Assembly (NCBI GenBank): GCA_024638765.1
Contig: JAHEJT010000034.1
Span: forward strand, 1 to 35,940
Length of the DNA stretch: 35,940 bases
Direction: 5' to 3'
Source: Verrucomicrobiales bacterium
Lineage (GTDB): Bacteria; Verrucomicrobiota; Verrucomicrobiia; Verrucomicrobiales; DEV007
Shown here piece by piece: positions 1 through 35,940 of this stretch. Positions within the stretch are counted from its first letter, which is position 1; every line of letters begins with the position of its first letter. The position numbers were made by a program, and so were the translations under genes. The notes beneath the pieces were generated by a model. The model saw nothing but the letters and a program-made list of their open reading frames with translations. It was not told where the DNA came from and made no database searches.

Positions 1-4
1 ACGC

Positions 5-775
5 ATGCCGGAAGATGCTCTCATTCGCTTCAGCGACGTCGACTTCAGTTACAACGGCACCCCCGTGCTCTCGAAAGCTTCCTTCGAGGTGCGTCAGGGT
101 GAATCGCTCTGCATGATCGGTCCTAATGGAGGCGGCAAAACCACGATTCTGCGCCTGGCCTTGGGGCTGCTCAAGCCGGACGCAGGGAAAATCGAAATCC
201 TGGGGACCACCCCTCGCAAGGCCAGCGTCGCTGTGGGTTACATGCCTCAGCATTTTCAATTCGACCCCAAGTTCCCGGTTACGGTCACCGACGTCGTGCT
301 CATGGGCCGGCTCGACCGCATCCGTGGCGGGCGATACACCCATGCCGATAAGGAAGCCGCCGGCCGGGCCATCGAACGCGTCCGTCTCACCCCGGAAGCG
401 AAAAGGCCTTACGCCGGTCTATCCGGCGGTCAGCGCCAGAGAGTCCTCCTCGCCCGGGCCCTCGTTTCCGATCCCCGGGTCCTCCTCCTGGATGAACCCA
501 CCGCCAACATCGATCTCACCGTGGAGGAACGCTTCCTCGAAAGCATCGAGAAGCTAAAAGAACAAGTCACCATTCTTACCGTAACCCACGACATCGGCGT
601 CGCGGGACATTTCGGAGACCGCGTGCTTTGCGTCAATCGCAGCGTCCATTCCCATGCAGTTTCGGAACTCAAAGGCGAGGTCATCAAAGAAATCTTCAGC
701 GACGAACTTCGCCTCGAACACGACCGCCACACGCGCCACACCCACGGCGATCACTCCCACTGCGACCACGAATGA
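5..775 (+). CDS. Metal (Zn/Mn-type) ABC transporter ATP-binding protein
   Basis: Cytoplasmic ATPase that would power import of a divalent metal ion, probably zinc or manganese, through the permease encoded next. The 256 residues hold a full nucleotide-binding domain: Walker A GPNGGGKTT (39-47), Q-loop Gln82, signature LSGGQ (139-143), Walker B VLLLDEP (159-165) and switch His195. The C-terminal tail (about 239-255) is strongly His/Asp-rich, as in many ZnuC/AdcC-type proteins, and may bind metal. The ATG lies four bases into the window and the protein begins with the expected first beta strand, so it looks complete. The permease follows after 60 bases. A periplasmic binding protein would be expected upstream, outside the window. 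The metal is inferred from family and tail only. Confidence 0.9.
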   Translation: MPEDALIRFSDVDFSYNGTPVLSKASFEVRQGESLCMIGPNGGGKTTILRLALGLLKPDAGKIEILGTTPRKASVAVGYMPQHFQFDPKFPVTVTDVVLMGRLDRIRGGRYTHADKEAAGRAIERVRLTPEAKRPYAGLSGGQRQRVLLARALVSDPRVLLLDEPTANIDLTVEERFLESIEKLKEQVTILTVTHDIGVAGHFGDRVLCVNRSVHSHAVSELKGEVIKEIFSDELRLEHDRHTRHTHGDHSHCDHE

Positions 776-835
776 TATTGGCCTCAAGCACTTTGCGCCG
801 GCGAAATAATTCAAGAATCACAATTCGCAAATTCA

Positions 836-1675
836 GTGCCTTCCTTTTTTGACGCCCTCACCAGCGATCTTCCGTTCATCCGGAATGCCCTCTTCGCCGG
901 ACTCATCGCCAGCGCCGCCTTCGGCGTCGTCGGCACTTACGTCGTCGCCCGCCGCATCAGTTACATCGCCGCCTCCATTGCCCACAGCGTCCTCGGAGGA
1001 ATCGGCGCCGCGCTCTACCTGCAGCGCGCCCACGGGTTCTCCTGGCTCCACCCCATTGTCGGCGCCCTCGCTGCGGCCCTGCTCTCCGCGCTTATTATCG
1101 GACTGGTCTCGCTTTACGCCAATGAACGCGAAGACACCATCATCGGCGCCATATGGGCCACCGGCATGGCCGCCGGCCTGCTCTTCCTGCACTACACTCC
1201 CCCGCCGGCGATCGACGCCATGAGCTTTTTCTTCGCGGACATTCTTATCATTTCTACAGACGAACTTAAAGCTGTGGCCGCCCTCGCCGCCGTCGTCCTC
1301 GCGATCGGCATCCTCTACTACAATAAGTTTGTCGCCATCTGTTTCGATGAGGAATTCGCCCGCATCCGCGGCGTCAATGTTTCCGGATACTATCTGCTCC
1401 TCCTCGGCCTCACCGCCATCAGCGTAGTGCTTCTTGTGACCCTGGTCGGCATTATCCTCGCCATTGCGCTCCTCACTCTACCCGCCGCCCTCGCTTCCCG
1501 GTTCGCCCTGCGGCTCTGGCAGATGATGATTATCGCCATCCTCCTTTCCGCCGCTTTCGTGGGATCCGGCCTCGCCACCAGTTACCGCCTGGAAACTCCC
1601 ACCGGTCCCACCATCATTCTCATTGCTGCAGCCGCGTATTTTGCGGTTCTGTTAGGAGAAAGACTGAGGGGGTGA
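836..1675 (+). CDS. Metal ABC transporter permease (ZnuB/MntB family)
   Basis: Integral membrane permease of the ABC-3 family, partner of the preceding ATPase, moving a divalent metal across the inner membrane. The 279 residues are almost continuously hydrophobic and give roughly eight membrane segments. The N-terminal region around FAGLIASAAFGVVGTYVVARR and the SIAHSVLGGIGAALYL segment are typical of this family, and length is normal. The start is GTG at 836. No ATG in frame lies near the beginning, and the first residues match the usual short N-terminus before membrane segment one. The 60-base gap after the ATPase suggests one transcription unit. The substrate, zinc or manganese, cannot be told apart from the sequence. 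Confidence 0.9.
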   Translation: MPSFFDALTSDLPFIRNALFAGLIASAAFGVVGTYVVARRISYIAASIAHSVLGGIGAALYLQRAHGFSWLHPIVGALAAALLSALIIGLVSLYANEREDTIIGAIWATGMAAGLLFLHYTPPPAIDAMSFFFADILIISTDELKAVAALAAVVLAIGILYYNKFVAICFDEEFARIRGVNVSGYYLLLLGLTAISVVLLVTLVGIILAIALLTLPAALASRFALRLWQMMIIAILLSAAFVGSGLATSYRLETPTGPTIILIAAAAYFAVLLGERLRG

Positions 1676-1736
1676 AACCCTCCCCGAATTATCGACTTGT
1701 TCTCGGCGGGAATAAGCCCCTATCTTCTCTTCGATT

Positions 1737-2540
1737 ATGGACCGATACCGAATCGAACCAGGCACCCAAGTCAGTCTCGCCGACTTCGATACCGCCGACA
1801 ATTCTCAGTTCGACACCACTAAGAAGGAAAGTTATGGCCTGCTCGATTCCCTGCGCCAGCGCCTCAGCGAACTCCAGCGCCTTCTCTACGCCGAGAACAA
1901 GCGACGCATTCTCATCATCCTCCAAGCGCTCGACACCGGCGGCAAAGACGGCACCATCCGCCATGTCTTTTCAGGCGTAGATCACCACGGTATCCGCGTT
2001 ACCTCCTTCAAGAAACCCTCGGCGACCGAACTGGAACGCGATTACCTGTGGCGAATCCACCAGAGAGTCCCGCCCCTCGGTGATTTCGGAATCTTTAATC
2101 GCAGCCATTACGAAGATATCATCGCCGTGCGGGTCAAAAAAATCGCGCCCCCAGCCGTCTGGAAGAAACGTTACCAGCACGTCGTCGATTTCGAACGAAT
2201 GCTGGCGGATGAAAATACTGTCATCCTCAAGTTCTTCCTGCACATCTCGAAGAAAGAACAAAGGGAACGCTTGCGCACCCGTCTTGCGGATCCCACCAAG
2301 CATTGGAAATTCAATCGCGACGATCTCGAAGATCGCGGCCGCTGGCCCGATTTTGTCGCCGCTTACGAAGACGTCATCACCAAGACCAGCAGGGATTACG
2401 CGCCCTGGTTCGTGATACCCGCCGACCGCAAGTGGTACCGCAATCTCACCGTCGCCACTATTGTCAAGGACGCCCTGGAATCCCTCGACATGAGTTACCC
2501 GCTGCCGGATTTTGATCCCGCTTCCGTCGACGTCGAGTAA
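1737..2540 (+). CDS. Polyphosphate kinase 2 family protein
   Basis: Cytoplasmic enzyme of the PPK2 family, which transfers phosphate between inorganic polyphosphate and nucleotides (AMP, ADP or higher). The 267-residue single-domain protein has the Walker A-like loop DTGGKDGT (66-73) and the Walker B region FNRSHYED (120-127). The KRRILIILQALD strand before the loop and the WKFNRDDLEDR and APWFVIPADRKWYRNL segments near the end are also typical. The preference for nucleoside mono- or diphosphate, and the main direction of reaction, cannot be read from the sequence. It stands alone: 61 bases separate it from the permease, and an inverted repeat with a T-rich end follows the stop codon. Confidence 0.9.
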   Translation: MDRYRIEPGTQVSLADFDTADNSQFDTTKKESYGLLDSLRQRLSELQRLLYAENKRRILIILQALDTGGKDGTIRHVFSGVDHHGIRVTSFKKPSATELERDYLWRIHQRVPPLGDFGIFNRSHYEDIIAVRVKKIAPPAVWKKRYQHVVDFERMLADENTVILKFFLHISKKEQRERLRTRLADPTKHWKFNRDDLEDRGRWPDFVAAYEDVITKTSRDYAPWFVIPADRKWYRNLTVATIVKDALESLDMSYPLPDFDPASVDVE

Positions 2541-2561
2541 AACCCCTTTCTCCCGGGTTTT
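2539..2561 (+). terminator. Possible intrinsic terminator after the PPK2 gene
   Basis: An inverted repeat (AAAACCC, nine-base loop, GGGTTTT) begins within the stop codon of the polyphosphate kinase gene and its 3' arm ends in four T. The stem is 7 bp with only three G-C pairs, so it is a modest candidate. Confidence 0.4.
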
Positions 2562-2622
2562 CAGCACCTCGCAAATAATTGGAATTCACGGGGGAATGCC
2601 TTTACCCTGACCCCCATTATTC

Positions 2623-3780
2623 ATGAGCCAGGATACCGGTCAGATTGAATCCCGCTTCTTCACCACGGGTGAGCCCTTTGTATTTGCATCGGGAGAAACT
2701 CTCCCGTCACTGACGATCGCTTATGAAACGTATGGCCAACTCAACGCCGCAGGTGACAACGCCATCCTTCTCTTCCATGCCCTCTCCGGAAGCCAGCATG
2801 CCGCGGGCTTCAATCCCGCGGTGAAAGGTGTCGGCACCCTCTGGACTGAAGACTGCCAAACCGGGTGGTGGGACCCGTTCATCGGTCCCGGACGGGCTCT
2901 CGACACCGACCGCTTTTTCGTGATCTGCGCCAATTATGTGGGCGGCTGTTACGGTTCCACCGGCCCTTCCTCCATCAATCCGGAAACCGGAAAACCCTAT
3001 GGGTCGGCATTCCCCCACATCCGCGTCAACGACGTCATCCGCAGCCAGGTTCTCCTCCTGGATCACTTGGGCGTCGATACCCTGAAAGCCGTAATCGGAC
3101 CCTCCACCGGAGGCCTCAGCTGCCTCAACTTCGCCACTACCTTTCCCGAGCGCACCCGCCTCGTCATTCCCCTCGCCACCGGCGTTAAGACCACCGTCCT
3201 CAACCGCATCTTCCTCCTGGAACAAATCCTCGCCATCGAGAACGATCCTCACTTTAAGGGAGGAGATTATTACGATGGCGAACCCCCCACCCTCGGCCTC
3301 ACCCTCGCCCGAGTCATCAGCCACAAGTGTTTCGTCCATCTCAACGCCATTGAACGGCGCGCCCGGCGCGAGGTGGTGCAGGCCGGCGATCACTTTGACT
3401 GGTACCGCGTTCACGATCAGGTCGAATCCTATATGCTCCACCAGGGCAGAAAACTGGTGAACCGTTTCGACGCCAATACCTATCTGCGGATCTGCGAAAT
3501 GTGGTCCCAGTTCGACCCCGTCGCCGACGGCGACGCCGCAGATGCGCGTGAGCTTTTTGCCCGATCAAAGAAAGCCGGACATCAATACCTCATCTTCAGC
3601 ATCGACGAAGATTACTGTTTCTATCCCGAGGAACAGTCTGCGCTGGTGCACTATCTCAAAGAAGCCGACGTCCCCAACATGCATATCACCGTGCACTCGG
3701 ATCGCGGCCATGATTCCTTTCTCCTCGAACCCGAACTCTACACCCCCCATCTCACCCACATCCTCACCAACGGCTCCTGA
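2623..3780 (+). CDS. metX: Homoserine O-acetyltransferase (MetX-type alpha/beta hydrolase fold)
   Basis: Acyl-CoA-dependent acylation of L-homoserine, the first committed step of methionine synthesis by the MetX route, in the cytoplasm. The 385 residues cover the whole family length. Features seen are LFHALSGSQHA near the N-terminus (oxyanion region), the segment GSTGPSSINP (111-120), the nucleophile elbow GPSTGG with Ser161, a catalytic Asp at about 328-330 (SIDEDYCFYP) and His363 in RGHDSFLLEP. The elbow differs slightly from the common GGSMGG form. Some MetX-fold enzymes use succinyl-CoA instead of acetyl-CoA, and the sequence alone does not settle this. The start ATG is preceded by a non-coding gap of 82 bases. 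No other methionine gene is adjacent. Confidence 0.9.
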   Translation: MSQDTGQIESRFFTTGEPFVFASGETLPSLTIAYETYGQLNAAGDNAILLFHALSGSQHAAGFNPAVKGVGTLWTEDCQTGWWDPFIGPGRALDTDRFFVICANYVGGCYGSTGPSSINPETGKPYGSAFPHIRVNDVIRSQVLLLDHLGVDTLKAVIGPSTGGLSCLNFATTFPERTRLVIPLATGVKTTVLNRIFLLEQILAIENDPHFKGGDYYDGEPPTLGLTLARVISHKCFVHLNAIERRARREVVQAGDHFDWYRVHDQVESYMLHQGRKLVNRFDANTYLRICEMWSQFDPVADGDAADARELFARSKKAGHQYLIFSIDEDYCFYPEEQSALVHYLKEADVPNMHITVHSDRGHDSFLLEPELYTPHLTHILTNGS

Positions 3781-3883
3781 ATATTCGTTTGGGTGCGGCG
3801 GCGAGAATTGGACCGAAAGCGAGCCGGGGCCTCTGCTTTCTCTCACTTTTATTTTTCACACTTAATCTTCCATTCGGCTTGCA

Positions 3884-4831
3884 GTGTCCATCCGTGAACT
3901 CCATTCCCTCCTCGCCGATCTCGCCGCACGCAACGTATACATCGGCACTTCCTCCTGGAAATACCCCGGGTGGTGCGGACAACTCTACGAGGATGAGCGC
4001 TATTTTTATCGAGGAAAGTTCTCCGAAACTCGATTCAACCGTAACTGCCTGGAGGAATACGCCCAGGTATTCAAAACCGTTTGCGTCGATGCGGGGTATT
4101 ACAGGTTCCCGGAGCAGCGCTATCTCGAAGCTCTCGCCTCCCAGGTCCCGGACGATTTCCTCTTTTCGTTCAAAGTCACCGACCAAATCACCATTAAGAA
4201 ATTCACCCGGCTCCCACGCTTCGGTGATAAAGCCGGAAAACCCAACGAACATTTTCTCGATGCCGATCTCTTTGAGCGCGCCTTCCTTCGTCCTTGCGAA
4301 TTCATTCGAGGAAATGTGGGCCTGCTCATTTTCGAGTTTTCCCGATTTTATCCCGCCGACTTCACCCACGGACGCGAATTTGCCGAGCTACTGGACGCTT
4401 TCCTGGAAAAACTTCCCCCCGATTGGCAATACGGCGTCGAAATCCGCAACCGCAGCTTTCTGCACCCCGATTATTTTGAGGTCCTCAAGAAGCACGGGGT
4501 CGCCCACGTTTACAACAATTGGGATCGGATGCCCTCGGTCGCGGAGCAAATGAAAATTCCGGATACGCGCACCCAGCCCGCCTACACCGGCGCCCGTTTC
4601 CTCCTCAAACCCGGACGCAAGTACCAGGACGCCGTCGACCTCTTCAGTCCCTACGAAGAAGCCAAAGAAACCGATGACGAGGCCCGGCAGGCAGGCGCGG
4701 ATCTCATCAACTCGATCATCGGTGGGAAAAAAGGAGAGGCAAAACCTTCGTTCATCTACATCAACAACCGCCTCGAGGGAAACGCCCTCATCACCATCGA
4801 AGCCATGCTCGCAAGAGCAGGACTTATTTAG
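3884..4831 (+). CDS. DUF72 (YecE-like) family protein
   Basis: A 315-residue member of the DUF72/YecE family, a TIM-barrel-like group of unknown biochemical function. The family signature is clear: IGTSSWKYPGWCGQLY near residue 20, the FSETRFNRNCLEEYAQVFKT helix, FLFSFKVTDQIT in the middle, and VEIRNRSFL plus a C-terminal YINNRLEGNALITIEAML segment. The start is GTG at 3884, because no ATG precedes the conserved barrel start in frame. It is not obviously linked to the upstream metX (103-base gap). Its last eight bases overlap the convergent metallophosphoesterase gene. I can name the family with confidence but not a function. Confidence 0.88.
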   Translation: MSIRELHSLLADLAARNVYIGTSSWKYPGWCGQLYEDERYFYRGKFSETRFNRNCLEEYAQVFKTVCVDAGYYRFPEQRYLEALASQVPDDFLFSFKVTDQITIKKFTRLPRFGDKAGKPNEHFLDADLFERAFLRPCEFIRGNVGLLIFEFSRFYPADFTHGREFAELLDAFLEKLPPDWQYGVEIRNRSFLHPDYFEVLKKHGVAHVYNNWDRMPSVAEQMKIPDTRTQPAYTGARFLLKPGRKYQDAVDLFSPYEEAKETDDEARQAGADLINSIIGGKKGEAKPSFIYINNRLEGNALITIEAMLARAGLI

Positions 4832-5696
4832 GCGGGCCAGTCGCTGCGACAGCGCGATCCAGGTGAATAGTCCGCTGCGGCTCCTCAGCCGGCGCCATCA
4901 GTCCTCCCCTCTTTCTGACCGCGAAGACCCTCAGTTCCGAGCCCTCCAATTCTACCATCAAAGCGCCACCCCAGGAAATGTACCCGCCGGTGTTGATAAA
5001 GGTCCGGCCGCCAAGCTCCCAAATGCCCGGCAGATGGGTGTGCCCGAACACCATGACCCTCGCTTCGGGCCTGTATTGGGCGCAAAAATCCGCCGCCAGG
5101 CCGTGCGTCCCGAACCAGCATTTCAAGAGGGAAAACAGCTTGCGCGGCGGCCACACCACATTGTGCACCGTATGAAAATGCCCGAGTAATCCCGGCTTCG
5201 TTTCCTTGTCAAAGACGGCATTAAATCGGCACACTTGGTTGGCCCGCCGCAGCCGCGACTCGAAGTCGTCTTTGCCTTCATCCTCATTTTCCAATCGCTC
5301 CGCCTGTGCCAGGATCTGCCGGAGTTCACTGCGGTTCGATACGCCCCAGGGGGAGATCTCGGGAAATAAGACGTCGCCATGCGTAATCAGGACGTCCCGG
5401 CCGTGTAAATCGATGTGATGGACGTCACTGATATCCGGGTCGTGGTTACCTCGCATGAAGTGGGCCTCAACCCCGAGCTCCTCAATCAACGACCGTAATT
5501 CCGCAAAGAGAGCTTCGCCCTTGGACAGGTAATTCTTTGCCAGCATCTCCCGGGTGTCCCCGTTGAAGAGCACCGTCCCCGCCCCCTCCAACAGCGGGCG
5601 CAGTTCCGCTGCCGCCGCGATCCGGCTCCCTGGATGACCCAGATGCAAATCGGAAACCACCCGAACCGGTTCCGGAAACGATATGGAATCCGCCAT
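4824..5696 (-). CDS. Calcineurin-like metallophosphoesterase (possibly LpxH-like)
   Basis: A two-metal phosphoesterase of about 290 residues. The five family motifs are present in order: SDLHLG, FNGDT, RGNHDPD, an ITHGD segment and GHTHLPG. Metal ligands are therefore intact. The layout resembles UDP-2,3-diacylglucosamine pyrophosphatases of lipid A synthesis, which would suit a Gram-negative-type envelope, but many related phosphoesterases act on other substrates, so only the fold is firm. I use the ATG at 5696 (MADSISFPEP). A TTG at 5744 would add 16 residues with no domain content. The gene converges on and overlaps the DUF72 gene by 8 bp at the 3' end, leaving no room for a terminator. 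Confidence 0.82.
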   Translation of the reverse strand: MADSISFPEPVRVVSDLHLGHPGSRIAAAAELRPLLEGAGTVLFNGDTREMLAKNYLSKGEALFAELRSLIEELGVEAHFMRGNHDPDISDVHHIDLHGRDVLITHGDVLFPEISPWGVSNRSELRQILAQAERLENEDEGKDDFESRLRRANQVCRFNAVFDKETKPGLLGHFHTVHNVVWPPRKLFSLLKCWFGTHGLAADFCAQYRPEARVMVFGHTHLPGIWELGGRTFINTGGYISWGGALMVELEGSELRVFAVRKRGGLMAPAEEPQRTIHLDRAVAATGPPK

Positions 5697-5854
5697 GCAG
5701 ACTGCTCTATACGTCAGAAACTTCCGTCCGCAAGGAGAAAGCAACCTCCTTCACCCGTTGCCCAATTTAATTTCCCGGATCGTCGTTCCTCTCCTCCTGC
5801 TTTCCGCGCGGCTGCCGTGGAAACCTGCCCGATCTCAGTCCTCCGATTCCTGAC

Positions 5855-6154
5855 CTAAAACCTCCCCCTCGGCGGATGCACACGCGGATGCGGCCTTATG
5901 GGGTGATGACGATGATGCGTCCTGAAAAAGCGCACCCCGTAACTGCGGTAATACGGGCTGTAATCAGAGTAATAAGGTCTCCGCGCATAGCGCGACCGAG
6001 TGGACTGAAAAACGTATTGGTAAATCGTTTTTCCTTCGGAATTGACGTATATCGGCCGCTTAACCAACTCGGATCGGGCCTGATCGGGGACAAAGAAACC
6101 GACGGCCATGAGCCACACCGCGGCCCATGCAGCTTTTACGATCCCCCTGCTCAT
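5855..6154 (-). CDS. Small secreted Tyr/Arg/His-rich protein, unknown function
   Basis: A 99-residue protein with an N-terminal signal peptide (positive start, hydrophobic core AAWAAVWLMAVGFFV, likely cleavage after residues near 26). The mature part starts with RPIYVNSEGKTIYQYVF and then becomes rich in Tyr, Arg and His, ending in a His/Pro/Arg run (about 80-99). Such composition is seen in small exported proteins of unknown role; I do not recognise a family. The gene stands alone, with a possible promoter about 85 bases upstream. The signal peptide and compositional bias make it likely to be real, but the function is open. Confidence 0.6.
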   Translation of the reverse strand: MSRGIVKAAWAAVWLMAVGFFVPDQARSELVKRPIYVNSEGKTIYQYVFQSTRSRYARRPYYSDYSPYYRSYGVRFFRTHHRHHPIRPHPRVHPPRGRF

Positions 6155-6238
6155 ATTTTAACCTTAAAACAGGAATCGAGCGGACGCCAACCCAATCGCG
6201 CCCCGGCCCGCCGCTTCAGCACAAAATTTGCGCAATGA

Positions 6239-6244
6239 ATTATA
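6239..6244 (-). promoter_or_regulatory. Possible -10 box for the small secreted protein
   Basis: On the minus strand this AT-rich patch contains a perfect TATAAT hexamer about 85 bases before the start codon of the small secreted protein. The upstream TTGGCT is only 14 bases away, which is short for a -35, so only the -10 is proposed. Confidence 0.3.
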
Positions 6245-6334
6245 GTATTTAATAGGTCAGCCAATATTTAAGGATTACAATGAGAGCGATTATATCCCCG
6301 AGTTGACCCGGGCACACCGATCCCCCGCCGATGT

Positions 6335-7024
6335 ATGCTTAATTCCATGTCTCCCCGTACCACCGCCCTTCTCTGCGTCCTCGTCGCCCTCGGCGTCTTC
6401 GCCGCCATGTCCTTGCGCTCGGCGAAAACCTCCGGATCTCAAGACGCCTTGCAGACACCGGGGGGAAAAGCGAAAGTAGTCTTCCAGAATGTCTGCGCCA
6501 CCTGTCACGGGCCTGCCGGCGATGGAAAATTGGAATTGAAATCACCCTCCATCGCCGGGCTGCCCGATTGGTACGTGGACTCTCAACTGAAAAAATTCCA
6601 CGCCGATATCCGCGGCGCCGATCCCGGCGATCTCAGCGGCGGCCAGATGCGTGCCATCGCCCATATCCTTGACGCGTCCATGATCGAAAGCATCGCAACT
6701 CTTGTCTCCAAAATGAAAATCCACCCGATGCAGAATACCCTCGGAGGCGACCCGCAGCGAGGCAAGGAATCATACCAAATCCACTGCGAGGAATGCCACC
6801 GTTACAACGCCAGCGGAGAATTTGCATTCAAGAGCCCGCCGCTTACCGGTCTCCAGGACTGGTATCTCGCGGCGCAATTGGAAAAATTTCGTAAGCGAGT
6901 GCGTGGAGGAGACCCCCGCGACGTGGAAGGCGCCAAAATGCAAATCCCTTCCCATCGTTTTCTCAATGCCCAGGACGAAAAAGACGTCCTCGCCTACATC
7001 GCCTACCTGGCAAACCGCAAGTAA
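6335..7024 (+). CDS. Dihaem c-type cytochrome, exported
   Basis: A 229-residue protein with an N-terminal hydrophobic segment (about 11-26, either a signal peptide or a membrane anchor) and two class I cytochrome c domains. The haem-binding motifs are CATCH (54-58) and CEECH (151-155). Each domain continues with a similar stretch: GLPDWYVDSQLKKF then GGQM in the first, and GLQDWYLAAQLEKF then GAKM in the second. The Met of each is the probable distal haem ligand. The two halves look like an internal duplication, as in c4-like dihaem cytochromes. It would carry electrons in the periplasm, with partners unknown. An ATG four codons further in (6347) is an equally possible start. Confidence 0.88.
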   Translation: MLNSMSPRTTALLCVLVALGVFAAMSLRSAKTSGSQDALQTPGGKAKVVFQNVCATCHGPAGDGKLELKSPSIAGLPDWYVDSQLKKFHADIRGADPGDLSGGQMRAIAHILDASMIESIATLVSKMKIHPMQNTLGGDPQRGKESYQIHCEECHRYNASGEFAFKSPPLTGLQDWYLAAQLEKFRKRVRGGDPRDVEGAKMQIPSHRFLNAQDEKDVLAYIAYLANRK

Positions 7025-7038
7025 CCTACGGTCATATC

Positions 7039-7065
7039 GAAAATTAAAGATGAAAATTGAAGAAT
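7039..7065 (+). repeat. Short degenerate tandem repeat (GAAAATT-type)
   Basis: GAAAATT occurs at 7039-7045 and 7052-7058, separated by AAAGAT, and is followed by GAAGAAT. The period is about 6-7 bp. It lies between the cytochrome and aldo/keto reductase genes, just before the better-formed TCCCATC array. Confidence 0.4.
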
Positions 7066-7079
7066 CGCGCTGAAACAAT

Positions 7080-7107
7080 TCCCATCTCCCATCTCCGATC
7101 TCCCATC
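7080..7107 (+). repeat. Heptanucleotide tandem array, unit TCCCATC x4
   Basis: Four contiguous 7-bp units fill 28 bases: TCCCATC, TCCCATC, TCCGATC and TCCCATC, with one substitution in total. The array ends ten bases before the start codon of the aldo/keto reductase, where a ribosome-binding site would normally be. Confidence 0.85.
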
Positions 7108-7117
7108 AAACACGCCC

Positions 7118-8263
7118 ATGAATCCTACACACACTGCTTACGGCATCTGGTCCGGCGGCCGCTACATGCACTTCGGCGAGGCTATCGCTGAAGAGCGCTT
7201 CCTCGCCTCTATCCATCACGCCCACGAAAAAGGTATCCACACCTTCATGACTGCCGACGCTTACGGTGCCGGGGACGCCGACACCATGCTGGGCCGGGGC
7301 CTCGAGGGAATCGACCGCGACTCCTACTGCCTCGTCGGCGCCGTCGGCCACGACTTTTACAAGGGCGAACGCGCGGGCAGCAAAGGCTATCCGCGCTTTA
7401 CCAACCCCGACCTGCGCGGCCCGGGCGATTACGCCGAATACCTCAAGACGGCGACCGAGAAATCATTGGAACGCATCGGCCAGGACCGTTTCGATCTCCT
7501 GCTCCTCCATAACCCCGACGCCACCGGGTACCGCGACGACTCCGTCTGGGACGGCATGCAGCAACTCAAGGAAGCGGGCCTCGCCAACCTCATCGGCGTC
7601 GCGCCCGGGCCCGCCAACGGCTTCACCCTCGACCTCATCGGCTGCTTCGAAAAATTCGGAAATCTCATCGATTGGGCCATGATTATCCTCAACCCCGTGG
7701 AACCCTGGCCCGGATCCCTGGTCCTCCCCGCCGCCGATAAATTCGGCGTCAAACTCATCACCCGTGTCGTCGACCACGGCGGGATCTTCCACGACGACGT
7801 CAAAGCCGGACATATCTTTGGAGAAAAAGATCACCGCACCTTCCGTCCCCAGGGCTGGGTCCAAGCCGGCAACGAAAAACTGGAAGCCATGCGCCCCTTC
7901 GCCGAGGCCCACGGACTGAGCATGCTCCAGCTGGCATGCCAGTGGAACCTCGCCCATCCCGCGATCGCATCGGTAGCGCCTACCCTGATCCAGGAAAGCG
8001 CAGAAAATCCCGGCGCTAAGTCCATTGAGGAAAAAATCCAGGACCTCGCCGCGGTGCCCGAAAAGATCCTGCTCAGTGACGATGAGGTCGCCCGCATCGC
8101 GGAGATCGGCGATAATAAGGGATGCATGGCGCTCAAGGGGGGCACGCCCGTCTTTGAAGGCGACGGATATGTCCCCGACGCCTGGCCCCTCACTCCCGAC
8201 CTCGAGGAAATTGGTCAGCGCTGGGGCATCGCCCCGGCCCAGGACCTCGTCCTGACGCATTAG
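7118..8263 (+). CDS. Aldo/keto reductase family protein
   Basis: A 381-residue TIM-barrel oxidoreductase of the aldo/keto reductase superfamily. The DAYGAGDADTMLGRGL segment carries the catalytic Asp47 and Tyr49, and His131 sits in LLLLHNPD. The lysine expected at the end of the next strand appears to be replaced: the strand reads LVGAVG, with Ala75 where Lys usually stands. The C-terminal half keeps the barrel and a cofactor-loop-like region (SVAPTLIQESAENPGAKS). Sequences of this kind are usually close to L-fucose or aldose dehydrogenases, but the substrate is unknown. The ATG lies right after a heptanucleotide array. No obvious operon partner follows, because the gene ends next to a REP-like element. 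Confidence 0.82.
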   Translation: MNPTHTAYGIWSGGRYMHFGEAIAEERFLASIHHAHEKGIHTFMTADAYGAGDADTMLGRGLEGIDRDSYCLVGAVGHDFYKGERAGSKGYPRFTNPDLRGPGDYAEYLKTATEKSLERIGQDRFDLLLLHNPDATGYRDDSVWDGMQQLKEAGLANLIGVAPGPANGFTLDLIGCFEKFGNLIDWAMIILNPVEPWPGSLVLPAADKFGVKLITRVVDHGGIFHDDVKAGHIFGEKDHRTFRPQGWVQAGNEKLEAMRPFAEAHGLSMLQLACQWNLAHPAIASVAPTLIQESAENPGAKSIEEKIQDLAAVPEKILLSDDEVARIAEIGDNKGCMALKGGTPVFEGDGYVPDAWPLTPDLEEIGQRWGIAPAQDLVLTH

Positions 8264-8274
8264 CGCAGCGAGAT

Positions 8275-8299
8275 GTAGGTGCGAGCGTGCGCGAGCACC
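8275..8299 (+). repeat. REP-like element, copy 1
   Basis: GTAGGTGCGAGCGTGC followed by GCGAGCACC, starting eleven bases after the aldo/keto reductase stop codon. It matches the 24-bp element at 29245-29268 with one mismatch. The unit itself is an imperfect palindrome (GTGC at one end, GCAC at the other). Confidence 0.8.
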
Positions 8300-8354
8300 C
8301 TGCAAGTGGTGAGATGCCCCCTGTCTCCACGGAAGCAGGAGCCCTCCCTCTCGG

Positions 8355-8774
8355 CTACCCTCCCACCACACTCACCGCCAACTTCCGCGTGTGCGGCGCA
8401 GCGCGGTGCTCGAACAAATAAACCCCCTGCCACGTCCCCAGCTGCAGGTGGCCCTTGATCACCGGGATCACCTCGCTGGTCCGTGTCAAGGCCATGCGCA
8501 GGTGACTCGTCGTATCATCAGGCCCCTCGTAAGTATGGACGTAAAAAGGCAGATCCTCGGGGACCAGGTGCTCGAAAAACTGGTGCAAATCCTCCCGCGC
8601 CGACGGGTCTGCATTTTCGTAAATCACCAGGCTGCAACTGGTGTGCTGCACCATCACCGTCGCCGTCCCCGTCACAATCCCGCTGGCCTCGACCACTCCC
8701 GCGACCTCGGAAGTGACGTCATATGTTCCTTTCCCGCTGGTCCGAATCGAAAAGGTATCTCCGTACGCGCTCAT
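8355..8774 (-). CDS. YjbQ family protein (UPF0047, secondary thiamine-phosphate synthase type)
   Basis: A 139-residue single-domain protein of the YjbQ/UPF0047 family. The conserved blocks are GIVTGTATVMVQHTSCSLVI in the first half and the C-terminal LGTWQGVYLFEHRAAPHTRKL. The central stretch TYEGPDDTTSHLRMAL holds the conserved His and Asp residues. Some members rescue thiamine-phosphate synthase defects, but this is probably a side activity and the true role is unsettled. The length is normal and the ATG at 8774 abuts a heptanucleotide array. It ends about 90 bases from the aldo/keto reductase, converging with it. Confidence 0.87.
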   Translation of the reverse strand: MSAYGDTFSIRTSGKGTYDVTSEVAGVVEASGIVTGTATVMVQHTSCSLVIYENADPSAREDLHQFFEHLVPEDLPFYVHTYEGPDDTTSHLRMALTRTSEVIPVIKGHLQLGTWQGVYLFEHRAAPHTRKLAVSVVGG

Positions 8775-8800
8775 TCTAGATTCTGGATACTAGATACTCG
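8773..8800 (+). repeat. Heptanucleotide tandem array (ATTCTGG/ATACTAG type) x4
   Basis: Four 7-bp units: ATTCTAG, ATTCTGG, ATACTAG and ATACTCG. The array touches the YjbQ start codon. Its complement is related to the array at 8841-8870, so the two form an imperfect inverted pair. Confidence 0.75.
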
Positions 8801-8840
8801 TTTCCGGTTTGTCCTGACACCCCGCCACCACACATGACTC

Positions 8841-8870
8841 TGTATCCAGTATCCAGCATCCAATATCCAG
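8841..8870 (+). repeat. Heptanucleotide tandem array (GTATCCA type) x4
   Basis: Units TGTATCC, AGTATCC, AGCATCC and AATATCC, followed by AG. Read on the minus strand this is a GGATACT-type array, the same family as 8773-8800, which lies in the opposite orientation 40 bases away. A related fragment, ATCCAGCATCTAG, is found at 8939-8951, touching the end of the serine hydrolase gene. Confidence 0.75.
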
Positions 8871-8947
8871 ACTGCAACGCGCGAAGCGCGAGATCAAGCC
8901 CCTGGAAGTACTCTGCAGAGCCTGCCGCAGGCAGGATAATCCAGCAT

Positions 8948-10153
8948 CTAGTCCCCATAAACCGCCTCAATCATCCGAAGCGATTTCTCATTCGGCATCA
9001 CTCCGAGCTCCATCTGGTTCATCACATAAGCAAAGGCGATTCCATTTTCAGGATCCGCAAAGGCATGGCTCCCACCCGCACCGGGGTGCCCAAACGCCCG
9101 CAGGGATGGGCCCAATATTCGCCTCCGCTTGGTCCCTGCCGCATCCAGCGGATCCACCATGAAGCCCGCCGAAAACGCCGTCGGCATCAAGAGCACCCGG
9201 TCGTCCCCCTCGGCCAGCGTCTCCTCCATCCATGGCATCACGCGGGCCGGAATAACGCGATTTCCCTCCCAGACTCCGCCCGCCGCCAGCACCGCGTAAA
9301 ATTTCGCCAGGCCCGAGGCCGAACCCACGCCGCCCATCGCCGGATGTCCGTGCGCCCAGGAATCCGGGCGATTCATTTCCTGCACCGAATGCAATCCTCG
9401 CGGCGACTGAAACGCCCGCCGCGTGAAGCTGTCCGCGGTTCCCAATGCCTGGTAAAAAGCCCGCGCCTCGCCGCTGCTCTCCAGTTTTCCTTTGGCCGGA
9501 TGGAGAAGCGCCACCCGCGCAAACTCGCTTTCGGGCAATCCAATCCAGAACTGCAATCCCAAGGGCTTTGCGATTCGTTCCCGCCAGAACTCTCCCAGCG
9601 AGGCCGCGCCGCTCAAGCGGCGCACGATTTCTTCGACCAGCGTTCCGAAAATGCGCGGGTGGTACCCGTGACCCTCACCCGCACCCCAGTGCGGTCGCTG
9701 CCGTTCCACCGCGCGCACCACTGCGGCGTGATCGAACAAGGAGACCGGTTCATCGAGCGCGGCCAGTCCCGCGCGGTGCGAGAGGACCTCGCCAAACTGC
9801 ATCCCCGATTTCCCCGCCTGCCCGAATTCCGGCCAGACGGTTTCGATCGCAGTATTCAAGTCGTGTCCGGCTTCCTCAAGCGCCCACAGACAGCAGGCCG
9901 CTGCCGGTCCCTTGGTTGCGGACCACACAGCCGCCAATGTGTCCGCGTCCCATGGCACGCCGGCTTCGCGGTCTCGCAAACCGCCGTGCAGATGCAGAAC
10001 TTCTTCTCCCCCGCTCCAGACTGAAACCGCCGCGCCGATCTCACCGGCGGTCTCAAAATTTTCCTCGAAAACGCGAGTAATCTTTTCCAGCTGCGGCCCG
10101 GTGATTCGGCGCGATGCCGGAAGTGATGTGGATTCCTCTTTTTCCGGACTCAA
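8948..10153 (-). CDS. Serine hydrolase, class C beta-lactamase fold (EstB-like)
   Basis: A 401-residue protein with the penicillin-binding/beta-lactamase fold. The SxxK motif is Ser78-Ala-Thr-Lys81 (VWSATKG) and the second catalytic Tyr is in GEGHGYHPRIFGTLVEEIV. The C-terminal half has the FGHPGAGGSHAFADPENG segment usual for this group. No signal peptide is visible, so it is probably cytoplasmic, an esterase or peptidase rather than a resistance enzyme. The start is TTG at 10153. No ATG is available, and the TTG shares the four bases TTGA with the stop of the upstream TPR gene, which strongly supports it by translational coupling. Confidence 0.85.
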   Translation of the reverse strand: MSPEKEESTSLPASRRITGPQLEKITRVFEENFETAGEIGAAVSVWSGGEEVLHLHGGLRDREAGVPWDADTLAAVWSATKGPAAACCLWALEEAGHDLNTAIETVWPEFGQAGKSGMQFGEVLSHRAGLAALDEPVSLFDHAAVVRAVERQRPHWGAGEGHGYHPRIFGTLVEEIVRRLSGAASLGEFWRERIAKPLGLQFWIGLPESEFARVALLHPAKGKLESSGEARAFYQALGTADSFTRRAFQSPRGLHSVQEMNRPDSWAHGHPAMGGVGSASGLAKFYAVLAAGGVWEGNRVIPARVMPWMEETLAEGDDRVLLMPTAFSAGFMVDPLDAAGTKRRRILGPSLRAFGHPGAGGSHAFADPENGIAFAYVMNQMELGVMPNEKSLRMIEAVYGD

Positions 10154-10617
10154 AACGCGTGCCAGAGACTCTCAAGGTCCGGGTCTTTCCGGGCGACCTC
10201 CAGGAGTTTTTCATCCATCTCAAAGGACCGGCGCAAGAGCTCCTCAGCTTCCTCCAGTTTTCCGAGAGATACCTCGTAGCACCCGAGATTGTAGTAGTAG
10301 ACCGGCTCCTTTTTCAAAGACTTGGGCCCATTCAAGAGCAACTCCCGGGCTTTCTGTGTGTCTCCGAGTTCGTGGAGGCAATAGGCGGCGTGAATGTATC
10401 CCATGCAGCTGCCAGGTTCGCGAGCACAAAGCTTTTCGCTGATCTCGAGAGCCGGTTCCCACTGCTCTTCTTTGAGCGCCAACAGCAGCCGGATATAGAG
10501 GGCCGGCGTTTCGCTCTGTCGACCCGGGGCAATAGCATTCAGCTCTTCCCGCGCCTCATCCAGCATTCCCAGTTCGTAATACCCCTGGGCTGCTTCCAGT
10601 TGTTTGTTAAAAGACAT
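10150..10617 (-). CDS. Tetratricopeptide-repeat protein
   Basis: A 155-residue all-helical protein of TPR type, with no signal peptide. The helix pairs can be followed as AAQGYYELGMLDEAREEL, ALLLALKEEQWEPALEI-like, AAYCLHELGDTQKARELL and NLGCYEVSLGKLEEAEELLRRSFEMD, with Gly/Ala/Tyr at repeat positions. TPR proteins act as binding scaffolds, and the partner is not evident. I use the ATG at 10617; a GTG directly before it is possible. Its stop codon overlaps the TTG start of the serine hydrolase by four bases, so the two are almost certainly co-translated and may work together. Confidence 0.75.
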   Translation of the reverse strand: MSFNKQLEAAQGYYELGMLDEAREELNAIAPGRQSETPALYIRLLLALKEEQWEPALEISEKLCAREPGSCMGYIHAAYCLHELGDTQKARELLLNGPKSLKKEPVYYYNLGCYEVSLGKLEEAEELLRRSFEMDEKLLEVARKDPDLESLWHAF

Positions 10618-10653
10618 CACTCAACCAGACTTTGTCGCGATCTCTTTTCCCGC

Positions 10654-10681
10654 AAGAGACATGCCAGTCCTCCTGTCTCTT
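10654..10681. other. Hairpin between two minus-strand genes
   Basis: A perfect 8-bp inverted repeat (AAGAGACA and TGTCTCTT) with a 12-base loop sits between the unrecognised gene at 10715 and the TPR gene at 10617. No T-run follows on either strand, so a terminator role is uncertain. Confidence 0.4.
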
Positions 10682-10714
10682 GTAAAGAGCTCAATTTTCC
10701 TCCTCTTCTCTCCA

Positions 10715-11404
10715 TCACTGCTCCTGCCGTTTTCGCACGCAAGAGGCCGCCTCGGGGCGGACCGGTTCGCGCCGGGGTCGCGGCCCTCCCCCCGTCCTCA
10801 CGCCGGGGGCGCCGTTGGGGCGCGCCACGGGACCGTCATGCCCTTGCAGAGGGCGCACAGCGCCGGTATCCCCGTTCGCACCGTTCGCCAGAGGTAATCC
10901 GACATCTCCCCCGTAATTCAAATACACTCGGGCTTCGGGACTCAGCGCCTGACATTCGAAAGAACTATTCCCAAAAATGAGCGTTTCATTGGAGGTCCCT
11001 TCGGTTTGCAAGCGTACGTCGAGACTGTAGACGCGCCCGTCAAATTTTAGCGCACACTTCAATAGCACATTCGCGCGCACGCACCTTCCTGAACACACCC
11101 CGTGCCAGGATTCCGCGCGCGCACCGCGACAGACCAGCCCGCTGCTCAATTGCATCATCGGTCCCGCGCCCGCCACGGACGCGAAAAGATAATGAAGGGA
11201 GTCCCTCCCAACGATGCGAAGCTCCAGGTTCCGCTCTTTTCCGTTGGGCGGCGCCAGCGGTATCACCTCTTCGTAATGGGCCGGCCCGGAGAGATCGATC
11301 AGCGCGTCAAAGGGCCACGCGAAAGAAGGAATCTCACCCTCCCCGGGGCTGTGAGCACCGTACGCAGGAGGCTCACCTTCGGGGATGGGAAGACTCTGAG
11401 GCAT
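10715..11404 (-). CDS. Protein of unknown function with low-complexity tail
   Basis: A 229-residue frame that I do not recognise. Residues about 25-175 read like a folded, beta-rich domain (SFAWPFDALIDLSG, RNLELRIVGRDSLHYLF, ARVYLNYGG). Two close cysteines (CSGRC) lie near the middle. The last 55 residues are Gly/Pro/Arg-rich and start with an ANGANG repeat, resembling the spacer in the nrdA product. A good -35/-10 pair lies 34-61 bases before the start, which supports expression. No membrane segment or signal peptide is seen. The codon pattern is less clear in the tail, where the true end could differ. It could be a lineage-specific protein. Confidence 0.45.
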   Translation of the reverse strand: MPQSLPIPEGEPPAYGAHSPGEGEIPSFAWPFDALIDLSGPAHYEEVIPLAPPNGKERNLELRIVGRDSLHYLFASVAGAGPMMQLSSGLVCRGARAESWHGVCSGRCVRANVLLKCALKFDGRVYSLDVRLQTEGTSNETLIFGNSSFECQALSPEARVYLNYGGDVGLPLANGANGDTGAVRPLQGHDGPVARPNGAPGVRTGGGPRPRREPVRPEAASCVRKRQEQ

Positions 11405-11437
11405 TTAACTCAATTCAGTGATTATGAGAGTCTTAGT

Positions 11438-11465
11438 AAGATATTGTAATTATGGAATAAGTCAA
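11438..11465 (-). promoter_or_regulatory. Probable sigma70-type promoter
   Basis: On the minus strand TTGACT (11465-11460) and TATCTT (11443-11438) are separated by 16 bases in an unusually AT-rich patch. The start codon of the unknown-function gene lies 34 bases downstream at 11404. The -35 matches five of six consensus bases and the -10 four of six. Confidence 0.45.
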
Positions 11466-11510
11466 CGTTTTCCCCCGAGCCCTCCTTCCATTCCCGCCGC
11501 TGCCCGCTTC

Positions 11511-12398
11511 TCATTCTCCCCCCGAAAACCCCCGCTCCACCATCTCCGCCCGGATGCTCCCCACAAAAATCTCGGCACGAATCTCCAACGGCATCCGGAA
11601 GGCGTCATCGGAAATCCAAATCGTGGCCCTCTTGAATTTTTTGTACCGCTCCAAGCGGTTACCCTTGAGAATTTTTTCAATCCCCAGGTCCAGTTTGATC
11701 GCCGCAAATTTTCCCGCCTCAGTGCGATGCGGTTCTCTCTCCAAAACCCGGAACGTCACCAGGTAAGATGTATCGAAAGGATAGATGACGAGACTCATTT
11801 CATCTCCGGTCTCAAGCGGCTGGCTTCTGAGATAAAGAATTCCCGAAGTCAAATCGTGGATTCTCGGTGCCTTGAAGACGCGGCGCGACTCGTCCACTTC
11901 CCCGTCCTTCTTTTGCTCCACGCGCTTGAGGCAGACTGCCCTCCCCTTTTCAAACTCGACTTCGGTGCGGGTCCGGTCTTTCCGCTCTTCTTCCAAATAA
12001 AGAATTTCCCGGGGGACGAACGTGTCCACATCAATCAGCGAGTTATACTTGCAGTCGTAATGCCAAAAAATTCGCGCCAGGCCGGCGCTCTTGCCTTGCG
12101 CTTTCGCCGACACCAGCCGCAATTCCTGGCGCCCGGAATCACGGCTCTCAATTTCTATCTCCATCTCGCCGGCCTTGAGGACACCGTTCCAACTCAGCAC
12201 ATAAGAGGCCCGGCAACCGCGCTCCCACCGATACACCGCTTCGCGGTCAGGAGAGATACGGCCGTACCAATCCTCCTGGGGCGCCGGCGAGGCGGCCCGC
12301 GCCGGGGCAGCCGCCAGGAGGCACATCAGCCCCGCGCCCGTTCTCATCCGGGCCCATCGGCGAAACTTCTGCAGGGAAATTTCCATCGGAAAAACCAT
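11511..12398 (-). CDS. DUF3108 domain-containing protein, exported
   Basis: A 295-residue protein of the DUF3108 family, whose function is unknown. A positively charged start and hydrophobic stretch TGAGLMCLLAAAPARA (about 21-36) form a signal peptide, so the protein is probably periplasmic. The family core is visible: YVLSWNGVLKAGEMEI (first strand pair), WHYDCKYNSLIDVDTF, a central CLKRVEQKKDGEVDE segment, DLTSGILYLRSQPLETGDEM and the closing KRATIWISDDAFRMPLEIRAEIFVGSIRAEM. A second ATG four codons in is an alternative start. It follows glycogen phosphorylase by 77 bases on the same strand and could be cotranscribed with it, though a functional link is not obvious. Confidence 0.78.
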   Translation of the reverse strand: MVFPMEISLQKFRRWARMRTGAGLMCLLAAAPARAASPAPQEDWYGRISPDREAVYRWERGCRASYVLSWNGVLKAGEMEIEIESRDSGRQELRLVSAKAQGKSAGLARIFWHYDCKYNSLIDVDTFVPREILYLEEERKDRTRTEVEFEKGRAVCLKRVEQKKDGEVDESRRVFKAPRIHDLTSGILYLRSQPLETGDEMSLVIYPFDTSYLVTFRVLEREPHRTEAGKFAAIKLDLGIEKILKGNRLERYKKFKRATIWISDDAFRMPLEIRAEIFVGSIRAEMVERGFSGGE

Positions 12399-12475
12399 CT
12401 TCGCCCCGCCGAACCATGGCTTCCAGACGAAATCCCGCGCCGGGGATCATCCTTCCCAATCCCGGAAGCCCATCT

Positions 12476-14986
12476 TCACGCGTCAGCGCTTACGGGTGAG
12501 GGCTCCAAATTCCAAACCTCTTCCGCATACTCACGAATGGTCCGGTCGGAAGAAAACTTACCCATCCGCGCCGTATTTAAAATCGCCATCCGGGCCCAGC
12601 AATCCTGGTCCCGGTAAGCGCGGTCAACCTCGGCTTGGCTTGCCACGTAAGCTTCGTAATCGGCGAGCACCAGGAAAGGATCTCCCCAATCCAGGAGACT
12701 GTTACAAAGCGCACCCGCGCCGCCGTTGTCTTCCCCCGTAAAATAACCGGAAGCCAGCCAATCAATCACGGTCCGCAAGTCCTCGTTCCCATCGTAATAC
12801 TCCCACGGATTATATCCCTTGCTCCGCAGGTCCTCGACTTCCTCCACCGTTAGTCCAAAAATAAAAATGTTCTCCTCGCCGACTTCCGTCCGGATCTCGA
12901 CGTTAGCGCCGTCCAACGTGCCGATTGTCAACGCGCCGTTCAGCGCTAATTTCATATTCCCGGTCCCCGAGGCTTCTTTGCCCGCGGTGGAAATCTGTTC
13001 GGATACGTCGGCAGCGGGAATGATTTTCTCCGCGACGGATACGCCGTAATTCGGCAGAAAGGCCACCTTGAGTTTCCCGTTGATCCGCGAGTCGTTGTTG
13101 ATTTTTTGCCCCACAGAGTTAATCGCAAAAATAATATCCTTGGCCAAGGCGTATCCGGGCGCCGCTTTGGCCGCAAATATGAAGACTCGGGGCAGGACAT
13201 CCAAATCGGGATTTTTCAGGAGCTTCCGATACAACGAGAGGATATGGAGCAAGTTCAGGTGCTGCCTCTTGTACTCATGGAGACGCTTGATCTGGACATC
13301 GAAAATCGCCTTGGGATTCACCACCACGCCGCACTCCGCCTCGATAAGTTCCGCAAGTTTCATCTTGTTGCGGTGCTTGATCTCCATGAACTCTTTCCGG
13401 AACTCGATATCGTCCGCAAAAGGCTCCAACTGGGTGAGCTGATTCAAATCGCCGGGCCAATCGGGACCGATCCGATCCGTAATCAGTGCCGCCAACTCGG
13501 GGTTACAGCTCAAGAGCCAGCGGCGCGGCGTGATGCCGTTCGTCTTGTTGTTGAATCGTTCCGGATACAATTCGTTAAAACTGCGGAACAGTTTTTCCTT
13601 GATCAACTTGGTGTGCAAAGCCGCCACCCCGTTGGTGGAGTGACTCCCGATTACGGAGAGCCATCCCATCCGCAGCATCTGAGGAGAACCCTCCTCGAAG
13701 ATGGAAAGCTCACGCTTCTTCTCCACCTTGCCCGGCCACTTCACTTCGACGTGGTTTTCCAGGAAGTGTCGATTGATGTCATCCGCAATTTGGAGATGGC
13801 GCGGAAGGACTTTCTGAAAGAGCGGCACGCTCCAGCGCTCCAGCGCTTCCGGCAACAGGGTGTGATTGGTGTACCCGAAAATTTTCCGGCACATTTCCCA
13901 GGCGCGGCCCCAGCCCAGCCCGTGATCGTCCAGCAGAATTCGCATCAGTTCCAGTATCGCCAGGGAGGGATGCGTATCGTTGAGCTGGATGGCGGCTTTA
14001 TCCGCGAGCGTGTCCAACTCGTTATACCGCGCGTGCCGCCGGAGAATGTCCCGCACCGAGCAGGCCACGAAAAAATACTGCTGCACCAGGCGCAGCTCTT
14101 TGCCGCTCTCGGTGGAATCGTTGGGATAAAGCACCTTGGAAATGGTTTCCCCCTCGACCTTCTCGCGGACCGCTTCCACGTATCCGCCGTCGTTGAAGAC
14201 CGAGAAATTAAATTCCTCCGAAGCCCGCGACTCCCACAGCCGCAGGAAATTCACGGTGTCGCAGCCGTATCCCACGATCGGGATATCCCAGGGCACTCCG
14301 ACAATCTGCTTGGTATTGATCCAGACGTCTTTCCCCTCCCCCAGGTCGTTGAAGCGGCGCTCGACGTTGCCGTAAATGTTGACCTCCACCGTGTATTCCG
14401 GCCGCACGATCTGCCATGGATTTCCATAGCGCATCCAGACGTCAGGATGCTCCACTTGGTGGTTGTCCACAAACTCCTGTCGAAATAATCCGAACTCGTA
14501 GAGAATTCCGTATCCCACCGCCGGGTATTCCAGCGTCGCCAGCGAATCCAGAAAACACGCCGCCAGTCTCCCCAGGCCTCCGTTGCCCAGTCCCATGTCC
14601 GGTCCCTCGTTGCAAACCTGGTGAATATCCAGCCCCAGATCCGAGAGCGCCTGGCGCGCCGCATCGTAAACGCCGGTGTTGATCATGTTGTTGCGCAACA
14701 ACCGGCCCATCAAATACTCCAGCGAGAGATAGTAGAGCCGCCGCACGTTCTTCTTGCGATAAGATGCCTGGGTCCGGCCAAACCGCTCCAGCGCCACGTC
14801 TCTCACCGCCAGGCATGTCGCCAGCCACCAATCGCGGTCGGTCGCCGTGTGCGGCGCGTGCGCCAGGCTGTGCACCAGGTGATTGACGATCTTCTTCTTG
14901 AAGAACTCCACATCCTCCGGCTTGACTGCCGCGGAGGAAAACGCGGATTCGTCCTTGCGAGGTGCTTCTTCCAGTTCGCTACGCAT
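12476..14986 (-). CDS. glgP: Glycogen/alpha-glucan phosphorylase
   Basis: Phosphorolysis of alpha-1,4-glucan to glucose 1-phosphate in the cytoplasm, a key step of glycogen breakdown. The 836 residues match the full length of the family. The N-terminal domain has [18 protein letters not shown] and [17 protein letters not shown]. The pyridoxal-phosphate site is [15 protein letters not shown] with Lys679 as the Schiff-base lysine, and [10 protein letters not shown] follows. [12 protein letters not shown] is the conserved glucan/phosphate region. Nothing looks disrupted. It is divergent from the nucleotidyltransferase gene, with a 191-base spacer. With GlgE nearby on the other strand it indicates alpha-glucan turnover. 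Confidence 0.95.
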
Positions 14987-15177
14987 TTCGGGTCGAAAAT
15001 TTCCGGGGGCCTGCCGGCACGGCGCGCGGCTTTCGTTATTATAGGAGAGAAACCATCCGGGATAAATCCCTTTTGTAAAGAAGGAAACGCCTGCCGCACT
15101 CTATCCCGCCCGTAGATATCGGGCCAGCCAAAGCATCAATTCTTGCAGCCTGTTGCCCCCGTTCCTAGGCTGTCGCC

Positions 15178-16122
15178 GTGCAAAAAGCATTCGTCCTCGG
15201 CGCCGGACTCGGCACCCGCCTGAAATCTCTCACCGACCGCATCCCCAAACCCCTCATCCCCGTATACCAGAAGCCGCTCATCTCTTACGCGTTTGATCAT
15301 CTCCTCGACGCCGGATTGCGGGAGTGCGTCGTCAATACCCATCATCACGCCCAGGCTTACGCGAAAACCTTTCCGGATAGTCGTTACCGCGGCGCTCCGC
15401 TCACTTTTCGTCACGAGCCCAACCTCCTCGAAACTGCCGGGGGAATCGCCAACATCCGGGACCTCGTCGGCGATGCGCCCTTCCTCGTCTACAACGGCGA
15501 TATCCTCACCGATCTCCCTCTAGCTCCCCTCCTCGCGGCGCACGCCCAGAGCGGCGATCTCATCACCCTGGCTCTCCGCTCCTCCGGTCCCGCCCTCCAC
15601 GTCGCCTTCGATCCCGGCGCCGCCAAGGTCGTCGATATCCGCAATCAACTCGAAACCGGCGCCCGCTGCGGCCATCAGTTCACCGGCATTTACGCGGTCC
15701 ACCCCGGATTCTTTGCATACCTCACCCCAGGAAAGAAGGAATCGGTGATTCCCATTTTTCTGAAATTAATCCGCGAACAGAGCGCCGTCGGCGGAGTCGT
15801 GATCGCCGAGGGCGCGTGGTCGGACCTCGGCGACCGGCGCGCTTATTTGCGCGCGGTGGCTGCGCTTTCGCATATCGATTTTCCCGCATACGGAAAACAA
15901 CCCGAACAATTGCGCCTCCATCCCGGCGCCCTCATCGACCCCACCGCCCGGGTGTGCCCGCAAACCAGTATCGGCGCCGGGGCCGTCGTGGAAGCGGATG
16001 CGCAGATTACAAACTCCATCCTCTGGCCCGGCGCCCGCGTCGCCACAGGATCCATTCTCGACCGTTGCATCGTCCGCGACGGTGCCCTAGCTTCGGGCAA
16101 GGCCACCGATGCCGACTTTTGA
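15178..16122 (+). CDS. Sugar-1-phosphate nucleotidyltransferase with left-handed beta-helix tail (MurU-like)
   Basis: A 314-residue nucleotidyltransferase that would join a sugar 1-phosphate to a nucleotide in the cytoplasm. The N-terminal Rossmann-type domain has the signature GAGLGTRL (8-15), a conserved Lys in RIPKPLIPV, and the metal-binding Asp108 in YNGDIL. From about residue 245 the sequence turns into a short hexapeptide-repeat region (LIDPTARVCPQTSIGAGAVV, then SILWPGARV). The 14-base overlap with an aminoglycoside-phosphotransferase-fold kinase resembles the murU/amgK pair, which makes UDP-N-acetylmuramate from recycled peptidoglycan. Mannose-1-phosphate guanylyltransferase is an alternative. 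The start is GTG at 15178, because no ATG precedes the signature. Confidence 0.82.
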   Translation: MQKAFVLGAGLGTRLKSLTDRIPKPLIPVYQKPLISYAFDHLLDAGLRECVVNTHHHAQAYAKTFPDSRYRGAPLTFRHEPNLLETAGGIANIRDLVGDAPFLVYNGDILTDLPLAPLLAAHAQSGDLITLALRSSGPALHVAFDPGAAKVVDIRNQLETGARCGHQFTGIYAVHPGFFAYLTPGKKESVIPIFLKLIREQSAVGGVVIAEGAWSDLGDRRAYLRAVAALSHIDFPAYGKQPEQLRLHPGALIDPTARVCPQTSIGAGAVVEADAQITNSILWPGARVATGSILDRCIVRDGALASGKATDADF

Positions 16123-17140
16123 TCCCGACAGCCTTTCGGAACGAACCCGGGCGCGCTTCCCGGATTTCGCCGGCGCCCGAATCGAGGTCCATCCCCTCGA
16201 CCAGGACGGCTCGGATCGCTCTTACTATCGCCTCGAGATCGGACCATCCTCCACCAAGCACCCCGAGCTCGCGTCCCTCCTGGTGATGCGCTTCGGAACC
16301 GAGCGGACAGAGAATTTCTCTTTTGTGCCCCTCACCGGATTTCTCCATTCCCTGGGAGTCGCCTGCCCCGAAATCTATGCTTACGACGAAACCGAACACC
16401 TCGTCTGGCTCCAGGACCTGGGAAACCGACTGCTCTCAGAGGCGCCGCGCGAGCCCTGGAGCGAAGGCCCGCAATCGCTTTACCAATCGGCGCTCCGCGA
16501 AGCAGTCCGACTCCACCAAGTCACGGAGGAATCTTTCGCCAGGAATCTCGCGGCTCCGCGTGAAGTCCTCCAACCCCCCTTCGACGAGAAACTCTACTGC
16601 TGGGAACAGGATTACTTTTTCGAAAATTTTGTGGCCCACTTCAGCGACGTCGATGACACGACGGCTGCAAGGATCCGCTCACACCCCGGGCTCTCCTCGC
16701 TGACCAACGAACTCGCCTCGGTTCCCCGCAGCCTCGTGCACCGCGATTTTCAATCTCGCAACATCATGCTGGTCGGCGAAGGAACTTACCTCATCGATTA
16801 CCAGGGAATGCGTTTCGGCCTTCCCGAATACGATCTCGCTTCCCTGCTCTACGATCCCTACGTCGACTTCACGGATGCCCGGCGCGAGCAACTGTTCAAA
16901 TATTACCAGGATTTGATCCATGGCGCGCCCTCGCTGGAGGTTACCAGGGATCGGTTCCTGAAGTGCGCGGCCTCACGTCTTATGCAGGCCCTCGGCGCCT
17001 ACGGATTTCTCGGGCTCAAAAAGGGGAAACGGCACTTCCTTGATTCCATTCCCCGCGCCGTCGCCAATCTCCAAGCGGTCCTCGCGCAACTCCCCGAACT
17101 GGAGGCACTGGCGCCCCTCCTCAAAACCAAAGACGCTTGA
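16109..17140 (+). CDS. Aminoglycoside-phosphotransferase-fold sugar kinase (AmgK-like)
   Basis: A 343-residue kinase of the APH/choline kinase fold. The catalytic loop is HRDFQSRN with Asp213, and the metal-binding motif is IDYQG with Asp230. Both agree with the family of N-acetylmuramate/N-acetylglucosamine anomeric kinases (AmgK), where the Mg site also reads ID[FY]Q. LEYDLASLLYDPYVDF-type sequence follows. It begins inside the last 14 bases of the nucleotidyltransferase gene, so the two are translated together. In Pseudomonas the two activities phosphorylate recycled MurNAc and convert it to UDP-MurNAc. That role is inferred here from pairing and motifs. No antibiotic-resistance function is suggested by context. 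Confidence 0.78.
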   Translation: MPTFDPDSLSERTRARFPDFAGARIEVHPLDQDGSDRSYYRLEIGPSSTKHPELASLLVMRFGTERTENFSFVPLTGFLHSLGVACPEIYAYDETEHLVWLQDLGNRLLSEAPREPWSEGPQSLYQSALREAVRLHQVTEESFARNLAAPREVLQPPFDEKLYCWEQDYFFENFVAHFSDVDDTTAARIRSHPGLSSLTNELASVPRSLVHRDFQSRNIMLVGEGTYLIDYQGMRFGLPEYDLASLLYDPYVDFTDARREQLFKYYQDLIHGAPSLEVTRDRFLKCAASRLMQALGAYGFLGLKKGKRHFLDSIPRAVANLQAVLAQLPELEALAPLLKTKDA

Positions 17141-17210
17141 GCAACGGCGGGCTGGCGGGAAGACCCTGCCGCTCTCCTCCCTAACAATCGGCAGAGCTTC
17201 GCTCCCCGGC

Positions 17211-17447
17211 GTGAATCAGCAAGTTTCAAGTCTTGCAACCGCTCTCACAAGCCGTCACACGAAATCACCTGGTTCGGATCGACAAACCATCTCCCCGGGT
17301 CCTCAAAAGGCCGTGCTTGATTCTGCCTTCCAGCCGGTCCACACTTCCATCACCATCTCCGGTGGTTTCCCCGCGCCGGAGACGACAGCCTTGGCCTTTC
17401 GGCTTTTCGCCGGACACGTGAACTCCGCGACCTTCCTCAACCCTTGA
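17211..17447 (+). CDS. Possible small ORF before glgE (doubtful)
   Basis: The 303-base gap between the kinase gene and glgE contains one frame worth noting: GTG at 17211, 78 residues, with its TGA sharing the bases TTGA with the TTG start of glgE. The second half (from about residue 33) ends most codons in G or C like neighbouring genes; the first half does not. No domain, signal peptide or family is recognised. I see no other gene, repeat or terminator in the gap. It may simply be a leader with incidental coding bias. Confidence 0.2.
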   Translation: MNQQVSSLATALTSRHTKSPGSDRQTISPGPQKAVLDSAFQPVHTSITISGGFPAPETTALAFRLFAGHVNSATFLNP

Positions 17448-19525
17448 GTACCTCCTCCGAAAAACACAGCCGCCTTACACAACCTCGGCCCGTGACCGGC
17501 CCACCGGAAATACCACCTCTCCCCGGCCATGACGTCCGGCTGCGCAACCCCGCGCCCCTCCCCAACCCCGCGGATGCCGACACTGTGGTCATTGCCAATC
17601 TTTCACCCCTGGTCGACGACGGCGCCTATCCGATAAAACGCCTCGCCGGAGATGATCTCAGAGTGCAAGCAGACCTCTTTCGTGACGGCCACGACATTCT
17701 CACCGCTCGGCTTAAATGGCGCCTGCGCGATGCCGACACCTGGCAAGAGACCGCCATGGACCCTCTCGGCAACGACCGCTGGAGCGCCGCCTGCACCTTT
17801 CCCGAGCCCGGCTATTACGAATACACAATCCAGGCCTGGTCGGAACCGTTTCTCTCCTGGCGCCACGATTTTTCACGAAAAGTCGAAGCCGGTCAGGTCG
17901 ACCTCGAAACCGAGATCCTCGAGGCGGCGATTCTGGTCGAATCCGCCGCTTCCCGCGCGCTCGAGGCCGGCCAGAAAGACCACGGCGAAGCTCTTCAGGC
18001 GCATGCGCGACTCCTCCGCGACACCGCTTCAGCCGCGAAAGCCGCAGAACTCGTCGCCGCCGCGGATCTTAATGCGCTCATGCAGTTTTGGTCAGATCGC
18101 AGTCTTTCGACATCCCTCGATCCGCCTCTCACCGTCCTCGTGGAACGCGAGCGCGCGGGATTCTCGGCCTGGTATGAATTCTTCCCACGCTCCGCCGCCG
18201 GAAGCTCGGACACTCACTCGACCTTCCGCGATTGCTTGCCACGAATTGATGATGCCCGCGCCATGGGTTTTGATGTCATCTATTTCCCGCCCATCCATCC
18301 CATCGGCTTAACCAATCGCAAGGGAAAGAATAATTCGCTTACCTGTCTCCCCGGCGAACCCGGTTCCCCCTGGGCCATTGGCAGCCATCAGGGCGGACAC
18401 AAGGCGATCGCGCCCGCCCTGGGCAACCTCGAAGACTTCCGCTGGCTCGTGGCGCAAACCCGGGCCCGCGGCATGGAGATTGCCCTCGATTTCGCCATCA
18501 ATTGCTCGCCCGATCATCCCTATGTCCAAGAGCACCCGGAATGGTTTTTCCACCGGCCCGACGGCACCATCAAGTACGCGGAAAACCCGCCCAAGAAATA
18601 CCAGGATATTTATCCTCTGAATTTTCACTGCGAAGACTGGCGCAATCTCTGGCGGGAAATGGTGGAGGTAGTCCTTTTCTGGGTCGACCAGGGCGTGCGC
18701 ATCTTTCGTGTCGATAATCCCCACACCAAACCCGTCGCTTTCTGGAAATACCTCATCGAGGAGGTGCGCCGCGAGGCCTTCGACACCATCTTTCTGGCGG
18801 AAGCCTTCACGCGACCCCGTATGATGGAGACCCTCGGGAAAATCGGTTTTTCACAAAGTTACACGTATTTTACATGGCGCCACTCCAAGCAGGATTTCAC
18901 GGAGTATCTCACAGAGCTCACCCGGGGAGAAATGGCTGATTATTTCCGCGCCAACTTCTGGCCCAACACCCCGGACATCCTCTCCCATCCCCTGCGCCAC
19001 GGTGGACACGCCGCGTTCAAGATGCGGGCCGTCCTCGCCGCCACCCTCTGCCCGAACTGGGGCATCTACAGCGGATACGAGTTCTGTGAGAACACGCCCA
19101 TGAGCGATGAGAATGAGGAATACTTTGAATCGGAAAAATACCAGCTCGTGGACCGCGACTGGAACAATCCGGACAATATCAAAGAATTCATCGGCCGTCT
19201 CAACGCCATCCGCCGCGGCAACCCCGCCCTCCAGCGTGCCACCAATATCGAGTTTTGTCACACCGGCAACGACCAGGTGCTCGCCTGGGTGAAGACCACG
19301 CCCGATCGCTCCAACTGCATCCTGGTGACAGTCAATCTGGATCCCGGCCACCGCCAGGAGAGCAATCTCCACATCCCTCTGGAAACGTTCGGCCTTCACG
19401 AAGACGCCGCTTACCAGGTGCACGACCTGCTCGCCGGTGAGTCTTTTCTCTGGCAGGGCAGGTTCAACTTCGTCGCACTCGATCCCTCGGAAAAAGTCGC
19501 CCACGTGTTCCGCCTCGAGAAGTAA
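17444..19525 (+). CDS. glgE: Alpha-1,4-glucan:maltose-1-phosphate maltosyltransferase
   Basis: GlgE moves maltosyl units from maltose 1-phosphate to the end of alpha-1,4-glucans in the cytoplasm, building glycogen by the trehalose-linked route. The 693 residues match the family. The N-terminal domain has VIANLSPLVDDGAYPIKR and ADLFRDGHD; the GH13 catalytic domain has DVIYFPPIHPIG, the nucleophile Asp424 in FRVDNPHTK and the acid Glu453 in LAEAFTRP; and YSGYEFCEN lies near the C-terminus. The start is uncertain: TTG at 17444 (used) or GTG at 17492, since no ATG precedes the conserved part. TreS, maltokinase and GlgB, the usual partners, are not in the window. An orphan CHASE2 gene follows after one base. 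Confidence 0.92.
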   Translation: MSTSSEKHSRLTQPRPVTGPPEIPPLPGHDVRLRNPAPLPNPADADTVVIANLSPLVDDGAYPIKRLAGDDLRVQADLFRDGHDILTARLKWRLRDADTWQETAMDPLGNDRWSAACTFPEPGYYEYTIQAWSEPFLSWRHDFSRKVEAGQVDLETEILEAAILVESAASRALEAGQKDHGEALQAHARLLRDTASAAKAAELVAAADLNALMQFWSDRSLSTSLDPPLTVLVERERAGFSAWYEFFPRSAAGSSDTHSTFRDCLPRIDDARAMGFDVIYFPPIHPIGLTNRKGKNNSLTCLPGEPGSPWAIGSHQGGHKAIAPALGNLEDFRWLVAQTRARGMEIALDFAINCSPDHPYVQEHPEWFFHRPDGTIKYAENPPKKYQDIYPLNFHCEDWRNLWREMVEVVLFWVDQGVRIFRVDNPHTKPVAFWKYLIEEVRREAFDTIFLAEAFTRPRMMETLGKIGFSQSYTYFTWRHSKQDFTEYLTELTRGEMADYFRANFWPNTPDILSHPLRHGGHAAFKMRAVLAATLCPNWGIYSGYEFCENTPMSDENEEYFESEKYQLVDRDWNNPDNIKEFIGRLNAIRRGNPALQRATNIEFCHTGNDQVLAWVKTTPDRSNCILVTVNLDPGHRQESNLHIPLETFGLHEDAAYQVHDLLAGESFLWQGRFNFVALDPSEKVAHVFRLEK

Positions 19526-19526
19526 T

Positions 19527-20834
19527 ATGCCTCTCCGCATCGCCGGCTTCCTCGTCCTCTGCGCGATCCTCGTTTTTTTTCTGCAGCGTGAACAGGATCG
19601 TGGCACCCTCCACCAATTCGAACGCCTCTTTGTCGACTGGCTCATCGGCAACCACGCGGAAAGCATCCGCGAGCCCGCAATCACTTTCGTCCGCCTCGAT
19701 GAAGTGGAGAAGGAAATCTTCGAGACCTGGCCGCTGAACCAGCTCGATTACGCCGTCGTCCTCAAGAACCTCGAGAAATACCAGCCCGGCGTCATCATGG
19801 TGGCGCCCGTCCTCAAATGGAAACAAGAAGACGAAATCGGGCTCAGCGTCCTGCGCACCCGGATCCTCCGCGTCCCCCAGGTATTGCTGGGTTGCGTTAT
19901 CGAAAATAACCCGGTCCCTACCCAGGACGGTGAAGAAACCCCACTGCCCGCCAGCGCCAAGCTGCCGGTGCTCAAGAACATCGAGGGCGATCTCCTCGAG
20001 ATACCTTCATTCACCGGATTTGCCGCCTTGCCCGAAGCGGGGCTCCTTCCCGGGACCGAAATCGGGTTTACCCAGTTCGATCTTCCGGGCACCGGAGGCG
20101 CTGGAGCATTGCGGGTCCCTCTGTTGGCGCGGCGCGGAGAAGAAGTCGTTGCTTCTTTCGTGCTTCAAGCACTGCTCACCCAGCACGGGGCTTCTCCCTC
20201 GGACGTCCGCGTCACCCTTGGCGAAGCCATCCGCATCGAGGGCCCTTCCTTGTCCATCCCCATTGATCGCGCCGGAAATCTCACCGTCTTCGGGGGCCTG
20301 CGCCATCGCCTGCCCAAGCTCAACGCCGGCGCCTTGCTCCTGGCCCGCGAACCCGGTATCGACCTCAGCGCGCTTCAGGATGAGCCGCCGATAGCACTCG
20401 ATACCCTTGAGAAGAATATCGTCCTCGTCGGCGAAGACCATGCCGACGCACGCCGCATCCCTCTCGACAACCAGACGAACATTTCGCAAGCAGAACTACT
20501 CGCCCTGGCCATCGCCACCATCCAGACTGATCAGCACATCTCCCGCTGGCCGCAGACGTGGCAATTCTCACTCTGGGGCGGGCTCGTCTTACTGGGACTT
20601 TTTGTAATCCGACTCCCACGCCGCCGCGCCGTCATGCTCGGTCTTTTGTTACTGCTGTTTTTTGTCGTCGGTTCCCTGCTGCTCTTTCAAAGCACCCTCA
20701 CCTGGGCTCCTCCCCAGGTTCCGCTGGCGATTATCGGGCTGACACTGGTAATCGGATTGTTGTTCGGAGGCGAGAACAAGAAATCGGAAGCGGCCGAAAC
20801 GGCATCGCATCAATCCTCTGAATCAAAAGCTTGA
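19527..20834 (+). CDS. CHASE2-type membrane protein without a signalling domain
   Basis: A 435-residue membrane protein that starts one base after the glgE stop codon. It has one N-terminal membrane segment (about 3-20), a large extracytoplasmic region and three closely spaced C-terminal membrane segments (about 340-425). This architecture and the segments ITFVRLDEV, VLKNLEKYQPGVIMV and NIVLVGEDHAD (a CHASE2-like core with a last strand before the membrane) suggest a CHASE2 sensor domain. Usually such domains are joined to a kinase, cyclase or adenylate module. Here the protein ends soon after the third segment with an acidic/polar tail. An earlier in-frame start inside glgE is rejected because the ATG at 19527 gives a natural membrane start. 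Confidence 0.65.
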   Translation: MPLRIAGFLVLCAILVFFLQREQDRGTLHQFERLFVDWLIGNHAESIREPAITFVRLDEVEKEIFETWPLNQLDYAVVLKNLEKYQPGVIMVAPVLKWKQEDEIGLSVLRTRILRVPQVLLGCVIENNPVPTQDGEETPLPASAKLPVLKNIEGDLLEIPSFTGFAALPEAGLLPGTEIGFTQFDLPGTGGAGALRVPLLARRGEEVVASFVLQALLTQHGASPSDVRVTLGEAIRIEGPSLSIPIDRAGNLTVFGGLRHRLPKLNAGALLLAREPGIDLSALQDEPPIALDTLEKNIVLVGEDHADARRIPLDNQTNISQAELLALAIATIQTDQHISRWPQTWQFSLWGGLVLLGLFVIRLPRRRAVMLGLLLLLFFVVGSLLLFQSTLTWAPPQVPLAIIGLTLVIGLLFGGENKKSEAAETASHQSSESKA

Positions 20835-20896
20835 TGTGCCGGCGGCATTGACACCGATTCAGTGTCGGCAACACCCGTCCTCGCTCCCCATCCAAA

Positions 20897-20926
20897 TATT
20901 CGTGTCAATTCGTGCGTATTCGTGGT
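20897..20926 (+). repeat. Tandem array with ATTCGTG core, about 10-bp units x3
   Basis: Three units, ATTCGTGTCA, ATTCGTGCGT and ATTCGTGGTT, end four bases before the ATG of the TPR gene. The ATTCGTG core is exact in all three. Arrays of this type are common intergenic sequences in several bacterial phyla, as I recall, and are often translated in error as part of predicted proteins. Confidence 0.8.
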
Positions 20927-20930
20927 TACA

Positions 20931-21776
20931 ATGCTCATTGGATTGAAAATACTTCAGACTCATAAACCATCTCGAGCGCGCGCCTTTTCGACGTTGATGT
21001 GCGCCGCCCTCTCGCTCGCCGCCGCCGCTGTCGCCTCCGCCTCGGACGCTGCCAAGCTCTTCGAGCAGGCCCGTGAACTGTATCAGGACGGCGAATACCA
21101 GAAGTCCCTCGAGCTGGTGCGCAAGATCGAAATCATGGAACCCGGCAGGGTGGTTTTCGACGGGGAAAACCTCCACAACCTCAAGGGCTCCTGTTTCACG
21201 GCGTTGCGGTATTTTCAGCACGGGCGCAAGGCGTTCCGCGATGCCTTGGAGGCCCAACCGGAAAACTTTGATATGCATTACAACCTTGCGGAAATGGATT
21301 TTCTCCAGGAACATTTCCAAGCCGCCGCCGAAAAATTTTCCGCCCTCAAAGAGTTCGAGCGTGGTCGCATTTATAACGATCTGCTGGACTACAAAATCGG
21401 CATGTGCCGTTTGATGCAGGGAAAGCCCGAGCTCGTGCGCCGCGATCTTGAATTGCACTCGAAACAGAGCGCAGTTACGCTTTTCCTGAAAGCGGCTCTC
21501 GCCCTGCGCGAGAAGAAACCGGAGCAGGCGGAAATCCAACTCCTTCTCGCCAAGAGCCGGCTGCTCCAGGAAAACTATCTGCTTTACGAGGACTCCCTCG
21601 TCGAATGCGGCCTCCTCGAACCGCCGCCGCTCGAAGGCCGCGCCCGCGAACAGGCCCGCCAGACGCGCCGCCGCCCCCTTTCCCTCGGCATCGGCCGCAT
21701 CATCCCCCGCCCCGAACCCAAACCTTCGACCGACCCATCCGCGAAGCCTGAATCAACGGACAGCACGACTTCCTGA
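20931..21776 (+). CDS. Exported TPR protein
   Basis: A 281-residue protein starting with a signal peptide: basic KPSRARAF, then a hydrophobic core LMCAALSLAAAAVASA with cleavage likely after the Ala-Ser-Ala region. TPR-like helix pairs follow: KLFEQARELYQDGEYQKSLEL, CFTALRYFQHGRKAFRDAL, NLAEMDFLQEHFQAAAEKF and LKAALALREKKPEQAEIQL. The tail is Pro/Arg/Ser/Thr-rich and probably disordered. A GTG at 20862 in frame would put an ATTCGTG array inside the gene, so I use the ATG at 20931. Its role may be scaffolding in the periplasm. It lies 96 bases after the CHASE2 gene and may share its transcript. Confidence 0.72.
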   Translation: MLIGLKILQTHKPSRARAFSTLMCAALSLAAAAVASASDAAKLFEQARELYQDGEYQKSLELVRKIEIMEPGRVVFDGENLHNLKGSCFTALRYFQHGRKAFRDALEAQPENFDMHYNLAEMDFLQEHFQAAAEKFSALKEFERGRIYNDLLDYKIGMCRLMQGKPELVRRDLELHSKQSAVTLFLKAALALREKKPEQAEIQLLLAKSRLLQENYLLYEDSLVECGLLEPPPLEGRAREQARQTRRRPLSLGIGRIIPRPEPKPSTDPSAKPESTDSTTS

Positions 21777-21791
21777 TCCGGATCCGGTAGC

Positions 21792-21810
21792 GGAACTCGC
21801 CAAGAGTTCC
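21792..21810. other. Hairpin 3' of the exported TPR gene
   Basis: GGAACTC and GAGTTCC form a 7-bp stem with a five-base loop, sixteen bases after the TPR stop. No T-run follows. It could help end transcription together with the stronger hairpin at 21840. Confidence 0.35.
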
Positions 21811-21839
21811 GATGACTTGTGGCGAAAGAACGCCCTGTG

Positions 21840-21864
21840 AACCGCGCCCCACCGGGGCGCGGTT
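21840..21864. terminator. Strong GC-rich hairpin between convergent TPR and nrdA transcripts
   Basis: AACCGCGCCCC and GGGGCGCGGTT form a perfect 11-bp stem around a three-base loop. It sits between the plus-strand TPR gene and minus-strand nrdA, where a two-way terminator would be expected. There is no T-run, so Rho-independent action is not certain. Confidence 0.45.
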
Positions 21865-21880
21865 GGGAACCCCCCCACGC

Positions 21881-21982
21881 CTAGTCCGCCAGCACCGGCC
21901 CCAGAATCGACAGCCCCCCGCTCGAAGTTTCTTCGGCCCCCTCTTCTTCCACAGCTTGCTCTTCCACAGCTTGCTCGTTCAT
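21881..21982 (-). CDS. Possible small acidic ORF after nrdA (doubtful)
   Basis: A 33-residue frame starting MNEQAVEEQAVEEEG and ending SILGPVLAD. A perfect 15-bp tandem repeat (21947-21976) keeps this frame and gives EQAVE twice, which is mild evidence for coding. It can be extended upstream in frame to 22081 (66 residues), overlapping the end of nrdA, but that extension would cross a heptanucleotide array and a hairpin. No family is recognised. Confidence 0.25.
   Translation of the reverse strand: MNEQAVEEQAVEEEGAEETSSGGLSILGPVLAD
21947..21976 (+). repeat. 15-bp perfect tandem duplication
   Basis: TTCCACAGCTTGCTC occurs twice in a row. In the minus-strand small acidic frame it encodes five residues twice. 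Confidence 0.85.
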
Positions 21983-22012
21983 CCAGCCGGTCGGCACAGC
22001 CGCACTTCCCCC

Positions 22013-22040
22013 TGAAAACTTCAAACTTGAAACTTCCCAC
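22013..22040 (+). repeat. Heptanucleotide tandem array (TTGAAAC type) x4
   Basis: Units TGAAAAC, TTCAAAC, TTGAAAC and TTCCCAC fill 28 bases downstream of nrdA. The first three are clearly related; the fourth is degenerate. Confidence 0.6.
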
Positions 22041-22043
22041 CTC

Positions 22044-22062
22044 CTCAGGCGTCCCGCCTGAG
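22044..22062 (-). terminator. Hairpin directly after the nrdA stop codon
   Basis: CTCAGGCG and CGCCTGAG make a perfect 8-bp stem with a three-base loop, starting two bases after the nrdA stop. The bases after it on the minus strand are G-rich, not T-rich, so it could protect the 3' end or assist termination rather than act as a classical terminator. Confidence 0.4.
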
Positions 22063-22064
22063 AA

Positions 22065-25000
22065 CTACTGACACGCATCACATTCCCCGCCGTTCATCAT
22101 GGCTTCAATGCTGCAGGCCTGCTTTTGCTCTTCCGTGTATTCAGGGTTCGCATTGGCGCCACCGTTCTCTCCGGCTGCAGCGGCTTCGGATACTCCCCGC
22201 AGCTCTTTCTTCACCTGGATCGTCGCTTTTTCGATGTTGGAAGCGCCCAGGGTCCGCAGGTAATAGGTCGTTTTCAATCCGCGATGCCATGCCGCGCGAT
22301 ACATGTGTGAAAGCGTTTTCAAATCCGGCTGCTCCAGGAAGAGATTCACAGATTGCGATTGATCGATCCATTTCTGCCGGCGCGCCGCCGCATCAATGAG
22401 GTATTCGAAGTCCACCTTGAACGCGGTGGCGTACTTCTGCTTCAGCCCGGCGGGGATCTCGTCGATCTCCTCAAGCTCGCCGTCGTGGTATTTTAAACGA
22501 TCGACCATTTCATCGTTCCAGAGATTGAGTTTCTTCAGGTCGCGCACCAGGAACCGGTTGAGCACGATGAAATCCCCGGAGAGATTACTCTTCACGAAGA
22601 GATTCTTGTAGGTCGGCTCGATGCAGGGAGTGCTCCCCATGATATTCGAAATCGTCGCCGTGGGCGCAATCGCCAGCACGTTGCTGTTGCGCATCCCCTG
22701 CTCCTGGATCCGGGCGCGCAGCGCATCCCAATCCATACGGGCGCCGCGCGGGACTTCGACCTCCTGGCCGCGCTCTTCTTCGAGCAAATCCAAGGTGTCC
22801 TGCGGCAGCAAACCGCGCTCCCACTTTGATCCCTGGTAAGAGGAGTAAGCGCCTTTCTCTTTCGCCAGATCGCTGGAAGCTTCGTAAGCGTAATAGGCGA
22901 TCGCTTCCATCATTTCGTCGTTGAATTCCACCGCTTCCCGCGAGGAAAAGGCGTTGTCGCGCTTGTAAAGCGCGTTCTGCAGGCCCATGACGCCCAACCC
23001 CACCGGCCGATGACGACTGTTCGCAGTGCGCGCGGCATCGGTCGGATAAAAATTGATGTCGATGACGTTGTCCAAAGCCCGCACCGCTGTGCGCACGGTC
23101 TCGCGCAGTTTCTCGTGATCGATCTCGCCGTCTTCATCGACGTGCGTGTCGAGGACGACGGATCCCAGGTTGCAGACCGCGGTCTCGTCCGGCCCGGTAT
23201 TAAGAGTGATTTCGGTGCAGAGATTGGAACTGTGGATCACGCCCACGTGGTCCTGCGGGCTGCGGACATTGCAGGCGTCCTTGAAGGTAATCCAGGGATG
23301 CCCGGTCTCGAAGATCATCCGCAGCATGTTCTTCCAGAGATCAATCGCCGGCATCTGTTTGCCGAACATTTCCCCACGCGCGGCCTTTTCTTCGTACTCG
23401 AGATAACGCTCTTCGAACGCTTTCCCGTAAAGCTCGTGCAGATCAGGCGCCTCGTTGCTCCGGAACAGGGTCCACTGCTCCCTCGCTTCCATCCGCTTCA
23501 TGAAAAGATCTGGAATCCAGTTGGCCGTGTTCATGTCGTGGGTGCGCCGGCGGTCGTCCCCCGTGTTGCGGCGCAACTCGAGGAAATCGAAAATATCCAC
23601 GTGCCAGCTCTCCAGGTAAGCGCACCCCGATCCGCGCCGCTTTCCACCCTGATTCACCGCCACCAGCTGGTCGTTGTGCAGCTTGAGAAAAGGAATCACC
23701 CCCTGGCTCTCGCCGTTGGTGCCCTTGATATAACTGCCGGTGCCCCGGACCGCGGTCCAGCTCCCGCCGAGACCGCCCGCCCACTTGGAGAGAAAAGCGT
23801 TCTCAGAAATGCCCCGGTACATGATCGATTCGATGCTGTCGTCGACCTTGTAAAGATAACAGGAGGACAGCTGCGAATGCGGCGTCCCGGAATTGAAGAG
23901 CGTCGGCGTGGAGGAACAGAAGCGGCGGCTCTTGTAAAGATTGTAGAGGGATATGATTCTCTCCGTGGGATTTTCATCGAGGACGAAGAGCCCCATCGCC
24001 ACCCGCATCCAGAACAACTGCGGGGTCTCCAGGCGGCGATGCGGTTTCACCGTTTTGTCGATAATGAGGTAGCGGTCGTAGAGAGTCTGGATACCCAGGT
24101 AATCGAAATCCAGGTCCGCAGCCGGATCGATGGCCGCCGCCAGGGCGTCGAGATCGAAATCCTGCAGGCGCGGGCTGATGCGCTCGATCTGGATCCCGCG
24201 CGCGATACTCGCCTTGAAGGCCTTCCGGTGAAACCGCGGCAGCGCCTCAATCCCGTCACGGACGATGTCCCAGCCCATGACTTCTTCGTAAATGTAACTC
24301 AGCAGGATCCGCGCGGCGAACTGGGAGAAATCCGCGTCCTTTTCGATGAGGCTCTTGGCGTTGAGGATCACCGTCTTGCGCAGGTCGGTCTCCGACATCT
24401 CAGGGAACATCGAGCGGCGCAACTCGTGCTCGATCTCATCACGCGTCAGGCAAAGTTCCAGCCCGATCATGGCGAATTCAATCCGCTTTCTCAGATCCAC
24501 CCCGTCCCAGAGGTAAGTCTCTCCATCGTCCTTCTTGACGACGATCATGGTCTCCTGCAGGGCGTTATCCGCGCCCTCGGCGGCGTGGGCCTCCTCCTGA
24601 TCGAAAAGCCGCTGGCTGGCTCGGTGGGCGCGATAAAGAATGTAGGTCTCCGCAACCTTGTAATACCCCTGGCGCATCAACTCCTCCTGCACCCTGTCCT
24701 GGAGATCTTCGATATGAATGAAGTCGTGGCCGTGATTGGCCATGCGCTCGCCGAGCGCTTCTGCGATCTTGCGGGCCGGGCTGGAATCCATCTGCAGCGA
24801 AAGAAAAGCTTTGCGCACCGCGATCTCAACCTTGTTGGGATTCCAACCCACCACTTCGCCGTTGCGACGTATCACCCGGACCGCCGGCTTCTGGCCATGG
24901 GCACCGTTGGCACCGTTGGCGCCGTTATTTCCCGCGGCGGCTTCCTGTTCGGCCTGGCGCGCCAGTGTGCCGGTGCGACGCACGATGAGACTCTTGGCGA

Positions 25001-25403
25001 TGTCGTGCGCGTTCTGACGGATCAAGGCGCGCTCGATGACGCGCGTGATTTCTTCGGCCGTCAAGGTATGCTCTCGCTCTTCGCCGGCGGGAAGCTCGGC
25101 AAACACATCCTTGGCTACGGCACTGGAGACCGCCGCCACCAGGCTGCGGTTGTCTTCGGTGAAAATGTCTTTCTCGTTCCTGGAAAGGAGGAGATCGGTC
25201 AGGGCGTTGCCCACGGTATCCGCAATCTCGGCAATATTGAACTGCGTGGTCCGGTCGCCGACCTTTACGAGCAGCCGCGCCGCGGGTGGCTGCTCCTCAC
25301 AACGGGCCGCTTCCGCCCAATCGAATCGTGGTTTTAAATCCTTGGGCGCGGCGGCCAATCGTTTCAAGGCCAGGTCCTCCTCGACAAAATCTTTCCCGAT
25401 CAT
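22065..25403 (-). CDS. nrdA: Ribonucleoside-diphosphate reductase, alpha (large) subunit
   Basis: Catalytic subunit that reduces ribonucleoside diphosphates to deoxyribonucleotides. The 1112 residues are long because of two N-terminal ATP-cone regions: about 50-150 (less typical) and about 175-280 (VRVIRRNGEVVGWNPNKVEI onward), joined by an Asn/Gly/Ala linker. The catalytic barrel has Cys515 (SSCYL), the radical Cys729 with Asn727 and Glu731 (NLCTE), Cys744 (AVCNLGS) and the Tyr1047-Tyr1048 radical-transfer pair (TYYLRTLG). The C-terminal tail has Cys residues in GGECDACQ for re-reduction. It follows nrdB by 156 bases on the same strand. A long, ATP-cone-bearing alpha is also typical of the chlamydial class Ic enzyme, agreeing with the NrdB type found here. 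Confidence 0.95.
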   Translation of the reverse strand: MIGKDFVEEDLALKRLAAAPKDLKPRFDWAEAARCEEQPPAARLLVKVGDRTTQFNIAEIADTVGNALTDLLLSRNEKDIFTEDNRSLVAAVSSAVAKDVFAELPAGEEREHTLTAEEITRVIERALIRQNAHDIAKSLIVRRTGTLARQAEQEAAAGNNGANGANGAHGQKPAVRVIRRNGEVVGWNPNKVEIAVRKAFLSLQMDSSPARKIAEALGERMANHGHDFIHIEDLQDRVQEELMRQGYYKVAETYILYRAHRASQRLFDQEEAHAAEGADNALQETMIVVKKDDGETYLWDGVDLRKRIEFAMIGLELCLTRDEIEHELRRSMFPEMSETDLRKTVILNAKSLIEKDADFSQFAARILLSYIYEEVMGWDIVRDGIEALPRFHRKAFKASIARGIQIERISPRLQDFDLDALAAAIDPAADLDFDYLGIQTLYDRYLIIDKTVKPHRRLETPQLFWMRVAMGLFVLDENPTERIISLYNLYKSRRFCSSTPTLFNSGTPHSQLSSCYLYKVDDSIESIMYRGISENAFLSKWAGGLGGSWTAVRGTGSYIKGTNGESQGVIPFLKLHNDQLVAVNQGGKRRGSGCAYLESWHVDIFDFLELRRNTGDDRRRTHDMNTANWIPDLFMKRMEAREQWTLFRSNEAPDLHELYGKAFEERYLEYEEKAARGEMFGKQMPAIDLWKNMLRMIFETGHPWITFKDACNVRSPQDHVGVIHSSNLCTEITLNTGPDETAVCNLGSVVLDTHVDEDGEIDHEKLRETVRTAVRALDNVIDINFYPTDAARTANSRHRPVGLGVMGLQNALYKRDNAFSSREAVEFNDEMMEAIAYYAYEASSDLAKEKGAYSSYQGSKWERGLLPQDTLDLLEEERGQEVEVPRGARMDWDALRARIQEQGMRNSNVLAIAPTATISNIMGSTPCIEPTYKNLFVKSNLSGDFIVLNRFLVRDLKKLNLWNDEMVDRLKYHDGELEEIDEIPAGLKQKYATAFKVDFEYLIDAAARRQKWIDQSQSVNLFLEQPDLKTLSHMYRAAWHRGLKTTYYLRTLGASNIEKATIQVKKELRGVSEAAAAGENGGANANPEYTEEQKQACSIEAMMNGGECDACQ
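24901..24927 (+). repeat. 9-bp in-frame tandem repeat in the nrdA linker
   Basis: GCACCGTTG, GCACCGTTG and GCGCCGTTA on the plus strand. On the minus strand they encode repeated Gly-Ala-Asn in the linker between the two ATP cones. Confidence 0.8.
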
Positions 25404-25559
25404 TGCTTGCGTTCCTCCAGCGTATGCTTCGTTTGGTTGATTATTTATTGGTTATAGATAGACAAAAGTTCCCCTCTCCCCAGGCGCACCATGAACGCCT
25501 CATCCCTCTCCAAGCTTCTCCCGCTTCTGGTTCTTGACTACGGATACCCGATCCCGGAC

Positions 25560-26645
25560 TCACAACTCATCATCGTGCACCACTTCCAACGCCGATGCTT
25601 TCTGGTACTCGGTGACACGGCCCTCGAAAAAATTCTGCTCTTTCTGGATGTCCATCATCTCCGCCAACCACGGGAACGGGTTCTCGGTCCCGCGATTGAG
25701 CGGCTTGAGACCCACTCCCTCCAGACGCCGGTCGGCGATGTAATCAATGTATTGCAGAAATTCCTGCGCAGTGAGACCCACCGAACTCACCGGCAGGCAG
25801 TCGCTGATGAACTCTTTTTCGAGGCGCACGGCTTCCCTCATGAGATCGGTCAGCTCCTGCTGAAACGCTTCGGTCCAGATTTCCTTGTTCTCTTCCACCA
25901 GGTCCATGAAGAGATTGCGAAAGACCTCGATGTGATTCGATTCGTCGCGCAGCGTGTAACGGAACATCTGGCCGATGCCAGGAAACTTGTTCTGGCGATA
26001 GAGGCTCAGGATCATCCCGAAGAGACCGTAAAACTGAGTGCCTTCCATGCACTGACCGAAAACGAAGATGTTCTTGGCGAGCAGTTGTTTGTTGGCGGGA
26101 TCAGTGAGATCGATGTCCCGGCGCAATTCGCGGGAAACTCCGGTGACAAATTCGTTCTTATTGCGCACCGTTTCGATCTGCTCGAACATGGCCTCACACT
26201 CGTGGGGATTGATCCCCAGTGAACTGATCATGTAAAGGAGGCTGTCGGCGTGAATGTTCTCCTCGTGGGCGTGCCGGCCGAGCACCAGCTTCAACTCGGG
26301 GGCCGTCACCAGTTCGCGCACCACGTGGATGATGTTATCACCCACGATTCCTTCGGCCGCCGAGAAATACCCGATCCCCATGCGGATGATCCACCGCTCA
26401 CTGTCAGTGAGCAAATCGTGCGACTGCCACTGCTCGATGTCTTTCTGCATCGGGATATCCTCGGGCTCCCAATGATTCGACTTCATGGAACGATAGATGT
26501 CGTAAGCCCACTTATAGCGCAGAGGGAGAAGGTTAAAAGCCATGGTCTCCCTTCCGTTGATGACCCGCTTGGCGGCGTAAGCCTCCTCGGCTTTGGCCTG
26601 GTCGAGAACAAAGGTTTTGCTGCCGATTTCGAACTTCTTTTCCAT
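25560..26645 (-). CDS. nrdB: Ribonucleoside-diphosphate reductase, beta (small) subunit, class Ic type
   Basis: Ferritin-like subunit (361 residues) that supplies the radical-generating cofactor to NrdA. Metal ligands can be assigned by comparison with E. coli R2: Glu98 (SAAEGIVG, in place of Asp84), Glu129 and His132 (EENIH), Glu201 (CMEGTQFY), and Glu235 and His238 (RDESNH). The position of the radical tyrosine, four after the first His, is Leu136. Glu as first ligand together with loss of this Tyr is the hallmark of class Ic, first known from Chlamydia, which uses a Mn/Fe centre without a tyrosyl radical. The C-terminal radical-transfer Tyr is probably Tyr347 (VTEYQKAS). The start ATG is 330 bases downstream of two NrdR-like boxes. 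Confidence 0.93.
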   Translation of the reverse strand: MEKKFEIGSKTFVLDQAKAEEAYAAKRVINGRETMAFNLLPLRYKWAYDIYRSMKSNHWEPEDIPMQKDIEQWQSHDLLTDSERWIIRMGIGYFSAAEGIVGDNIIHVVRELVTAPELKLVLGRHAHEENIHADSLLYMISSLGINPHECEAMFEQIETVRNKNEFVTGVSRELRRDIDLTDPANKQLLAKNIFVFGQCMEGTQFYGLFGMILSLYRQNKFPGIGQMFRYTLRDESNHIEVFRNLFMDLVEENKEIWTEAFQQELTDLMREAVRLEKEFISDCLPVSSVGLTAQEFLQYIDYIADRRLEGVGLKPLNRGTENPFPWLAEMMDIQKEQNFFEGRVTEYQKASALEVVHDDEL

Positions 26646-26975
26646 GGCGATGAATTGACTGACTGACTGGTTGCTAGAGTTAGTGGGGATTTAAAAGGAG
26701 GCGGGCGCACGGCCCGGGAGGGACGGGAGCAGTTGCAGGGGCCCGGGGAACACAGAGTGCAGACGTTCCACGACGGGGCAACTCTTAATAGTCATAGACA
26801 TAGTATTAAAATCTATCGGCTGAAAACAGTTGAGAGCGCCAAACTTAAATGTTCAGATTTAGTAACAATTTCCAGAACTTGCAGGGTGGCTGTGATGTTT
26901 TGGATTTGCTGATTTTCACCGTTTCCTCTGCCGCGGCTACCCCTCCAGCCTGGAAGATCGGGTTTCCCGCAAAAA
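26646..26975 (-). other. Long non-coding leader of nrdB
   Basis: About 330 bases separate the nrdB start from the NrdR-like boxes. The part next to nrdB is GC-rich, the middle (26780-26880) AT-rich. Only very short frames exist, the best a 36-codon one from 26801 to 26691 with no supporting features. A GGAAACGGTGAAAATC string near 26925 resembles one part of cobalamin riboswitches, but the rest of that structure was not found. I see no gene here; it may be an untranslated leader or hold a second promoter. Confidence 0.4.
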
Positions 26976-26991
26976 ACACCATATATTGGTG
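26976..26991 (-). promoter_or_regulatory. NrdR-like box, proximal
   Basis: ACACCATATATTGGTG agrees with the NrdR consensus (acaCwAtATaTwGtgt) at 12 of 16 positions, including the C-N-ATATAT-N-G core. NrdR represses ribonucleotide reductase genes when dATP is high. Its core starts 32 bases before that of the second box. Confidence 0.7.
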
Positions 26992-27007
26992 ACGGGCTGC
27001 AGTTGTA

Positions 27008-27023
27008 ATACAATATATAGTAT
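27008..27023 (-). promoter_or_regulatory. NrdR-like box, distal
   Basis: ATACAATATATAGTAT agrees with the consensus at 14 of 16 positions and is nearly a perfect palindrome. A 16-bp gap separates it from the proximal box. Paired boxes about three helical turns apart are the usual NrdR arrangement. A minus-strand TTGAGC just upstream (27032-27027) could be a promoter -35. Confidence 0.75.
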
Positions 27024-27024
27024 C

Positions 27025-27423
27025 TGCTCAAGAAAAAAAGTGTCCATTTCGTCAGATTCTGAACCGGCGCCCGCGCCCCCCCGAATTCTCAAGGAGTTAC
27101 GCGGTGTCAAGACCAAAAACTAATTTGGATATCTAAGAATTATAGAATTCTCGATAAATTGCGCATCCTAACAGATTCCATCGGGCTTTTCCGGCCTCCC
27201 CTCACTCGCTTTCCCCGGGTCCGAAAGGCCCCCTCCCACTCGCGAAAGCCCGGGAAAAAGGGGCGCTTTCCGACTTACGGACCCATTGATAGTTCGTGTC
27301 AGCTAATGAAATAGACCGCCTCTTCCCGCGCCGCCCCGCCAGCCATCGGCCGAATGCCGCGTCGGCGCGCGATTTCCCGGAAAAACCCGTCGTCCTGCTC
27401 TGGCGATTATAGAAAAGCCCGAG
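27025..27423. other. Non-coding region between the sulfatase 3' end and the nrd control region
   Basis: No confident gene. From 27060 the sequence alternates between a C-rich stretch, an AT-rich stretch (27110-27180) and a GC-rich repeat region (27193-27284) with nested inverted repeats. From 27299 to 27406 the minus strand carries a protein-like frame without a start codon. Confidence 0.6.
27193..27260 (+). repeat. Imperfect 34-bp tandem duplication within nested inverted repeats
   Basis: Two 34-bp units (27193-27226 and 27227-27260) share GGCC, a C-rich run, ACTCGC and then CCCGGG. They are spanned on one side by outer arms GGGTCCG (27217-27223) and CGGACCC (27278-27284), with AAAG/CTTT arms inside, so several exclusive foldings are possible. 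Confidence 0.5.
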
Positions 27424-29229
27424 TCAGTCTGCCCGCTCGATCTCGACGTAATAAGCCCCGCGTGCGCGCCCCTCCGCATCGACAAACCAGGCCCGAAGCT
27501 CGGCGCTCCCGGCCGCAAGATTTTCAATCGCGATCTCCACGAACTTCGCGCCTGCGGCCACCGGCGCTTCGCGTTCTCTTTCGCCAATGCGGACGCGCGC
27601 CACGACGGCCTCAAGCTTCGCCGCCTCCAGCGGATGAAAAGGTTTTTCCGGAGGCTCCAGGTGATCGGCGGACTCATTGATCCGCAGCCCGGATTCCGCC
27701 GGCCACCGGCGCAACCGAAACATGTACCGTCCCGCCTTCTCCACTCGCACCCGCCAGAAGCCGTTCTGGAGCGGCCCCGCCACGATGTGATGATGTGCCC
27801 AGGGCATGTCACGCTGTTCGCCGCTCTCGTTGTTCCAGTGATAAGAAGTGATCCGCGCGGGATTTTCGTGATCCGATCCCAGCGCGATCTCACAATCCCG
27901 GCCGTGATTCTCCGAAACGTCTTCCCACCACTGCTCGTACGCTGCCGTCAGGCTTTTGAGAATCTCGGGATGTGCGCCTGCGACGTCCTTCTTCTGGCCC
28001 GGATCTGCCCGCAGATCGTAAAGCTCGGTTTCATTCACCAGCCGCCAGCGATCGGCCATCACCGAGGTCCGGGACCATTTTTCCGGCTGCGTCACCGTCA
28101 GCTGCAGCTCCGCCACCAGCGTCCGCTCCGGCCAAGCCTCCAGCGCGCCGGATCTTCCGCGCAAGAGCGACCCCAGGCTCTTTCCGTCGAGGTGCACTCC
28201 CTGCGGAAGCGATACCCCGCAAAGCTCACAGAGCGTCGGCAGCAGATCGTAATGCGCCGTCAACCGGTCGATGTCCCGCCCGCCTTCCAACCCGCCGCCG
28301 GGCCAGCGCACAAAACACGGCACGCGATGACCGCCCTCGTATGGCGACGCCTTCTTGCCCCGCATCCCCGCGTTGAATCCCACCGGGCCGCCCTTCGGAA
28401 AGATGATCCCCCTGGAGGTGCCGTTGTCGGTCAGGAAAAGCAAAATCGTGTCGTCGCGAATCCCCAACTCCACCAGCGAGCGCTCCAATCTGCCGACGGC
28501 CTCATCAATCGCGGTGATCATTCCATAAAAAGCAGCGTCCGGCACCTTGGGATTGTCACGATACAACGCTTCAAATCGCTCTGGCACCTGGAAGGGACCG
28601 TGGGGCGCATTCAATGGCAGATAAACCAGCGCCGGTTCGTCGGTGGCAGCGCCCAGAAAATCAATGGCCCGGTCAATCCATACATCCGTACAGTACCCTT
28701 CCACCTCTTCCCATTCACCGTTGTGCAGGTAATGGTCGTCGAAGTAATCGTTCATCCAGTAATCCGGCGTATGCCCCACCACGCCTCCGCCGTGCGTCCA
28801 CACCTCCTCGAACCCCTGGTCCTGCGGCCGGAACGGATAGTTGTCGCCGAGATGCCATTTGCCGAACATCGCCGTCCGATATCCGCCCCTGCGAAAGACC
28901 TCCGCCATCGTGACCTCATCGGAATGTAAAATCGTCCGCCCCATGACCACGTGCCACAGCCCCGCGCGATGCGAAGTCCGGCCCGTCATCAGCGCCGCGC
29001 GCGTCGGCGCGCAGGCGGGATCGACGTGAAAATTGGTCAGGCGCACGCTTTCCGCGAAAATCCGATCGAGGTGCGGCGTTTGAATCACCGGATTCCCGTG
29101 ACACCCCAGGTCCCCGTACCCCTGGTCATCGGTCATGATGAGCACTACATGCGGCGAGGGCGGCGCGGCGACGGCAATCGGCGGCCATGCTACGGCGACG
29201 AGTAGAAAAACCCGGAGCAAGAAATCCAT
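27424..29229 (-). CDS. Sulfatase (arylsulfatase A type), exported
   Basis: A 601-residue sulfatase with a signal peptide (hydrophobic residues 3-22, cleavage near AVAA). The catalytic signature is Cys73-Ala-Pro-Thr-Arg77 (CAPTRAALMTGR), where the Cys is expected to be oxidised to formylglycine. Calcium ligands are Asp34-Asp35 (MTDDQGYGD), and FGKWHLGD and LFLTDNG supply further active-site residues. After the sulfatase fold (to about 445) there is a beta-rich C-terminal extension of roughly 150 residues, perhaps for substrate binding. The substrate is probably a sulfated polysaccharide, not identifiable here. The ATG at 29229 starts the signal peptide; an in-frame start further upstream would lie in a REP-like element. 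No formylglycine-generating enzyme gene is nearby. Confidence 0.88.
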   Translation of the reverse strand: MDFLLRVFLLVAVAWPPIAVAAPPSPHVVLIMTDDQGYGDLGCHGNPVIQTPHLDRIFAESVRLTNFHVDPACAPTRAALMTGRTSHRAGLWHVVMGRTILHSDEVTMAEVFRRGGYRTAMFGKWHLGDNYPFRPQDQGFEEVWTHGGGVVGHTPDYWMNDYFDDHYLHNGEWEEVEGYCTDVWIDRAIDFLGAATDEPALVYLPLNAPHGPFQVPERFEALYRDNPKVPDAAFYGMITAIDEAVGRLERSLVELGIRDDTILLFLTDNGTSRGIIFPKGGPVGFNAGMRGKKASPYEGGHRVPCFVRWPGGGLEGGRDIDRLTAHYDLLPTLCELCGVSLPQGVHLDGKSLGSLLRGRSGALEAWPERTLVAELQLTVTQPEKWSRTSVMADRWRLVNETELYDLRADPGQKKDVAGAHPEILKSLTAAYEQWWEDVSENHGRDCEIALGSDHENPARITSYHWNNESGEQRDMPWAHHHIVAGPLQNGFWRVRVEKAGRYMFRLRRWPAESGLRINESADHLEPPEKPFHPLEAAKLEAVVARVRIGEREREAPVAAGAKFVEIAIENLAAGSAELRAWFVDAEGRARGAYYVEIERAD

Positions 29230-29244
29230 GCGCCCATCCTGCAC

Positions 29245-29268
29245 GTAGGTGCGAGCGTGAGCGAGCAC
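29245..29268 (+). repeat. REP-like element, copy 2 (left arm)
   Basis: A 24-bp unit starting GTAGGTGCGAGCG and ending GAGCAC, identical as an inverted copy to 29331-29354 and differing by one base from 8275-8298. It lies fifteen bases upstream of the sulfatase start. Confidence 0.9.
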
Positions 29269-29330
29269 TTCCGATAGAGGCGTGCGCGGGCGTGATCTTC
29301 TTCGGAGAGGTCCGTCGCGCGGCCAGGGAG

Positions 29331-29354
29331 GTGCTCGCTCACGCTCGCACCTAC
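29331..29354 (-). repeat. REP-like element, copy 3 (right arm)
   Basis: Perfect inverted copy of 29245-29268, with 62 bases between. Transcribed RNA could form a 24-bp hairpin. The pair sits between the sulfatase start and the end of the L,D-transpeptidase gene. Confidence 0.9.
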
Positions 29355-29364
29355 CCTCGTCCCC

Positions 29365-30039
29365 CTATTGAAAACTCGGCCGCTTGTGATTCGTAAAGTA
29401 CCCGTCGCCCAGGTAAAAATTCGGCGGATAATCCGGGAGCGGGCCTGCGTCCGGCGGACGCGGGATATTGCGCCCGATGGTTTTGTCTTCCGGCTGGGAG
29501 GTCGCGATCTGCACCGGCGTCCCTGTCTTCACGAGCCGATAAAACTTTGGCGCCACGTTTTCATGCATCCGAATACACCCGTGCGTGCACGGGTAAGGCT
29601 TCATCCAACCGGTGTGAAAACCGTACGCCGATTTGAACTCGCACCAGTAAGGCATGGGGGTTCCTTTGAAACTCCAGCCTGCGGGCTTTTTACTCAGGTA
29701 TGTTTGCTTGATGTTGTTCCCACTGTAAGCGAAGCCGTGGGTTTGGGCGCGGCGCTTGGCCTGCTTGCTGTAAATTCGGTAAGTGCCGCGCGGCGTGGGG
29801 CTGCTCGAGGTCCCCACGCTCACCGGCATCACCAGAAGCGGCTTGCTCCCTTCCATTACGTATGCGGCCTGGTTGCTGACGGAAACTTTCACCCGCACCG
29901 CATCGGGATTCTTCGGCAGCGAAGCCGGAAGATCGTAAGCCCGGTAAGCGGCTACCCCGCCGCCCATTGGAGTGGTCGAGCAGGAAGATAGCGCCAGGGC
30001 TCCGGCGACGGCCAGGAGGACGAGATAGGAATACTTCAT
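29365..30039 (-). CDS. L,D-transpeptidase (YkuD domain) lipoprotein
   Basis: Cell-envelope enzyme, 224 residues from the ATG at 30039. The N-terminus is a lipoprotein signal: hydrophobic LVLLAVAGALA, then the lipobox LSSC with Cys20 as the lipid anchor. The YkuD catalytic domain ends in the active-site motif THGCIRM, with Cys as nucleophile and His close by. Earlier segments such as VSNQAAYVMEGSKPLLVMPVSVG and GFHTGWMKPYP are typical. It would make 3-3 crosslinks in peptidoglycan or attach proteins to it. The first residues of an upstream start (30048) add nothing. It lies upstream of the sulfatase on the same strand, but the REP-like inverted pair separates them. Confidence 0.88.
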   Translation of the reverse strand: MKYSYLVLLAVAGALALSSCSTTPMGGGVAAYRAYDLPASLPKNPDAVRVKVSVSNQAAYVMEGSKPLLVMPVSVGTSSSPTPRGTYRIYSKQAKRRAQTHGFAYSGNNIKQTYLSKKPAGWSFKGTPMPYWCEFKSAYGFHTGWMKPYPCTHGCIRMHENVAPKFYRLVKTGTPVQIATSQPEDKTIGRNIPRPPDAGPLPDYPPNFYLGDGYFTNHKRPSFQ

Positions 30040-30146
30040 GGGAAGCACAACTATACAACGAACTCCGTCGGAGGTCAGGCCAAATTTTTGCCCCTTTCAT
30101 CATTGCGTTCGTCATGTTCCACTCAATCCGGTAAGCTCGGAATCCC

Positions 30147-31361
30147 ATGCGCACCCGTCTATTTGTCACTCTTCTTACCCCCTTTTTCCTCCTCCTGACT
30201 TGCCTTTCCGCCCGGGCCAAAGAGGCACCCAAGTCCGATACCCGCTTCGCAGCTATCGCCCCCGCGGTCGACGCATTCATCCGGCAGAAAAAACTCGCCG
30301 GCGCGGTGACGCTGGTGGCGCAGGAGGGCGAGATCCTCCATCTCCAGGCGCACGGCCTCGCCGATATTGCCTCAGAAAAACCCATGGCCACGGACGCGAT
30401 CTTCCGCATCCATTCCATGACCAAGGCCATCGTTACCGCCGCCGCCCTCATGCTCTACGAGGAGTCCAGGTTTGCATTCGACGATCCCGTCTCCAAATAC
30501 CTGCCCGCTTTCGCCGGCCGCGCAGACCTCTCGCAAATCACCGTGCGCAGCCTCATGCGGCACACCTCGGGCCTCAGCTATGCCTTCACCGCGCCTCAGG
30601 AAATCGCCCGCAAACAAATGGCCGCGAATATCTGGTCCGGCGACCTCGAGGACTTTGCTCAGCGCCTCGCCACCGTCCCCCTGGTCCATCCGCCGGACCA
30701 GGGCTGGACCTACGGCGTCTCCATCGACGTCCTCGGCTATCTCATCGAAACCTGGTCGGGAATGCGCCTCGACGATTTTCTCAAGGAACGAATCTTCGAT
30801 CCGCTCGGCATGGTGGACACCGGATTCTATGTCCCCGAACCAAAACGCGATCGCCTCGCCGCTCTCTACACCCTGACCGAGGACGGCGATCTCATCCCCG
30901 CGAACTCGCCGTTTTCATTCGATCTATTCACGCGGCCGAAACTCTGCTCCGGCGGCGGCGGCCTCCTCTCGACGGCCACCGATTACTTTCGCTTCCTCCA
31001 AATGATTCTCGATGCCGGCTCTGTGGACGGAACGCAGCTGCTCTCGGCGGACTCGGTCGCACTGATGACCACCAATCAGTTGCCCAAACAAATCCCGAGC
31101 ATCTCGGTCACAGGAGAGAAGCGGACGGGCATCGGCTTCGGTTTCGGCTTCTCCGTCGTCACCGTGGAAGCCGGGGACTGGGATCCGGACGGCAAACTCG
31201 ATGAGTTCGGCTGGGGCGGCGCCGCCAGCTGTCATTACTGGGTCTCGCCTCAGGACCGCCTCATCGTCGTCACCCTGGAACAAACCCAGCCCTACGGCTG
31301 GACGCTCGAGTGGGGCCTCAAGCCGATGATTTACGAAGCCATCGCAGATTCCGGACCCTGA
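30147..31361 (+). CDS. Serine hydrolase, beta-lactamase fold, exported
   Basis: A 404-residue protein with a clear signal peptide (MRTRLFVTLLTPFFLLLTCLSARA, cleavage near residue 24). The catalytic motif SxxK is Ser90-Met-Thr-Lys93, and Tyr189 in WTYGVSIDVLGYLIE is the second catalytic residue. The SGGGGLLSTATDY-type segment and a C-terminal WGGAASCHYW follow, the latter near the KTG-like strand. It belongs to the class C beta-lactamase/esterase/D-aminopeptidase group. Substrate and role are unknown; a periplasmic esterase or peptidase is most likely. It is only distantly similar to the serine hydrolase at 8948. It is divergent from the L,D-transpeptidase gene and 40 bases before the haem protein gene. 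Confidence 0.86.
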   Translation: MRTRLFVTLLTPFFLLLTCLSARAKEAPKSDTRFAAIAPAVDAFIRQKKLAGAVTLVAQEGEILHLQAHGLADIASEKPMATDAIFRIHSMTKAIVTAAALMLYEESRFAFDDPVSKYLPAFAGRADLSQITVRSLMRHTSGLSYAFTAPQEIARKQMAANIWSGDLEDFAQRLATVPLVHPPDQGWTYGVSIDVLGYLIETWSGMRLDDFLKERIFDPLGMVDTGFYVPEPKRDRLAALYTLTEDGDLIPANSPFSFDLFTRPKLCSGGGGLLSTATDYFRFLQMILDAGSVDGTQLLSADSVALMTTNQLPKQIPSISVTGEKRTGIGFGFGFSVVTVEAGDWDPDGKLDEFGWGGAASCHYWVSPQDRLIVVTLEQTQPYGWTLEWGLKPMIYEAIADSGP

Positions 31362-31401
31362 ATACGGTTGCCCGCCCGGCTACAACCACGAAGATGAATC
31401 A

Positions 31402-34338
31402 ATGCATCCCCTGATGCGGCCATGGTGCGCCGGGGCCCTCGGCCTCTTGCTCTCGCAGGCGATCGCTTACGATCCGATCGATGAAGTGCCGCCCGGCTTT
31501 GAAATGCCGGAGCCGCTTTCCCTCGCAGAATCGCGCGCCTCGTTCCACACCCACGACGGGCTCCACGTCGAACTCGTCGCCGCCGAACCGCTCCTCGCCG
31601 ATCCCATCAACCTCGACTGGGGACCCGATGGAAAACTCTGGGTCGTGGAGATGGCCGATTACCCTCTCGGCATCGACGGCGAAGGCAAACCCGGCGGCCG
31701 CGTGCGTTTCCTCGAAGACCGCGATGGCGACGGGACCTACGATCACAGCGAGCTCTTCCTGGAGGGACTCAATTTTCCCACCGCCGTGAAAGCCTGGCGC
31801 CGCGGAGTGCTCGTCGTGGCCGCGCCGGAAATTCTTTACGCCGAAGACACAGATGGTGATGGCCGCGCCGACGAGAAAACCGTGCTTTACCGCGGCTTCA
31901 AGGAAGGCAACCAGCAACACCGCGTCAACGGCCTGGTCTGGGGACTGGACAACTGGCTGCACCTCGCCAACGGCGACAGCGGCGGGACTGTCATCTCCGA
32001 AAAGACCGGCGACACCGTGAAACTCGGAAATTTCGATCTTCGTATCGACCCGGATTCCGGAGGCCTCGCGCTCGAAACCGGCCGCACCCAGTTCGGCCGC
32101 GCCCGCGACAACTACGGAAACTGGTTCGGTTGCAGCAATTCCAAACCCCTGTTCCACTTCGTCCTCCCCGATCCCTATCATGGCCGCAATCCCCACTTCC
32201 CTTACCCCTCCGCGACTCGCACGCTCGCCGGCGGTGGCTTCGCGCCCCCGGTCTTTCCCGCTCCCGAAACCGCCGGCCACGCCGTCCGCTTCAATGATCC
32301 CTTTGCCGCCAGCCGGTTTACTTCCGCATGCGGGCTCACCATCCAGCGCGACCCACGGCTCGGCACGTCCTTCAATGCCAATGCTTTCGTCTGCGAACCG
32401 GTGCACAATCTCGTGCACCGCCAAATCCTCGAGCCGGATGGTGTGACCTTCCAAAGCCGGCGCGCCGCAAACGAATCGGACCGCGAGTTCCTGACCTCCA
32501 CGGACACATGGTTCCGCCCGGTCACGGCGCGCACGGGACCCGACGGCGCCCTCTGGATCGTCGATATGCATCGCTTCGTGATCGAACACCCCAAATGGAT
32601 CCCCGAAACCTGGCAACGCGTCCTCGACCTGCGCGCCGGACATCACCTCGGGCGCATTTACCGCATCGTCTCAGATCAGACCGGCTCCGCAGTCCCCCCG
32701 CTCCTCGCGGACTTGCACGCAAAGGAACTTGTGCCGCACCTCGCCGATCCCAACGGCTGGGTCCGCGACACTGCACACCAACTGCTTCTTTCGCGCAAGG
32801 ATTCCGGGAGTATCCCGCTTCTTCTTGATTGCGCCGCGCACAATGCGGAGCCCCTCGCCCGCATGCACGCCCTCTGTATACTCGACGGTCTCAACGCGCT
32901 CGATGCCCCCCAGGTCCTCGTCGCGCTCGACGATGCCTCGCCCGCCGTGCGCCGCCACGCCGTCCGCCTCAGCGAACGATTCGCCCCTTCCCAACCGGCG
33001 CTGGCACAAGAACTCGCCTCTCTCGCGGAGGACCCCGATTCCCAGGTCCGCTTCCAACTCGCGCTCACCCTCGGCGCCTGGCCCCAGGCCGAAGCCGGGG
33101 CAGCCCTCTCCCGCCTCGCCCTCAACCACAGCGACGACCCTTACCTCGTCGCCGCCGCTGCTAGCGCGCTGACGCCGCACTTCCTGACCGTGGCGGAAGC
33201 CGCCGCCAAAGCAGACTTTCCCCTCCGCGCGCCACTGCTCCCCGCGCTCATGGAAACCGCGATCGGCACCGGGGAACCTCTCGCCATCGCCCGCCTCCTC
33301 GAAGCCCGGGATGCAGACCCCGATGCGCGCTTCGGCACTTACGCGACATTCTTGTCCGCCCTCGATCGCCGCGGCCTAAAACTTTCCGATTATCTAGAGA
33401 AGGCCCCTCCGCCTCTTGCGGCGGCCCTCGACAAGGCCGCCGGACTCACGGCCGCAGCGCGGCAACTCGCAAATGACACGCGCGCCCCGCAGGTGCGGCG
33501 ACTGGCCGCGATCTCCCTCCTCGGTCGCGCCCAGTCCGATCACTCTGCGGATATGGCCCTCCTGCTTCAGCTCCTGCAACCACAGGCCCCCATCGAAGTG
33601 CAGCGCGCGGCGCTGCGCCGGCTCGCGGATGCCGGCCAGGTCACGCGCGCCTTTGGGCACTGGGTGGATTTCACCCCAAGTCTGCGCGCTTCGCTCGTCG
33701 GCGAATGCCTCGGCAAACGCGATCTCACGGAAGACTTCCTCGCTGCGCTTGAAAACGGAACCATTCCTCCTTCCTCCATCGACGCCGCCAACCGAGATCG
33801 CCTGCAACGTTTTCCCAACAGCAAGATCCGCGCCCACGCCCGCGCGCTCTTCGCCTCAGTTTCCAATCCCGACCGCCAGGCCGTCATCCAACGCTATGCG
33901 CCCGCTCTCGCCCGGCGTGGCGACGCCGATGCCGGCCGCGCGGTTTTTCAGAGCGCCTGCATCGCCTGCCACCAGCTCGACGGCATCGGCCAGCCCCTGG
34001 GTCCCGACCTCACCGCCCTCTCGGATTCTTCCCCGGGCGCGCTGCTCACCGCCATCTTGGATCCAAATCGGGCGGTCGAAGACAAGTATCTCCTCTACAC
34101 CGTGTCCCTCGCCGATGACACCTCCCTCGCCGGCATGATTCGCGAGGAATCCGGGAACAGCCTGGCACTTCAACTGCTCGACGGCGCCGCCCGCAATCTC
34201 TTGCGCAGCGAAATCCGATCCATCCAATCCACCGGCATCTCCGCCATGCCCGAGGGACTCGAGAGCACGCTCGATCCCGCCCAACTCGCCGATCTTATCA
34301 CCTTTCTCCGGCGCACCATTACGAATAATTCGCGCTGA
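31402..34338 (+). CDS. PVC-type membrane-bound dehydrogenase-like protein with CxxCH haem site
   Basis: A 978-residue exported protein of a family common in Planctomycetes and Verrucomicrobia. A signal peptide (about 1-22) is followed by a beta-propeller, sugar-dehydrogenase-like domain (FHTHDGLHVELVAAEPLLADPINLDWGPDGKLWVVEM region, then repeated blades to about 430). Next is a long alpha-helical part (about 440-830) with HEAT-like repeats (ADPNGWVRDTAHQLLL, DDASPAVRRHAVRLSE). A cytochrome c domain follows with Cys853-Ile-Ala-Cys856-His857 and GPDLTALSD. The family is thought to oxidise an unknown carbohydrate or alcohol in the periplasm, passing electrons to the haem. Its place next to a sulfatase suggests polysaccharide use. 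The PVC-restricted family gives strong support for the proposed lineage. Confidence 0.9.
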   Translation: MHPLMRPWCAGALGLLLSQAIAYDPIDEVPPGFEMPEPLSLAESRASFHTHDGLHVELVAAEPLLADPINLDWGPDGKLWVVEMADYPLGIDGEGKPGGRVRFLEDRDGDGTYDHSELFLEGLNFPTAVKAWRRGVLVVAAPEILYAEDTDGDGRADEKTVLYRGFKEGNQQHRVNGLVWGLDNWLHLANGDSGGTVISEKTGDTVKLGNFDLRIDPDSGGLALETGRTQFGRARDNYGNWFGCSNSKPLFHFVLPDPYHGRNPHFPYPSATRTLAGGGFAPPVFPAPETAGHAVRFNDPFAASRFTSACGLTIQRDPRLGTSFNANAFVCEPVHNLVHRQILEPDGVTFQSRRAANESDREFLTSTDTWFRPVTARTGPDGALWIVDMHRFVIEHPKWIPETWQRVLDLRAGHHLGRIYRIVSDQTGSAVPPLLADLHAKELVPHLADPNGWVRDTAHQLLLSRKDSGSIPLLLDCAAHNAEPLARMHALCILDGLNALDAPQVLVALDDASPAVRRHAVRLSERFAPSQPALAQELASLAEDPDSQVRFQLALTLGAWPQAEAGAALSRLALNHSDDPYLVAAAASALTPHFLTVAEAAAKADFPLRAPLLPALMETAIGTGEPLAIARLLEARDADPDARFGTYATFLSALDRRGLKLSDYLEKAPPPLAAALDKAAGLTAAARQLANDTRAPQVRRLAAISLLGRAQSDHSADMALLLQLLQPQAPIEVQRAALRRLADAGQVTRAFGHWVDFTPSLRASLVGECLGKRDLTEDFLAALENGTIPPSSIDAANRDRLQRFPNSKIRAHARALFASVSNPDRQAVIQRYAPALARRGDADAGRAVFQSACIACHQLDGIGQPLGPDLTALSDSSPGALLTAILDPNRAVEDKYLLYTVSLADDTSLAGMIREESGNSLALQLLDGAARNLLRSEIRSIQSTGISAMPEGLESTLDPAQLADLITFLRRTITNNSR

Positions 34339-34389
34339 TCCTGCGTCCTTTTTCGAAAGAATTACTCGTCAGCAGCCGTTCTCTCCACC

Positions 34390-35871
34390 ATGCACCCTCG
34401 CTCCTTCTTCCCATTGGTCGTCTCTGCGATCTTCATCCTTCATCTTTCATCCTTCATCCTTCGGGCCGCGGAGCGGCCCAACGTCCTCTTCCTCATCTGC
34501 GACGATCTCAATTGCGACCTCGGTTCCTACGGCCATCCCACGGTCAAATCACCGCACATTGACCGGCTCGCCAAACGCGGTGTCCGCTTTGACAACGCCC
34601 ACTGCCAGTTCCCTCTCTGCGGGCCGAGCCGCGCTTCCTTCATGACCGGGCTCTATCCCGACCAAAGCCTCGTCCGGCGCAACGCGGTCTACATCCGCGA
34701 GCGCGTGCCCAACGTCCAGACCATCTCCCAGATGTTCCGGCACGCCGGATACTTCGCCACGCGCATCGGAAAGATCTACCATTACAATGTCCCCAAGCAC
34801 ATCGGCACCAGCGGACACGACGATCCTTACTCCTGGAATTACACCATCAATCCCCTCGGCCGCGATGTCTTCGACGAACTGGACATCTTCAGCCTCGTCC
34901 CCGGAAGCTTCGGCGGCACCATGAGCTGGCTCGCCGCCGAGGGCACCGACCGCGAGCAGACCGACGGCATCGCCGCCACCGAAGCTATCCGCCAGTTGAA
35001 GAAATACGCCGAAGAAAAAACGCCTTTCTTCCTGGCGGTCGGCCTCTACCGGCCGCACACCCCTTACGTCGCCCCGAAAAAATATTTCGCGAAGTATCCC
35101 AAGGACAAAATAAAAGTCCCCAAAATTCCCGAGGGTTACCTCGACACCCTGCCCGCGCCCGCGCGCGCTTCCATTACCCGCAAGAAAGACCAACTCAATC
35201 TCTCTGATAAATTATCCCGCGAAGCGATCCAGGCGTACTACGCATCCATCACCTTCGCCGACGCCCAGGTAGGACGCATTCTCAAAGGTCTCGAAGAGAG
35301 CGGTCTCGCGGAAAACACCATCGTCCTCTTCACTTCCGATCACGGCTATCACATGCGGGAGCACGGTCACTGGCAAAAGACAACCCTCTTCGAAAACGCG
35401 ACGCGCGTCCCTCTCATCATCGCGGGGCCTGGAGCTACGGCCGCGGGCAAAATCGTCAAATCGCCGGTGGAAATGGTGGATTTTTATCCCACCCTGGCCG
35501 AGCTCTGCGGACTGGAGGCGCCCTCATACGTCTCCGGGCTGAGCCTGGCGCCGGCGCTCAAGAATCCCGCGGCCAAAGTCCGCGCGTCCGCGCTCTCGCA
35601 GTATGGCACCGGATACAGCATCCGCACCGGCCGCTACCGCTTCACGGAATGGGGTGAGGACGGCGCCGAAGGCGCGGAACTCTACGATCACCAATCCGAT
35701 CCCGCGGAAATGCACAACCTCGCGGACAGCCCCGAGCACACCAGGAAAATCGCCGAGCTCTCAAAGATGCTGCGCAATCGCGTCACCAAGGCCCGCACTC
35801 CGCCGGAAGGCGTCAAGCAGATCGAATTCGATAACCGCCGCAGCGTGCCGAAAATGCCGAGCGGAAAATAG
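34390..35871 (+). CDS. Sulfatase (iduronate-2-sulfatase-like), exported
   Basis: A 493-residue sulfatase with the calcium-binding start NVLFLICDDLNCDLGSYGHP (Asp38-Asp39) and the catalytic signature Cys77-Gly-Pro-Ser-Arg81 (CGPSRASFMTG). GKIYHY, TPYVAPKKY and LFTSDHGYHMREHGHWQK are as in iduronate-2-sulfatase/choline-sulfatase relatives. The N-terminal 28 residues form a signal peptide, whose core is encoded by a heptanucleotide tandem array. The mature enzyme would act in the periplasm or outside the cell on a sulfated sugar. It follows the haem protein gene by 51 bases on the same strand and may be cotranscribed. A hairpin with a T-rich end follows. Confidence 0.9.
   Translation: MHPRSFFPLVVSAIFILHLSSFILRAAERPNVLFLICDDLNCDLGSYGHPTVKSPHIDRLAKRGVRFDNAHCQFPLCGPSRASFMTGLYPDQSLVRRNAVYIRERVPNVQTISQMFRHAGYFATRIGKIYHYNVPKHIGTSGHDDPYSWNYTINPLGRDVFDELDIFSLVPGSFGGTMSWLAAEGTDREQTDGIAATEAIRQLKKYAEEKTPFFLAVGLYRPHTPYVAPKKYFAKYPKDKIKVPKIPEGYLDTLPAPARASITRKKDQLNLSDKLSREAIQAYYASITFADAQVGRILKGLEESGLAENTIVLFTSDHGYHMREHGHWQKTTLFENATRVPLIIAGPGATAAGKIVKSPVEMVDFYPTLAELCGLEAPSYVSGLSLAPALKNPAAKVRASALSQYGTGYSIRTGRYRFTEWGEDGAEGAELYDHQSDPAEMHNLADSPEHTRKIAELSKMLRNRVTKARTPPEGVKQIEFDNRRSVPKMPSGK
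34431..34465 (+). repeat. Heptanucleotide tandem array (CTTCATC type) x5 inside a coding region
   Basis: Units CTTCATC, CTTCATC, TTTCATC, CTTCATC and CTTCGGG, the last degenerate. Since seven is not a multiple of three, the array is read in all three frames and yields Ile/Phe/Leu/Ser-rich sequence, codons 14-26 of the second sulfatase. Confidence 0.85.
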
Positions 35872-35898
35872 AACGGTCGCCTGCGGAGATTTTGGAGT

Positions 35899-35919
35899 GC
35901 GCCGGCTTGACGGCGCTTT
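35899..35919 (+). terminator. Probable terminator after the second sulfatase
   Basis: GCGCCG, six-base loop, CGGCGC and then TTT, 28 bases after the stop codon. The stem is short but all G-C. Beyond it no feature is seen up to the end of the window. Confidence 0.45.
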
Positions 35920-35940
35920 GGATCCTCACTGCGATGCCCC

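Follow-up and report, generated by a model that had tools for sequence, protein, structure and literature searches.

Introduction

Knowledge of class Ic ribonucleotide reductases rests mostly on one protein, the NrdB of Chlamydia trachomatis (NrdBzc; structures 1SYY, 4D8F/G and 4M1H/I). Small subunits of this class (R2c) are defined by a glutamate as first metal ligand, by phenylalanine, leucine or valine at the place of the radical tyrosine, and by a second-sphere pair of glutamate and aspartate (PMC6370689, PMC4118035). A 2013 paper mentions documented cases of leucine, isoleucine and valine in R2c (PMC3824934). Because leucine is listed in these earlier surveys, the leucine-bearing class Ic protein is already known as a sequence type; the literature searched yielded no such enzyme whose metals had been tested. 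The leucine forms bear on what the tyrosine-replacing residue and its neighbours do in class Ic. They are a natural variant of free-living Verrucomicrobiota, large in number and strictly conserved, that lacks both the aromatic ring and the pocket isoleucine.

Two further groups share the glutamate first ligand. Class Id R2 proteins (NrdBi; Flavobacterium johnsoniae and relatives) retain the radical-place tyrosine and use two manganese ions; after the first glutamate ligand they carry a lysine at +4, in the characterised subgroup, and a tryptophan at +7 (PMC6754362). In the F. johnsoniae protein Thr191 lies four residues before the ligand Glu195 (PMC8463856, PMC6370689). The R2lox proteins have a ferritin-like fold and a Mn/Fe site (PMC4118035), and lack both an NrdA partner and the C-terminal radical-transfer tyrosine.

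Metal-site residues of a leucine-bearing NrdB

We analysed a 35,940-nucleotide stretch of DNA (the window) from a Verrucomicrobia bacterium, which encodes an NrdB with the following features.

25560..26645, minus strand: nrdB, radical-generating beta subunit of a class I ribonucleotide reductase, 361 aa, ATG start (Pfam, NCBIfam, AF2 model)
26469..26471, minus strand: Trp59, radical-path residue equivalent to E. coli Trp48 (alignment)
26352..26354, minus strand: codon of the first metal ligand Glu98, which corresponds to E. coli Asp84 and C. trachomatis Glu89 (alignment)
26250..26264, minus strand: second-sphere Glu128 and ligands Glu129 and His132 (alignment to C. trachomatis E119/E120/H123)
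26238..26240, minus strand: Leu136 codon, at the place of the E. coli radical Tyr122 and C. trachomatis Phe127 (alignment; leucine in 81 of 81 related loci)
26043..26045, minus strand: Glu201, metal ligand (C. trachomatis Glu193; alignment)
25932..25958, minus strand: the stretch Y230-T231-L-R-D234-E235-S-N237-H238, with relay Tyr230, pocket Thr231, second-sphere Asp234 and ligands Glu235 and His238 (alignment, census)
25605..25607, minus strand: Tyr347, C-terminal radical-transfer tyrosine (E. coli Tyr356; alignment)

The product matches the R2 family PF00268 (3.9e-70) and NF005550 (341.7 bits, cut-off 309), and aligns with C. trachomatis NrdB (1SYY/4D8F) at an E-value of 3e-83 in HMMER. In this alignment E98/E129/H132/L136/E201 fall on C. 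trachomatis E89/E120/H123/F127/E193, and Y230/D234/E235/H238/Y347 on Y222/D226/E227/H230 and the C-terminal tyrosine (C. trachomatis ligand numbering from PMC6370689). The first-pass annotation had placed Leu136, within EENIHADSL, at E. coli Tyr122 and Glu98, within SAAEG, at E. coli Asp84, and had expected Glu89 and Phe127 as their Chlamydia partners; the alignment reproduces each of these placements. It had also named a tyrosine near the metal site as the observation that would speak against its reading, and the only tyrosine aligned there is Tyr230, the counterpart of the Chlamydia relay residue Tyr222. All six metal ligands are intact (E98, E129, H132, E201, E235 and H238), forming the E-E-H-E-E-H set with glutamate first; Leu136 is the non-tyrosine residue at the radical place, and E128 and D234 reproduce the second-sphere pair E119 and D226. 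Every published class Ic defining residue that we tested is thus present, in keeping with the class Ic pattern that the annotation had proposed, and its mention of leucine as a class Ic substitute agrees with the literature (PMC6370689, PMC3824934).

The fold points the same way. An AF2 model built from 64 sequences reached a pLDDT of 87.8, with low confidence in the C-terminal tail; a model from 40 near relatives (pLDDT 63) was set aside in favour of this wider alignment. The 13 best PDB matches of the model are all structures of C. trachomatis NrdB, some containing Mn/Fe and some lacking it, at TM-scores of 0.89-0.93 by target length. The next match, 6y2n, is a Glu/Phe protein; the score of 8dq3, a class Id structure, is far below these.

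We read the window NrdB as the beta subunit of an O2-dependent class Ic reductase of a leucine-bearing lineage, in its Mn/Fe form, with a probability of roughly 0.65. Three other classes were considered and rejected. Class Id is excluded by the missing tyrosine, lysine and tryptophan, class Ib (NrdF) by the missing NrdI (PF07972 has no match in the genome, whose assembly is 93% complete), and class Ie, in which carboxylate ligands are lost and the tyrosine is modified to DOPA, by the retention of all ligands together with leucine at the radical place.

Conservation of the Glu/Leu pairing

Eleven functional positions, including Glu98 and Leu136, do not vary across the 81 related loci, a set made up of 80 homologues from named genomes and the window's own gene; the Glu98 and Leu136 pairing accordingly recurs in 80 of the 80 homologues. 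A wider census covered 388 genomes of one phylum, 125 of which have an R2 gene, and yielded 133 R2 reading frames. Glu/Leu occurs in 87 of these frames, Asp/Tyr in 28 and Glu/Phe in 14, the last including L211, a remote ferritin-like protein that lacks the C-terminal tyrosine and was kept out of the trait comparison; the remaining frames are three fragments and one degenerate copy. Neither glutamate with tyrosine nor aspartate with leucine or phenylalanine was found in any intact census frame. Such linkage is expected if, as in class Ic, the glutamate ligand and the loss of tyrosine act in concert. The conservation of Leu136 in the 81 loci and the 87 census frames rules out that it arose by chance or through a sequencing error. 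Seemingly broken nrdB genes in genome G413 (L226, L227) turned out to reflect gaps formed by runs of N in the assembly rather than introns.

In a joint alignment of 40 viral and 24 Leu-lineage proteins, the viral R2 set contains Asp/Tyr, Glu/Phe and a single Glu/Tyr pairing, and none with leucine. The Glu/Tyr case (L300:1201-2148, on a viral contig) has glutamate as first ligand and keeps the radical-place tyrosine, a class Id-like pairing. Five other viral contigs (L270, L272, L281, L284 and L291) encode proteins with the Glu/Phe signature of class Ic in which a tryptophan replaces the relay Tyr222.

A polar second shell and the identity of the metals

Leucine forms differ from the described class Ic proteins in more than the radical place. 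The pocket isoleucine, which together with two phenylalanines lines the radical pocket (PMC3824934), is the residue that Phe forms and the majority of Tyr forms carry; in the Leu forms it is replaced by Thr231, present in 168 of the 168 Leu-form sequences that cover the position. The census comparison further gives Thr203 for isoleucine, Gln204 for phenylalanine or tryptophan, Asn237 for what is mostly isoleucine, Asp134 for histidine and Asn130 for alanine, and the Leu lineage also adds Gln198. Polar residues surround the metal site in every Leu form, and these neighbours are absent, or nearly so, among Phe forms of the census; the pocket residues persist even in L190, the most divergent Leu form (51% identity). 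As far as the sequences indicate, the exchange of phenylalanine for leucine is one part of a residue package.

Set against C. trachomatis NrdB, the window protein shares the six ligands, the second-sphere glutamate and aspartate, a non-tyrosine residue at the radical place, the Tyr222 counterpart, the C-terminal tyrosine and the fold (TM-score about 0.9). It departs from it in having leucine for phenylalanine, Thr231 and Thr203 for isoleucine, Gln204 for phenylalanine, Asn237 for isoleucine and Asp134 for histidine, in its 41% identity and in its separate clade. Phe-type Verrucomicrobiota NrdB proteins (for example L092, L097 and L100) resemble it in phylum, Glu98, intact ligands and lack of the tyrosine, but carry Phe136 and a hydrophobic second shell, and group with Chlamydia. 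Since both types occur in this phylum, comparing their metal preferences would probe the basis of Mn/Fe selection.

Thr231 lies four residues ahead of the fifth ligand, as the class Id threonine does, which makes the identity of the metals a real question and means that Mn/Fe is not to be assumed. The Leu forms might instead hold two manganese ions as an Mn(IV)/Mn(III) cluster of the class Id kind, manganese being favoured at both sites by Thr231 and the polar second shell. This reading draws on the shared glutamate first ligand and threonine and on the polar surroundings of the site in every Leu form, and a metal-based oxidant, predicted for the window protein, would be common to both. We consider it unlikely, as Leu136 stands where class Id has its tyrosine, and Gly102 and Ile105 occupy the places of the class Id lysine (+4) and tryptophan (+7). 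The second-sphere Glu128 is kept where class Id has cysteine or serine (PMC6370689), the window NrdA carries ATP cones whereas none occur in known class Id NrdA (PMC8463856) and an ATP cone in class Id, if any, sits on NrdB, and the match to the class Id fold is far weaker than that to the Chlamydia protein. Manganese with iron is probably the metal pair, by analogy with the latter.

Descent of the leucine forms

In a 43-row maximum-likelihood tree covering few phyla, the Leu forms make up one clade (bootstrap 96, SH-aLRT 83). C. trachomatis NrdB clusters with Phe forms from other Verrucomicrobiota, in this tree and likewise with 83 rows, and the Phe forms are intermixed with Asp/Tyr forms. 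The identities agree with this placement: the Chlamydia protein is 75% identical to one Verrucomicrobiota Phe form and 41% identical to the window protein. The first-pass annotation had implied a descent shared with the Chlamydia enzyme and had called for a phylogeny across Verrucomicrobia and Chlamydiae. The trees place the Leu clade apart from the Phe forms with which Chlamydia groups and lend no support to the implied descent. A tree constrained to join Leu and Phe forms is worse by 17 log units and is not rejected (AU p 0.17), nor is one that joins the Leu forms to the Chlamydia-like Phe forms (AU p 0.094); the tyrosine may have been lost once, in an ancestor shared by Leu and Phe forms, or several times. 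The trees likewise do not support that the Leu forms descend directly from a Phe enzyme like that of Chlamydia, although the AU tests are compatible with it.

Relative to the known leucine sequence type, what is new here is a Leu clade that stands apart and has its own invariant polar neighbours. One could go further and see in the Leu lineage a separate metal-oxidant subclass, of an origin distinct from that of the Chlamydia enzyme, whose polar second shell might lead to a different metal choice or activation, for example Mn/Mn or superoxide or peroxide. We regard this as a tentative and rather unlikely proposal.

Proposed chemistry

For the class Ic Mn/Fe reading, the metals, their oxidation states and the radical path are taken from the Chlamydia enzyme. 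The six carboxylate and histidine ligands would hold the metal pair, most likely with manganese in site 1 and iron in site 2. O2 (or peroxide) would oxidise this pair to Mn(IV)/Fe(III), a substitute for the tyrosyl radical. Upon docking of NrdB on NrdA, the hole would move via Trp59/Asp234 and Tyr347 to NrdA Tyr1047/Tyr1048 and on to Cys729, which would start nucleotide reduction. Oxidation by the metals, with no stored tyrosyl radical, is very probable. The E. coli enzyme loses its activity when Tyr122 is removed, so sequence alone does not prove that the Leu enzyme is active.

The ligand set found here can also bind two irons, so that an Fe(IV)/Fe(III) di-iron centre is one conceivable oxidant. 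Another would be a transient radical on some other residue, for example Tyr230 or Trp59, both of which are invariant across the 81 close relatives. Tyr230, however, aligns with the relay residue Tyr222 of C. trachomatis NrdB, and the di-iron form of that protein is far less active than the Mn/Fe form, which counts against two irons. We hold either reading to be improbable.

The partner NrdA, operon control and genome setting

The window also contains the gene for the catalytic subunit and a candidate regulatory element, and a further reductase is encoded on another contig of the same genome.

22065..25403, minus strand: nrdA, catalytic alpha subunit, 1112 aa, 156 bases downstream of nrdB
26976..27023, minus strand: two NrdR-box-like palindromes, ATACTATATATTGTAT (27008-27023) and CACCAATATATGGTGT (26976-26991), from motif scoring
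G000 contig C135:3863-5290 (L003): class II B12-dependent ribonucleotide reductase (TIGR02504, 685.6 bits)

NrdA has the catalytic Cys729, the pair Cys515/Cys744 and Tyr1047/Tyr1048; every relative whose sequence spans the catalytic cysteine and the tyrosine pair retains them. An ATP cone lies at 176-261 (Pfam), and a second one, weaker and diverged, at about 45-150, which hhalign matches to the first with an E-value of 5e-5, in line with the long, ATP-cone-bearing NrdA described at first pass. Five NrdA frames in Verrucomicrobiota loci are 1362-1520 aa long, compared with about 950-1233 otherwise, and possibly contain inteins or fused domains.

This setting bears on whether the protein is a reductase subunit at all. 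A ferritin-like oxidase of the R2lox type, or a decayed R2, would explain the loss of the radical tyrosine, and R2lox likewise combines a ferritin-like fold and a glutamate first ligand with Mn/Fe (PMC4118035), the metals predicted for the window protein. It is hardly credible here: a full nrdA gene adjoins nrdB, Tyr347 and Trp59 are kept, no other R2 was found in the genome, and R2lox models score the protein at 53.8 bits, far below their cut-off of 194.

The palindromes are 32 bp apart and end about 330 bp upstream of nrdB; in several relatives a similar pair lies closer, at roughly 120-250 bp. Across 79 upstream regions, the best pair scores 26 against a shuffled maximum of 23, and the relatives' regions average 21.9 against 17.3 in simple shuffles. 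With an nrdR gene present in the genome, NrdR probably controls the nrdB-nrdA operon through the tandem box. No Rfam element was detected in the window, and no class III NrdD in the genome. Given the single R2, the class II enzyme elsewhere, the lack of class III and the NrdR boxes with nrdR, NrdAB is probably a main aerobic reductase and NrdR-controlled. At 5-1675 of the window, about 24 kb from nrdB, lie ATPase and permease genes predicted by eye to form a zinc/manganese-type metal ABC importer.

Second NrdB copies in relatives

Some relatives carry a paralogue, here NrdB', just upstream of the Leu-type nrdB. It occurs in G379 (L137:2470-3513) and in 14 other genomes (L321-L334), twelve of genus g230 (G439, G446, G453, G459, G465, G471, G478, G484, G489, G496, G503 and G519) and two of genus g229 (G450 and G482). 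Four of its six ligands are changed in a fixed way, mostly to Q98, R132, V/I235 and R238 (in full, Q or G98, R or Q132, V/I/T/A235 and R238), with E129 and E201 kept, and the C-terminal tyrosine is absent. As the copies are conserved at 50-63% identity to that of G379 and contain no stops, NrdB' appears to be maintained. Yeast Rnr4, which is unable to assemble the cofactor, partners Rnr2; NrdB', with its metal site lost, recalls Rnr4 and looks like a bacterial counterpart. A narrow literature search returned no bacterial Rnr4-like case, and a metal-less NrdB', if confirmed, would bring the yeast arrangement of two kinds of small subunit to bacteria.

A second NrdB is also found in tandem between nrdB and nrdA in G116 (L185:6447-7529) and G208 (L192:4896-5993). 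Its ligands are intact, while the relay Tyr230 is changed to asparagine and the pocket Phe209 to histidine. These tandem copies may show a second subunit at an earlier point on its way to specialisation.
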